42,160 nt of DNA. Source: a virus. The position numbers were made by a program, and so were the translations under genes. Of the stretch, positions 1-42,160 are shown piece by piece. Under the pieces are notes generated by a model. It was not told the DNA's origin and did no database searches. It saw nothing but the letters and a program-made list of their open reading frames with translations. The DNA is taken from IMG/VR virus record IMGVR_UViG_3300031787_000268, positions 1 through 42,160 of that record; one strand, 5' to 3'. How positions within the stretch are numbered: position 1 is the stretch's first letter; each line of letters starts with the position of its first letter.

Positions 1-2
1 GT

Positions 3-203
3 ATTTCCCTGGGCACACTGGGCTGGTCGTGGGCCACCCGCCTCTCCAACGAGGTCAACGACCACAACTACCGGCTCCAAGCTCTCGAACAGTTCAAGCA
101 AGAGACCCGCAGTGACATGAAGGAACTCCTCGTCGAGATGAAGGCCATGCGTACAGCCCTCGACATCCTCACCGGTCGCACCTTCCCCGGAAACCCCCGA
201 TGA
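3..203 (+). CDS. Partial small membrane-anchored coiled-coil protein (C-terminal 66 residues)
   Basis: The open frame enters from the left edge and ends at TGA 201-203. The visible part begins with a short hydrophobic stretch (ISLGTLGWSWA) and continues as a charged, leucine-heptad-like helix rich in Glu, Lys and Met (about residues 20-55), so it looks like an N-terminal membrane anchor followed by a coiled coil. The stop overlaps the next start as ATGA, so the two genes are translationally coupled. Small anchored coiled-coil proteins of this sort occur near phage lysis or membrane genes, but I do not recognise the family and give no function. Confidence 0.6.
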   Translation: MSLGTLGWSWATRLSNEVNDHNYRLQALEQFKQETRSDMKELLVEMKAMRTALDILTGRTFPGNPR

Positions 204-862
204 AAACTCCGCACTGGTTCCTCGAACTCGTCAACGCGGTCAAGTACCTCTTCACCACCGAGCCCGTCCGCAGGGGCAAGCCCTCCCGCAGGTGGACCTA
301 CGCCGCCATCGGAGCCTGCATCACCCTGCTCCTCATCTCCCTGCTCCTCGCTCTCGGGGGCTGCGAGAGTGCGACCTCCAACATCTCCGAGGCTAACACC
401 TCCATCACCAATCACGCCCAAGCGGCGACCGCCGACATCAAAGAGGCCATCGCAACCAACGACGTGGGCCCCCTCGCACTGCCCCACCTCAACAGTGCCA
501 CCGGCCACATGGCCGCCATCCAGGGCGACACCATCAAGGTCAGTCGTAACCTCACCAAGGTCAAAGACATCACCCCCTGGTGGGCCACCCTCATGGGCAA
601 CATCGCCCTCATCGTCCTCGTGATCGCCGTGTTCCTGGGGTCCCTCTACCTGGGTCTCTTCCCCGTGGTCAGGGCCGCCATCGCGGTGACCTTCGGCTGG
701 TTGAAGTTCCTCCCCAAGTCAGACACCACCAGTGCGAAGTTCGACCTGGAGTATCTCCAGACGAACCCCAACGACGGTCCTGCCCGCGAACGCATCGCGG
801 CACGACGCTCCAGCGACCCCACCTACGACGCGGCCTTCCGCTTGCTCAAGCCCCGCAAGTAA
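200..862 (+). CDS. Predicted multi-span membrane protein, function unknown
   Basis: This 220-aa protein starts at ATG 200, overlapping the upstream stop (ATGA). A basic N-terminus (residues 23-32) precedes a strong hydrophobic helix at about 33-53, ending in LALGGC (Cys55), which also resembles a lipobox. Residues 58-128 form a polar, Ala/Asn/Thr-rich segment. A second hydrophobic block at about 131-170 could hold two helices, and the tail is charged. The layout (helix, extracytoplasmic linker, helices) would suit a holin- or spanin-like or superinfection-type membrane protein, but no diagnostic motif is present. A 12-bp hairpin follows directly. Confidence 0.7.
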   Translation: MKTPHWFLELVNAVKYLFTTEPVRRGKPSRRWTYAAIGACITLLLISLLLALGGCESATSNISEANTSITNHAQAATADIKEAIATNDVGPLALPHLNSATGHMAAIQGDTIKVSRNLTKVKDITPWWATLMGNIALIVLVIAVFLGSLYLGLFPVVRAAIAVTFGWLKFLPKSDTTSAKFDLEYLQTNPNDGPARERIAARRSSDPTYDAAFRLLKPRK

Positions 863-871
863 CGGTTGTGG

Positions 872-902
872 GGTTGTGGGCCCTTACGGGGGGCCCACAA
901 CC
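872..902 (+). terminator. 12-bp GC-rich hairpin after the membrane protein gene
   Basis: GGTTGTGGGCCC (872-883) pairs perfectly with GGGCCCACAACC (891-902) around the loop TTACGGG. No clear T-tract follows (GGGTTGGAGTTTAACC), so this may be an attenuating or processing hairpin rather than a full terminator. The ribosome site of the next gene (TTGGAG) begins just after it. Confidence 0.6.
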
Positions 903-919
903 GGGTTGGAGTTTAACCT

Positions 920-1291
920 ATGAGTACACGCACATACCAGTGGGTTGATGGAGTCATCACCCGCAAAGACCTCCGCTGCAACCCCCGACTTGCTTACATC
1001 TTTGGGGACAACCTCATCAGTCAGGGCCGTGGAGGCATGGCAGGTGAGATGCGGGGCGAACCCAACGCCTTCGGCATCCCCACCAAGAGGTTTCCAGCAA
1101 TGACCCCCGAGTCATTCTTCTCCGACAACCACTACGACGAAAACATCCGCTGCATCATCGCAGCCATCGACACCATCCCCGGGTCATTCACAACGGTGAT
1201 TGTTCCCAAGGGTCTGGGTCGTGGTCTTGCACAACTCCACTCACGTGCTCCCCGGACTTACGCCAAGCTCGTCGAGCTTCTCACCTCCTGA
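920..1291 (+). CDS. Conserved phage IFGDN-family protein (DUF7831-like), putative nucleotide or ADP-ribose ligand protein
   Basis: This 123-aa protein has ATG 920 with GGAG 8 nt upstream. Residues 26-56 carry the signature YIFGDN (26-31), then a glycine-rich loop QGRGGMAGEMRGEPNAFGIP, and residues 95-104 hold VPKGLGRGLA. From memory, many phage genomes encode proteins with this same pattern of a FGDN strand, Gly-rich loop and GxGxA motif; the family is of unknown function. The Gly-rich loops after beta strands resemble ligand-binding loops of macrodomain-like proteins, but that link is inference. The next gene is a SLOG/DprA-like protein, which also suggests nucleotide-ligand handling or counter-defence. 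Confidence 0.75.
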   Translation: MSTRTYQWVDGVITRKDLRCNPRLAYIFGDNLISQGRGGMAGEMRGEPNAFGIPTKRFPAMTPESFFSDNHYDENIRCIIAAIDTIPGSFTTVIVPKGLGRGLAQLHSRAPRTYAKLVELLTS

Positions 1292-1303
1292 CCTCCCCTC
1301 ACG
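1292..1303 (-). repeat. Copy of dispersed 12-mer CGTGAGGGGAGG (minus strand)
   Basis: Exact copy reading CCTCCCCTCACG on the plus strand, extended to CACGTG. It lies intergenic immediately after a TGA stop. It is one of about 15 copies in the window; see the findings. Confidence 0.85.
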
Positions 1304-1304
1304 T

Positions 1305-1334
1305 GGGGTTGCTCCCTTAACGGGGGGCACCCCC
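1305..1334 (+). terminator. Imperfect GC-rich hairpin before the SLOG gene
   Basis: GGGGT and GCTCCC on the left arm pair with GGGGGC and ACCCC on the right arm around TTAAC, with a short internal mismatch. It resembles the 872-902 hairpin in its apical CCCTTA(A)CGGGG sequence, so the two look like copies of one structural theme between genes of this block. There is a weak CTTT after it. Confidence 0.4.
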
Positions 1335-1357
1335 TTTACCCCAACACAAGGACTCAT

Positions 1358-2005
1358 ATGGCATTTCACCCTTACACCGGTATCGGTTCGCGTAAGACGC
1401 CACCCGCTGTCCTTGCGAAGATGGAGGCCATCGCCCAGTTCCTCGGCGAGAAGGGCCTCGGTCTTCGCAGTGGTGGTGCCATTGGTGCTGACGCTGCCTT
1501 TGAACGTGGAGCCCTCCGCAGCAAAGGTCCCATCGCCAGCTACCGCATCCCGGGGAACAACGGCATGACCCTCAGGCCTGACGAAGTACGCGGAGGCCCC
1601 CAGCCCTGGATGCAGGACTCCACCCAACTCCCCGGGTGGAAGGACACCGCCAGCATTCTCGACCAACTGGGACGCATGGTCTACCACAACATCCCCAGGT
1701 TCCCCATCTCAGAGAACTCCTACCCCCAACGCCTGCAACGCCGCAACATCTTCCAGGTTGTTGGTCCCAAGCTGGACACCCCCAGCAAGTTCACCGTGGC
1801 ATACACACCAACAGGTTACAAGGGTCAGGGCCTCCTCGACTACAACAACCCCGACCAACGCAGCGGTACCAACACCGCCATCAAGATGTCCGCCGCGAAC
1901 GACGTGCCCGTCTTCAACCTGCACAACCCCGAGTACCCGGACCTCCCCAACGAGCAAGAACTCGCCGCCCTGCGAGCCTTCCTCCGGGACACTCACCTCA
2001 TCTAA
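1358..2005 (+). CDS. SLOG/DprA-like Rossmann nucleotide-binding protein
   Basis: This 215-aa protein starts at ATG 1358 with AAGGA 7 nt upstream. Residues 7-15 (TGIGSRKTP) and 36-51 (LRSGGAIGADAAFERG) match the two hallmark motifs of the SLOG/DprA superfamily: GSR after the first strand and the GGAxGADxAFExGA loop. Members bind nucleotides or nucleotide-derived signals, and stand-alone phage versions are common. The domain lies N-terminal; the middle (about 85-165) contains YTPTGYKGQG and a conserved-looking C-terminal Rossmann strand (NDVPVFNLHNPE). No winged helix of true DprA is visible. A role in sensing or removing a defence signal is possible but unproven. Confidence 0.82.
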   Translation: MAFHPYTGIGSRKTPPAVLAKMEAIAQFLGEKGLGLRSGGAIGADAAFERGALRSKGPIASYRIPGNNGMTLRPDEVRGGPQPWMQDSTQLPGWKDTASILDQLGRMVYHNIPRFPISENSYPQRLQRRNIFQVVGPKLDTPSKFTVAYTPTGYKGQGLLDYNNPDQRSGTNTAIKMSAANDVPVFNLHNPEYPDLPNEQELAALRAFLRDTHLI

Positions 2006-2028
2006 CAACTGACCCCGGAGACTCACCC

Positions 2029-3432
2029 TTGGAACCCCCCATTGGCAGTGGCCAATCCGCTATCGACTGGATGTCCCACCACGGGTACACCCCCTGCACC
2101 CCCAACTGCTCCCCCAGTGCCCTGGACACCGCGATGTCCAATCCCTTCGTTTACCTCCTGTCCTCACGGTACCGCCTGGCCCCCCGCTATGAACGCATCG
2201 AGGCTTTCTCCCGGGGCATCTGGTTCCACAAGCGGTTCGAGTACCTCCTCTACCCCGACAACGAAGCCCGCACCATGATGTCCCGGGCCTGGTCCCTCCA
2301 CCAACGGGCCCTCCTGAGCGACCTCCGCACCAGCGGCGTGTCCCGGGACAAACAATCCCAGATCCTCGAAGAGGACCGCCACGACATGCAAACCACCACG
2401 GCATGGTTCGATGCGGCCCGCACCATCCCCATCGGCAGGCACGGCACCTTCGAGCACATCCTCAAGAACGGACACTTCACCATCTTGGACCAGGAGGTCA
2501 CCCTGGTCCATCAGGCTGAGGCCCGCAAGTCCCAGGGGTCCTACCCCCTGAAGGGCCGCATCGACGGCCTGCTCCTCAACAACAAAGACAACACCCTCTG
2601 GGTCCTTGACCTCAAGACCACGGGTAAGCAGACCCCTCCGCTCGACCGGATGGCTCAGTGTCCATACGACACCCAGACCCTCCACTACATCCGGATGCTG
2701 CACCTCATGCAGGGTCACATCATCGACACCTACAAGCTGGACCCCAGCACCACCGTCGGCGGCATGATCCACCTGGTCGTCGCCAAGCCCCCCATCGAGT
2801 ACGGTGAGAAGGACCGCCAGTACACGTTGGATACCTCACCCTTCAAGAGCGGTCCCCGGAAGGGCCAGCCCCGCAACGAACGCATCTACACCGGTGACCC
2901 CAACCTCGCCATGTACACGGCCCGCTGCCGTGAATGGTTCCTCGGGGAGGGTGACTACCTCCACGAAAACGAAGATCGAAAGTTATCCCCGAAGATCAAC
3001 ATTTCGTACACGAAAATCTCTCCCGAGTTTGACCACGATGACTGGTTTTCCTATCATCAACTCCTGCACAACTTCGAACGCCTCTCCATGGGACCTGCTC
3101 TCCTCCAACGTTTCTATAAGCACCCCAGTGGAGCCTCCGGACCCTATGCCCCGTTCTATCCGGCACACCCCCGTGACTGGCCCAGCATCATCCAAGAGCA
3201 TGGCTTCCGCTATCGGCCTATCACGGCCGACGAGCCCGGCCTCTCCTCGGACAACCTCAAGAACCCCAACCTCCTGACCGACATGTACAGTGTCGCAGAG
3301 GTCTTCGCAGATCCATATTCCCCCGCACCCCTAACACTGGAGACCCCCGATGGCAGCCAAGAAGACAGCCCGCAAGAAGACCCCCCGACGCAAGACCCCC
3401 AGGACCCTCCCCTGGATCAAGGGGTTCAATGA
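2029..3432 (+). CDS. RecB/Cas4-type PD-(D/E)XK exonuclease
   Basis: The protein has 467 aa if translated from TTG 2029, which has CCGGAG 8 nt upstream and follows the SLOG stop closely; the first in-frame ATG is at 2071. Nuclease motifs appear in order: a helix with WFH (65-67), GRIDG (176-180, Asp179), WVLDLKTT (191-198, Asp194 and Lys196) and QTLHY (216-220), the Q-x3-Y motif of the RecB/Cas4/AddB branch. The protein should therefore cut DNA as a Mg-dependent exonuclease. Adjacent Sak4-like ATPase and small partner genes suggest a phage recombination or replication module. The last 83 nt overlap the next gene in another frame. Confidence 0.88.
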   Translation: MEPPIGSGQSAIDWMSHHGYTPCTPNCSPSALDTAMSNPFVYLLSSRYRLAPRYERIEAFSRGIWFHKRFEYLLYPDNEARTMMSRAWSLHQRALLSDLRTSGVSRDKQSQILEEDRHDMQTTTAWFDAARTIPIGRHGTFEHILKNGHFTILDQEVTLVHQAEARKSQGSYPLKGRIDGLLLNNKDNTLWVLDLKTTGKQTPPLDRMAQCPYDTQTLHYIRMLHLMQGHIIDTYKLDPSTTVGGMIHLVVAKPPIEYGEKDRQYTLDTSPFKSGPRKGQPRNERIYTGDPNLAMYTARCREWFLGEGDYLHENEDRKLSPKINISYTKISPEFDHDDWFSYHQLLHNFERLSMGPALLQRFYKHPSGASGPYAPFYPAHPRDWPSIIQEHGFRYRPITADEPGLSSDNLKNPNLLTDMYSVAEVFADPYSPAPLTLETPDGSQEDSPQEDPPTQDPQDPPLDQGVQ

Positions 3433-3946
3433 GGTTATCGTCAACGAGGTGATTGCACCCCGCCTCAATAACACCATTGCGAGTTCCGACGAACCCATCA
3501 CCACGATGAAGCAGTTCCGGGGGTCATTCGAGCGGACCTACGCCGTGAAGGTCTCACCGCCTGTGTTCCGTGAGTGGTGCAACCACCTCGGCTACTCCTT
3601 CAAGGCGGCCCTTGCGACCCGTGCCCAGACCCCCTACGACCAGGACGGCAGCGTCTTCCGCAACCCCCGCACAACGGGTATCCTCACCGATGTACTCCAG
3701 CAGGCCTTCACCAAGTCCGAACTCCTCAACGCCAGCACCTTCGTCACCCCCGAGTCAGAGCCCGAGGGTGAACTCCTCGACGACGGTGATCCCGAGACCG
3801 ACGCCATGGGGCCCCTGGGCGGACCACCCGCTCCCGTCCGGCAGCCGGTCGATAACGACCCGTGGGGCGTTGACTACCGCACGGCAGTCGCCAGCCGGTC
3901 GGACACCCCCGGTGTGACCCTCGCACCTCGCCACCCCGGGTCCTAA
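3350..3946 (+). CDS. Unknown protein with histone-like lysine/arginine-rich N-terminus
   Basis: This 198-aa protein has ATG 3350 with GGAG 7 nt upstream and overlaps the end of the nuclease gene. Residues 1-18 (MAAKKTARKKTPRRKTPR) are extremely basic and probably bind nucleic acid. Residues 22-90 look like a compact helical domain (TMKQFRGSFERTYAVKVSPPVFREWCNHLGYSF) reminiscent of helix-turn-helix or zinc-free DNA-binding modules. Residues 125-198 are acidic and Pro/Gly-rich, likely disordered. It lies between a nuclease and a Sak4-like ATPase, consistent with a DNA-binding accessory role, but I do not recognise the family. Confidence 0.8.
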   Translation: MAAKKTARKKTPRRKTPRTLPWIKGFNEVIVNEVIAPRLNNTIASSDEPITTMKQFRGSFERTYAVKVSPPVFREWCNHLGYSFKAALATRAQTPYDQDGSVFRNPRTTGILTDVLQQAFTKSELLNASTFVTPESEPEGELLDDGDPETDAMGPLGGPPAPVRQPVDNDPWGVDYRTAVASRSDTPGVTLAPRHPGS

Positions 3947-3958
3947 CAGGAGAACCCC

Positions 3959-4885
3959 ATGCAGCAATCGTTCCAAGTGGGCACCCCCAAGTGGGGTACC
4001 GCCCTCGGTGGCATGACAAACTCGGTGATGGGGGCACCCGCCCACGCTATCCGTGCCATGATCCTCGGACGTCCCAAGGTCGGCAAGTCCACCTTCCTCC
4101 AGACCAACCCCGACGCCTTCATCTTCAACTTCGACGTGTCCCCCACCGTCACCAACGGGCCTGCTCCCGCCACCATCTGGCCCGGCGTCTCCAACGAAGG
4201 CCAACCCATTGAGTTCGATGGGAAGCCCTTCATCTTCCACTACAAGGAAGTGCTCCGCAAGATCATGGTCCTCAAGGAGTTGGCCGCCAAGGGCCAGGCT
4301 CGCCCCAAGACCATCGTGTTCGACACCATCACGGTGTGGATCAAATTGCTCCGCGAGTATGTCACCCAGAACTCCGTGGTGCTGGGCCTCACCAAGGACG
4401 AAGTCAAAGAGTTCCGCCACCTCGACGGACGCAGTGCCCACGACCTCGTCAACAACCTCATCCGCAACACCATCCTGGAACTGCACGCCTGCGGATACGG
4501 CGTCTACGTGGTGGGCCACATCGCCAATGCCAAGATCGCCCTGGCCGACGACATCACCAGCTACATCCCCGAGTTGAAGGGTGTGAGTGACGGCCTGTGG
4601 GCCTCCCTCCAAGGGCACCTCGACCTCATCGCGGCGTTCGAGAGCACCGTCCAACTGGTGAAAGAGCCCGTCTACAGCACCTCCAACCCCGGGATCAAGA
4701 CCGGGGAACGCACGGTGTCCGTCAGCAAGCGTCAGATCGTCCTCAACAGTCCCGCATACGCAGGGTTGTGCGGCAAACGTGTCCGCACACTCCCTGATGC
4801 AATCCCCCTCGAAGCCGACACGGCTTGGGCAGACTTCGAGAAGGTTTACAACAACGCCCTCGCACAGCAGAAAGGTCTCGTATGA
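3959..4885 (+). CDS. Sak4-like RecA-fold ATPase (AAA_24 type), phage recombination/replication
   Basis: This 308-aa protein has ATG 3959 with AGGAG 7 nt upstream. Walker A is GRPKVGKST (37-45) and the Walker B strand is KTIVFDTIT (117-125, Asp122). Short RecA-like NTPases with a P-loop near residue 40 and VFDS/DT at the second strand are the Sak4 group of phage single-strand annealing or recombination proteins. Later segments (GYGVYVVGHIANAKI, about 178-192) look like the sensor strand. It is coupled by ATGA overlap to a small downstream protein, as commonly seen for Sak4 with an ssDNA-binding partner, and sits next to the RecB-type nuclease. Confidence 0.85.
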   Translation: MQQSFQVGTPKWGTALGGMTNSVMGAPAHAIRAMILGRPKVGKSTFLQTNPDAFIFNFDVSPTVTNGPAPATIWPGVSNEGQPIEFDGKPFIFHYKEVLRKIMVLKELAAKGQARPKTIVFDTITVWIKLLREYVTQNSVVLGLTKDEVKEFRHLDGRSAHDLVNNLIRNTILELHACGYGVYVVGHIANAKIALADDITSYIPELKGVSDGLWASLQGHLDLIAAFESTVQLVKEPVYSTSNPGIKTGERTVSVSKRQIVLNSPAYAGLCGKRVRTLPDAIPLEADTAWADFEKVYNNALAQQKGLV

Positions 4886-5400
4886 GTTTCTCAGACAACG
4901 ACATCATGAATCAGTTCAAGGAAGACGTCTCCAAGATCGAGACGCAGGGAGGTCTCCCGGACGACGGCGAGTACGTCGCCCAGGTCACCGGCCTGAACCT
5001 CAACCCCAAGACCGTCATGGGCAACAAGGGGGCCACCGTGCCGGTCACCTACGCCAGCTTCTCCTACAAGCTGGTCGATGACCCCCTGAGCCCCACCGAC
5101 GGCCGGGCCTTCCGTGGGTCCCTCTTCTCCATCATCAAGGCCAGCGACATCGACACGGCCTTCGAGGGTGGTCAGAAGCAGTCCAAGGAAATCTCCAAGC
5201 AGCAGTTCATCGGAGCCCTCGCCGCCATCACCGGTGAGAAGCCCACCGACCTGGGCACCTCCATGCTCCAGGCCAAGGAACTCTTCGCCAGTGCAACCCC
5301 GCCCGTGGTGAAGCTGCGTGTCTCGACCCGCAAGTACCCCAAGAAGGACGGCACCACGGGGTCCGATACCAGCGAACGCATCATCACCCGGGTCTCTTAA
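4882..5400 (+). CDS. Probable ssDNA-binding or DUF669-like partner of the Sak4-like ATPase
   Basis: This 172-aa protein starts at ATG 4882, which overlaps the ATPase stop as ATGA; an upstream in-frame extension exists but overlaps the ATPase in a shadow frame. Residues 23-60 (GEYVAQVTGLNLNPKTVMGNKGA) and 63-130 form alternating beta strands with a Phe/Tyr/Lys pattern like OB-fold or DUF669 proteins that follow phage recombinases. The acidic tail typical of classical SSB is absent; the C-terminus ends in IITRVS. The function is inferred chiefly from the operon position. It is the last gene before a block of hairpins and tRNAs. Confidence 0.65.
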   Translation: MSFSDNDIMNQFKEDVSKIETQGGLPDDGEYVAQVTGLNLNPKTVMGNKGATVPVTYASFSYKLVDDPLSPTDGRAFRGSLFSIIKASDIDTAFEGGQKQSKEISKQQFIGALAAITGEKPTDLGTSMLQAKELFASATPPVVKLRVSTRKYPKKDGTTGSDTSERIITRVS

Positions 5401-5412
5401 CCCCAGCAACCC

Positions 5413-5470
5413 GAGACCTTGTTGGTCTCTGCACACGGGGTACCCGGGGGTAAAACCTCGGGTACCTTTT
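5413..5470 (+). terminator. Two tandem hairpins, the second a rho-independent terminator
   Basis: GAGACC (5413-5418) and GGTCTC (5424-5429) form a small stem with loop TTGTT. GGTACCCG (5439-5446) and CGGGTACC (5459-5466) form an 8-bp outer stem followed at once by TTTT (5467-5470). This should end transcription of the nuclease/Sak4 operon. Confidence 0.8.
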
Positions 5471-5487
5471 CCCCACCCCCTCCCGTA

Positions 5488-5517
5488 GGGTCCGTCTTTC
5501 TAACCGGGGACGGACCC
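5488..5517 (+). ncRNA. 9-bp hairpin directly upstream of the tRNA-like gene
   Basis: GGGTCCGTC (5488-5496) pairs with GACGGACCC (5509-5517) around a 12-nt loop. It ends 4 nt before the tRNA-like acceptor stem. It could be a 5' processing signal or a second terminator; the CTT that follows is too short a T-tract to decide. Confidence 0.45.
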
Positions 5518-5521
5518 CTTA

Positions 5522-5602
5522 GGCCCTGTAGCACAATGGTAGTGCGACGGCTCCGTAACCATCCGGGCCGACGAAGTGTGGGTTCGACTCCCACCAGGGC
5601 CA
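5522..5602 (+). tRNA. tRNA-like gene with oversized anticodon region; identity unresolved
   Basis: Acceptor GGCCCTG (5522-5528) pairs with CAGGGCC (5595-5601). The D arm is GCAC/GTGC (5531-5534, 5542-5545) with an AATGGTA loop. The T arm is GTGGG/CCCAC (5578-5582, 5590-5594) with loop TTCGACT. No CCA is encoded. Between the D and T arms there are 32 nt, about 9-10 more than a class I tRNA. The stem CGGC (5548-5551)/GCCG (5567-5570) equals that of the neighbouring tRNA-Gln but encloses 15 nt instead of 7. An alternative fold, GACGG/CCATC with one mismatch, gives the 8-nt loop CTCCGTAA and a 14-nt variable region. The anticodon (CCG, CGT or other) cannot be assigned. Confidence 0.6.
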
Positions 5603-5706
5603 TTCCCCCAGAGCGTGGCGGGCAAGCGCCTCCTGTCCTTTCGGTCCGCAACCCGGCAACTCACGGCGTCAGGGTAAACACAAACGATCAATCGTCTCTG
5701 GGGTTT

Positions 5707-5778
5707 TCCCGGGTAGCACAATGGCGGTGCATCGGCCTTTGGAGCCGAGGGTTGTGGGTTCAAGTCCCACCCCGGGGG
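5707..5778 (+). tRNA. tRNA-Gln (anticodon TTG)
   Basis: A complete class I cloverleaf. The acceptor TCCCGGG (5707-5713) pairs with CCCGGGG (5771-5777, one T-G wobble), and the discriminator is G. The D arm is GCAC/GTGC. The anticodon stem TCGGC/GCCGA encloses CTTTGGA, giving TTG at 34-36. The T arm is GTGGG/CCCAC with TTCAAGT. CCA is not encoded. The anticodon arm is like that of actinobacterial tRNA-Gln as I remember it. The first heptamer of the 5781-5930 element begins 3 nt downstream. Confidence 0.9.
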
Positions 5779-5780
5779 TT

Positions 5781-5930
5781 AGTACACGGGAGTACATGGT
5801 TAGTACACGGCGTTTCCGACCTAGGAAACAAGGCCTTTACCCCCGAGTACATTAGTACATGTCTCTTTTTGTAAAGTAAAGTAGAGATATATAGTAGAAG
5901 TAATCCCAAACCCCCGTGTACTCATGTACT
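5781..5930 (+). promoter_or_regulatory. Left copy of a 150-bp seven-site AGTACAC element with AT-rich core
   Basis: Heptamers AGTACAC or AGTACAT lie at 5781-5787, 5791-5797, 5802-5808, 5846-5852 and 5854-5860; inverted copies GTGTACT and ATGTACT lie at 5916-5922 and 5924-5930. The 55-nt core between the two inner pairs (5861-5915) is AT-rich and holds TTTGTA (5868-5873) with TATAGT 16 nt downstream, a plausible sigma70-like promoter firing towards the gene at 5956. An inner repeat GTTTCC/GGAAAC is at 5812-5829. An inverted copy with identical spacing is at 39804-39953. It is probably an operator-promoter bound by a phage protein. Confidence 0.75.
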
Positions 5931-5955
5931 ACGGCCTACCCTAAGGAGATCCCCC

Positions 5956-6420
5956 ATGACTCAGCTTATGACTCGTTGTTTCCGTGACGTCCCCAACGGC
6001 TATGTCCTCGACGCAGGCAGCTTGCCTTCCAACTGGATCGGCATGTACAAGGGTGAGCACGAGAAGCACCTCGAAATCACCGTGGGCAACGCAGATGAGG
6101 GACACTCCGCCAGGGTCCTCATCGACAAGCACCAGGCCTACATCCTGAGCGTTAAGCTCCGGGAGTACGCCCGCACCAGCAGCTTCAGTAGGGGTAACCC
6201 CCGGGTCATTCCGTGGCTGGGTGGCCACATGCTGGTCAGCAACCTGGAACTCGGCGTGGACGTCGAAATCCCAGACACCTACACCCCAACCTGCGGTAAA
6301 CCTTCCACCGCACCCCGCAAGCGGAAGGCACGCACCCCCAGCACAAGGAAGTGCACTATGGCCAAGAAGCCCGCACCGAAGAAGCCCGCCCCCAAGGGTG
6401 GCAAGAAGACCGCCTGCTAA
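5956..6420 (+). CDS. Unknown protein with Lys/Pro/Ala-rich (histone H1-like) tail
   Basis: This 154-aa protein starts at ATG 5956 with AAGGAG 8 nt upstream, directly after the regulatory element. Residues 1-112 look like a folded beta-rich domain (GHMLVSNLELGVDVEIPDTY near 93-112). Residues 117-154 are basic and end in repeated KKPAPKKPAPKGGKK, resembling histone H1-like or DNA-condensing tails. An internal ATG at 6358 with AAGGA upstream could yield a separate 20-residue basic peptide. As the first gene after a strong promoter-like element it may be highly expressed. The family is not recognised. Confidence 0.75.
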   Translation: MTQLMTRCFRDVPNGYVLDAGSLPSNWIGMYKGEHEKHLEITVGNADEGHSARVLIDKHQAYILSVKLREYARTSSFSRGNPRVIPWLGGHMLVSNLELGVDVEIPDTYTPTCGKPSTAPRKRKARTPSTRKCTMAKKPAPKKPAPKGGKKTAC

Positions 6421-6457
6421 TCCCAGGTCAACTCCCACTCCCCCACACGCAACCGCA

Positions 6458-6469
6458 TGTGAGGGGAGG
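6458..6469 (+). repeat. Near copy (11/12) of dispersed 12-mer
   Basis: TGTGAGGGGAGG differs from the consensus only at its first base. It lies intergenic, 18 nt upstream of the gene at 6487. Confidence 0.65.
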
Positions 6470-6486
6470 TTCCTCAGGTACGATAT

Positions 6487-6915
6487 ATGCCCACCAACAT
6501 GACCCTCAGCGGTAGTGGTTATCCCCTGCTCAACGTCAGGGACCCCCTGCGGGGGCCACCCTACACCTTCAACAAGAAGGTCCAGGGGTACCTGTGCCTC
6601 CGGGGTGAGACCTCCTGGATCCAGGTGTCAGCCGTAGGCGTACCTCCCCTCACGAAGTCGCCTGAGGGGCTGGTGGTGCCCTTGGGACCCCTGAAGGTCG
6701 AGCACCGTACCGTCGCCACCCACAAGGGCGTACCCCGCACCCTCATCCGGCTGGGCGAACCCGCCACCAACCTCCTCACGGAGGTCCTCACCCCCAGGGT
6801 CATCTGGCCCCGCCTCCTGGACGACCGGGTCGATAGGTACCTGTGGGTCGTACTACTGAGCGGAGAAGTCTCCGAAGTCCCCGAACTGCCCGAAGCTGGA
6901 CCTATCCCGGCCTGA
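6487..6915 (+). CDS. Unknown 142-aa protein converging on the late operon
   Basis: ATG 6487 has AGG 8 nt upstream; ATG 6502 is an alternative start. The protein is rich in Pro, Val and Leu with several predicted beta strands and no recognised motif. Its last 63 nt overlap the 3' end of the 1381-aa virion protein gene on the opposite strand, so the rightward and leftward transcription units meet tail-to-tail without an intervening terminator. A copy of the dispersed 12-mer lies inside it at 6643. It could be a last early gene or a rarely translated frame. Confidence 0.6.
   Translation: MPTNMTLSGSGYPLLNVRDPLRGPPYTFNKKVQGYLCLRGETSWIQVSAVGVPPLTKSPEGLVVPLGPLKVEHRTVATHKGVPRTLIRLGEPATNLLTEVLTPRVIWPRLLDDRVDRYLWVVLLSGEVSEVPELPEAGPIPA
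6643..6654 (-). repeat. Copy of dispersed 12-mer (minus strand)
   Basis: Exact CCTCCCCTCACG on the plus strand, inside the coding region at 6487-6915. Confidence 0.85.
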
Positions 6916-9900
6916 CCCCGGGAGCCCCTGCTCCTTCGCCAGCCGGTCACGGGCCTCCTTGGACATGCTCTCATAGCCCGGCCGCAGGTCGTTCCGGTCG
7001 TTCGCGGTACCAGAGGCGAGGGCCTCCGCAGGTACGTTGAACCTGTTGGCGTTCTCCTGGGCCAGCGGGCTATACATGCTCCGCAACTCGGGGGGCAACC
7101 TATCCAGGATACGCTCGGGACGTGGCGTGACCCGCTGCTTGACGTAGCCGTCGAGTTGGGCCCGCGTCACCGTGAGGGGGATGCCCTTCTTGGTGGTGGG
7201 ATCCTTGAACCGCTTGCTGAACTCCTGACTGACGGCTTGGGCCTCACGGGTGTTCCCGTCCACGACGTGCTGGATGTACTTCTGCTTGTACTTGAGGATC
7301 TCCTCACGCTGCTTCACGAGGTAGTTGTCCAGTTCGCTGCCCGCGTTGAAGTTACCGAGGTCCACACCCACGGCACGCATAACCAACTGACCGGGGGTCC
7401 GGTAGTCGATGAGGGTTCCGTCCGCCTTGTACAGGGGGACACGCCCGTCAGGGAGGGCGGCCGAGTAGTCCGCGTAGGTCTTCTGGAGCAACCCATCACC
7501 GGGTAGTTCGGGTGCGACACCCAGCATCTTGCTGAGGTGGATACCCCCGGGGATAGTCCTTGCGATGCTGGTCTGCAACATCGCACGGTCACCCAACGCC
7601 ACACCTCGCACCAGCCCCACACCAATATCGATGGCGGGCGGCAACGGATAGGGGTTACCCTCGGACTTCTCGAACAGGGCGTTGTTACCCGTGGCAAGAC
7701 CCGTCGCGGCGTCGTAGTAGAGGCCCTTGCTGAGGTCAATCCCGAAGGCATTCCGACCCAACTCATAGGCAATCGCAGACACACCCACTCCACGCAAGGT
7801 CGTGCTCATCAACCCCTTGAGGTAGCTGCTCTCGTGCATGCGGGGCAGGTCCCACACGGCTGCCGTCAGCGACTTCATGGGGAACGCCAGGAACTGCCGG
7901 ATCACGGGGTCACCGAACAGGTTGCTGGAGTGAAAGAGTGTGGGACTGCCGAACTTGTCGGCTGCAAACTGGAACCTGTTGACGGCTTCGCTGGAGTCCG
8001 TGAGGAACTTACCCAGGAGTTGGGGACTGAAGGGGTTCAACCCGTCCTTGAGGTAGGACCGCTTGACCATGTGGGCAGTGACGTTGCGGTTCAACCACTC
8101 GGACTGCTGGAACCCCAGCATCATGAAGTCCTGCACCTTATCCAAGGTCGAACGCCGCCCAGCCTCGATACCTCCGCTACCAATAGCGTCCACCAGACCC
8201 ATGGCGGACTGGGGGTTGATGCGGATCACATCCACTCCACGGGTCACACCCTCTTTGAGGCCCCGGGCGATGTCCTTGGTGGCACCCGCCATCGAGAAGT
8301 GCTTCATGATCAGGGCCTCCTGGATGTCATTCTCCAGGGGGCGAAGACCATAGCGTCCGATGCGGTCCTTCCAGTAGGAGAACTGCTCGCCGAGGGCGTC
8401 CACGTACGCGGGGATCAGGTTGCCGTAGCCACCCGCGTTACCTGCGAGCACGAAGGGTTGGAGCAGGTTGACGGCTACGCTCGCGGGGTTGAGACCCAGG
8501 TGGCTGGTGTACAACCACCGGGCCACATCATGGGTGAGACCGCTGCCCCCGTACACGACGTTCCGGGGGTCGGCGAGCATGTCCACTTTGTTCATGAGGG
8601 AGCGGCCCCAGTCACCCGCACCCCGGATCTTCTTACCCAACTCGCTCTTGGAGATGCCCGCGAGGAGGCCCTTGGCCTCGTAGATCTGGCCCTTTGCGAT
8701 GGCGAGGTCCACGCCACCACGTCCCATGGTGACGTCCATCCAGGAGTTGCGGTACTTGGCGGCGGCCCAGTCGTTACCCACGTTCTGGAGCATCTTGTAG
8801 TTGGTGTCGTAGAGGTCCATCGGGCTCATGGACCTGCGGAACTGCTCACCCACGGCATCCTGCCGGTTGAAGGCCGCCATGAACTGCTCCTCGTTGAGGG
8901 GTTTCAGGCGGGTCTTCGGTCGGCCCAGACTCACGGGGTTCCGGGTAGTGTTATCCACGAGGGTCCGTTGGCCGGTACCCAGGGGATCCTCCAGCAGGGT
9001 CACGGCGGGCTGCTTGTCGGGGTGCTTGCGGAGGTAGTCCTCGTAGGCGGGGCTCTTGGGGACCTCCTGCCACTCCATCATGCCGGGGTTGTCGAAGGAG
9101 ATGCCCTGGGGTGAGCGGCCCTTGACCGCCTGCAACTCCCGCATCGACTTCTCCAGAGATTCGATCTCCAACCGCGTCACGGGACGGGTCACGTGGCTGG
9201 CGGTACGGGCATTGTTGGTGAGGCTCGACACCATCACCTCATGGAAGTTCATATTCAGCGTGAGGGGAGGCCTCTTCGACACATCACTCATGACCTCTTC
9301 CACCGCCTTGTTGGTGGACTCACGGAGTCCGTTGGCGGTGCCCTCGTCGATGAAGCCCTTCCGCTGCCACGAATCAATGACGTCGTGGTTGAATAGCACA
9401 CTGTCGCCCTGTTGGGGGGCATACCGGTCCATGCGGGTGGTCCGCAGGTAGGCGGCCTCCTCCAGTGAGTGGGCCCCCTTGAGGTCAGCACCCCCAACAC
9501 GCAGCGGTGTATCCTGGAACACGGGAACGTAGGTGTTGCCCCGGGCGTTGTTATCGAACAGCTTGACGATCTCCTGCCTGAGGTCGTCGGCTTTCATCTC
9601 GCCACGGGCGATCTTCCCGATCTGGTCCTCATCGAGCAGGCCGTACACAAAGTCCATGCCCTGGATGGCATCCTTGGAGAGGCCCTCCCGGCGCAGGACC
9701 TCAGGCGGGGTCATGATTCCCCGGACCAGCTTGTCAACCTTGGCCCGGTCCACGGGCATAACACCTTGGCCGCTACGGATCCACGTGTCCATATCGGCGT
9801 GGTCCATGAGGCCCAGGAGTGCGGCGTTCGTGCGGCGGGCTGACCGCTGCATCCCCTCCATGTAGCCCTCCACGAGGTCGAGGGGGGCGTACTTACTGAG

Positions 9901-10998
9901 GGAGGCGTCCACGGCCGCCATGTTGAAGCCCTTGCCCTCCCCCAGGATGGGCCGAATGCTCTGGAAGGTAGACCCGTCGTACTTGAGGTCGCCGTCCCGG
10001 AGGACTTTGGGCTTCTTGTAGAACCTCACGAACTCCCACGTGTCGCCCTCGGCACGGAAACTACCCGGATCATCAACCTTGGGGCGGTTCAGGAGGCTTT
10101 GCTTGAGCTTCTCAGCTTCGGCAGCGGGCATGGTGATGCCGTCCTTGCTGAGGAACTTCTTGAGGTAGACCTCCATGTTGTGATCGGTCTCAGCAACCTT
10201 GGCGTCCATCTCGTTATACCACCGGGAGATGTACGCTTGGTCAAGACTTCCCGAAGGAGTCTCGGGCTCGGGGGTGTTCTCCCCGAGGTACTTGGCACGC
10301 ACCTGTCCAGTGTCGTTACCGGCCTCGTCGAGGACCTTCTCAAACTTCACCTTGTTGTAGGTGCTGTAATATTCATTCTGGAGTTCGGCGACCCGCTTGC
10401 CCGCATTGAGGTTCTTGACCCGCATAGCCTCCATGATGTCAGTCATGATGACCTGAGCTTCACCTGTAAGGTCCGAGGGCCTCAAGCTATCAATGCGGAG
10501 GTGGGGGAACTTGGCCTGAAGATGTTCCAGGAGCTTACCCATCTCGGGGAGGTATTCGCTGGCGGCGGCTACCGAGAGCTTCTCTGATTCCCGGGCACTG
10601 ATACGACCCGCCATCGTACCCACGGGGGTAATCGCGGAGTCCATACCCGTGAGTCCAAGCACCTGGAACACGCTGGGGAACTTGGAGGTCCACGTCTTGA
10701 AGACCTTGGCGGAGAACATCTCACCAGCATGTTTGACGGCAGAACCTCCCACGGGCGAGGTGATGAATGCCAACCACGTGAAGGGGTTAAGGAGGACGCC
10801 CGCCACTGCTTTCATCAGGGGGTTATCCCCTGTGATGCTGGCGACCTTGTCCTTCAGGGTTGAGCGTTCGTCGGGGGTGAGTTCTTCCGGTGCGAGAGCC
10901 AGCTTCTTGAAGGTCTCGAAGTTGCCCTCCCCGTCGAGGATCATGCTCAGGGCGATGCTGGGCTTATCGTACACGGTGATAGGCTGAAACTGGCTCAT
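6853..10998 (-). CDS. Giant internal virion (ejection-type) protein, 1381 aa
   Basis: I start this gene at ATG 10998 (MSQFQPITVYDKPS); an upstream in-frame start exists at 11019, but it would place the start inside the intergenic hairpin. The protein is mostly helical with many charged segments, a hydrophobic patch near residues 65-90 (VAGVLLNPFTWLAFITSPVGG), a central Ala/Leu region (HLGLNPASVAVNLLQPFVLAGNAG) and another near 1100 (MSTTLRGVGVSAIAYELG). Its size and last position in the structural operon match the large DNA-ejection proteins of T7-like phages (gp16-type). No lytic transglycosylase motif was recognised. The C-terminus ends in Phe/Gly/Asp-rich repeats (GQFGDFGDF). Confidence 0.75.
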   Translation of the reverse strand: MSQFQPITVYDKPSIALSMILDGEGNFETFKKLALAPEELTPDERSTLKDKVASITGDNPLMKAVAGVLLNPFTWLAFITSPVGGSAVKHAGEMFSAKVFKTWTSKFPSVFQVLGLTGMDSAITPVGTMAGRISARESEKLSVAAASEYLPEMGKLLEHLQAKFPHLRIDSLRPSDLTGEAQVIMTDIMEAMRVKNLNAGKRVAELQNEYYSTYNKVKFEKVLDEAGNDTGQVRAKYLGENTPEPETPSGSLDQAYISRWYNEMDAKVAETDHNMEVYLKKFLSKDGITMPAAEAEKLKQSLLNRPKVDDPGSFRAEGDTWEFVRFYKKPKVLRDGDLKYDGSTFQSIRPILGEGKGFNMAAVDASLSKYAPLDLVEGYMEGMQRSARRTNAALLGLMDHADMDTWIRSGQGVMPVDRAKVDKLVRGIMTPPEVLRREGLSKDAIQGMDFVYGLLDEDQIGKIARGEMKADDLRQEIVKLFDNNARGNTYVPVFQDTPLRVGGADLKGAHSLEEAAYLRTTRMDRYAPQQGDSVLFNHDVIDSWQRKGFIDEGTANGLRESTNKAVEEVMSDVSKRPPLTLNMNFHEVMVSSLTNNARTASHVTRPVTRLEIESLEKSMRELQAVKGRSPQGISFDNPGMMEWQEVPKSPAYEDYLRKHPDKQPAVTLLEDPLGTGQRTLVDNTTRNPVSLGRPKTRLKPLNEEQFMAAFNRQDAVGEQFRRSMSPMDLYDTNYKMLQNVGNDWAAAKYRNSWMDVTMGRGGVDLAIAKGQIYEAKGLLAGISKSELGKKIRGAGDWGRSLMNKVDMLADPRNVVYGGSGLTHDVARWLYTSHLGLNPASVAVNLLQPFVLAGNAGGYGNLIPAYVDALGEQFSYWKDRIGRYGLRPLENDIQEALIMKHFSMAGATKDIARGLKEGVTRGVDVIRINPQSAMGLVDAIGSGGIEAGRRSTLDKVQDFMMLGFQQSEWLNRNVTAHMVKRSYLKDGLNPFSPQLLGKFLTDSSEAVNRFQFAADKFGSPTLFHSSNLFGDPVIRQFLAFPMKSLTAAVWDLPRMHESSYLKGLMSTTLRGVGVSAIAYELGRNAFGIDLSKGLYYDAATGLATGNNALFEKSEGNPYPLPPAIDIGVGLVRGVALGDRAMLQTSIARTIPGGIHLSKMLGVAPELPGDGLLQKTYADYSAALPDGRVPLYKADGTLIDYRTPGQLVMRAVGVDLGNFNAGSELDNYLVKQREEILKYKQKYIQHVVDGNTREAQAVSQEFSKRFKDPTTKKGIPLTVTRAQLDGYVKQRVTPRPERILDRLPPELRSMYSPLAQENANRFNVPAEALASGTANDRNDLRPGYESMSKEARDRLAKEQGLPGSGRDRSSFGQFGDFGDFSAQ
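9259..9270 (+). repeat. Copy of dispersed 12-mer
   Basis: Exact CGTGAGGGGAGG inside the 1381-aa gene. Confidence 0.85.
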
Positions 10999-11011
10999 AG
11001 TTAAATGATAA

Positions 11012-11038
11012 GCCCCCACCTTGTCTAAAGGAGGGGGC
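11012..11038 (-). terminator. Hairpin between the 279-aa and 1381-aa structural genes
   Basis: GCCCCC (11012-11017) pairs with GGGGGC (11033-11038) and CCTT (11019-11022) pairs with AAGG (11028-11031), separated by one A-A mismatch, with loop GTCTA. On the minus strand it is followed by TTATCATTT, a modest T-rich tail. It probably attenuates late transcription before the giant protein gene. Confidence 0.7.
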
Positions 11039-11062
11039 CTACCACAGCGAGAAAGTCACAGG

Positions 11063-11902
11063 TTAAGAACGACGTTGACGGACACGAACACTCACAAGGA
11101 CCGGGGTGCCGTTGAGGTTGGCGTTGCCCAGGTTAGTACCACCAGAGAACGCATTGGTACCCCAGTTACCCGAAGACAAGGTTGCAGCAGCCGTGATCGT
11201 GATGCGGCCCCAAAGGACATCGCCGGGGTTCATCACGTTGTCTGAGATGTTGAACACGCGACCACCAACGGTGGCACGTGACCCATCGGACGCGAGGAGC
11301 GGTTGATCCGCAGGACCCGCAATACCAGCGGTACCCGGATCAATCGGCACACCCAGAACAGCGGGCGGCAGGACACCACCACCAGCGACGGCAATGGTGG
11401 ACCCATAGAGAGCGGTGGTGCGGGGCTTGTAGTACGTCGAGGGCACACCAGGGTTGACGTCAAACCCGAACGGACCCGTGGCACCCACGAGTTGCAGAGG
11501 CTGGCTCACAGGAACCAGAAGACCCGGGGTACCAATGGTTGTGAGGGTGGCGTTCGCGGAACTGCGATTGACAAAGACACCCAACCGGCTGACGTTCAGG
11601 GTGGCAGCCGTAGCCGCAGCAAACATCTCAGGGCACTGCTTACCAAGCTGGAAGCTCATACCCGTGATGGCCTGGTTGGCGGTAGCATCACAATACACAG
11701 CAGGGATACGCACCAGACACTCATCAACGATGTACCGCAGACCCGGGAGGATCGGCAGCGGCACGTTGATCGTGAGGGGGGTGGTTGCAGCCGCCTGAGC
11801 CGTAGACCTGTTAATCAGGTCCAGCCAGGGGAACTCAAAGTTGAAGCGGTCACTGACAAAGTCAGGGACTTCACGGTTCAGAATCGGACGGTCAAAGGCC
11901 AT
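11063..11902 (-). CDS. Beta-rich structural protein (possible decoration or minor virion protein), 279 aa
   Basis: The start chosen is ATG 11902 (MAFDRPILNREVPDF), with AAGGAG 8 nt upstream; a longer in-frame start at 11947 lacks such a site. The protein is rich in Ala, Gly, Thr, Val and Pro with alternating strands (TTPLTINVPLPILPGLRYIV near residues 39-58) and few charges until the basic end VRVRQRRS. This is typical of virion beta-sandwich proteins. Flanking genes are large helical internal proteins and a hairpin follows its 3' end, suggesting separate dosage. Decoration, spike or fibre roles are all possible; the family is not recognised. Confidence 0.7.
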   Translation of the reverse strand: MAFDRPILNREVPDFVSDRFNFEFPWLDLINRSTAQAAATTPLTINVPLPILPGLRYIVDECLVRIPAVYCDATANQAITGMSFQLGKQCPEMFAAATAATLNVSRLGVFVNRSSANATLTTIGTPGLLVPVSQPLQLVGATGPFGFDVNPGVPSTYYKPRTTALYGSTIAVAGGGVLPPAVLGVPIDPGTAGIAGPADQPLLASDGSRATVGGRVFNISDNVMNPGDVLWGRITITAAATLSSGNWGTNAFSGGTNLGNANLNGTPVLVSVRVRQRRS

Positions 11903-11967
11903 GGCGGACTCCTTCGTTGGGTGCGGGTTCCAGGGGTAAGCCCTCAAGCATAGGCGGGCTCAGGGGC

Positions 11968-14772
11968 TCAGGGGCGTACGGGGATCAGGGAGGCACGCTT
12001 GCGGGTCTTGCGGATGATGTTGAATTTCTCGACTTCCTCCGGGGAAGCATTGGAACGGGGACCACCCGTGGTGACGAGCTTCTTCTCGTCGAATTCATTG
12101 AGGCGGGGTTTACCCTTAGGACGACGCTTAGCAGCGAAGGCCTCGGCCCACCGCATCAGAGCCTGCGTGACCGCCACACCCTTGGCCATTTCGGGCTTAT
12201 CCGGGGACAGTGGCCGTGCCTTGCTGGACACCACCGGAACCTCGGGGGCAGCCTGCTTCTTGCGTTCAACGGGTTGACCTTCCCGAGTAATTGCGGTTTT
12301 CACAGGGGGCTTGTCCCGCAGGGTCCGGGCCCTCTGGAACGGGTTAAACACACGCACGATCCGGTCCTTGGGTTCGGGGGTTTCCAGCTTACGGGTGACC
12401 GGAGTAACCTGACCAACTCCCGGACCCTTATCCACCTCATAGGGCTTACCCTCAGGAGGTGGGGGCCCCTTGATGACCATCCGTCGAAGGAAAGACTTCT
12501 TGCGGTAGGGCTCCATGGACTCAGACCGTTTGAGCTTGGACTGGAAGCTCTCCGGGTCCTTGAGGGCTTTGTTAATGTCGCTCTTGGCCTTAAGCCCGGG
12601 GAGGTTCTTGTAGAAGTAGCGGTTACGGGCCTCAGGGGTCACCTGGGACTTGAGCTTCTGGTCGATGTAGGTGGCTTGCTCGGTCTTGGCCTTCTTGTTG
12701 CTCTGGGCCGCGATCTTATTGATAACCACGCTCTGGTGGCTGGCGGGCCACGTGTCGAAGTCGGGGTGCATCTTCCGGGCCACACTCAAGAACCCCTGCA
12801 CAGTGCGGGGCTTGGTCTGAAGGGGTCGGTCGGGAAACTCCTTGGCGGTGTCCTTGGCCTGGAGGTCGAAAAGGGCCGCGTCACTGGGCTTATTGATCTT
12901 GCGTTTACGGGCACGCTCACCACCGTAACCGCCTTGCTCGCGGTCGTAGCGGGTGATCCAGTTGTAGAGGTCGTTGGTGGGTTGTTCTCCACGACCCTGC
13001 TGGATGTAACGCACCCGTTGGGTGAGGTCCGCTTCGAGGGCCTTACGCTTCTCAGGGTCTTGGGTGTTGGCCATCGCCCGGAGGTCCTCTACCAGCTTGC
13101 GGGGGTGCAGGGGCTGGTTGGGGTACATCGCGGAAACGGCAAACTCCTCGTCCTTGATGGACTTGTCAAATCGGCGTTGCTCGTAAGTTTCTTTGCCGTG
13201 GTTCTTGAGGAAGGACTTACCCGTTTTGAACCGCTCACCCTTGATGACGGATTGGAGCAACTCCCTGCGGGTGGGCTGCTTGCGGTCCTCCATCTCGACC
13301 ATGTCCTCGGGCTTCTGGTACTGGACCCGGTCATCGGGGGCCTCGGTGTTGTCCCGGGACCTCTGGATCTCACGCTCCATGAGGTCCTGCTTGAACTCCC
13401 TATCCAGGAACACCCCATGCGACCGTGAGGGGAGGCCCGTGTGATACCGAGATGGATCCGCAGCGAACTGATCCTGGAGTTCGGTGACAACCTTCCGGGC
13501 GTGCTCAGTAGCGGCCGAGTCCCTGAGCCCATCAAGCTGGTTGAGGACGTTATCCCGCACGTGAACCCCGTTACCACGGGCCACCATGGCGGCGTTCATG
13601 AGGTCGTTGGCGGCGTACGCAGAGAGCATGGCACGTCCGGGGTGCGTCTTCATCTGACGACCCTGAAGCGTGAGAATGGGGAATCCGGCCTTGTTCTTGG
13701 AGAACATTGCCAGCTTGCTCCAGTCACCACCATCTTTGAAGTGGTCGAAGATACGACGCTTCAGGGGGTCCGTCAGACTGGACTCCATGCCCTTACGGTT
13801 CAGAGTGTTGTGGAGTTGAACATACTTCAACTCAGGACCAAGGGCACCACCTCCGAGCAACTTCATCATGAGGGCGAGTTCTGCCCCATCAACGGTCTGA
13901 CTACCGAGGTTGTTGTCGGCCTTGATCTGGGGGTCAATGCGGTCGATGGGGAGGATGCCGAAGAGCTTCTGCATCATCTTGGCAAGGACCGGTGACTTCC
14001 GGGGGTCAACACCTTCAGCCAACCCGTAGTAGTTGCTCTCGGCCCCCGGCAGCGGACGATACACCTGAGCCCGTGGAGGACGTGCCCTCAACCTGTTGTG
14101 GTCGGGGTCCACCAGAGTGTCTCGAATGCCCCTCTGAGACTGTACCTGGTTTCGTTGCCAGCGGAGGGAATCATCGAAGCTGTTGGCTTTGCCCTGAATT
14201 TCCTCGTGGTAGCCCTTGAGGTCACGGGCGAAGTGGCTCTCGGCGGCATCAGCGGCAGCACCCAAGATTTTGAACTCCAGGTCTTCACGCATACCTGGGA
14301 TTTCAATGTTGTCAAGGAGTTGGAGGGCCTCTGCGTTGGACATACCGGGGGTTACCCCGGCTTTGCGGAGTATCAACTCTTCGGCACCGGCCCCCAAATC
14401 GGGGATCCCCATGTCCTTCCCATAGAAGTGGTTGCGGTCAGGGGCACGCCCCGGGTGTGGAACCCCCTGAAACCGCTCATGGTTCTGGAGTTTGAGGTTA
14501 TAGTCCCGGAGGGCTTCCTCGAACTCAATCTGGTCCGCTAGCTCACTCCCTGTAAACGCATAGGGGTCCGTCTCCCGGAGGTTGGTGGGTGCAGGACCTC
14601 GGGGACGCACAGGACCCTCAAACACAGGGGTGGGAAGGTTCATCTCACCCCGGGTCATAGGGCCTTGGTGGCGGGCAGCCACAACCGCCGGATGCTGATT
14701 GAGAGCCCCACCCTTGGACTTAATCAGGGCGGCCACGATCTTGTCCAACTTGGGTGTACGTGACCTTGCCAT
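11968..14772 (-). CDS. Large basic helical virion protein, 934 aa (internal protein candidate)
   Basis: ATG 14772 has GGAG 8 nt upstream. The protein is hydrophilic, Lys/Arg-rich and largely helical with many PxxP-type disordered segments, especially residues 780-934. No transmembrane helix is evident. Segments such as KMMQKLFGILPIDRIDPQIKADNNLGSQ (about 263-290) look folded. Its place between small membrane-associated proteins and the 1381-aa protein fits an ejected internal protein. No enzyme motif was found. The dispersed 12-mer occurs inside it at 13424. Confidence 0.72.
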   Translation of the reverse strand: MARSRTPKLDKIVAALIKSKGGALNQHPAVVAARHQGPMTRGEMNLPTPVFEGPVRPRGPAPTNLRETDPYAFTGSELADQIEFEEALRDYNLKLQNHERFQGVPHPGRAPDRNHFYGKDMGIPDLGAGAEELILRKAGVTPGMSNAEALQLLDNIEIPGMREDLEFKILGAAADAAESHFARDLKGYHEEIQGKANSFDDSLRWQRNQVQSQRGIRDTLVDPDHNRLRARPPRAQVYRPLPGAESNYYGLAEGVDPRKSPVLAKMMQKLFGILPIDRIDPQIKADNNLGSQTVDGAELALMMKLLGGGALGPELKYVQLHNTLNRKGMESSLTDPLKRRIFDHFKDGGDWSKLAMFSKNKAGFPILTLQGRQMKTHPGRAMLSAYAANDLMNAAMVARGNGVHVRDNVLNQLDGLRDSAATEHARKVVTELQDQFAADPSRYHTGLPSRSHGVFLDREFKQDLMEREIQRSRDNTEAPDDRVQYQKPEDMVEMEDRKQPTRRELLQSVIKGERFKTGKSFLKNHGKETYEQRRFDKSIKDEEFAVSAMYPNQPLHPRKLVEDLRAMANTQDPEKRKALEADLTQRVRYIQQGRGEQPTNDLYNWITRYDREQGGYGGERARKRKINKPSDAALFDLQAKDTAKEFPDRPLQTKPRTVQGFLSVARKMHPDFDTWPASHQSVVINKIAAQSNKKAKTEQATYIDQKLKSQVTPEARNRYFYKNLPGLKAKSDINKALKDPESFQSKLKRSESMEPYRKKSFLRRMVIKGPPPPEGKPYEVDKGPGVGQVTPVTRKLETPEPKDRIVRVFNPFQRARTLRDKPPVKTAITREGQPVERKKQAAPEVPVVSSKARPLSPDKPEMAKGVAVTQALMRWAEAFAAKRRPKGKPRLNEFDEKKLVTTGGPRSNASPEEVEKFNIIRKTRKRASLIPVRP
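13424..13435 (+). repeat. Copy of dispersed 12-mer
   Basis: Exact CGTGAGGGGAGG inside the 934-aa gene. Confidence 0.85.
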
Positions 14773-14774
14773 GG

Positions 14775-15635
14775 TTAGGCTCCGCGTGGGATGCTTGCAG
14801 CCAGTCGTTCCAGGGCGTCCGGGAGTTGGGTGCCCCCGATGATACGTCCACCACGGGGCACACTCCTGCCGTACACAACCTTCTGGTAGAGTTCGGGTTG
14901 CATCTGCATCATCAGTTGGGCGTTCTGGGCGGCTGCCTGCTGCAACCGCTGCATGTCCATCTGACGCTTGCGTTCGTTGAGGGCAGCTTGGATCTGGGCG
15001 TCCACGGCGGCGTTCTGCTGACGCCGACCGGGAGACTGGTAGCCAGTGAAGTCCCCCGCTACTTGGGCGTAGAGTTCCTTGGCGAGATCAGCCCCCAAGT
15101 CACCCACCAGACCAACGGTACTGATAGCACCGAGGGCTCCGAGGGCTACGTTCCCGGGGTTGTTCTTGGCGTAGGAGCCCGCCTTCCGGAGGAGGTTCCA
15201 CGACTTCACCGAGGGCTTCCCGGGTCCTTCCACCTTGTTAGAGGACACCTGGAGTGGGGTGTTCGGATCCCACGACCCGATGGGTGCAGCCGTGGGAGCG
15301 GGAGGCCCCATCTGGTCAGAGGGACCGAAGCCCTTAGCCATCATGTAGCGGTCGGGACCACTCGTCGGCATAGCTCCCTTCTGCAACACGTGAGGGGAGG
15401 CATCACTGGCGGCCTTCAACTGAGCAAAGTAGTCGGCCTTCGCAAGGTCCTGCTCCTCAATCATCTGACGCAGGGCATCCAGGGACTGCTTGTCGGCTTG
15501 CTTCTTGTTGGAGTCAGCCGCCATCTGCTTGTACACGCTCTCCTCGGGAGCCGGTGCCTCAAATAGACTACCCGTGGGCTCCTTGGGTTTGGCCTTGCGG
15601 GTACGGGGCTTGGAGGTTGAAGGCTTCTTTGCCAT
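14775..15635 (-). CDS. Virion-associated protein with basic N-terminus and central hydrophobic helix, 286 aa
   Basis: The start is placed at ATG 15635 (MAKKPSTSKPRTRKAKPKEP), 2 nt after the upstream stop; a longer in-frame start at 15650 would overlap that gene. Residues 1-20 are Lys/Arg/Pro-rich. A glycine-rich hydrophobic segment at about 160-180 (NVALGALGAISTVGLVGDLG) may insert into membrane, and residues 200-250 are a Gln/Met-rich coiled coil. This pattern, repeated in the two genes upstream, suits proteins ejected into the host envelope during DNA entry. The function is inferred. Confidence 0.7.
   Translation of the reverse strand: MAKKPSTSKPRTRKAKPKEPTGSLFEAPAPEESVYKQMAADSNKKQADKQSLDALRQMIEEQDLAKADYFAQLKAASDASPHVLQKGAMPTSGPDRYMMAKGFGPSDQMGPPAPTAAPIGSWDPNTPLQVSSNKVEGPGKPSVKSWNLLRKAGSYAKNNPGNVALGALGAISTVGLVGDLGADLAKELYAQVAGDFTGYQSPGRRQQNAAVDAQIQAALNERKRQMDMQRLQQAAAQNAQLMMQMQPELYQKVVYGRSVPRGGRIIGGTQLPDALERLAASIPRGA
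15389..15400 (+). repeat. Copy of dispersed 12-mer
   Basis: Exact CGTGAGGGGAGG (extended to ACGTG) inside the 286-aa gene. Confidence 0.85.
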
Positions 15636-15637
15636 GG

Positions 15638-16120
15638 TTAGTCCGGCCACACACCTGCTTGACGCAGGAATGACTCAAGGGGGTTAGTGGTAGGAGCCTG
15701 AGGCTGCATCGACTGGAGGGCGTGCTGCTCAATAGCAGTGAGGTTCAACTGGCTCATGAGGTCGGAGAGTTCACTCTGGTAAGGGTTACCCGCACGCTGC
15801 CGCAGGATGTCCGTCATGGTGGAGTTGCTCCGCTCCATGATGTCGGCCTCACCCGCGTACGACTCCGGAGCACTCGCAAGTGCAATTCGTGCGGCCTGAT
15901 CCGCAGCGGACTGCTTCTCACCCCCGACGTCGGCACCAAACATGTTGGCGATGGGCTTGTACGAGAGGGCAGCACCAGCGGTGGCACCAATCCCAAGGGC
16001 GATTTTGCCTTTTCGAGATCCAAGAAAACTCTTACCCTTGGCGATCATGCCGGGCTGGGCGGGTGTAACCCCTGGAACGGGTTGGTACAAGGGATCGTTG
16101 AAGGGGTTGTGTGTGCTCAT
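15638..16120 (-). CDS. Small virion-associated protein with a glycine-rich hydrophobic segment, 160 aa
   Basis: ATG 16120 overlaps the previous stop (ATGA), with GGAGG about 9 nt upstream. Residues 37-60 (KGKIALGIGATAGAALSYKP) form a short Gly/Ala hydrophobic stretch with a basic flank, like a membrane-interacting helix. The rest is Gln/Ser/Ala-rich and helical, ending in SFLRQAGVWPD. It sits in a run of similar small proteins in the internal-protein part of the late operon. No family was recognised. Confidence 0.7.
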   Translation of the reverse strand: MSTHNPFNDPLYQPVPGVTPAQPGMIAKGKSFLGSRKGKIALGIGATAGAALSYKPIANMFGADVGGEKQSAADQAARIALASAPESYAGEADIMERSNSTMTDILRQRAGNPYQSELSDLMSQLNLTAIEQHALQSMQPQAPTTNPLESFLRQAGVWPD

Positions 16121-16383
16121 CGGGGGCCTCCGTAGAACTGGCGGGCAATCTCCTGCATCTCCATCCGGCGACGATCACTGAGGGCACCCCGGGGCTGCTT
16201 CTTCCGAAGTTGACCATCGGGTCCGATCTCATAACCCGGGGGAATACCCTCGTCGGGGTTACCTTCGCCACCTCCGAAGAAGCCCTTGCCCATGTCGTAA
16301 GCGAACAGGCCGGTGCCGAGGGCGTTCAACCCCGTCATCGCGTAGTTGCCTGCTGTTGCTAGTGCTGCAAGTGGTAGGGGCAT
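16117..16383 (-). CDS. Small protein with hydrophobic N-terminus, 88 aa
   Basis: ATG 16383 has AAGGAG 6 nt upstream; that site overlaps the last codons of the preceding gene. Residues 1-38 are hydrophobic and Gly/Ala-rich (LAALATAGNYAMTGLNALGT). The C-terminus is basic and polar (KKQPRGALSDRRRMEM). It could be a small ejected or membrane-active virion protein. It is coupled to the next gene by ATGA overlap. Confidence 0.7.
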   Translation of the reverse strand: MPLPLAALATAGNYAMTGLNALGTGLFAYDMGKGFFGGGEGNPDEGIPPGYEIGPDGQLRKKQPRGALSDRRRMEMQEIARQFYGGPR

Positions 16384-16385
16384 CG

Positions 16386-16664
16386 TTACTCCTTGGTGAG
16401 GTGGCCAGCCCGCAGGCTCCAGACCCTCCCCTCACGTTGGAGGAGGAGTAGGTCGGGGGGTTGTTTGCGGGTGTTCCAGAACCATGTGCGTACTACTTTA
16501 GGCGTCAACCGCTCCACGAACACAGGCTCGACCTCCAGGGAGCAGGTGGCCCCACCCTCGGGTACGGGACCCAGGAAGTGCCAGAACACCCGGGTGCCCT
16601 CGACGGCATACTCCCGGAGACTATCTTCCGCGATACACCGTGCGATCTCCCGATGGGTCATCAT
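16386..16664 (-). CDS. Unknown 92-aa protein
   Basis: The start chosen is ATG 16664 (MMTHREIARCIAEDSLREY), with GGAAGAAG upstream and 4 nt after the preceding stop; ATG 16661 is the alternative. The open frame extends further upstream, but that part overlaps the preceding gene and has low coding character. The small protein has a helical N-terminus and beta-rich remainder (EGTRVFWHFLGPVPEGG). It holds a dispersed 12-mer at 16425. The function is unknown. Confidence 0.68.
   Translation of the reverse strand: MMTHREIARCIAEDSLREYAVEGTRVFWHFLGPVPEGGATCSLEVEPVFVERLTPKVVRTWFWNTRKQPPDLLLLQREGRVWSLRAGHLTKE
16425..16436 (-). repeat. Copy of dispersed 12-mer (minus strand)
   Basis: Exact CCTCCCCTCACG on the plus strand, inside the 92-aa gene. 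Confidence 0.85.
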
Positions 16665-16668
16665 GGGG

Positions 16669-18333
16669 TTACTTCTTCCAGGGGTTTTTTGTGAGTAGGC
16701 CTTCCGCCAGGGCACGTTCTTCGGCGTTCTTCTTTTCGATTTCCTTACGCTTGGTACTGACCGTGGTGTAGAACTCGTCGTCAAGCTGGCCTTCACGCTG
16801 CATGGTCTTTGTGCCTGAGGCTTTCTTGGCTTCACGCTCCTGACGGTTGAGGTCACGACGCTTAGCCCCAAGATTAACCCGTTGACCGGTACGCACCTGA
16901 ACCTGAGGACCAACTTCACCTTCAGGCAGAGTATTCTCAGACTTCATCTTGAACAAGCCATCCATGTCCTCAGGGGTCAGGCCCTCATTGCGGAGGGGCT
17001 CAGACTGACTCATGACTTCACCCGTAAGTGAGTCAACAATTTCACCTTGGAGTTTGGGGGACATGGACTGCCCCGACTCCTGAACCTGACGAGCCACAAG
17101 CGTTTCCAACATGGTCTTGATTCCCTCACGGTCATCAACGAGGCCCATACTGATAAGCTGAGGTAGATTAGCCTTGATGTGTTGACTGACTTTGGCGAGG
17201 TCCTTATCGAGGGCAGCGAGGTTGGTCTTGCGGAGGAAGCTGAGATCAACCCCCTTAACCCTCTCGTAGGTTTTGCCCATGTAGGTGTTTATGTCACTGT
17301 TCAGTGCTTTGGGGTCGGCCGCAAGGTTACGGATCTGCTCAGAAGCGTTTGTATTCAGGGACTGGTGGATGCTTGCAATGTCATCATCAGTAATACCCGA
17401 AGCGTTCAAGGTTTTCTGGGCTGCCTGCTGAGCTTCCTTAGTACCTGTGAACATGGTGTACAACAGGCCCGCGACCGTGGGATGACTAATACCCCCACTT
17501 TCAGGTACAAGAACCTGAGCCACATCTCCGAGGACAGACTTCAGGATCTGATCTTCATTAGGGTTGGCTACTTGCTGTTGAATGTCTTGGGGCATCTTAC
17601 CCGCTTGACGGCCAGCTTCTGTAATCCATTCACCCCAACTACGAGAAGCTGTTTTTGCCTGACCCTCAGCCTTAAACCGAGCACCCGCTGTACCAAGACC
17701 CTCTTTGATCTTCATGTTGATCCGCTCATCGGAGTTTTTCCGCTGGGTAATAAGGGGATCAAGGGTGTCCTTGTACCGGACAAGCACCTTGATCCCGCCC
17801 TCCCCAAGGGCTGCTGAGAACAAGCCCTGCTGATGCATCATGGACTGAACCTCATCACCTTGTTCCTGGATGCTCCCAATCTTTTCATCAAGGAGACGGG
17901 CTTCATCGAGGCGGTTGTCCATCTTTGCCTTGTCACGGCGTTGCGCAAGGTCCTGCATGTCCTGTTGAAAGGTCTGCCAGCGTTCACCGGTACGTTGGTT
18001 CATCTGCTGGAACACAGACTGTTGCACACCCATGGAGGTGGCAAACTCCTGCTGCTGCTGCTGCATCGCAAGCTGCTGCTGGGCAATAGTCTGCTGGAAC
18101 GCATCATTCTTCTTCTGCTGGAGGGCCTGATCGACGGCCATCTTCTGCTGGAAGTTCTGTCCCTGAACTTGTAAACCCAAAGACTGCTGGGCAAGTTGAT
18201 TACTCTGGGAAGCTGAGTTAGCCGCCCCGGGGTTACCCCTCTGAGAGTTGGCCATACCAACCTGCACAGCCGAGTTGATGGCTTGGCTGGTGTCAACACC
18301 CGTAGTAGGATTCGTCGAGTCAAGAAGGGGCAT
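16669..18333 (-). CDS. Glutamine-rich coiled-coil internal virion protein, 554 aa
   Basis: ATG 18333 has GGAG 8 nt upstream. Residues 20-125 are extraordinarily Gln-rich (QQKKNDAFQQTIAQQQLAMQ is part of it) and predicted to be coiled coil; residues 130-180 continue as a charged helix. The middle and C-terminal parts are helical and charged. Long Gln-rich helical proteins at this operon position resemble T7-like core or ejection proteins (gp14/gp15 role). GC content here (about 50% in sampled lines near 17.2 kb) is lower than in neighbouring genes. No enzymatic motif was seen. Confidence 0.72.
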   Translation of the reverse strand: MPLLDSTNPTTGVDTSQAINSAVQVGMANSQRGNPGAANSASQSNQLAQQSLGLQVQGQNFQQKMAVDQALQQKKNDAFQQTIAQQQLAMQQQQQEFATSMGVQQSVFQQMNQRTGERWQTFQQDMQDLAQRRDKAKMDNRLDEARLLDEKIGSIQEQGDEVQSMMHQQGLFSAALGEGGIKVLVRYKDTLDPLITQRKNSDERINMKIKEGLGTAGARFKAEGQAKTASRSWGEWITEAGRQAGKMPQDIQQQVANPNEDQILKSVLGDVAQVLVPESGGISHPTVAGLLYTMFTGTKEAQQAAQKTLNASGITDDDIASIHQSLNTNASEQIRNLAADPKALNSDINTYMGKTYERVKGVDLSFLRKTNLAALDKDLAKVSQHIKANLPQLISMGLVDDREGIKTMLETLVARQVQESGQSMSPKLQGEIVDSLTGEVMSQSEPLRNEGLTPEDMDGLFKMKSENTLPEGEVGPQVQVRTGQRVNLGAKRRDLNRQEREAKKASGTKTMQREGQLDDEFYTTVSTKRKEIEKKNAEERALAEGLLTKNPWKK

Positions 18334-18348
18334 ACTAGTTCTCCAAGA

Positions 18349-19983
18349 TCAGGTGTTCATGTACGGGACAGACCCACCAATATTGTTTTCCGGGTTGTTA
18401 AACGGACGTAAGCCATTATCCCAACCATAGGAACCCTGAGGCATGTTCCAGGGCTCTACATAATTGCGTTCATTTCGTGGACCTCGGGGTTCCCGAAGTG
18501 AGACATTAGGTTGGTACGGGTTCTGAGCCTGCTGAGCTTGAGGCTGCTGTTGGGGGGTCGGTTGGTCATATTGATCCCCGCCATAAGCATTGCCACCATA
18601 GGGGTTGCCCCCGCGACCCGAACTACCTTGAGCCACCGTCATAGAGGGCATGTTGACCCTGCCGAACCCTGACTCCTCAACACTAGCAATCTGGAGAAGA
18701 CCCGCACCAATAGCAAGTTGCGGGGGCGGATTGTTCTGGAGGGCCTGAGCATACCCCGTGAGACCGTTCATGATGAAGCTCGCAGCCTGCAACACACCCG
18801 CCGACTCCAACGAGCTAATACTCTGGTTGTATGCCTGACGATTGGCGATGTCCTGCTGCACAATCTGGGCCGACGTGGTGGCACCACGGCTGGCAAAGTC
18901 CGTGCGTTGGGACTCTGCCTGCAACCCACTATTGGCGAGGTTGTTGAACTGCTGACCAGCGTTAGCCTGAGTCTGTGAGAGTCCCATCTGAAGTTGAGAC
19001 ATGCCCTGCATAAACTGCTGGAACAACGGAGCCTGTGCCTGCTGCTGCTGGGTACGAGCCGTACTCTGGATGTTGAAGAGGGCCTGCTCCCGCTGAGTAG
19101 GATCCATGCCTGGGTTGGAGTACAGGGCCTTCATCGAGTCGTTGAGGGCCTGGCCAATGGACTGAGCCACAGCACTCGCGTTCTGGACGCTGTAGTCTTT
19201 GAAGTCGGTGACGGCCTTACGAGCACTCTCAACAGAACTGCGGATGTTACCTGCGGCCTCACCAGCCCACGCATAGAACGGATCCGTGTTCAGGGTCGCT
19301 GCCTGACGGACGCCTGCTGCGGATGCCTCGCTGCGAGAGGTGGCGGCATCTCGCTCACCACGCATCTCCTGACCCGAGCGTTGGGACTGATCACGGATGG
19401 CAGCGGCCTGATCCTGAGAACCCTGAAGTGCCGCACCATTAGCGGCGTCCACTCGTTCGTACTGCTGTTGGGCACGACGTTGGTTCTCAACTACCTCGTT
19501 CCGCATGAGGTCCATGGTGCCTTGGTAGGGATTGTTCTGCTGGAGAGCAAGGGTGCGTGCGGTATCGTTGACGGCACCGTTGTTGATGATGCGGTAGGTC
19601 GTCTGACCAAAGGTGTTGCCACCCTCGGGCACCATGAGGTCGCCGTTGGGAGCGAAGTACGACCCCGGATACTGCTGACGGACAGTCTCACGCTGGGTGG
19701 TTAGGTTACCGGAGGCAGACTGCTGGAGGACGTTCCGCTGGCCAGGGTCATTACGACCCTGAGCGGTGTTCATGGCCTGCTGACCAGTTTGCTGGTTGTA
19801 GCCTCCAATGGGCCCACTCGGGGCATAGGGGTTACCAGCCGACTGAGTGGTCGGAGAGTACACGGGATTGTTGGTGGGGGCTGAGTTCCGATTACCCAGC
19901 GTGGGAAGCACGGAGCCACTACCCCCTGTGTTCCAGGGGTTCTGCACGGGACCCATACCACTTGCTGCATCGTTCAGGGGCAT
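18349..19983 (-). CDS. Gln/Asn/Ala-rich internal virion protein, 544 aa
   Basis: ATG 19983 has GAGG about 8 nt upstream. Residues 1-90 are Pro/Gly/Asn-rich and probably flexible. Residues 140-400 form long Gln/Ala/Ser helices (QRRAQQQYERVDAANGAALQ near 170-190). The tail (450-544) is a Gly/Asn/Tyr/Gln low-complexity stretch. It begins MPL and has the same general composition as the downstream 554-aa protein, suggesting related roles in an internal core. The function is inferred from position next to the nozzle-like protein gene. Confidence 0.7.
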   Translation of the reverse strand: MPLNDAASGMGPVQNPWNTGGSGSVLPTLGNRNSAPTNNPVYSPTTQSAGNPYAPSGPIGGYNQQTGQQAMNTAQGRNDPGQRNVLQQSASGNLTTQRETVRQQYPGSYFAPNGDLMVPEGGNTFGQTTYRIINNGAVNDTARTLALQQNNPYQGTMDLMRNEVVENQRRAQQQYERVDAANGAALQGSQDQAAAIRDQSQRSGQEMRGERDAATSRSEASAAGVRQAATLNTDPFYAWAGEAAGNIRSSVESARKAVTDFKDYSVQNASAVAQSIGQALNDSMKALYSNPGMDPTQREQALFNIQSTARTQQQQAQAPLFQQFMQGMSQLQMGLSQTQANAGQQFNNLANSGLQAESQRTDFASRGATTSAQIVQQDIANRQAYNQSISSLESAGVLQAASFIMNGLTGYAQALQNNPPPQLAIGAGLLQIASVEESGFGRVNMPSMTVAQGSSGRGGNPYGGNAYGGDQYDQPTPQQQPQAQQAQNPYQPNVSLREPRGPRNERNYVEPWNMPQGSYGWDNGLRPFNNPENNIGGSVPYMNT

Positions 19984-19991
19984 ACATCACC

Positions 19992-22802
19992 TCAGATACT
20001 GGAACTCAGGGAACTTGCGAGCACCGACCCACGCACGGTAAAGCTCACCAGATCGTAGGACGTTCCCAGGGTACACATCTCCACCCCCGGGCTAATGATG
20101 AGGGCCTGCACACCATGGCGGGTACCAGCACCCCCGGTACCAAAGCGGCTGAAGTTCCACTCCACGGGGTTGTTCGCATCCCGGATAGACCCATCGATCA
20201 CCGTACCGGACCTGTCCGTGGGGAAGGCCCCATGGAGGTATTCGGTGTTGTTGCCGATGGCGACAACCCCCCGGTACTTCCCGGTGCCCGTCACCCCTGT
20301 GAACAGGGCCCCGATGGAATCTACCTTGCGGACCCGGGAGAAGCCCGTGTCGAACACCTGGCCCTGCTCCGCCTGGGGCATGATGGGCCGTGACATCACC
20401 CGGGTGTAAATACCCCCGAGTAACCCGCTGGTGAGGCTCTCGCTGGACCAGGACACCCAGGGGTCGGTCTCGGTGTACTTCCAGGTGGCGATCCGGTCGG
20501 ACCCCGAGACGGCACCATCTACGTAGATGAGCTTGCGGGTCTCCGAACCTGAGGCCGCCCCATTGGAGTACATGGTCCACCCGTTGAAGATGTTCCAAGT
20601 ACCGGCAGCCCCACCCGTCACCGTAACGGGCACATTCCCCCCGCTCGCAGTCCCGTTCGTCCCCAACGTGAGGGGAGACGCATTAACCGCCGAGGACGAA
20701 CCCACGTAGTAACCCACCACCGTGGAATCCACCCGGGGCAACCACACCCGACAGTGCTTCGGGGGATCTGTAAGCGTCCCACTGGCACGGAGGGTCGTGT
20801 CCTGAAAGAACAGGGCCCTCTGCGTCAGGGGCTTCTGAATCGCAGGCGTCGGCCCCATGGAATAATCGGCATCGGGTCCCGTGTTGCCCGGCCACTTCCC
20901 TGACCGCACAATGCGGCACGGCACATCCAGCAACTCACCCGTACTCGCAGTGTTGAAGTTGTACTGCACCACCTGCTGGTGGGCCGAGTTAAACACATAG
21001 AGCGTGCCCTTGAGTACGTCGTATCCCATGCTGACGTAGTTGAGGTCGTCCGCCCACGGGCCAATAAACAGGCTGTTGTACGACCTCACGTCATCCACCT
21101 GACCGTTGACATCGACGGCCTTCATGCCCTTCTCGTTGAGGAAGTAACACAACGTACCCACCACCTCGCAGGCGTTCTTACCCACCGTACCGAACCCCAC
21201 GTGCTTCTCCACCCACTGGATATCCAACTGCTCATCGCGGTACAACCAATACTGGCGGTCCCGTGAGAACCCCACCATCTGGTTATCAAGGGTGACCCAC
21301 CGGATCACAGTGTTACCCGGGGTTGAGGGCACCAGCTTGTTCATCGGGGGGAACAACTCCGGGGATTCCTGGTACAGGCTGCTGTACCGGGTCTCCCCAA
21401 TCTGACCCATGAGGGTGGCGGGCATCAGGTCGGCCGCACGACCTCCCGTCACAAGGGGCCCCTTGATATTACTTGCCAGCATGGTCTTGCCCCACATGGC
21501 AATCTCACCAGCGGCAGGCACCTCCGGATCAAAGAGTTCCCGGTCATCCCAGGTCGGCCGGTACACCAGGGCCTGATCCCCGAACCTGTAGAAGTAAATC
21601 GCCCGCTTCACGGGGGATGTGGGCTGCAAACACGTCGAGAAGTTAGCGAGGTCGATGATGCGGTCCGTGTGGAGGATACCCGCTTGGTAGCTACCACCCA
21701 CGCCCTCGACCCGCACACTCCGGTAGATGATGGCACGGTCATACAGGTTGGAGTTGTAAACGATCTCGATGTAGGCCTGCTTCTGCCGGGCCACATACGT
21801 CTCAGGGTCCGTACTCACAGTGACCGCGAAGTCCGACGACGTCACGTACACGATGTCGGAGATGGCGGACCTACGCCCACTCTTGGAGTCCACGAGTTGG
21901 TAGGCGAACGCATAGCTGCCGGGGAGCAAGGTGACGAAGTCCCCCGTGAACATGTTCTCACCGAAGTCGTCATCGGGGACGGCCGCCGTCTTCAAACTAG
22001 CACAATCCCCAGAAACCCCCTCAAAGTCCGCAAGCACCAACCCGTGGGCAATCTCATACTTCCACACCTTGAGAGCCGTAGTCGTTGTGCCCTTGGGGAG
22101 TGCATCCGTGAGGTTGACCTGACCGATGGCAGGGTAAGTCACACCGGCCTGTGTAAGTGAGTTCACCGTGAGGGGGGTGTTCCCATTGGCCTGGGTGAAC
22201 ATCTTGGGGCGTTGACCAGGTCCCATGGGTTTGGTCACACGGGTGGTGGCCGTCACCGCCGTACCCGTGGTGTCAAAGTACCACACCAAAGGATCCTGTA
22301 GCCCACTAGGGGACTGTACCGTTACGTAGAGGAATCGTCCGTAGGTGGTAACCCCCATCTCGTAGTTACTGGGGATGCCCGCACCACTAAGCCCGTCGTG
22401 GATAAGGACGGCACGGTCGGCGTTGGGGTACCACGAGGCCGTGTCACTACGCCACAACCGCAGGAAGATATCACTGACGTCAGGACTCGCCTCCCGGCTA
22501 TACCTCAGGACGTACCCGTAGGCATAGTCCGTAGCTCCAATCCGCAGGTGGATAGGTCTTGCATCGAGGAGGCGGCTCCGCTCATCGTGGTTGCTGTTGG
22601 CGGCACCTGTAGCATCACCCAGGTCGAACTGGTCCCCGAGTTCAAACCCCTTGAAGGGGGTGGCGGCACCTTCAGCACCGACGTCTGTACCAATGATCTC
22701 CCAGAAGGCCCCCTGGTCCACGGAGCTACGGACGCCCTGCTTGTCCACACGGGTCTCTGCACAGGAGATTTCCCAGGTCACATTGGGGATTTCAGTTGCC
22801 AT
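19992..22802 (-). CDS. Large tail protein, probable nozzle (T7 gp12-like beta propeller), 936 aa
   Basis: ATG 22802 lies 6 nt after the upstream stop without a strong ribosome site, suggesting coupling. The protein is beta-rich throughout. The stretch around residues 500-590, including RWVTLDNQMVGFSRDRQYWL and FGTVGKNACEVVGTLCYFLN, resembles the propeller blades of short-tailed phage nozzle proteins, where GVxxFxxDRxYWL-type repeats recur. The C-terminal 150 residues look like a separate jelly-roll region. Its length and location between connector/fibre genes and internal proteins agree with a tail nozzle or hub. The family assignment is from pattern, not a profile search. Confidence 0.65.
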   Translation of the reverse strand: MATEIPNVTWEISCAETRVDKQGVRSSVDQGAFWEIIGTDVGAEGAATPFKGFELGDQFDLGDATGAANSNHDERSRLLDARPIHLRIGATDYAYGYVLRYSREASPDVSDIFLRLWRSDTASWYPNADRAVLIHDGLSGAGIPSNYEMGVTTYGRFLYVTVQSPSGLQDPLVWYFDTTGTAVTATTRVTKPMGPGQRPKMFTQANGNTPLTVNSLTQAGVTYPAIGQVNLTDALPKGTTTTALKVWKYEIAHGLVLADFEGVSGDCASLKTAAVPDDDFGENMFTGDFVTLLPGSYAFAYQLVDSKSGRRSAISDIVYVTSSDFAVTVSTDPETYVARQKQAYIEIVYNSNLYDRAIIYRSVRVEGVGGSYQAGILHTDRIIDLANFSTCLQPTSPVKRAIYFYRFGDQALVYRPTWDDRELFDPEVPAAGEIAMWGKTMLASNIKGPLVTGGRAADLMPATLMGQIGETRYSSLYQESPELFPPMNKLVPSTPGNTVIRWVTLDNQMVGFSRDRQYWLYRDEQLDIQWVEKHVGFGTVGKNACEVVGTLCYFLNEKGMKAVDVNGQVDDVRSYNSLFIGPWADDLNYVSMGYDVLKGTLYVFNSAHQQVVQYNFNTASTGELLDVPCRIVRSGKWPGNTGPDADYSMGPTPAIQKPLTQRALFFQDTTLRASGTLTDPPKHCRVWLPRVDSTVVGYYVGSSSAVNASPLTLGTNGTASGGNVPVTVTGGAAGTWNIFNGWTMYSNGAASGSETRKLIYVDGAVSGSDRIATWKYTETDPWVSWSSESLTSGLLGGIYTRVMSRPIMPQAEQGQVFDTGFSRVRKVDSIGALFTGVTGTGKYRGVVAIGNNTEYLHGAFPTDRSGTVIDGSIRDANNPVEWNFSRFGTGGAGTRHGVQALIISPGVEMCTLGTSYDLVSFTVRGSVLASSLSSSI
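20667..20677 (+). repeat. Near copy (11/12) of dispersed 12-mer
   Basis: ACGTGAGGGGAG followed by A instead of G, inside the nozzle-like gene. Confidence 0.75.
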
Positions 22803-22808
22803 GCACGA

Positions 22809-23234
22809 TCATAGTCGTCGGAGCAAGGCTCCATAGGTCTCCAGAACTTCCGCGAGGGCATGACCCACACGCTCACTGAGGCCCCACCGGTCGGTTAGGG
22901 CCTTCAACCGGACCAGGCACCCACAACCGGGCAGGGGTTCCCGCAGTTTGACCCCCTGCACGGAGAGCACCACCCGCCGGGGTGCGGGGACCCCCCACCA
23001 CAGGAACCACTTCCACCGGACCTTGCCGTCCCGGGTGTGCCAGCCCTTGGGACACGCGACCCCTGTGCTGCAATCCGCGAGAGTCACGGTGCCTCCCCTC
23101 ACACGGCACGCGCTGGTGGTGGGGTTGGGGCGGTAGAAGTGAGGGCACGAGCGGCACATAGCAGCATTGGTCCGCTGCCGGTCCATGGCGGCCCTCATAA
23201 TCAGGCTGGATGTACTACAACCCCCACAACTCAC
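22809..23234 (-). CDS. Small cysteine-rich, possibly metal-binding protein, 141 aa
   Basis: The start chosen is GTG 23234, which overlaps the preceding TGA (GTGA) and has GGAG 7 nt upstream; longer in-frame starts would run into the neighbour. N-terminal cysteines occur as CGGC (3-6), CRSC (about 27-30), then single Cys near 42, 53 and 59 and CGC near 104-106, spaced as in zinc ribbons or iron-sulphur sites. A Trp/Arg-rich patch (KWFLWWG) and a helical C-terminus follow. It adjoins the 30-cysteine protein, so the pair may act together in the virion. No named family is recognised. Confidence 0.72.
   Translation of the reverse strand: MSCGGCSTSSLIMRAAMDRQRTNAAMCRSCPHFYRPNPTTSACRVRGGTVTLADCSTGVACPKGWHTRDGKVRWKWFLWWGVPAPRRVVLSVQGVKLREPLPGCGCLVRLKALTDRWGLSERVGHALAEVLETYGALLRRL
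23092..23103 (-). repeat. Near copy (11/12) of dispersed 12-mer (minus strand)
   Basis: CCTCCCCTCACA on the plus strand, inside the small cysteine-rich gene. Confidence 0.65.
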
Positions 23235-24364
23235 AGGTAATCTCCGATGTAAGACTCCCCGGTACCTGAGCACGTGCGTACACAGGGCGACTGGGGGTTA
23301 CAGAACAACGTAGCCGTCACGGTGCCAATCTTCGTCGTGGTGCTGAACTCATCACCAGTTACCTGGTTGCAGGTAGCCACATAGCTGTAGCAGCTTTCCG
23401 TCACGGTACCATCCAGCCCGAGGTCTGCAATGGCCTTGATAAATCCCCCATACAAGTCCAGCCCAATCGGTGGCGAGTCACAATTGAAAATCAAGCTCAC
23501 CGTACTGGAACTCGTAGAACTTGATGGGGCCGACGTGCTAAAGGTAGACTCTACCTCCCACGAGCTAGTGCCCACAATAGCAGCACCACTACCTGAACCA
23601 CTAGCTTCTGTGAGAGTCCAACTTCCATCGCTGAACTCAGTGAGGTCACTCCAGAACACATCGTAACTATACGTACAATCCAACAGGTCACCCGTGCCCG
23701 GATCTATCCGCCCACAACAACAGTTGGAAAATTCTGTGCTACTCGCACAGTCTTCCAAACAGTCATTACAGCACGTGCTCGCCGCAATAGAGGTACCCCG
23801 GAGGTCCGTCACGAGGTCAGTCACACCAATCGCCGTGGGGTACGCAAGGTACACGCACTCGGCACACGACCCGTCCATGCAGTACACCCGACGGTTACCC
23901 TCTTCAAGAGGTAACTCTTCGCCATTACAGCCGGTAACCACCCATGCGACGTTCGCGGGGGTGCATTCGACGGCGGCACACCCGGCCCCTACCACGGGGA
24001 AGGTCGGGGCCCCCTCTACGTACCGAAACACAATGGGCACGCAGGGGATCCCATCGGTCCACTCGACTACCTGACACTTGCTCTTGTCGGTTGAACCTCC
24101 GAACGTAGCCGTGTAGCAGATCCCATAGATGTTGTACACGTTACCATCGGCGGGTGTGTCGAGGAGCCGCTTGTCCACGATGATGCAGGGCACACTAGTA
24201 GTACCGACGTCATCGCATCCGGAGTACGTGGCACTACATGGGGTGAGGCCTACGTAGTAGACCCCGGGCTCATCATCGAGGCAGGGCTTCGTGGCACAAC
24301 AGCAGGTTCTATGACCCGTGGGACTGAGGATGATGCGGCCCGTGCTATCCAGCTTGCGTGTCAT
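23231..24364 (-). CDS. Extremely cysteine-rich virion protein, 377 aa
   Basis: The start is ATG 24364 (MTRKLDSTGR), overlapping the upstream stop as ATGA. I count about 30 cysteines, many as CC or CCC clusters (HRTCCCATKPC near residues 18-28; SNCCCGR near 215), which is unusual for a phage protein. The rest is beta-rich and acidic with Ser/Thr-rich linkers (SSSTSSSTV near 280). The clusters could bind metal or form disulfides in an extracellular tail appendage. It lies between two tail-type genes and is coupled to both. Confidence 0.75.
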   Translation of the reverse strand: MTRKLDSTGRIILSPTGHRTCCCATKPCLDDEPGVYYVGLTPCSATYSGCDDVGTTSVPCIIVDKRLLDTPADGNVYNIYGICYTATFGGSTDKSKCQVVEWTDGIPCVPIVFRYVEGAPTFPVVGAGCAAVECTPANVAWVVTGCNGEELPLEEGNRRVYCMDGSCAECVYLAYPTAIGVTDLVTDLRGTSIAASTCCNDCLEDCASSTEFSNCCCGRIDPGTGDLLDCTYSYDVFWSDLTEFSDGSWTLTEASGSGSGAAIVGTSSWEVESTFSTSAPSSSTSSSTVSLIFNCDSPPIGLDLYGGFIKAIADLGLDGTVTESCYSYVATCNQVTGDEFSTTTKIGTVTATLFCNPQSPCVRTCSGTGESYIGDYL

Positions 24365-25440
24365 GGGCAAGGATCAGTGTCGGGAACCTCAGCAACGTCC
24401 CAGAGCTTGAGCGTATCAATATCGTAGAACGCGATACCGTAGCTACCGGCGGCAGCCTCCGTGATTAGCCCGTTGGGGCGTGCCTTCTGCACCGGTACAC
24501 TTGTACCCAGGATGTTATCATCGAGGTCCTTGACGGTGTAGGTCCAAGTGCTCGCCGTACTGGAGGTACCCACGACGCCCCCGTCCTTGGTGACCTTCAC
24601 CGCAAAGGTGCTGCGGTACTTCTCCCAGAACGGATCCAGGTTGATGAGGGCCCACTTGAGGCCTGTGCCCGCTTGCTTCCAGATGACGCGGGCAGGACCC
24701 CAGGGAGCACTCAGGAGTTGGGTGGTACCGCTGTTGTACCTCGCGTACCTGTCGGTAGCAGCACCAAAGCTCACCTGGGCATACGTGAGGCCACCCCACA
24801 CCGCCGTACCAATAGACCCCGCGTCGAGGTCCTGCTGGAGGATCACGACCTTGCGAGTATGCGAAAACGTACCGGGGAGCACCGCATTCAGGGTGAGTCC
24901 GCTGGCATAGCCCGTGGCGAGGGTGGGAGGAGTTCCTGCAAGGAGGAAGCTGGCCTCCGGGTCCTCAACCACCATGGGGTTGTATGCGAGGACGGTACCC
25001 CCGGTGTCGTTCTTGACCTTGACGAGGTACTTGTAGTCCTTGCCGGGGATGCTGTCACCCGAGCGACCCCGGGTGTTCTGTCCGTACCCGGGACCTGTCA
25101 GTGAACCACCACCTCCGGGATTACCCGTAGTTGTGGGCCGTGGTGGCTGGCCCCGGAACGGATAGGTCGTCTGGGTGGGATCCGGATTGAACCCCAGAGT
25201 GGACACCGTGAAGCCCGTAGCCACCCGGGAGTTAGGAACCCCCGGTGGCAATGTGAATGCTTGGTCCCATCCAGAGTAGGGTGTAAACCCCGGGGTACCT
25301 TGGCCCATACCCCCCGGGATAGCGGCCCGCCCACGCCCCACCGACCGCCCCCGCGTGAGGGGAGGACCCTGGCGTGCCGGATACTGGGAGAACCCCTGGG
25401 ACAGCCACTGCTTCACAATGGACGACCAGTCCTGTGTCAT
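24361..25440 (-). CDS. Virion structural protein with Pro/Gly-rich N-terminal half, 359 aa
   Basis: ATG 25440 overlaps the upstream stop (ATGA). Residues 1-130 are Pro/Gly/Arg/Thr-rich and probably extended (MTQDWSSIVKQWLSQGF begins it). Residues 135-359 look like one or two beta-sandwich domains (KDYKYLVKVKNDTGGTVLAY; STFAVKVTKDGGVVGTSS). It follows the fibre and fibre-assembly genes and precedes the cysteine-rich protein, so a tail appendage or adaptor is likely. The family is unknown. Confidence 0.7.
   Translation of the reverse strand: MTQDWSSIVKQWLSQGFSQYPARQGPPLTRGRSVGRGRAAIPGGMGQGTPGFTPYSGWDQAFTLPPGVPNSRVATGFTVSTLGFNPDPTQTTYPFRGQPPRPTTTGNPGGGGSLTGPGYGQNTRGRSGDSIPGKDYKYLVKVKNDTGGTVLAYNPMVVEDPEASFLLAGTPPTLATGYASGLTLNAVLPGTFSHTRKVVILQQDLDAGSIGTAVWGGLTYAQVSFGAATDRYARYNSGTTQLLSAPWGPARVIWKQAGTGLKWALINLDPFWEKYRSTFAVKVTKDGGVVGTSSTASTWTYTVKDLDDNILGTSVPVQKARPNGLITEAAAGSYGIAFYDIDTLKLWDVAEVPDTDPCP
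25354..25365 (+). repeat. Copy of dispersed 12-mer
   Basis: Exact CGTGAGGGGAGG inside the 359-aa structural gene, in the codons for PPLTR. Confidence 0.85.
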
Positions 25441-25859
25441 AGGGTGATCGCCACACGGAACATGTCATCAATCTGGTCCGACGTCAACCCCATCGCGGCC
25501 CCCACCTGCACCACAAAGGGGTTGTTCCGATAGAACTGCGAGGAGTAGTCCCAGAGGATACGAGCATTACTCCGTTGTTCTGCGGGAAGAGCGTCAATCA
25601 TCTGGGTGATAACTGCCTCGGTGATGCCCTGCGAGGCCAGCACCAGCCGGATCTGTGCCGGGCCGACGAACTCAGGCACCGGCACCACCACCGGCTCCGG
25701 CTCCGGTGCCGTGAAGTTCTCGCCGTCGAACGCGTGGCCCGGTCCAACCGGCGAATCGTCGGCCAGCTCCACGAACACCACACCCTCCGCCGCCGGGGGC
25801 TGCTCGCCCCACACTTCAACGTTGATCACTGTGCCATTGACGATTCGTGCGTATCGCAT
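25437..25859 (-). CDS. Probable tail fibre assembly-type protein, 140 aa
   Basis: ATG 25859 lies 6 nt after the fibre gene stop. The N-terminus (MRYARIVNGTVINVEVWG) and the central DGENFTAPEPEP segment are typical of small proteins encoded just after phage tail fibres: a short beta hairpin domain, then a Pro/Glu linker. Residues 66-140 form a helical domain (RLVLASQGITEAVITQMID) often seen at the C-terminus of such proteins. It may chaperone or cap the glycine-rich fibre tip. Its codon style matches the fibre distal part more than the older structural genes, as if co-transferred. Confidence 0.75.
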   Translation of the reverse strand: MRYARIVNGTVINVEVWGEQPPAAEGVVFVELADDSPVGPGHAFDGENFTAPEPEPVVVPVPEFVGPAQIRLVLASQGITEAVITQMIDALPAEQRSNARILWDYSSQFYRNNPFVVQVGAAMGLTSDQIDDMFRVAITL

Positions 25860-25865
25860 AGTTGT

Positions 25866-27545
25866 TCAGAAATAGCACACCACGTAGACCACACCGGCAC
25901 CGCCCGCGCCACCCACGCCAGAACTTCCAGCCGTGCTGCCAGCGGCACCACCGCCGCCGCCGCCGCCGCCGGGGAACCCACCCGCACCGCCCGCACCACC
26001 CGCCACGCTCGCCGTCACGCTTGAACCACCGCCGCCACCGCCAACGCCACCAAAGAATCCAACCGCATTGGCACCGGCCGAACCAGCACCACCGCCGCTC
26101 GTGCCCGCACCCGTTGATGCGGTCAGGCCATACAGCGGCATGAACAGCGATGCACTCGAACGATGACCGCCAGCGGATGCCGCTCCGCCCGTCGTGATAC
26201 CGCCGCCAGATGCTCCGCTTCCAATCACGACACCACCGGCAAAGTTCAGGGTGCCGTTGGTACCAGCCGCACCCGTGCCGGATGATGCCACACCGCCCTG
26301 CCCGGTCGTGATCGTGCCCTGTGCTGTTGCACCAGCACCGCCGGTCGCACTGCCACCGCCGCCACCAATCGCACGGCAAAGCGTCGTCGATGTTCCGAAC
26401 TCAGTCGTTCCACCCGTGCCGCCCGCACCGCCGTTGCCGGTACCGGCCTGTGCCGTTCCCGCAGCACCGAACGCTCCGATGGTGACGTTCTCGGTGCCGC
26501 CAAGCTCGCTCGCACGGTAGAAACGACTCGACACGCCACCAGAAGCACCGCCACCGCCGCCGACGCGGGCCACCGACGTATCGCCACGGCTCCCGCCGGA
26601 GCCACCGCCACCCGGAGCAAACACGTACGCCTGAGCGTACTTCAACCCCGGCCGCTTCGTCCACGTCCCACCCGCCAGGAACGTCTGCACATCGCTGCCG
26701 ATGTGCCGCACCACCCACGTCCCGCCCGCCGCATCGGTCAACGCCAGCTCGCATTCGCCAGAGGCAAACACCTGCGTGAGCGTGGCCACACCGATATCGT
26801 CCTTGATCGTCAGCGTGCCGGTGCCGTCGTTGATGATCCGGATGGTCCAGCCCGTGCCCATCGCCGTGCCATCGGAGTAGGCCGGTCGCCGCACTTCCTG
26901 ATCCGATGCGCCCGTGAATCGCTGGATCTGCTTGCTGCTGATCGTCAGCGAGGTCACACCGCCCGCCGTCACCGTCGACTGGCTCGCCGTCCGCAGATTC
27001 GTGCTGACCTTGATGATCGTGCCCGTCAGCGTGCCGTCAATGTTTGCATCGTTGTCGATCTGCAGCGAACCGGCCGCCATCGTGCTTGCCGATAGCAGCG
27101 TTCCATCCCACGTCAGGCCCGCATCGCCCGAAAACGTGGTTCCGTTGTTGTACTGAACATGCGTGGTCGAGCCGCCAGGTGTCTGGTCGCCCGTGTTGGT
27201 ACCAGATAGGGCCGTCACTGCTGCGGGCACGCCACTGGTGATGTCGCCCCATGCGTGCGTGTGCGTGGGCAGGGCCCCGTTGACCCACTGGGAGCCGTTG
27301 TAGGACAGCACCTGATTGGTGCTGGGTGTCGTGATGGTAACGTCGGTGAGCCCATTGAGGTTGGTGGCACCTCCACCACCCCCGGAGATAGCCGAGAGGC
27401 TGGTCCACGCGGTCACGCCGTCACCAAACTTGAGTTCCCCGGTGTCCGTGTCGTACCCGGGCTCTCCGTTGAGGAGCACAGGGTCGTTGGTGGTCCACTG
27501 AACGGTGGTACCACGGCGAATCTGGATGGTAGTCGGACTGCTCAA
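25866..27545 (-). CDS. Tail fibre / receptor-binding protein with glycine-rich tip, 559 aa
   Basis: The start is TTG 27545, overlapping the upstream TGA (TTGA) with GGAG 7-8 nt upstream. Residues 7-50 (IQIRRGTTVQW to GDGVTAWTSL) match the short repeat found at the N-terminus of many phage fibres and tropism determinants. Residues 60-290 are beta-rich with typical fibre phrases (THTHAWGDITSG; QYNNGTTFSGD). From about residue 311 to the end the protein is mostly Gly runs with Ala, Ser and Thr, like polyglycine-II adhesin tips. This is the likely host-recognition module. Confidence 0.85.
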   Translation of the reverse strand: MSSPTTIQIRRGTTVQWTTNDPVLLNGEPGYDTDTGELKFGDGVTAWTSLSAISGGGGGATNLNGLTDVTITTPSTNQVLSYNGSQWVNGALPTHTHAWGDITSGVPAAVTALSGTNTGDQTPGGSTTHVQYNNGTTFSGDAGLTWDGTLLSASTMAAGSLQIDNDANIDGTLTGTIIKVSTNLRTASQSTVTAGGVTSLTISSKQIQRFTGASDQEVRRPAYSDGTAMGTGWTIRIINDGTGTLTIKDDIGVATLTQVFASGECELALTDAAGGTWVVRHIGSDVQTFLAGGTWTKRPGLKYAQAYVFAPGGGGSGGSRGDTSVARVGGGGGASGGVSSRFYRASELGGTENVTIGAFGAAGTAQAGTGNGGAGGTGGTTEFGTSTTLCRAIGGGGGSATGGAGATAQGTITTGQGGVASSGTGAAGTNGTLNFAGGVVIGSGASGGGITTGGAASAGGHRSSASLFMPLYGLTASTGAGTSGGGAGSAGANAVGFFGGVGGGGGGSSVTASVAGGAGGAGGFPGGGGGGGGAAGSTAGSSGVGGAGGAGVVYVVCYF

Positions 27546-28522
27546 GGAGTGCCTCCGTCGATGCCGCTGCCGGTGCCGGTGTCGCCCACCATGCCTGCAC
27601 CGTACTGGGCGGACATCGTGGCGTAGTTCCGGTTGCGGTAGCTGTCCTTCTCGAAGTTCCGACCCTTCTGCATGTTCTTGTGGGTGACCTCGTCGAGGGC
27701 AGTCTTCAGGTTGGTCTGGTAGACCTTCTGAAGGTTGGCGAGGTGTGCCTGCGAGGTCTTCTTCGCCACACAGAGGTTGTAGCTGGCGAGGACCGCCACG
27801 GTCTGGTAGTACGCGAAGTCCAGGGGCGGGGCCACCTCATAGCGTTGGAGCCCCGCCAGCGTATCACTGAACGGTGTCAGGACGCTCACGTTCCAGTAGG
27901 TGCCGTCCCAGGAGCTACTCGTGATGAGGCGTTCTTCGACTACGCCGGTGGCGGGCAGCATCCTCAGGTACATACCTACGAGGGAGTTCTCCCGCCGGTC
28001 GATGATCCCGTAGGTGGGGGTGCTGTTAGTCAGTTGGAAGACGTCCTTGGCGGCGGAGAGCGTGCCCCGCTTGTCGTCGGCTAGGCAGGCGTGGGGCCAG
28101 CAATCAAAGCTGGGCACATACTCCATCTCCAGCGTACCCGTCGTCAGCGTGAGGGGAGGGATGATGAGGGTGCGGTCCTGGATCTCGAAGCCGGGCTGCT
28201 TGAAGTTGTACCGCGACTTGCTCACCATCTCGCTGGTGACGTTCCCCAGGGAGTCCCGGATAACCACCCGCGATACCTCCTGCACGTTCGGAGGCATGGT
28301 GAACTTGGTGCTCTGCGTGCCACTGAACCCCGTCAACACCATCGAGGTATATACCGGGGTGTCCGTCGCCAGGTTAAGGCGGGACTGCACCGTCTTCATC
28401 GCGGGCAACACAAACAACCGAATGAGGTCCGAGTCCTGATACTTGGCAAACACATCAGGATCATCCGCGTACACCCGGATGTAGTCCACCATGCTGGCCA
28501 GGAATGAGTAGTTGGTGTTCAT
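27542..28522 (-). CDS. Head-tail connector / gatekeeper-type protein, 326 aa
   Basis: ATG 28522 overlaps the previous stop (ATGA). The N-terminal helical part (residues 1-55, YIRVYADDPDVFAKYQDSDL) and a central beta insertion, followed by C-terminal helices (residues 230-290), suit a connector that joins portal and nozzle. The tail (SGIDGGTP) is flexible. Its position just before the fibre gene and after the capsid and 182-aa genes follows short-tailed phage order. It contains a dispersed 12-mer at 28148. Sequence-level assignment to gp11-like connectors is tentative. Confidence 0.6.
   Translation of the reverse strand: MNTNYSFLASMVDYIRVYADDPDVFAKYQDSDLIRLFVLPAMKTVQSRLNLATDTPVYTSMVLTGFSGTQSTKFTMPPNVQEVSRVVIRDSLGNVTSEMVSKSRYNFKQPGFEIQDRTLIIPPLTLTTGTLEMEYVPSFDCWPHACLADDKRGTLSAAKDVFQLTNSTPTYGIIDRRENSLVGMYLRMLPATGVVEERLITSSSWDGTYWNVSVLTPFSDTLAGLQRYEVAPPLDFAYYQTVAVLASYNLCVAKKTSQAHLANLQKVYQTNLKTALDEVTHKNMQKGRNFEKDSYRNRNYATMSAQYGAGMVGDTGTGSGIDGGTP
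28148..28159 (+). repeat. Copy of dispersed 12-mer
   Basis: Exact CGTGAGGGGAGG inside the connector-type gene, in the codons for PPLTL. Confidence 0.85.
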
Positions 28523-29067
28523 GAGGTGCCATCACTACCACTGACAATCTTGTTGCCTTCGCTCATGATCTTACGCATGTCCTTCAGTTGGTCGCCACCC
28601 TGACGCTCCGTGGTCCAGGGAGTACGGCCCTGGAGGATATCGTCGGCGGCAGCATCCAGACCCTTCTTCCTGAGGGTCCTCGCCATCTCCTTGCGTTCCA
28701 GCATTTCTTCCTGCTGGGTGAGACGCTTCTCGACGACACGCTCGCGGGCCCCCGCGAACTGCTCCTTGAGGTGCTCCTCCTTGTGGCGGAACCTCCGGTG
28801 CATCCACTCCTTCGACAGAGAGTCCTGGGGCCGGTTCTCACCCGCCCACAGTTCGAGGCACAGCCCCCGGTACGTGGGGGTCCGTTCCTGGATCCACTCG
28901 GCGAGGACGTACTTCTTCTTCAGGCGGTGCCAGTACACAAACAGCTTGGGCCGGTTGAAGGACTTCTTGACCCCTAGGAGCCACTCGGTCTCAGGAATGA
29001 CCTCGTGGTGCTCCTGCATGTAGAGTGCTTCCTGGTCGTCGAGGTCGATGTCAAAGTCACCGTTCAC
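28519..29067 (-). CDS. Charged helical protein between capsid and connector genes, 182 aa
   Basis: The start is GTG 29067 with GGAG 7 nt upstream. Residues 1-80 are mixed and aromatic (FNRPKLFVYWHRLKKKYVLA), and residues 90-182 form long charged helices (RRFRHKEEHLKEQFAGARER) likely to be coiled coil. It is the first gene after the terminator-like hairpin downstream of the capsid gene. I do not recognise it; a head completion or assembly factor is possible from position. Confidence 0.68.
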   Translation of the reverse strand: MNGDFDIDLDDQEALYMQEHHEVIPETEWLLGVKKSFNRPKLFVYWHRLKKKYVLAEWIQERTPTYRGLCLELWAGENRPQDSLSKEWMHRRFRHKEEHLKEQFAGARERVVEKRLTQQEEMLERKEMARTLRKKGLDAAADDILQGRTPWTTERQGGDQLKDMRKIMSEGNKIVSGSDGTS

Positions 29068-29108
29068 GGGTAGTCTCCGGGGGTTCTGCCGGTGTGCGGG
29101 TAAAATGA

Positions 29109-29137
29109 AACCGGCTACCCAACAAGGATAGCCGGTT
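29109..29137 (-). terminator. Hairpin terminator after the major capsid gene
   Basis: AACCGGCTA (29109-29117) pairs with TAGCCGGTT (29129-29137) around an 11-nt loop. On the minus strand it is followed by TCATTTTA. It lies in the 160-nt gap downstream of the capsid gene and would raise capsid dosage relative to tail genes. The rest of the gap (29138-29227) holds no gene I can support. Confidence 0.75.
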
Positions 29138-29227
29138 CCTGGAGACCCCGCGTCATTGCCGCGTGGTGGGCTTCAAAATATCCCAGGCATGACCCGGGGG
29201 TTCCCGCTCCTTCCCTCTCAGCCCTTA

Positions 29228-30925
29228 TTAGTCACCGTAGGTACGATCCTCAGCGAGGTTCGTAAGCTTGATACCCGTGACCTGATCCGGAACAAGCTGC
29301 ATCCGCAGCTGACCCGGCATCTGAACCGCCTCAGTAACAAGGGTGTTACCGGGGGCAGCCGCCAGCCGCTGGATCGGCATGAACAGGCTGGAGGTACCCG
29401 TGAGGGCCGGTGCCACGAACTCGAAGGGGATGAAGCTGGCCAGCTTATCGAACCCCTTGGTGCCCTTGGGCGACGGGGGAGCATAACGCTTCCAGTTGTT
29501 ACCACCCTTCTTGAACATGTAGCAGGAGCCAGCCTCCACATAGCTATCGGTCATGAAGGTGTAGGTGTCACCATCGAACACAAAGGTCATGCCTTCCTTG
29601 GAGCCTTCGCTCGACAGGCTGCTGGTGCGGCCCGTACGGTCAAGGATCTCACGGCCGATCTTCTGCTGCTCATAGGCCAGCAGCACACCATCGGACATCA
29701 CAGCGAAGTCAATCGTGTGGCCGTACTTACGCTTGGCCATCTTGAAACGACGCAGGATCTTCCGAAGCTCATGCTCCGTCAGGGGCTGACCACCCATATC
29801 ACGGGTAAGGCTCTTGAACTCCGGGTGGGTCAGAACGTTGATAGTGCCACCACCAAGACTGTCAGTAACCGCATCATTACCAAGCAGTGAGTTCTGGGCA
29901 GCAGTACCGCCCACAACGCCACCCTTGATCCACGAGTTCAGACCCGCAATACCACGGAACGAACTGTTCTGGCGGGTATTAGCGGGCACAACAAAGAAGT
30001 AGTTAGCGGCCGTGGTACTGGCGGCACCGCTCGGGGGCAGCGAAGCAGCCGGAATAGTGATGGTGGAACCTGTTCGGTTCACAAAGTGAACAGTCACAGT
30101 ACCCGCGATCTCATCAACGCGAGTGACGTACGCAGGCACGCGAACGCTGGACGCCTCGTTTACACGGACAGTACCGTTACCCTGGTACATATCCACGCGC
30201 ATACCCACCATGAAGCGGTCCACAGCAAGGTTGTGCGGGGTGAAGGTAATACGCAGCGTACCACCATTGATAGCAATCACGCGAGCCGTCGAACCATCCG
30301 GGGTAAAACCAGTTTCGGTGCCGTTGGCAGCAACGAGGGCGTAGCTGGCCGCAGTGGTGTAGTTGCCGTACGCAAGAGCGTAGTTATCGTTCTCGTTGAC
30401 GTACCACTGGTTGCAGACGTTCTGCGTGATGTTGCGGGCAAAGCCCACCATCTTTGGAGCGATGACCTCGCCTAGAACCGCCGAGGTCGCATCAGCCTGC
30501 ATCTCCGCCAGAGTCAACTGGAGGTTCGCAAGACTGGCGTTCAGCGGAATAGTCAGGCGATAGGACTTTGCCATCGGACCATCACCCGCATCCGGGAAGG
30601 TATTGCTGACAGCGGGCTGCAACAGCAGCTTATCCAAACCACCGGGGGCTGCACCCGCATCGTTGTCACCAAACAGACCGAACTGGCTGTTTCGGTCCGT
30701 ACCAGCCCACGGAGACTGCTCGATCACACCGGCCAGGCTGCCCTGGTAGGTCTTACGGATCAGCAGATCGCGGCCCAGTTCATCGGCAGAGCCGACGCCC
30801 TGCGAGCTAGCGATACTGTCCTTCCACACGGGAGAGACAGCCGCCATGAACTGAGTGATGTTGTTGTTGAGGACTTCCTTGACCTTAGACGAGTTGTTTG
30901 CAAACCATTGGCCGACGTTAGGCAT
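29228..30925 (-). CDS. Major capsid protein, 565 aa
   Basis: ATG 30925 has AAGGA 10 nt upstream. The gene follows the scaffold gene and is itself followed by a hairpin terminator, the usual setting of a phage capsid gene. The N-terminal helix region (MPNVGQWFANNSSKVKEVLN) precedes long beta-rich stretches, and RKILRRFKMAKRKYGHTIDF near residue 390 looks like a spine-helix region. At 565 aa it is longer than typical HK97-fold capsid proteins, which suggests inserted surface domains. The assignment rests on position and composition. Confidence 0.78.
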   Translation of the reverse strand: MPNVGQWFANNSSKVKEVLNNNITQFMAAVSPVWKDSIASSQGVGSADELGRDLLIRKTYQGSLAGVIEQSPWAGTDRNSQFGLFGDNDAGAAPGGLDKLLLQPAVSNTFPDAGDGPMAKSYRLTIPLNASLANLQLTLAEMQADATSAVLGEVIAPKMVGFARNITQNVCNQWYVNENDNYALAYGNYTTAASYALVAANGTETGFTPDGSTARVIAINGGTLRITFTPHNLAVDRFMVGMRVDMYQGNGTVRVNEASSVRVPAYVTRVDEIAGTVTVHFVNRTGSTITIPAASLPPSGAASTTAANYFFVVPANTRQNSSFRGIAGLNSWIKGGVVGGTAAQNSLLGNDAVTDSLGGGTINVLTHPEFKSLTRDMGGQPLTEHELRKILRRFKMAKRKYGHTIDFAVMSDGVLLAYEQQKIGREILDRTGRTSSLSSEGSKEGMTFVFDGDTYTFMTDSYVEAGSCYMFKKGGNNWKRYAPPSPKGTKGFDKLASFIPFEFVAPALTGTSSLFMPIQRLAAAPGNTLVTEAVQMPGQLRMQLVPDQVTGIKLTNLAEDRTYGD

Positions 30926-30959
30926 GTGTTATTCCTTGACTGGATTGTGAGACTGTGTG

Positions 30960-31835
30960 TTAAGAGAACGCATTAGGAGTGTTCTTCAAGGTCGAGATAA
31001 GCTCGAAGCTCGTCAGGTCCTTGATTGCGGCCTCCTGGTCCGCACGCGACATCCCCGGCTTGGGTCCGCTAGGCCGGTTCTTGGGCTCGAAGTAATCCAA
31101 CTCGCTTTCTGTTTCCGATGCCCGGCCGAGACCGCCTGTAGCACCGATGACTGAAGCATACTTCTTCGCGTGATGTGCAGTGGCCGACGCGATGGCCCGC
31201 TGCATCAGTGATTCTGAGTACCTCGCACCTTTATCCAGTTCAGCCGCGATAAGCTGCTTGGCGGACGCCTGAATATCCTCGAAGGCATTCGCCATGAACT
31301 CCCGGGCCTGCTCCCCACCCTTCACCTCGCGGATAGTCTTCTGGATCTCAGCCAACTGGCTGCCTTCCATAGCGGCCTTCAGCCCATTGGTGAACTGGCT
31401 GCTGATCTTTTCCTTGACCTGCTGAACCTGCGACTCCTGAAGAGCCTTCAACTCACTGCGGATACTCCCCAGTTCATCGGGGTCCTCTTCGCCTTCGGTG
31501 CCCTTAGGACGTCCCTTACCCCGGGGACGTTCCTCGGGGGCCTCCTCTTGAGCACCCTCGCCGGTAAGCTCGCGGATGTGGGCCTCAATATCGGCCCGCC
31601 GCTCAGCACCCAGCCGCTTGGTCAGCATGGTCCGGAGGGCGTAGATCTTCTCATCCGTGGCGGCCTGCGGATCCGCCAGCTTCCACGCCACCTCCTGATC
31701 AGCTTCGAGGGCCCGGATCTTGGCCTGCGACTCCTCGTACTTGGCACGGAAGTCCTCGGGCGGCGGACCCTTGGGGGCACTCTCCACGGGTGCGGTGTTC
31801 TGAACGGGGGGATCGATCTTCAGTTCATCAGCCAT
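30960..31835 (-). CDS. Scaffolding protein, 291 aa
   Basis: The start chosen is ATG 31835 (MADELKIDPPVQ) with GGAG 6 nt upstream; an in-frame extension to 31892 lacks support. The protein is acidic and Glu/Lys/Ala-rich with a long predicted coiled coil (residues 30-90 and 120-185), a Gly/Pro/Arg linker (RPRGKGRPKG) and a helical C-terminus. This composition, with its location between portal and major capsid genes, is the classic podovirus scaffold pattern. Confidence 0.82.
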   Translation of the reverse strand: MADELKIDPPVQNTAPVESAPKGPPPEDFRAKYEESQAKIRALEADQEVAWKLADPQAATDEKIYALRTMLTKRLGAERRADIEAHIRELTGEGAQEEAPEERPRGKGRPKGTEGEEDPDELGSIRSELKALQESQVQQVKEKISSQFTNGLKAAMEGSQLAEIQKTIREVKGGEQAREFMANAFEDIQASAKQLIAAELDKGARYSESLMQRAIASATAHHAKKYASVIGATGGLGRASETESELDYFEPKNRPSGPKPGMSRADQEAAIKDLTSFELISTLKNTPNAFS

Positions 31836-31924
31836 ATGGGTCTCCAGGTGCGGGTGTGACTGCACTATGCAGCCATCTATAAATACTAGCACTACCTCCC
31901 CTCACGTGGCAAGGGGTTGTTAGG
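31836..31924 (-). promoter_or_regulatory. Portal-scaffold intergenic region with possible minus-strand promoter
   Basis: This 89-nt gap holds an exact dispersed 12-mer (31895-31906, reading ACGTGAGGGGAGG on the minus strand). It is followed on the same strand by the AT-rich sequence TAGTATTTATAGATGG, unlike the GC-rich surroundings. A late promoter for scaffold and capsid genes is plausible, but no clear -35/-10 pair is present. Confidence 0.4.
31895..31906 (-). repeat. Copy of dispersed 12-mer (minus strand)
   Basis: Exact CCTCCCCTCACG on the plus strand (extended to CACGTG), intergenic between portal and scaffold. Confidence 0.85.
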
Positions 31925-34000
31925 TTACATGGGGGGTTGCTGTCCGGGGGGTCCACCGGGTCCCGCCATCTGCACCTGTGCGGCACCCGGCATCCCAGCC
32001 CCCGGACCCATCTGCATCATCTGGGCCTGCATCGCGGCATCCTCGGGGTTAGGAACTCCCGGGGGCAGGACACCAGCCATCTGCTGCTGCAACATCTCCC
32101 TGTAATCGAGGAATGCATTCTGCACTTCCACGGACGCCACCGCCATCTTGGGGTCCGCCATGAACGCACTCAACAACCGCAACTGAATATCCGGTCGGAC
32201 CATCCCCGGCACAACCACGATCTCACCCGGTGACTGACCATCGCCATAGAGCAGCAGGATGTTCCTCACGATCATCTCGTAGGCTGACCGCTCCTCGGTC
32301 ACATCCATGGCGAAGTCCAGGCCTTCCCGCAGACTGAACAACACAAAGCTATCCCAGTCGGGCTTGCCCATCTTGGCCTTCATGTCGGCCATCTGGATAG
32401 CTTCCTGCTTACGAGCCACCTCACTCCGGGGGCTCTTCTCCTTGATGGAGAACGCCAACCGGCCCACCTCCGGGATGGGGTTCTCTCGGAACCTCACCTC
32501 ATTCTTCTCCATATCAATGACGGCACCCACGAGGTCAGTCGTAAGCTCCCCAACCGGGAGAGCACGCCTGCTGAAGGTGATCTGGTGTGCCATCTGCTGG
32601 CACGCACTGCGATAGATGTCCGAGTAACACGCACTGATCCCATAGGTCGGGGCGGTCATTGCCTGGTTGACCTGCTCATCGAGGAACGAGAGGCCACTCG
32701 CGGAGTCAACCCGCCCCTTCTCCTGGATCAGATCCGCAATGGGCGACAACCCCTGCATGAGTTGCTTGGTCATACCCGCGACCTTACCCGGGAAGTCACC
32801 CGTGGTCGTAGGACTGATAGCGAACGGCCGGAACCCCTCGGTCATGGGGTCCGGCTCCCAGGGCAGAACCTTGAGGTCCTTACCAATCTCCTGGAGTGCC
32901 GCCCTGTTGTTGAACTGCCCATTGGGAATAACCAACAGACCGTAGTGGTTCATGTCGTTGACGTTGTTGAACAGGCTGGTGAGCAGCTTCTCATGCTGCC
33001 TTGCCAGGGGCCACAACAGGTCAAACATACCCGCCCCATACCACGTCCCATTGTTCATGAACCGTGCGACCTTCACCGACGGGTAGACCTCCGCCTGGCT
33101 GTGATCCTGATCCGCGAACACATAGTCACCGCTCGCCATGATGTACCGCGAGCACGTACCCCGGACTCCATCCAGCCACAACTCCCGGATCCTGACCATC
33201 TTGATATCAGTCTTGGCCGAGCTACCCCCACCATAATCACTGTCACCGGACATCACTTTGGTGCGGCTCAGACCAGCCGCCCCCATGAGGGTCGTACTAT
33301 CCATGGAGTCATTCACCCCCATGCTGGTAACGTAGGCCCCCGGGGCCACCGTGAAGTACTCCATGTCCTCCAAGTTGGCCATGAGCTTCTTCTTGGGGAA
33401 GAACTTCTCCAGGAAGTCCATCGAGACAATCCGCTGACGCATCACACCCCGGCACTTTGTGTAGTCCTGCCCCAGGTTTGGGAAGGGGAACAACTCCCGG
33501 GGATGGATGACCTCCATATCGGCCGTGAGCCCCACCACCGGGTGATCAACCGCCTTAACGGACAACCCTGCGAACCCCAGCGTGGTGAGCAACCACGTGA
33601 ACTCATCATGGAGTTTGACCAGTTGGTTGTCACTGATGCCGCTGTTGAGGATGATCTGGGCCACACTGCGGTTACGGATCCCATCCAGCGACATACCCGT
33701 ACGCTTGACCACAGGTCGGACATCGAGGGAACTCAGGCGTCCCTGCACTCGGTTGCATTCCTTCAGGAGTTCCTGGGATTGGAACTCCAGCTTGCCATCA
33801 CTGTCGGTGTACTCACCCAGGACGGTGCCCGTGTTCATGTCGAAGGTTGTGAACTTGCGGATGCCCTGCATGTAGTACCATGCGAGCATCCACCACATCC
33901 GCTTGAAAACGTACAGGGACTCACTCCGGACCGCATGGGTCCGCATGATCCGTGCGATCTCCTTGGGGTCCGTGGGCAGGTTATAGTTATCAAGCGACAT
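31925..34000 (-). CDS. Portal protein, 691 aa
   Basis: ATG 34000 has GGAAAC upstream. The length, position between terminase and scaffold, and phrases such as RMWWMLAWYYMQGIR (about 34-48), NRVQGRLSSLDVRPVVKRTG (83-102) and DSASGLSFLDEQVNQAMTAP (about 437-456) are those of short-tailed phage portal proteins. The C-terminus is Met/Gln/Gly/Pro-rich (GAGMPGAAQVQMAGPGG). It forms the dodecameric DNA gate at the capsid vertex. Confidence 0.87.
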   Translation of the reverse strand: MSLDNYNLPTDPKEIARIMRTHAVRSESLYVFKRMWWMLAWYYMQGIRKFTTFDMNTGTVLGEYTDSDGKLEFQSQELLKECNRVQGRLSSLDVRPVVKRTGMSLDGIRNRSVAQIILNSGISDNQLVKLHDEFTWLLTTLGFAGLSVKAVDHPVVGLTADMEVIHPRELFPFPNLGQDYTKCRGVMRQRIVSMDFLEKFFPKKKLMANLEDMEYFTVAPGAYVTSMGVNDSMDSTTLMGAAGLSRTKVMSGDSDYGGGSSAKTDIKMVRIRELWLDGVRGTCSRYIMASGDYVFADQDHSQAEVYPSVKVARFMNNGTWYGAGMFDLLWPLARQHEKLLTSLFNNVNDMNHYGLLVIPNGQFNNRAALQEIGKDLKVLPWEPDPMTEGFRPFAISPTTTGDFPGKVAGMTKQLMQGLSPIADLIQEKGRVDSASGLSFLDEQVNQAMTAPTYGISACYSDIYRSACQQMAHQITFSRRALPVGELTTDLVGAVIDMEKNEVRFRENPIPEVGRLAFSIKEKSPRSEVARKQEAIQMADMKAKMGKPDWDSFVLFSLREGLDFAMDVTEERSAYEMIVRNILLLYGDGQSPGEIVVVPGMVRPDIQLRLLSAFMADPKMAVASVEVQNAFLDYREMLQQQMAGVLPPGVPNPEDAAMQAQMMQMGPGAGMPGAAQVQMAGPGGPPGQQPPM

Positions 34001-34012
34001 AGGGTAGTTTCC

Positions 34013-34675
34013 TTACCGACGACTGCCAAACACACGGGCCAACGCTTCCTTTAGCTTAGCACTTCGGGGATCCGCCATCTCCGCCCTCCTCTGGGCGACC
34101 AACTCGTTACTTTGCCTTGAAATATCCCGAGGGTGCATGTCCGCCTCTAAACCTGCTTGAATGTGTTCTGGGATTCCCATACGACCGGGCATCTCATACC
34201 TGCGACCGTAGATAAGTTCGTTTAACGCCTCGGTTTTACCCTGCCTCAACTCATTCAACATAAAATCCAAGTAAGGTTCTCTTTGCTGTTCTATGTAGGT
34301 GTTGTAGTAATCAAAGTCTTGCCAAGGCGGCTTAGTCCCTATAAAGGGTTGATCCCCCAGATAAGACGCTTGATGTTTTTGAGTTTGTTCAATTTCTTTA
34401 GCCAACCCAGGATCGTCGAAACCATTAAGAGTATCTACTTTTTTGAGTCCTAGTATCTTTTCAGAAGCTATCTTGGTATTAATGGACGTGATTGGTTGGA
34501 ACCTTGACTTCTCCCGGAGGTCCTTCACGTAGTCCCGCCTGCGGGTCTTTGAGACCATCTTCTCGTAGTTTCTACCATGGGGGTATGACTCTTCGAGAAA
34601 GCGATAGGCCGCCGCCTCCAACGGATGCATCACCGGCGGGATACTCGGTATCGGGATGGGCTTCTTCAAGGACAT
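34013..34675 (-). CDS. Unknown 220-aa protein with atypical low GC
   Basis: ATG 34675 follows the small preceding gene by 6 nt. The sequence is charged and helical (ERKMVSKT-like basic segments, ELIYGRRYEMPGRMG near 152-166) with no recognised motif. Three sampled 60-nt lines in 34261-34500 have about 33-38% GC, while the neighbouring portal gene is near 60%, so the middle of this gene looks recently acquired. Its ends are GC-rich again. It sits between terminase and portal, where accessory insertions are common. A virion or accessory role is not known. Confidence 0.72.
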   Translation of the reverse strand: MSLKKPIPIPSIPPVMHPLEAAAYRFLEESYPHGRNYEKMVSKTRRRDYVKDLREKSRFQPITSINTKIASEKILGLKKVDTLNGFDDPGLAKEIEQTQKHQASYLGDQPFIGTKPPWQDFDYYNTYIEQQREPYLDFMLNELRQGKTEALNELIYGRRYEMPGRMGIPEHIQAGLEADMHPRDISRQSNELVAQRRAEMADPRSAKLKEALARVFGSRR

Positions 34676-34681
34676 GACAAC

Positions 34682-34930
34682 TCATCCTGTGGGTTGGGTA
34701 CGAGCTTTACCCCCGGGGGTCCAGCCCTTCACACCCGATTGTAGCGTGTACGCCACCGGAGCCCCCGAGGTAGGACCCACGGGTGCAACCTGTGTGAGGG
34801 GAGGAGCACCCCGCTCCTGCACACCAGCGGCACGATCCCCACCACCCCAGTAGCACGCCGCCAACCTACAGAACAACGCCATTGGCACCATCACATGGGT
34901 CTCAGTGGACGGTAAGTTCGGGGTCTCCAA
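34682..34930 (-). CDS. Small unknown protein after the large terminase, 82 aa
   Basis: The start is TTG 34930 with CCCCGGAG 7 nt upstream, immediately after the terminase stop; the same CTGACCCCGGAG-to-TTG arrangement begins the nuclease gene at 2029. A hydrophobic stretch (MVPMALFCRLAACYWGGG, about 14-31) precedes a Gly/Pro/Thr-rich tail. It could be a small membrane-associated protein. It is short, so coding status is only probable. Confidence 0.6.
   Translation of the reverse strand: METPNLPSTETHVMVPMALFCRLAACYWGGGDRAAGVQERGAPPLTQVAPVGPTSGAPVAYTLQSGVKGWTPGGKARTQPTG
34793..34804 (+). repeat. Near copy (11/12) of dispersed 12-mer
   Basis: TGTGAGGGGAGG, inside the small 82-aa gene. Confidence 0.65.
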
Positions 34931-34945
34931 GGTTGTACTCCGGGG

Positions 34946-36805
34946 TCAGATGAGGTTGACTGCGTCCTTCGGGCGTTGTTCTCCGAGGAACTTTAGCACC
35001 CGCTCCAACGGCAGCGTCGTGATGTCCACTATCCGCGAGAGATTTCCCAACCCCTCCACCTGCTCATTGCGTTCAATGAGGTCCATAATGGTGGACTCCA
35101 CCACATCATCCGTCCCCGTGGGTGTGGCCTTCCACCCCACCACGGACTCACCCATGGCGACCACGTCGAGGGCGTCGTCGTGGTCAATACCTCCGTTGGG
35201 GGCGTCCGCATTGAACGCCCCGATCTCCCGGAACAACTCATTCCAGGGGGCCTTATTCCTCAGGTGCACCGGCAACCTGATCTTGTTGTGCTCAAACCGA
35301 TAGCTGAGCGAACTATCAATCCTCTTGGTCTTATCCCCCGTGGGCGTAATCGGGCGTAGGGCGGGCACAAAGCTCAACCCCTTGAGGGTGGACGCCCGAG
35401 TCCTCAGCTTGTTGAGGATGCTCGCGATCAAGTTCTTGGAGCCCTTCTCCTTTTCAGGGCACAGCAGGGGTACTTTCCACCGCTCGGCGAAGGTGAAGAT
35501 GGCGGCCTCCAGTTCGCTTTCGGGGCACCTCTTACAGAACAGATCCAGAACGAACAACTCATTCGTCGTGGGCAGGTGCAGTAGGCAGGCCGCCGCCTTG
35601 TAGTCACTGGTTGGTCCGTGGGTGTCGCTGGTATCTGCTGTGATGGCGAGCCTCCCCTCACGTAGCACTTCGGCGAGTGACCGGGTGGTGGAGCCCCAGC
35701 GGATCTCGTCGCCCTCGATGGAGTAGCCCCACCGGTCGATGGCGTCGCTCTCGTCGAACGTCGGGAACTTCCTACCCTCAACATCACCGGGTCGGCCCTG
35801 GTACTCACTCTGGAAGACTGCCTCACCGAGGCCCTCGCGGATCTCCACCAGGGTCCTGCGGTTGGGCACCTTGAGCCGGATCCGCTCCTCATTGTCCACG
35901 GGCCACATATGCGGCCACGCACTAATAGCCTCACCATTGGGCCCGTGGTAGAGGGCCTGTACAAAGAACCTATTCCAGAAGTTGAACCGGGGGTCTCGTG
36001 CCATCCCCCGCTCATCGACCAGCATGGCCTGCCACGCATAGTGACGCTTGCTGACAAACGTATTGGTCCACCGCACCCCGGTGTTACCTCTCATCACCAT
36101 GGGCATCACCAACTTGAACAGCAACCGCTGCATGTAGTCACGCAACATACTCACATCGGTGGACTTCTTCTCATCAAACTCGGGGTCATCGAGGTGGAAC
36201 CACCGGGGGCGGATACCACGCATCTTGCTCTCCACCGACATACACCGCAGCCAACTCCCATTCTCCAGGTAGAAGAACTTATCCCCCGTAGGCTTGACCC
36301 CTCGGGCGGGCTTCATGCGTCCGAAGTCCGCCGTGATCCGCTCGTTGTAGTACAGTTGCTGCTTGCACGCGATACCCGTACCCACGGCGTTATCATTCGA
36401 CGACGTCGCATACACAAAGCTGTTGGTGGGCCTCGTGAGCATGTCCTGGATCTGGACCTTCCGCTTCAGGTTGGTCTTGGCAGAACCCCGGGGTGCCGTC
36501 GCAATACACAGGTCATGAAGGGTCCACTCACTGAGTAGGGCGTAGTGGAAGTCGGGTGATGGGCACGGAACCTCGTCGTAGAACTGAGGATCGAAGTCCT
36601 GTTCCACGTCGGCATGAAGGTACCACAGGTCGAAGAACCTGGTACTCGCCGTACGACAGAGCATCTTGAGGTCCGGGTCGCTCGTGGGGTACTGCCACAA
36701 CGCACTCGCATTGACCCTTGCCATCCGCTGGCCCTCGCTGCTGAGGTCCGCGTAGTCGTGCGGCAACGGGAAGATCGGACTCTCCCGGAACAACTTGAGT
36801 CCCAT
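34946..36805 (-). CDS. terL: Terminase large subunit (TerL), 619 aa
   Basis: ATG 36805 overlaps the upstream TAA (TAATG). The ATPase domain shows a Walker A-like APRGSAKT (104-111) and Walker B WFHLDD (202-207), followed by a coupling region. The nuclease domain has the first acidic residue in AITADTSD (Asp391) and the C-terminal cluster IDHDDALD (541, 543, 544) of the RuvC-like fold. It packages DNA into the procapsid through the portal. The gene carries a dispersed 12-mer at 35651. Confidence is high from motifs and context. Confidence 0.92.
   Translation of the reverse strand: MGLKLFRESPIFPLPHDYADLSSEGQRMARVNASALWQYPTSDPDLKMLCRTASTRFFDLWYLHADVEQDFDPQFYDEVPCPSPDFHYALLSEWTLHDLCIATAPRGSAKTNLKRKVQIQDMLTRPTNSFVYATSSNDNAVGTGIACKQQLYYNERITADFGRMKPARGVKPTGDKFFYLENGSWLRCMSVESKMRGIRPRWFHLDDPEFDEKKSTDVSMLRDYMQRLLFKLVMPMVMRGNTGVRWTNTFVSKRHYAWQAMLVDERGMARDPRFNFWNRFFVQALYHGPNGEAISAWPHMWPVDNEERIRLKVPNRRTLVEIREGLGEAVFQSEYQGRPGDVEGRKFPTFDESDAIDRWGYSIEGDEIRWGSTTRSLAEVLREGRLAITADTSDTHGPTSDYKAAACLLHLPTTNELFVLDLFCKRCPESELEAAIFTFAERWKVPLLCPEKEKGSKNLIASILNKLRTRASTLKGLSFVPALRPITPTGDKTKRIDSSLSYRFEHNKIRLPVHLRNKAPWNELFREIGAFNADAPNGGIDHDDALDVVAMGESVVGWKATPTGTDDVVESTIMDLIERNEQVEGLGNLSRIVDITTLPLERVLKFLGEQRPKDAVNLI
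35651..35662 (-). repeat. Copy of dispersed 12-mer (minus strand)
   Basis: Exact CCTCCCCTCACG on the plus strand, inside terL, in the codons for LREGRL. Confidence 0.85.
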
Positions 36806-37528
36806 TAGCTATGACCTCGGGTGACCCACGACGTGACGATGAGGTGCATCGTGGCCAACCGTGCGAGTGCTCGCATCGCTACGTTGGGGTCATAGCGGTG
36901 AGGGGTCCACTCGCTGATCATGGCGGTCCACTGGGTGAACAACAGGGTCGGCTCGTTGGACTTCGTCAACAGGACCCCCCGCACCTCCCGGCCCAACGCT
37001 GTCAGACCCCCCAACCGGTTCAACGTGTGGGACATGTCCGCCAGGTAGATGTCCTGGAGTAGCCCCAGGGAGGTCCGCAGGAGATCCTCCGGAGGCATGG
37101 ACAGCAGAGCCTGGTGCAGCGACGCCCCCAAGGCCGTAAGCCTGGGGCTTGTAGATGAGGGCTGCTGGGGTGCTAGTTGGGGGGAGTCCTTCCCCGAGGC
37201 TGCTGAGGAATCTTGTGGTGCTGATGCTGGCTGTTCCGCTTTCAAGCTGCTGGGTTGCGGTGGCGGTGCCGATCTTGCCTTCAAGGGTTGCAAGCTCCCG
37301 GAGGTAGCGGGTGAGTTGGTTGCTTGCGGCGAGGCTGACGTGGGGGTCTGGGTTTCTGACATGGTCAATGAGTCCTTCTACGAGTTCTTGCTGGGTGAAC
37401 GCTTGAGCCCTCAGGGCGAGGTCTGCTCCCTCACTGTTGAAGAAGCTGTCGAATCCTGTGCTTCGGGCGATTTTGCTTGTGTTGATTCGGGGGTTTCGGG
37501 CACCTTGTCCCGGGTAGGAGGGTTCCAT
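36805..37528 (-). CDS. Putative small terminase subunit split over two frames (frame switch near 37.13 kb)
   Basis: ATG 37528 with AAGGA upstream opens a frame beginning MEPSYPGQGARNPR; it reads as a convincing helical protein to about residue 130 (SLAASNQLTRYLRELATLEG). Beyond about 37130 that frame loses GC-rich third positions and looks non-coding, although it stays open to 36890. In the +1 frame, open from 37368, coding character appears from about 37130 to TAA 36805 (LTALGREVRGVLLTKSNEPT). The simplest reading is one product of about 240 aa joined by a +1 (or -2) shift at GGGGG (37129-37125) or CCCCCC (37184-37179); two overlapping genes or an indel are alternatives. The position before terL suggests small terminase. 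Confidence 0.6.
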
Positions 37529-38058
37529 GGGATGACATCCTTGAGGTCTCGGAGGGCTTGTTTGGTGAACGCACGCAACTCAGCGGGTGTCGGCGGGTTC
37601 TTCTCATAGAGCAACCGCATCGACTCCTTGAACTGATCCTGAAACTCCTTGAGGGCAATCCCCTTGGTAAGGTTACGTGCAATCAGGAGTTCCGCCAGCA
37701 GGGGGATGACCTTCGAGTGCTCAGCAAACCTGTCGGGCTTGATGCGGCCCTTCACGATCTCCTTGAGGGCGAAGTTGGGGGAGCCCGGCCGCCCACACTT
37801 GAACAGGGCGACCTCCACCCAGAACCCGTGGTAGTACCTCACCCCATCGGGCATCAGTACGTAGGGGACCCCCAGGTAGTACATGAAGGTCCGCACTCCC
37901 TCCAGACTGTCGATGCCGCACCCCTGAAGCATCTTGTAGTAGTGGCCTTCGCTGTAGTACCGGTTACCCACAGAGGTAGCGAAGAACCCCAGTGGAATAG
38001 TTGTGCGGTCCTTGTAGCCAACGTTGGTTTTGAAGGGATATTTGCCTTTTCGAGCCAT
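37411..38058 (-). CDS. First gene of the late operon, unknown function, 215 aa
   Basis: ATG 38058 with AAGGA close upstream. Residues 1-110 look folded (KMLQGCGIDSLEGVRTFMYY; VRYYHGFWVEVALFKCGR). The order of helix, turn, helix and a tyrosine-rich strand (VPYVLMPDGVRYY) recalls MerR-type or phage helix-turn-helix proteins, but no confident family emerges. Residues 165-215 are Pro/Glu/Ser/Thr-rich and flexible. It overlaps the putative small terminase by 118 nt. It could be a late regulator or packaging factor. It is divergent from the helicase gene across a 121-nt control region. Confidence 0.7.
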   Translation of the reverse strand: MARKGKYPFKTNVGYKDRTTIPLGFFATSVGNRYYSEGHYYKMLQGCGIDSLEGVRTFMYYLGVPYVLMPDGVRYYHGFWVEVALFKCGRPGSPNFALKEIVKGRIKPDRFAEHSKVIPLLAELLIARNLTKGIALKEFQDQFKESMRLLYEKNPPTPAELRAFTKQALRDLKDVIPWNPPTRDKVPETPESTQAKSPEAQDSTASSTVREQTSP

Positions 38059-38179
38059 TTTCCTTGGGGTCCAGAGGGTGAGGAACTATACTTCAGTCCG
38101 TCCCAAAAACTTAAAAACACGTGTGTACTCGTGTACTGTTCCCCAGAGCATATCCCCCCTGACCCCCGGAGTCTACCCC
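38059..38179 (+). promoter_or_regulatory. Divergent control region between late operon and helicase gene, with paired GTGTACT sites
   Basis: It holds GTGTACT at 38123-38129 and 38131-38137 (8-nt period, same pair geometry as in the 150-bp elements) and the AT-rich run AAAAACTTAAAAAC (38104-38117). On the minus strand TATAGT (about 38091-38086) could be a -10 box for the late operon. The pair sits between the two divergent starts, so one protein could control both directions. Confidence 0.55.
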
Positions 38180-39649
38180 TTGACCACCTTGAGTCTTCCT
38201 GTCACCCGTCCGGTCCTCGTGGCCAAGTTCCTCGTCAACAAGTTCTTCCGTACACCCGGGGGTAAGCAGGGCATCTGGTACCACAAGGGCAAGTTCTGGT
38301 GCTGGCGGGCCGAGGTCTGGAAGGAGTACACCCGCGACCAGATGCGTGCCGAGATATCCCGCACCCTCATGGACGCCACCGTCATCAAGGAGGACGGCAG
38401 CACCAGCCCCCTGAACCCCGGCACGTCCACGGTTGAGGACGTGACCACCTTCGTACAGGACCTCTGCGAGTGTCCCTACGAGAGGTTGCCCGTGTGGTTG
38501 CACGGCACGACCCCCGACGGTCTGAACCCCGATCTCGTCGTTGCGTTCCGCGACAAGCTCGTCAGCGTCGAGGGGGGTGAGTTCAAGTTGATGGACCGCA
38601 CCGAGGACTGGCTGGACAACGGCGTGCTCGATGCCTCATGGGAGGACGGCCAGTCCGGGGAGTGCCCCACGTGGATGCGGTGCCTAGCCGAGTGGTCCGG
38701 GGGTGACCCCCAGTGGATCGCCCTCATGCAGCAGTGGATGGGCTACAACTTGGTTCCGTCCCGTAGGCGTGCCCGTTGGATGCTGAAGCACGGCAGCATC
38801 CGTGGCGGTAAGGGCACCAGCGACCGGGTGTTGCAGCGGATCATGGGTCCCACAGTGTGCCGGGGCATGTCCATGATGGGGCTGACGCGGCAGTTTGGTC
38901 TCACGGGGCTGGTCCACGCACGGAGTATCCTCATCTCGGAGTGCCACGAGATGCAGAGTGCCCAGGGGAGCCAGCTTGCCAGCCTCATCAAGAGTGCTCT
39001 GGGTGAGGACCCCCTCGATGTGGATGTGAAGTACGGGGCGGTGCTCCAGAATGTGGTGCTCCGATGTGCCATCACGGTGTCCTCCAATGAGATCCCCACC
39101 ATGCCCAACAAGGGGTCCGGGTTGTCGGGCAAGATGCTGGTCCTCCCCTTCGTACATAGCTTCGTGGACCGCGAGGACTTCAACCTTGAGGACAAGTTGG
39201 CAGCGGAACGGTCCGCCATCGCCGTGTGGGCCATGCAGGGGGCCCTTCAGGTGAGTGGTGCATCGTCCCGGTGGGCCGTCGCCAACGGGACCCGCGAGGT
39301 GATGCTGGAGTACACCACCTACAAGAACCCCGTGGGCCAATTTCTGGAGGACGCCATGTCCGTCCGCGTGGGTAACCGGGTGGATTTCAACGAGGTGGTG
39401 TGGCCCCGCTGGCAGAAGTGGTGTGCGGAGAACAAGCACACCGAGAACACCTCGAAGAAGGAGTTGCAGACCCGCCTCAAAGAGCAGGCCGGATGGCATC
39501 TGAAGGTCGTTAGGCCTGTAGCCGGGGGTCCCTACTACCTTGAGGGTGCTATCCCCAAGTCGTGGGATGTCAGGCAGGGCCCCGTTGGGCCCGTGGTAGG
39601 TGTGGAGGACCGCGAGGACACCGACCTTCAGGAAGGCCCCAACGATTAA
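38180..39649 (+). CDS. SF3/D5-type phage replicative helicase, 489 aa
   Basis: The start chosen is TTG 38180 with CCCGGAG 8 nt upstream; the open frame upstream of it is intergenic. An N-terminal domain (residues 31-60, WYHKGKFWCWRAEVW) resembles the D5_N region. Helicase motifs follow: Walker A-like HGSIRGGKGTS (204-214), motif B in ILISECHE (250-257), motif B' KSALGEDPLDVDVKY (271-285) and motif C ITVSSNEIP (298-306). A C-terminal winged-helix-like region (NPVGQFLEDAMSVRVGNRVD) is also typical. No separate primase domain is visible, so priming must come from elsewhere. Confidence 0.85.
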   Translation: MTTLSLPVTRPVLVAKFLVNKFFRTPGGKQGIWYHKGKFWCWRAEVWKEYTRDQMRAEISRTLMDATVIKEDGSTSPLNPGTSTVEDVTTFVQDLCECPYERLPVWLHGTTPDGLNPDLVVAFRDKLVSVEGGEFKLMDRTEDWLDNGVLDASWEDGQSGECPTWMRCLAEWSGGDPQWIALMQQWMGYNLVPSRRRARWMLKHGSIRGGKGTSDRVLQRIMGPTVCRGMSMMGLTRQFGLTGLVHARSILISECHEMQSAQGSQLASLIKSALGEDPLDVDVKYGAVLQNVVLRCAITVSSNEIPTMPNKGSGLSGKMLVLPFVHSFVDREDFNLEDKLAAERSAIAVWAMQGALQVSGASSRWAVANGTREVMLEYTTYKNPVGQFLEDAMSVRVGNRVDFNEVVWPRWQKWCAENKHTENTSKKELQTRLKEQAGWHLKVVRPVAGGPYYLEGAIPKSWDVRQGPVGPVVGVEDREDTDLQEGPND

Positions 39650-39693
39650 TTGTGGGGCGTACCCCGGGGGGTCGATCTACGGACCCCTAGGAG

Positions 39694-39705
39694 CCTCCCC
39701 TCACG
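39694..39705 (-). repeat. Copy of dispersed 12-mer (minus strand)
   Basis: Exact CCTCCCCTCACG on the plus strand (extended to CACGTG), intergenic, 45 nt after the helicase stop. Confidence 0.85.
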
Positions 39706-39744
39706 TGGCTGGGAGGTGGCAAGAAACGGCCCTAGCGTCGAAAC

Positions 39745-39774
39745 GTACCCCCGGGGACAATGACCCGGGGGTAC
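39745..39774 (+). terminator. 11-bp hairpin terminator after the helicase gene
   Basis: GTACCCCCGGG (39745-39755) pairs perfectly with CCCGGGGGTAC (39764-39774) around GACAATGA, then TTGTCGTT. It separates the helicase transcript from the downstream regulatory element. Confidence 0.7.
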
Positions 39775-39803
39775 TTGTCGTTCTGGGGGCACATGACCCC
39801 GGG

Positions 39804-39953
39804 AGTACACGAGTACACGTGTCATTACGTATTCTTTTATATATTACTTTACTTTTACTTTTAGAAAAGAGAGATGTACTCATGTACTAGGAGGTATTAC
39901 ACATGAGATATGACCTTTTGGAGGCGTGTAGTCCCCGTGTACTGATTTGTACT
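39804..39953 (-). promoter_or_regulatory. Right (mirror) copy of the 150-bp seven-site element with AT-rich core
   Basis: Heptamers lie at 39804-39810 and 39812-39818 (AGTACAC), 39874-39880 and 39882-39888 (ATGTACT), 39926-39932 (GTGTAGT, one mismatch), 39937-39943 (GTGTACT) and 39947-39953 (TTGTACT). Read on the minus strand the spacing equals that of 5781-5930 exactly. The 55-nt core (39819-39873) is very AT-rich; on the minus strand TTCTAA and TATATA are 17 nt apart, like a promoter. On the plus strand AGGAGG (39889-39894) follows. The first 20 core bases match the left core at about 16 positions when inverted. Confidence 0.75.
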
Positions 39954-39995
39954 GGCGATATTGGGTCACCAGCGGGCACATTATTGGTCAATTAG
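39903..39995 (+). CDS. Possible 30-aa leader peptide
   Basis: ATG 39903 has AGGAGG 8 nt upstream, the strongest ribosome site in the region, directly after the AT-rich core. The frame encodes MRYDLLEACSPRVLICTGDI and continues to TAG 39993. It overlaps three of the heptamer sites, so the coding status could be incidental. A leader peptide or attenuator is possible; I see no matching family. Confidence 0.3.
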   Translation: MRYDLLEACSPRVLICTGDIGSPAGTLLVN

Positions 39996-40013
39996 GGGGA
40001 CGTTAGGTTTCAT

Positions 40014-40069
40014 AGGGTCAGGAATTCTGGTAGAAAAGGGGGGTCCAACCCCACCAAACACCTGACCCT
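40014..40069 (+). ncRNA. Nested inverted repeats in the gene-poor region
   Basis: AGGGTCAGG (40014-40022) is matched by CCTGACCCT (40061-40069), enclosing a smaller hairpin GGGGT-CCA-ACCCC. It may be a structured untranslated RNA or a protein-binding site. It is followed at 40137-40153 by the perfect hairpin ATGCGAG-TGC-CTCGCAT. Apart from these and the heptamer array, 39996-40353 holds no gene I can support. Confidence 0.45.
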
Positions 40070-40136
40070 CTGGGGGCCGACGGGGGCTACCCTTTGACAG
40101 GGATCTAACAGATGCACACTGCTCGTATACTCTTCC

Positions 40137-40153
40137 ATGCGAGTGCCTCGCAT
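40137..40153 (+). promoter_or_regulatory. Perfect 7-bp inverted repeat (possible operator) beside TATACT
   Basis: ATGCGAG and CTCGCAT flank TGC. TATACT (40126-40131), a good -10-like hexamer, lies just upstream, and TTGACA is at 40094-40099, but the 26-nt gap between them is too long for a standard promoter. The repeat could be the operator of an early promoter. Confidence 0.4.
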
Positions 40154-40204
40154 ACTAAGACATCACACCTTCCAACCACCAAGTCCTCCGTTCGGTTCTC
40201 GTTC

Positions 40205-40233
40205 ACTACACACGGACTACACGTTTAGTACAC
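40205..40233 (+). promoter_or_regulatory. Third array of AGTACAC-like heptamers (three sites, 11-nt period)
   Basis: ACTACAC (40205-40211), ACTACAC (40216-40222) and AGTACAC (40227-40233) lie head to tail one helical turn apart, upstream of the gene at 40354. The geometry is like the three-site side of the two 150-bp elements (10-11 nt period). Confidence 0.55.
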
Positions 40234-40291
40234 CCCGGCGTTATCGGACGGCCCCCTGACCCCACCTACTAGGTTATCGTTTGGTTGTGCG

Positions 40292-40318
40292 TTAGTAGTC
40301 TGTTTGTTGGGCTACTAA
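40292..40318 (+). repeat. 7-bp inverted repeat TTAGTAG/CTACTAA
   Basis: TTAGTAG (40292-40298) pairs with CTACTAA (40312-40318) across 13 nt, in the leader of the 91-aa gene. A related CTACTAG lies at 40266. It may be a leader structure or operator. Confidence 0.35.
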
Positions 40319-40353
40319 AGACACAAACCCTCAAACCCCGGAGCACACAAGTC

Positions 40354-40629
40354 ATGAAACGACTGACCGCGATGGCTAAGCACTACCAAACCCACACCCA
40401 ACCCCACCTCGACACCCAGTGCAAACGCCACCTCGACCTCGCCATCACCCACCACACCAAGTCCCTCACCACCCCATCACACACCGACGCCGTCGCCCAC
40501 CACAACACCGCCCTTTACCACCTAGAAACCGCCTCCCTTTACAACTTCGACCTAACCCTTACAACAACCTACAACGGACAACTCCTCGTTGACCTCCTCG
40601 GCAAACGTCAGCACATGCCTCCAATGTAA
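40354..40629 (+). CDS. Small His/Thr-rich unknown protein, 91 aa
   Basis: The start chosen is ATG 40354 (MKRLTAMAKHYQTH) with GGAG 10-11 nt upstream; an open extension to 40285 has no ribosome site. The protein is rich in His and Thr and probably helical (HLDLAITHHTKSL; DAVAHHNTALYHLETASLYN), like a small helical bundle. Its codons favour A/C endings (CAC, ACC), unlike the G-rich older genes. The stop codon overlaps the first of three 14-bp iterons. The function is unknown; such first-in-line small genes are often early host-takeover factors. Confidence 0.65.
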   Translation: MKRLTAMAKHYQTHTQPHLDTQCKRHLDLAITHHTKSLTTPSHTDAVAHHNTALYHLETASLYNFDLTLTTTYNGQLLVDLLGKRQHMPPM

Positions 40630-40671
40630 CCGCTTACACAAGATGTAACCGCTTACATGTAACCGCTTACA
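40625..40671 (+). repeat. Three near-palindromic 14-bp iterons TGTAACCGCTTACA
   Basis: Identical copies lie at 40625-40638, 40644-40657 and 40658-40671 (periods 19 and 14). Each is TGTAA-CCGC-TTACA, a dyad with a 4-bp centre. Such repeats bind dimeric regulators or replication initiators. The first overlaps the stop of the 91-aa gene. Confidence 0.85.
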
Positions 40672-40688
40672 CCCACCACCTCACCCCC

Positions 40689-40720
40689 AGCACCATCCCA
40701 CCCAACGGTGGCTTGGTGCT
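40689..40720 (+). terminator. Bipartite-stem hairpin terminator
   Basis: AGCACCA (40689-40695) pairs with TGGTGCT (40714-40720), and CCACC (40698-40702) pairs with GGTGG (40707-40711) around CAAC. It is followed by TTCG. The same design with a CAAC loop recurs at 42033-42062. Confidence 0.7.
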
Positions 40721-40751
40721 TTCGTAGATAGCTTGGTTATGGGGCTATGAG

Positions 40752-40787
40752 AACCTGAATCCAGCGTGCATGTTGCACCCTGAGGTT
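40752..40787 (+). ncRNA. Structured leader before the 153-aa gene
   Basis: AACCT (40752-40756) and AGGTT (40783-40787) enclose the perfect hairpin GTGCA-TGT-TGCAC (40766-40778). It could shape translation or transcription of the next gene; no known riboswitch is recognised. Confidence 0.4.
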
Positions 40788-40824
40788 GCTCACCCCATCC
40801 CCGGCACTACTTGGAGTCCTAGTT

Positions 40825-41286
40825 ATGAAGTCCATCTTCTCAGCCCCCCTGGCCCCCATCTCCTCGACCTACACCGTCATGGAGATCACCTTCTACGAGG
40901 GCAACAACCGCCAGGTCCTCAAGTTCAACGGCACCAACGAAGACACCGTCGCCCGCAAGGCCGAGTCCATCACCGAAGCCCTCGGCTCCCCCGAGTGGAT
41001 CGGCATCGCCCGTGCAGTGAACACCAACCCGCAGGCCCTCGCCGAGTTGTACGCATGGGCGACCGCCAACGCCGTGACCGACAACCCGCCCGCCGACAAG
41101 GTCCGCAGCACCTTGACCTACGTCACCACGATGGTTCCCACCTCCTGCTACATCACCGACCGCCGAGCAGCCGTCACAGCGGCCTTCTCCGGCGGCTCAC
41201 GCAAGTCCAACGCCGCCGCCGACCTCGCCAGTTCAGTCAAGCGGCCCACCGCCCTGAACGTCGCCCCCGGCGAAATCCCCTTCTAA
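40825..41286 (+). CDS. Unknown 153-aa protein
   Basis: The start chosen is ATG 40825 (MKSIFSAPLAPISS) with GGAG 9 nt upstream, rather than 40786. It looks like a compact alpha/beta protein: EITFYEGNNRQVLKF (strands), helices around KAESITEALGSPEWI and NPQALAELYAWATANAV, and a polar tail ending APGEIPF. An 11-bp hairpin terminator follows, so it is a single-gene unit. The family is not recognised. Confidence 0.72.
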   Translation: MKSIFSAPLAPISSTYTVMEITFYEGNNRQVLKFNGTNEDTVARKAESITEALGSPEWIGIARAVNTNPQALAELYAWATANAVTDNPPADKVRSTLTYVTTMVPTSCYITDRRAAVTAAFSGGSRKSNAAADLASSVKRPTALNVAPGEIPF

Positions 41287-41317
41287 CGGTCCCATAGGTC
41301 AGCCAGCACAACCTCAG

Positions 41318-41345
41318 GACTCCACGGCCCACCAGCCGTGGAGTC
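41318..41345 (+). terminator. 11-bp hairpin terminator
   Basis: GACTCCACGGC (41318-41328) pairs perfectly with GCCGTGGAGTC (41335-41345), with loop CCACCA, then TCTTTCG. Confidence 0.8.
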
Positions 41346-41360
41346 TCTTTCGTCGGAAGC

Positions 41361-41370
41361 CGCACGTGCG
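41361..41370 (+). promoter_or_regulatory. 10-bp palindrome CGCACGTGCG upstream of the 80-aa gene
   Basis: A perfect palindrome lies between the terminator and the ribosome site. It shares CACGTG with the best copies of the dispersed 12-mer, and could be an operator of the small promoter presumed here. No clear -10/-35 pair is visible. Confidence 0.35.
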
Positions 41371-41408
41371 TCTCCCAACTTACAGCACCTCTCTCCAGGA
41401 GCACTCGC

Positions 41409-41651
41409 ATGACACTCAGCGTTAGCCGTCCCCACCTCAAGACCCCCGCCCAGATCCACAGCTACCTCATCAGCTACTACCCCAACGAGCAGGTACTCGC
41501 CGAACTCGACCGCTTCACCGGCGAGACCACCGAAGCCCTCACCGAATGTGCCGTCCAAAAAGCCCTCACCATCGCCAAGTCAGGCCGTCACCACAGCATC
41601 CGCATCCTCATCACAGCACAGCGTGCCATCATCCTCGGCCAGCACCACTAA
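41409..41651 (+). CDS. Small unknown protein, 80 aa
   Basis: ATG 41409 has CCAGGAG 8 nt upstream. It is mainly helical (AQIHSYLISYYPNEQVLAEL; EALTECAVQKALTIAKSG). It is followed after 15 nt by the next gene, probably in one transcript. No motif is recognised. Confidence 0.68.
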   Translation: MTLSVSRPHLKTPAQIHSYLISYYPNEQVLAELDRFTGETTEALTECAVQKALTIAKSGRHHSIRILITAQRAIILGQHH

Positions 41652-41666
41652 CTCAAGGACCCCCAC

Positions 41667-42020
41667 ATGTCAATCCCCACCTCCCAGTGCCAGTACCTCC
41701 TGACCCGACTGACAGCCCTGAGCATCGCCGTCGAGGCCAACATCCGCACCCTCAACACCTACCTCGCTGACCCCACGGACACCTCCGCTCTCCGTGACTA
41801 CCTCCGCACCTCTGCCGACCTCGAACGCCTCTCCCCTGACTTCCACAGGTCAGCCGCCGACGACTACTTCCATGGCCAGGAAGACGTCCCCAGCAACCCC
41901 ACACACGAAGAGGAGATCGCCTACCAAGCCTACCTCGACAGCAAGGAACGCGAGCACGACGCCCAGTACGGCAACCCCCACGGCGAGTCCCCCGAACGCT
42001 TCGACACATCCGCCCAATAA
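41667..42020 (+). CDS. Small acidic unknown protein, 117 aa
   Basis: ATG 41667 has AAGGA 7-8 nt upstream. It has a helical N-terminal half (CQYLLTRLTALSIAVEANIR) and an acidic C-terminal half (HEEEIAYQAYLDSKEREHDA). The acidic, small nature fits an early host-interaction or DNA-mimic type protein, which is speculation. A terminator follows at 42033. Confidence 0.68.
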   Translation: MSIPTSQCQYLLTRLTALSIAVEANIRTLNTYLADPTDTSALRDYLRTSADLERLSPDFHRSAADDYFHGQEDVPSNPTHEEEIAYQAYLDSKEREHDAQYGNPHGESPERFDTSAQ

Positions 42021-42032
42021 CACCACCACCCC

Positions 42033-42066
42033 AGCACATCGAGCCCAACGGCTCCCTGTGCTTTTT
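42033..42066 (+). terminator. Rho-independent terminator with CAAC loop
   Basis: AGCACA (42033-42038) pairs with TGTGCT (42057-42062), and GAGCC (42041-42045) pairs with GGCTC (42050-42054) around CAAC. The T-run 42062-42066 follows. Same architecture as 40689-40720. Confidence 0.85.
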
Positions 42067-42072
42067 CCCGGG

Positions 42073-42087
42073 ACTACATCGTGTACT
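42073..42087 (+). promoter_or_regulatory. Single inverted pair of AGTACAC-like heptamers
   Basis: ACTACAT (42073-42079) and GTGTACT (42081-42087) face each other with 1 nt between them, upstream of the gene at 42126. This is a weak member of the heptamer family. Confidence 0.3.
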
Positions 42088-42125
42088 CCCGAACTTACCC
42101 CAACTCCCATCCAGGAGTCCTGACC

Positions 42126-42160
42126 GTGTCCAAAAAGCCCCTCCCCCGCCGCAACCCCCT
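42126..42160 (+). CDS. Start of a gene cut by the window edge
   Basis: GTG 42126 has CCAGGAG 8 nt upstream and opens MSKKPLPRRNP before the sequence ends. The leader (ACTCCCGAACTTACCCC) resembles that of the gene at 41409, so both may be small genes of the same early region. Only 11 residues are visible. Confidence 0.55.
   Translation, partial: MSKKPLPRRNP

What the first reader, a model, noticed from the sequence alone, without database searches (positions are those of the whole stretch)
5781..5930. Two 150-bp elements with seven heptamer sites at base-identical spacing, in mirror orientation 34 kb apart
At 5781-5930 and, inverted, at 39804-39953, copies of AGTACAC/AGTACAT are spaced 7-3-7-4-7-37-7-1-7-55-7-1-7 without a single base of difference. 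The sequences between them have diverged, except for part of the AT-rich 55-nt core. Conserved spacing with diverged filler implies that a protein array selects the geometry. The elements flank the whole leftward late region plus helicase. They could be an operator-promoter pair of a phage regulator, a paired replication origin, or a recombination/inversion site. I do not know of such an element described in any phage.
Basis: partly seen in the sequence, partly recalled or inferred. Interest (0 to 1): 0.92.

Follow-up and report, generated by a model that had tools for sequence, protein, structure and literature searches.

The report
Duplicated phage replication origin, SaPI/P4-helicase type
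The two matching 150-bp elements are most likely two copies of one replication origin, the DNA sites where the phage's own helicase loads to start copying the genome; the origin type is known from phage satellites, but here it recurs across an uncultured phage family, with a second copy about 34 kb away in this genome and in two relatives.

Summary
Across the window only 5781-5930 (E1) and, inverted, 39804-39953 (E2) carry the seven-site geometry (0 and 2 mismatches over 49 site bases); two triplet sites in E2 have one mismatch each.

The elements are best read as helicase-loading replication origins. E2 lies about 155 bp downstream of a D5/SF3 'P4-family' helicase. In 31 distinct family loci (this virus included), a motif-blind scan finds the same design (direct pair, AT-rich core, inverted pair) just after the helicase in 18, against 0 of 329 control windows. 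The half-site word differs between lineages (TGTACCA, TGCCGGG, GACCA, AGTGACG; AGTACAY here) and tracks the helicase's C-terminal winged helix better than its ATPase part. The closest solved structure by sequence and by fold is SaPI5 primase-helicase. Published PICI/SaPI origins have this anatomy.

E1, a second copy 33-35 kb away where early and late modules meet, also occurs in two relatives, in their own motif. In one it exactly fills the gap between two converging ORFs, which argues against an operator-promoter. Inverted orientation is not conserved. Nothing here is experimental; whether E1 fires or only assists is open.

The parts
5781..5930 (+). E1: second (distal) origin-like element; triplet + inner pair + AT-rich core + inverted pair
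   Evidence: full-template scan 0 mismatches; motif-blind scan score 39/42
5781..5808 (+). E1 auxiliary triplet AGTACAC / AGTACAT / AGTACAC, 10- and 11-bp pitch
5846..5860 (+). E1 inner iteron pair AGTACAT-T-AGTACAT, 8-bp pitch
5861..5915 (.). E1 AT-rich 55-nt core (65% AT in a genome of about 60% GC), proposed melting site
5916..5930 (-). E1 inverted iteron pair
39804..39953 (-). E2: proximal origin element, about 155 bp downstream of the helicase stop codon
   Evidence: full-template scan 2 mismatches; motif-blind score 39/42; family-wide position
39804..39818 (+). E2 iteron pair AGTACAC-G-AGTACAC
39819..39873 (.). E2 AT-rich core; carries TCTTTTATATAT, which resembles the cores of relatives read in helicase orientation
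39874..39888 (-). E2 inverted iteron pair AGTACAT / AGTACAT
39926..39953 (-). E2 auxiliary triplet AGTACAA / AGTACAC / ACTACAC
38180..39649 (+). D5/SF3 helicase of the P4 family (start inferred from homologues); C-terminal winged helix at residues about 400-455; proposed origin-binding protein
   Evidence: TIGR01613 125.6 bits against cut-off 108.7; Pox_D5; SaPI5 match; model
38123..38137 (-). isolated iteron pair about 40 bp upstream of the likely helicase start; possible autoregulatory site
40205..40233 (+). looser triplet ACTACAC / ACTACAC / AGTACAC at 11-bp pitch in the early leader

Best explanation
E2 is a self-loading-helicase replication origin. The phage's D5/SF3 P4-family helicase is encoded just upstream and binds the heptamers (iterons) through its C-terminal winged helix. 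One pair on each side of the AT-rich core, pointing inward, seats one helicase hexamer per side; the two rings melt the core and leave in opposite directions. The triplet is an auxiliary binding or regulatory array. E1 is a second copy of the same origin (or a P4 crr-like accessory site that E2-bound helicase touches by looping), placed where the early and late modules meet and read by the same helicase. Shown here: anatomy, position, family-wide conservation with motif turnover, the same motif in both copies within a genome, helicase homology and a predicted winged helix. Inferred: binding, two-hexamer loading, melting, and that E1 fires.
For: Design found after the helicase in 18 of 31 distinct family loci against 0 of 329 control windows; in 876 kb of shuffled DNA nothing reaches 37/42. 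The motif differs by lineage while the 9-bp pitch (8 in this virus) and a 46-70 bp core persist. Motif distance correlates with C-terminal domain distance after removing the ATPase part (partial Mantel r 0.32, p 0.003) and not the reverse (r -0.09, p 0.76). Two-copy genomes use one motif in both copies: AGTACAY in the window, TGCCGGG in G005 and G010. The helicase profile hits only SaPI5 primase-helicase 7ola in the PDB (E 5e-21); the AlphaFold model (pLDDT 85.8) has the same best match by fold. SaPI and SCC helicases bind repeats just downstream of their own gene through the C-terminal domain (PMC7581432); PICI origins 'always' have two iteron sets flanking an AT-rich region (PMC6092414). Marinobacter phage PS6, with a distant helicase, shows a similar plan.
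Against: No binding or replication data. 13 of 31 loci score below 34, and the syntenic relative G002 shows no clear element. Eight other large element-bearing contigs have no second copy, so E1 is not essential to the family. The Mantel test uses 25 related loci with the register set by hand. GC skew does not show a clean origin-type switch.
Confidence: 0.8

Rival explanations
1. E2 is the only origin; E1 is an accessory site (P4 crr-like enhancer or handcuffing/copy-control site) that works by helicase-mediated looping and does not itself fire.
For: E1 is optional in the family and its orientation relative to E2 varies. P4 needs a second site, crr (own knowledge; the P4 ori site is cited in PMC6092414).
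Against: E1 has a complete AT-rich core flanked by inward pairs, more than a binding array needs.
Confidence: 0.3
2. E1 and E2 are operator-promoter regions bound by a phage transcription regulator that switches early and late genes.
For: A heptamer pair sits upstream of the helicase and the late operon (38123-38137). E1 is followed 26 bp on by an ORF with a Shine-Dalgarno sequence, and E2 by a small ORF with one.
Against: In G005, E1 lies exactly between converging ORFs; across the family the array is tied to the 3' side of the helicase gene; no conserved regulator gene was recognised in the genes scanned. The two elements face unlike genes from opposite strands.
Confidence: 0.08
3. The elements are inverted recombination or segment-inversion sites, or ends of a transposon-like module carrying the late genes.
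For: Two inverted 150-bp elements bracket a 34-kb module.
Against: Core only 30/55 identical, no shared crossover core; direct orientation in G005 and G010; two records of this virus agree on one orientation; no recombinase recognised in the genes scanned.
Confidence: 0.03

Closest known systems
PICI / SaPI replication origins (rep-ori)
   Same: Origin directly 3' of the initiator helicase gene; two iteron sets flanking an AT-rich region; homologous D5-type helicase with a C-terminal DNA-binding domain (PMC6092414, PMC7581432).
   Different: Here in tailed-phage genomes of about 50-56 kb, with a strict two-plus-two inward pair geometry, no primase domain recognised on the helicase, and in some genomes a second distant copy.
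Satellite phage P4 alpha protein with its origin and crr
   Same: P4-family helicase (TIGR01613 above cut-off); a winged helix that binds repeats at the origin (PMC4234260); a second distant site needed in cis (own knowledge).
   Different: P4 alpha carries its own primase; crr is built differently (own knowledge); not compared by sequence here.
SCCmec Cch2 helicase and its downstream direct repeats
   Same: Helicase of the same broad class acts on repeats just downstream of its gene via its C-terminal domain (PMC7581432).
   Different: Three 5-nt iterons, not two inward pairs around an AT-rich core.
Archaeal plasmid pRN1 origin downstream of orf904
   Same: Origin lies 3' of an SF3 helicase gene with a C-terminal winged helix (PMC4234260).
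   Different: A stem-loop of about 100 bp without iterons.

Membership tests
PICI/SaPI-type replication origin | Lies immediately 3' of the initiator helicase gene | tested here: met
   E2 starts about 155 bp after the helicase stop; +85 to +450 in relatives. E1 does not lie next to the helicase, so this row is met for E2 only.
PICI/SaPI-type replication origin | Two iteron sets flanking an AT-rich region | tested here: met
   E1 and E2, cores 65-75% AT; 18 of 31 family loci
PICI/SaPI-type replication origin | Cognate D5/SF3 Rep helicase homologous to SaPI Rep | tested here: met
   7ola E 5e-21 by sequence and best match by fold
PICI/SaPI-type replication origin | Rep C-terminal domain binds the iterons | tested here: inconclusive
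   Predicted winged helix and motif co-variation; no binding assay
PICI/SaPI-type replication origin | Confers autonomous replication | not testable with these tools
   needs a plasmid assay
PICI (the satellite element itself) | Small satellite that depends on a helper phage | tested here: not met
   Own TerL, tail proteins and DNA polymerase in a genome of about 56 kb; shared origin type, not a PICI
P4-family primase C-terminal (TIGR01613) | Score above curated cut-off | tested here: met
   125.6 bits against 108.7
P4 ori/crr two-site replicon | Second distant site required in cis | not testable with these tools
   E1 found in the window, G005 and G010 only; requirement unknown

The most novel reading that the evidence does not exclude
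A two-origin phage replicon in which the same helicase loads at, and perhaps bridges, two origins at the two ends of the late module, so that early and late arcs are copied or topologically isolated separately; the arrangement arose more than once (opposite relative orientation, different iteron words) in one uncultured phage family.
Probability: 0.3. Interest if true: 0.75.

Novelty: new variant of a known kind. Interest (0 to 1): 0.58.

Why it matters
It gives a testable, sequence-predictable origin for an uncultured phage family, and extends beyond satellites an origin plan that its describers reported from 'no other known bacterial replicon'. The family offers a natural series of helicase winged helices paired with their iteron words, useful for working out how D5/SF3 initiators read DNA and how double hexamers are spaced. 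The second, motif-matched copy raises the question of why a phage would keep two origins 33-35 kb apart.

Tried and rejected
Literal AGTACAY arrays elsewhere: only this virus in IMG/VR. A loose GTACA 8-bp pattern gave 21 further stretches whose arrays I did not link to this family. TGCCGGATGTGCCGGG palindromes in other contigs (L200, L202-L205, L210) have no helicase homologue in the stretch held and were set aside. Blastn of both elements and TerL tblastn against GenBank phages: no match. Rfam on the E2 region: nothing credible. GC skew as origin evidence: the helicase gene is a positive island on its own strand in all genomes tested, no clean switch, so not used. Promoter reading: rejected mainly on the G005 convergent context. 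Inversion site: rejected on sequence divergence and direct orientation in relatives. Literature text search for AGTACA repeats: nothing relevant.

Full report
1. Observation. The two elements are real. E1 (5781-5930, +) and E2 (39804-39953, -) share spacing 7-3-7-4-7-37-7-1-7-55-7-1-7. Scanning both strands with the whole seven-site template gives 0 mismatches at E1, 2 at E2, then only self-overlaps at 13-15 and background at 20 or more. AGTACAY is five-fold enriched (30 against 6.1). Two E2 triplet sites carry one mismatch each; site letters agree 45/49, the core 30/55, the 37-nt gap 12/37. Both are present in another, permuted, 100% identical record of 55,587 bp that supplies the roughly 14 kb missing from the window; that stretch has no site cluster.

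2. Context. E2 lies about 155 bp after the stop codon of a helicase gene (38180-39649, start inferred from homologues) and before the early genes; E1 begins 2 nt after a tRNA-Gln near the end of the early module, with the leftward late module beyond. Genes recognised include TerL, an A-family DNA polymerase, an exonuclease, Sak4, ThyX and UDG. The helicase is P4 family (TIGR01613), with DUF5906, D5_N and Pox_D5 matches in its family.

3. Relatives. TerL led to relatives at 37-42% identity, and a helicase alignment led to 80 loci. Reading the DNA after the helicase showed the same plan with other letters: a direct pair at 9-bp pitch, an AT-rich stretch, an inverted pair. A motif-blind score (maximum 42) over whole contigs picked out, at 35 or more, only E1 and E2 in the window, two elements each in G005 and G010, and one each in G009 and G011. 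Among 31 distinct family loci with enough downstream DNA (this virus included), 18 reach 34 within 600 bp of the helicase stop; 0 of 329 control windows do. Shuffled genomes give none at 37 or more in 876 kb. Pitch is 9 bp in relatives and 8 bp in this virus; cores are 46-70 bp.

4. Half-sites turn over (TGTACCA, TGCCGGG, GACCA, AGTGACG, AGTACAY) and do so with the C-terminal domain: partial Mantel r 0.32 (p 0.003) given the ATPase part, and -0.09 (p 0.76) the other way (25 loci; register set by hand). The C-terminal end folds as a winged helix (residues about 400-455) in an AlphaFold model with mean pLDDT 85.8. The only PDB sequence match and the best fold match is SaPI5 primase-helicase. In the literature held, SaPI Rep and SCC Cch2 use their C-terminal domain to bind repeats directly downstream of their gene, Rep apparently as two hexamers (PMC7581432), and PICI origins always show two iteron sets flanking an AT-rich region (PMC6092414).

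5. The second copy. G005 and G010 also carry E1, in the TGCCGGG motif of their own E2, 33.0 and 35.2 kb away through the late module; in the window 34 kb. In G005, E1 (L068 5460-5542) is bounded by a + strand stop ending at 5459 and a - strand stop at 5543, and in G010 a + strand ORF also ends on the base before E1, leaving no room for a promoter of either flanking ORF. In G005 and G010 the two copies are in direct orientation, in the window inverted, so mirror orientation is not a conserved requirement. Eight other large element-bearing contigs (G009, G015-G020, G022) lack E1. The window and the G005/G010 clade are not sisters in the helicase tree, though the window's branch is very long; separate gain and repeated loss cannot be told apart.

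6. Mechanism. Shown: anatomy, position, conservation with motif turnover, concerted motif in both copies, helicase homology. Inferred: helicase binding, one hexamer per inward pair, core melting, bidirectional forks. For E1: a second firing origin (about 0.6) or a P4 crr-like accessory site (about 0.3).

7. Novelty. The origin kind is known; its occurrence as a family-wide trait of uncultured tailed phages, with strict pair geometry, iteron turnover and a distant second copy in some, is a new variant. No cultured close relative was found, though Marinobacter phage PS6, with a distant helicase, shows a similar plan with a 107-bp core.

Noticed in passing
window 40625-40671: Three copies of the palindrome TGTAACCGCTTACA, operator-like, in the early leader.
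   Followed up: no
window 5522-5602: tRNA gene for which ARAGORN reports a four-base anticodon (ccgt), close to a tRNA-Gln.
   Followed up: no
L032:7028-8476: 482-aa ORF with an N-terminal zinc-ribbon-like CPLC...CYKC; candidate primase, since the helicase has no recognised primase domain.
   Followed up: no
L037:14050-14700 (G002): Long GC-rich, apparently noncoding stretch after the helicase; no Rfam family at gathering threshold.
   Followed up: partly
downstream of E2 in G005, G010, G011 and L112: Conserved block near CCTAGACGG..CGGTGTTT downstream of the element.
   Followed up: no
L212 near 2918 (Planctomycetaceae MAG) and L211 near 4450 (Myxococcales MAG): Helicase relatives in bacterial MAGs with pair-core-inverted pair arrays downstream; possible hosts or binned phage contigs.
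   Followed up: partly
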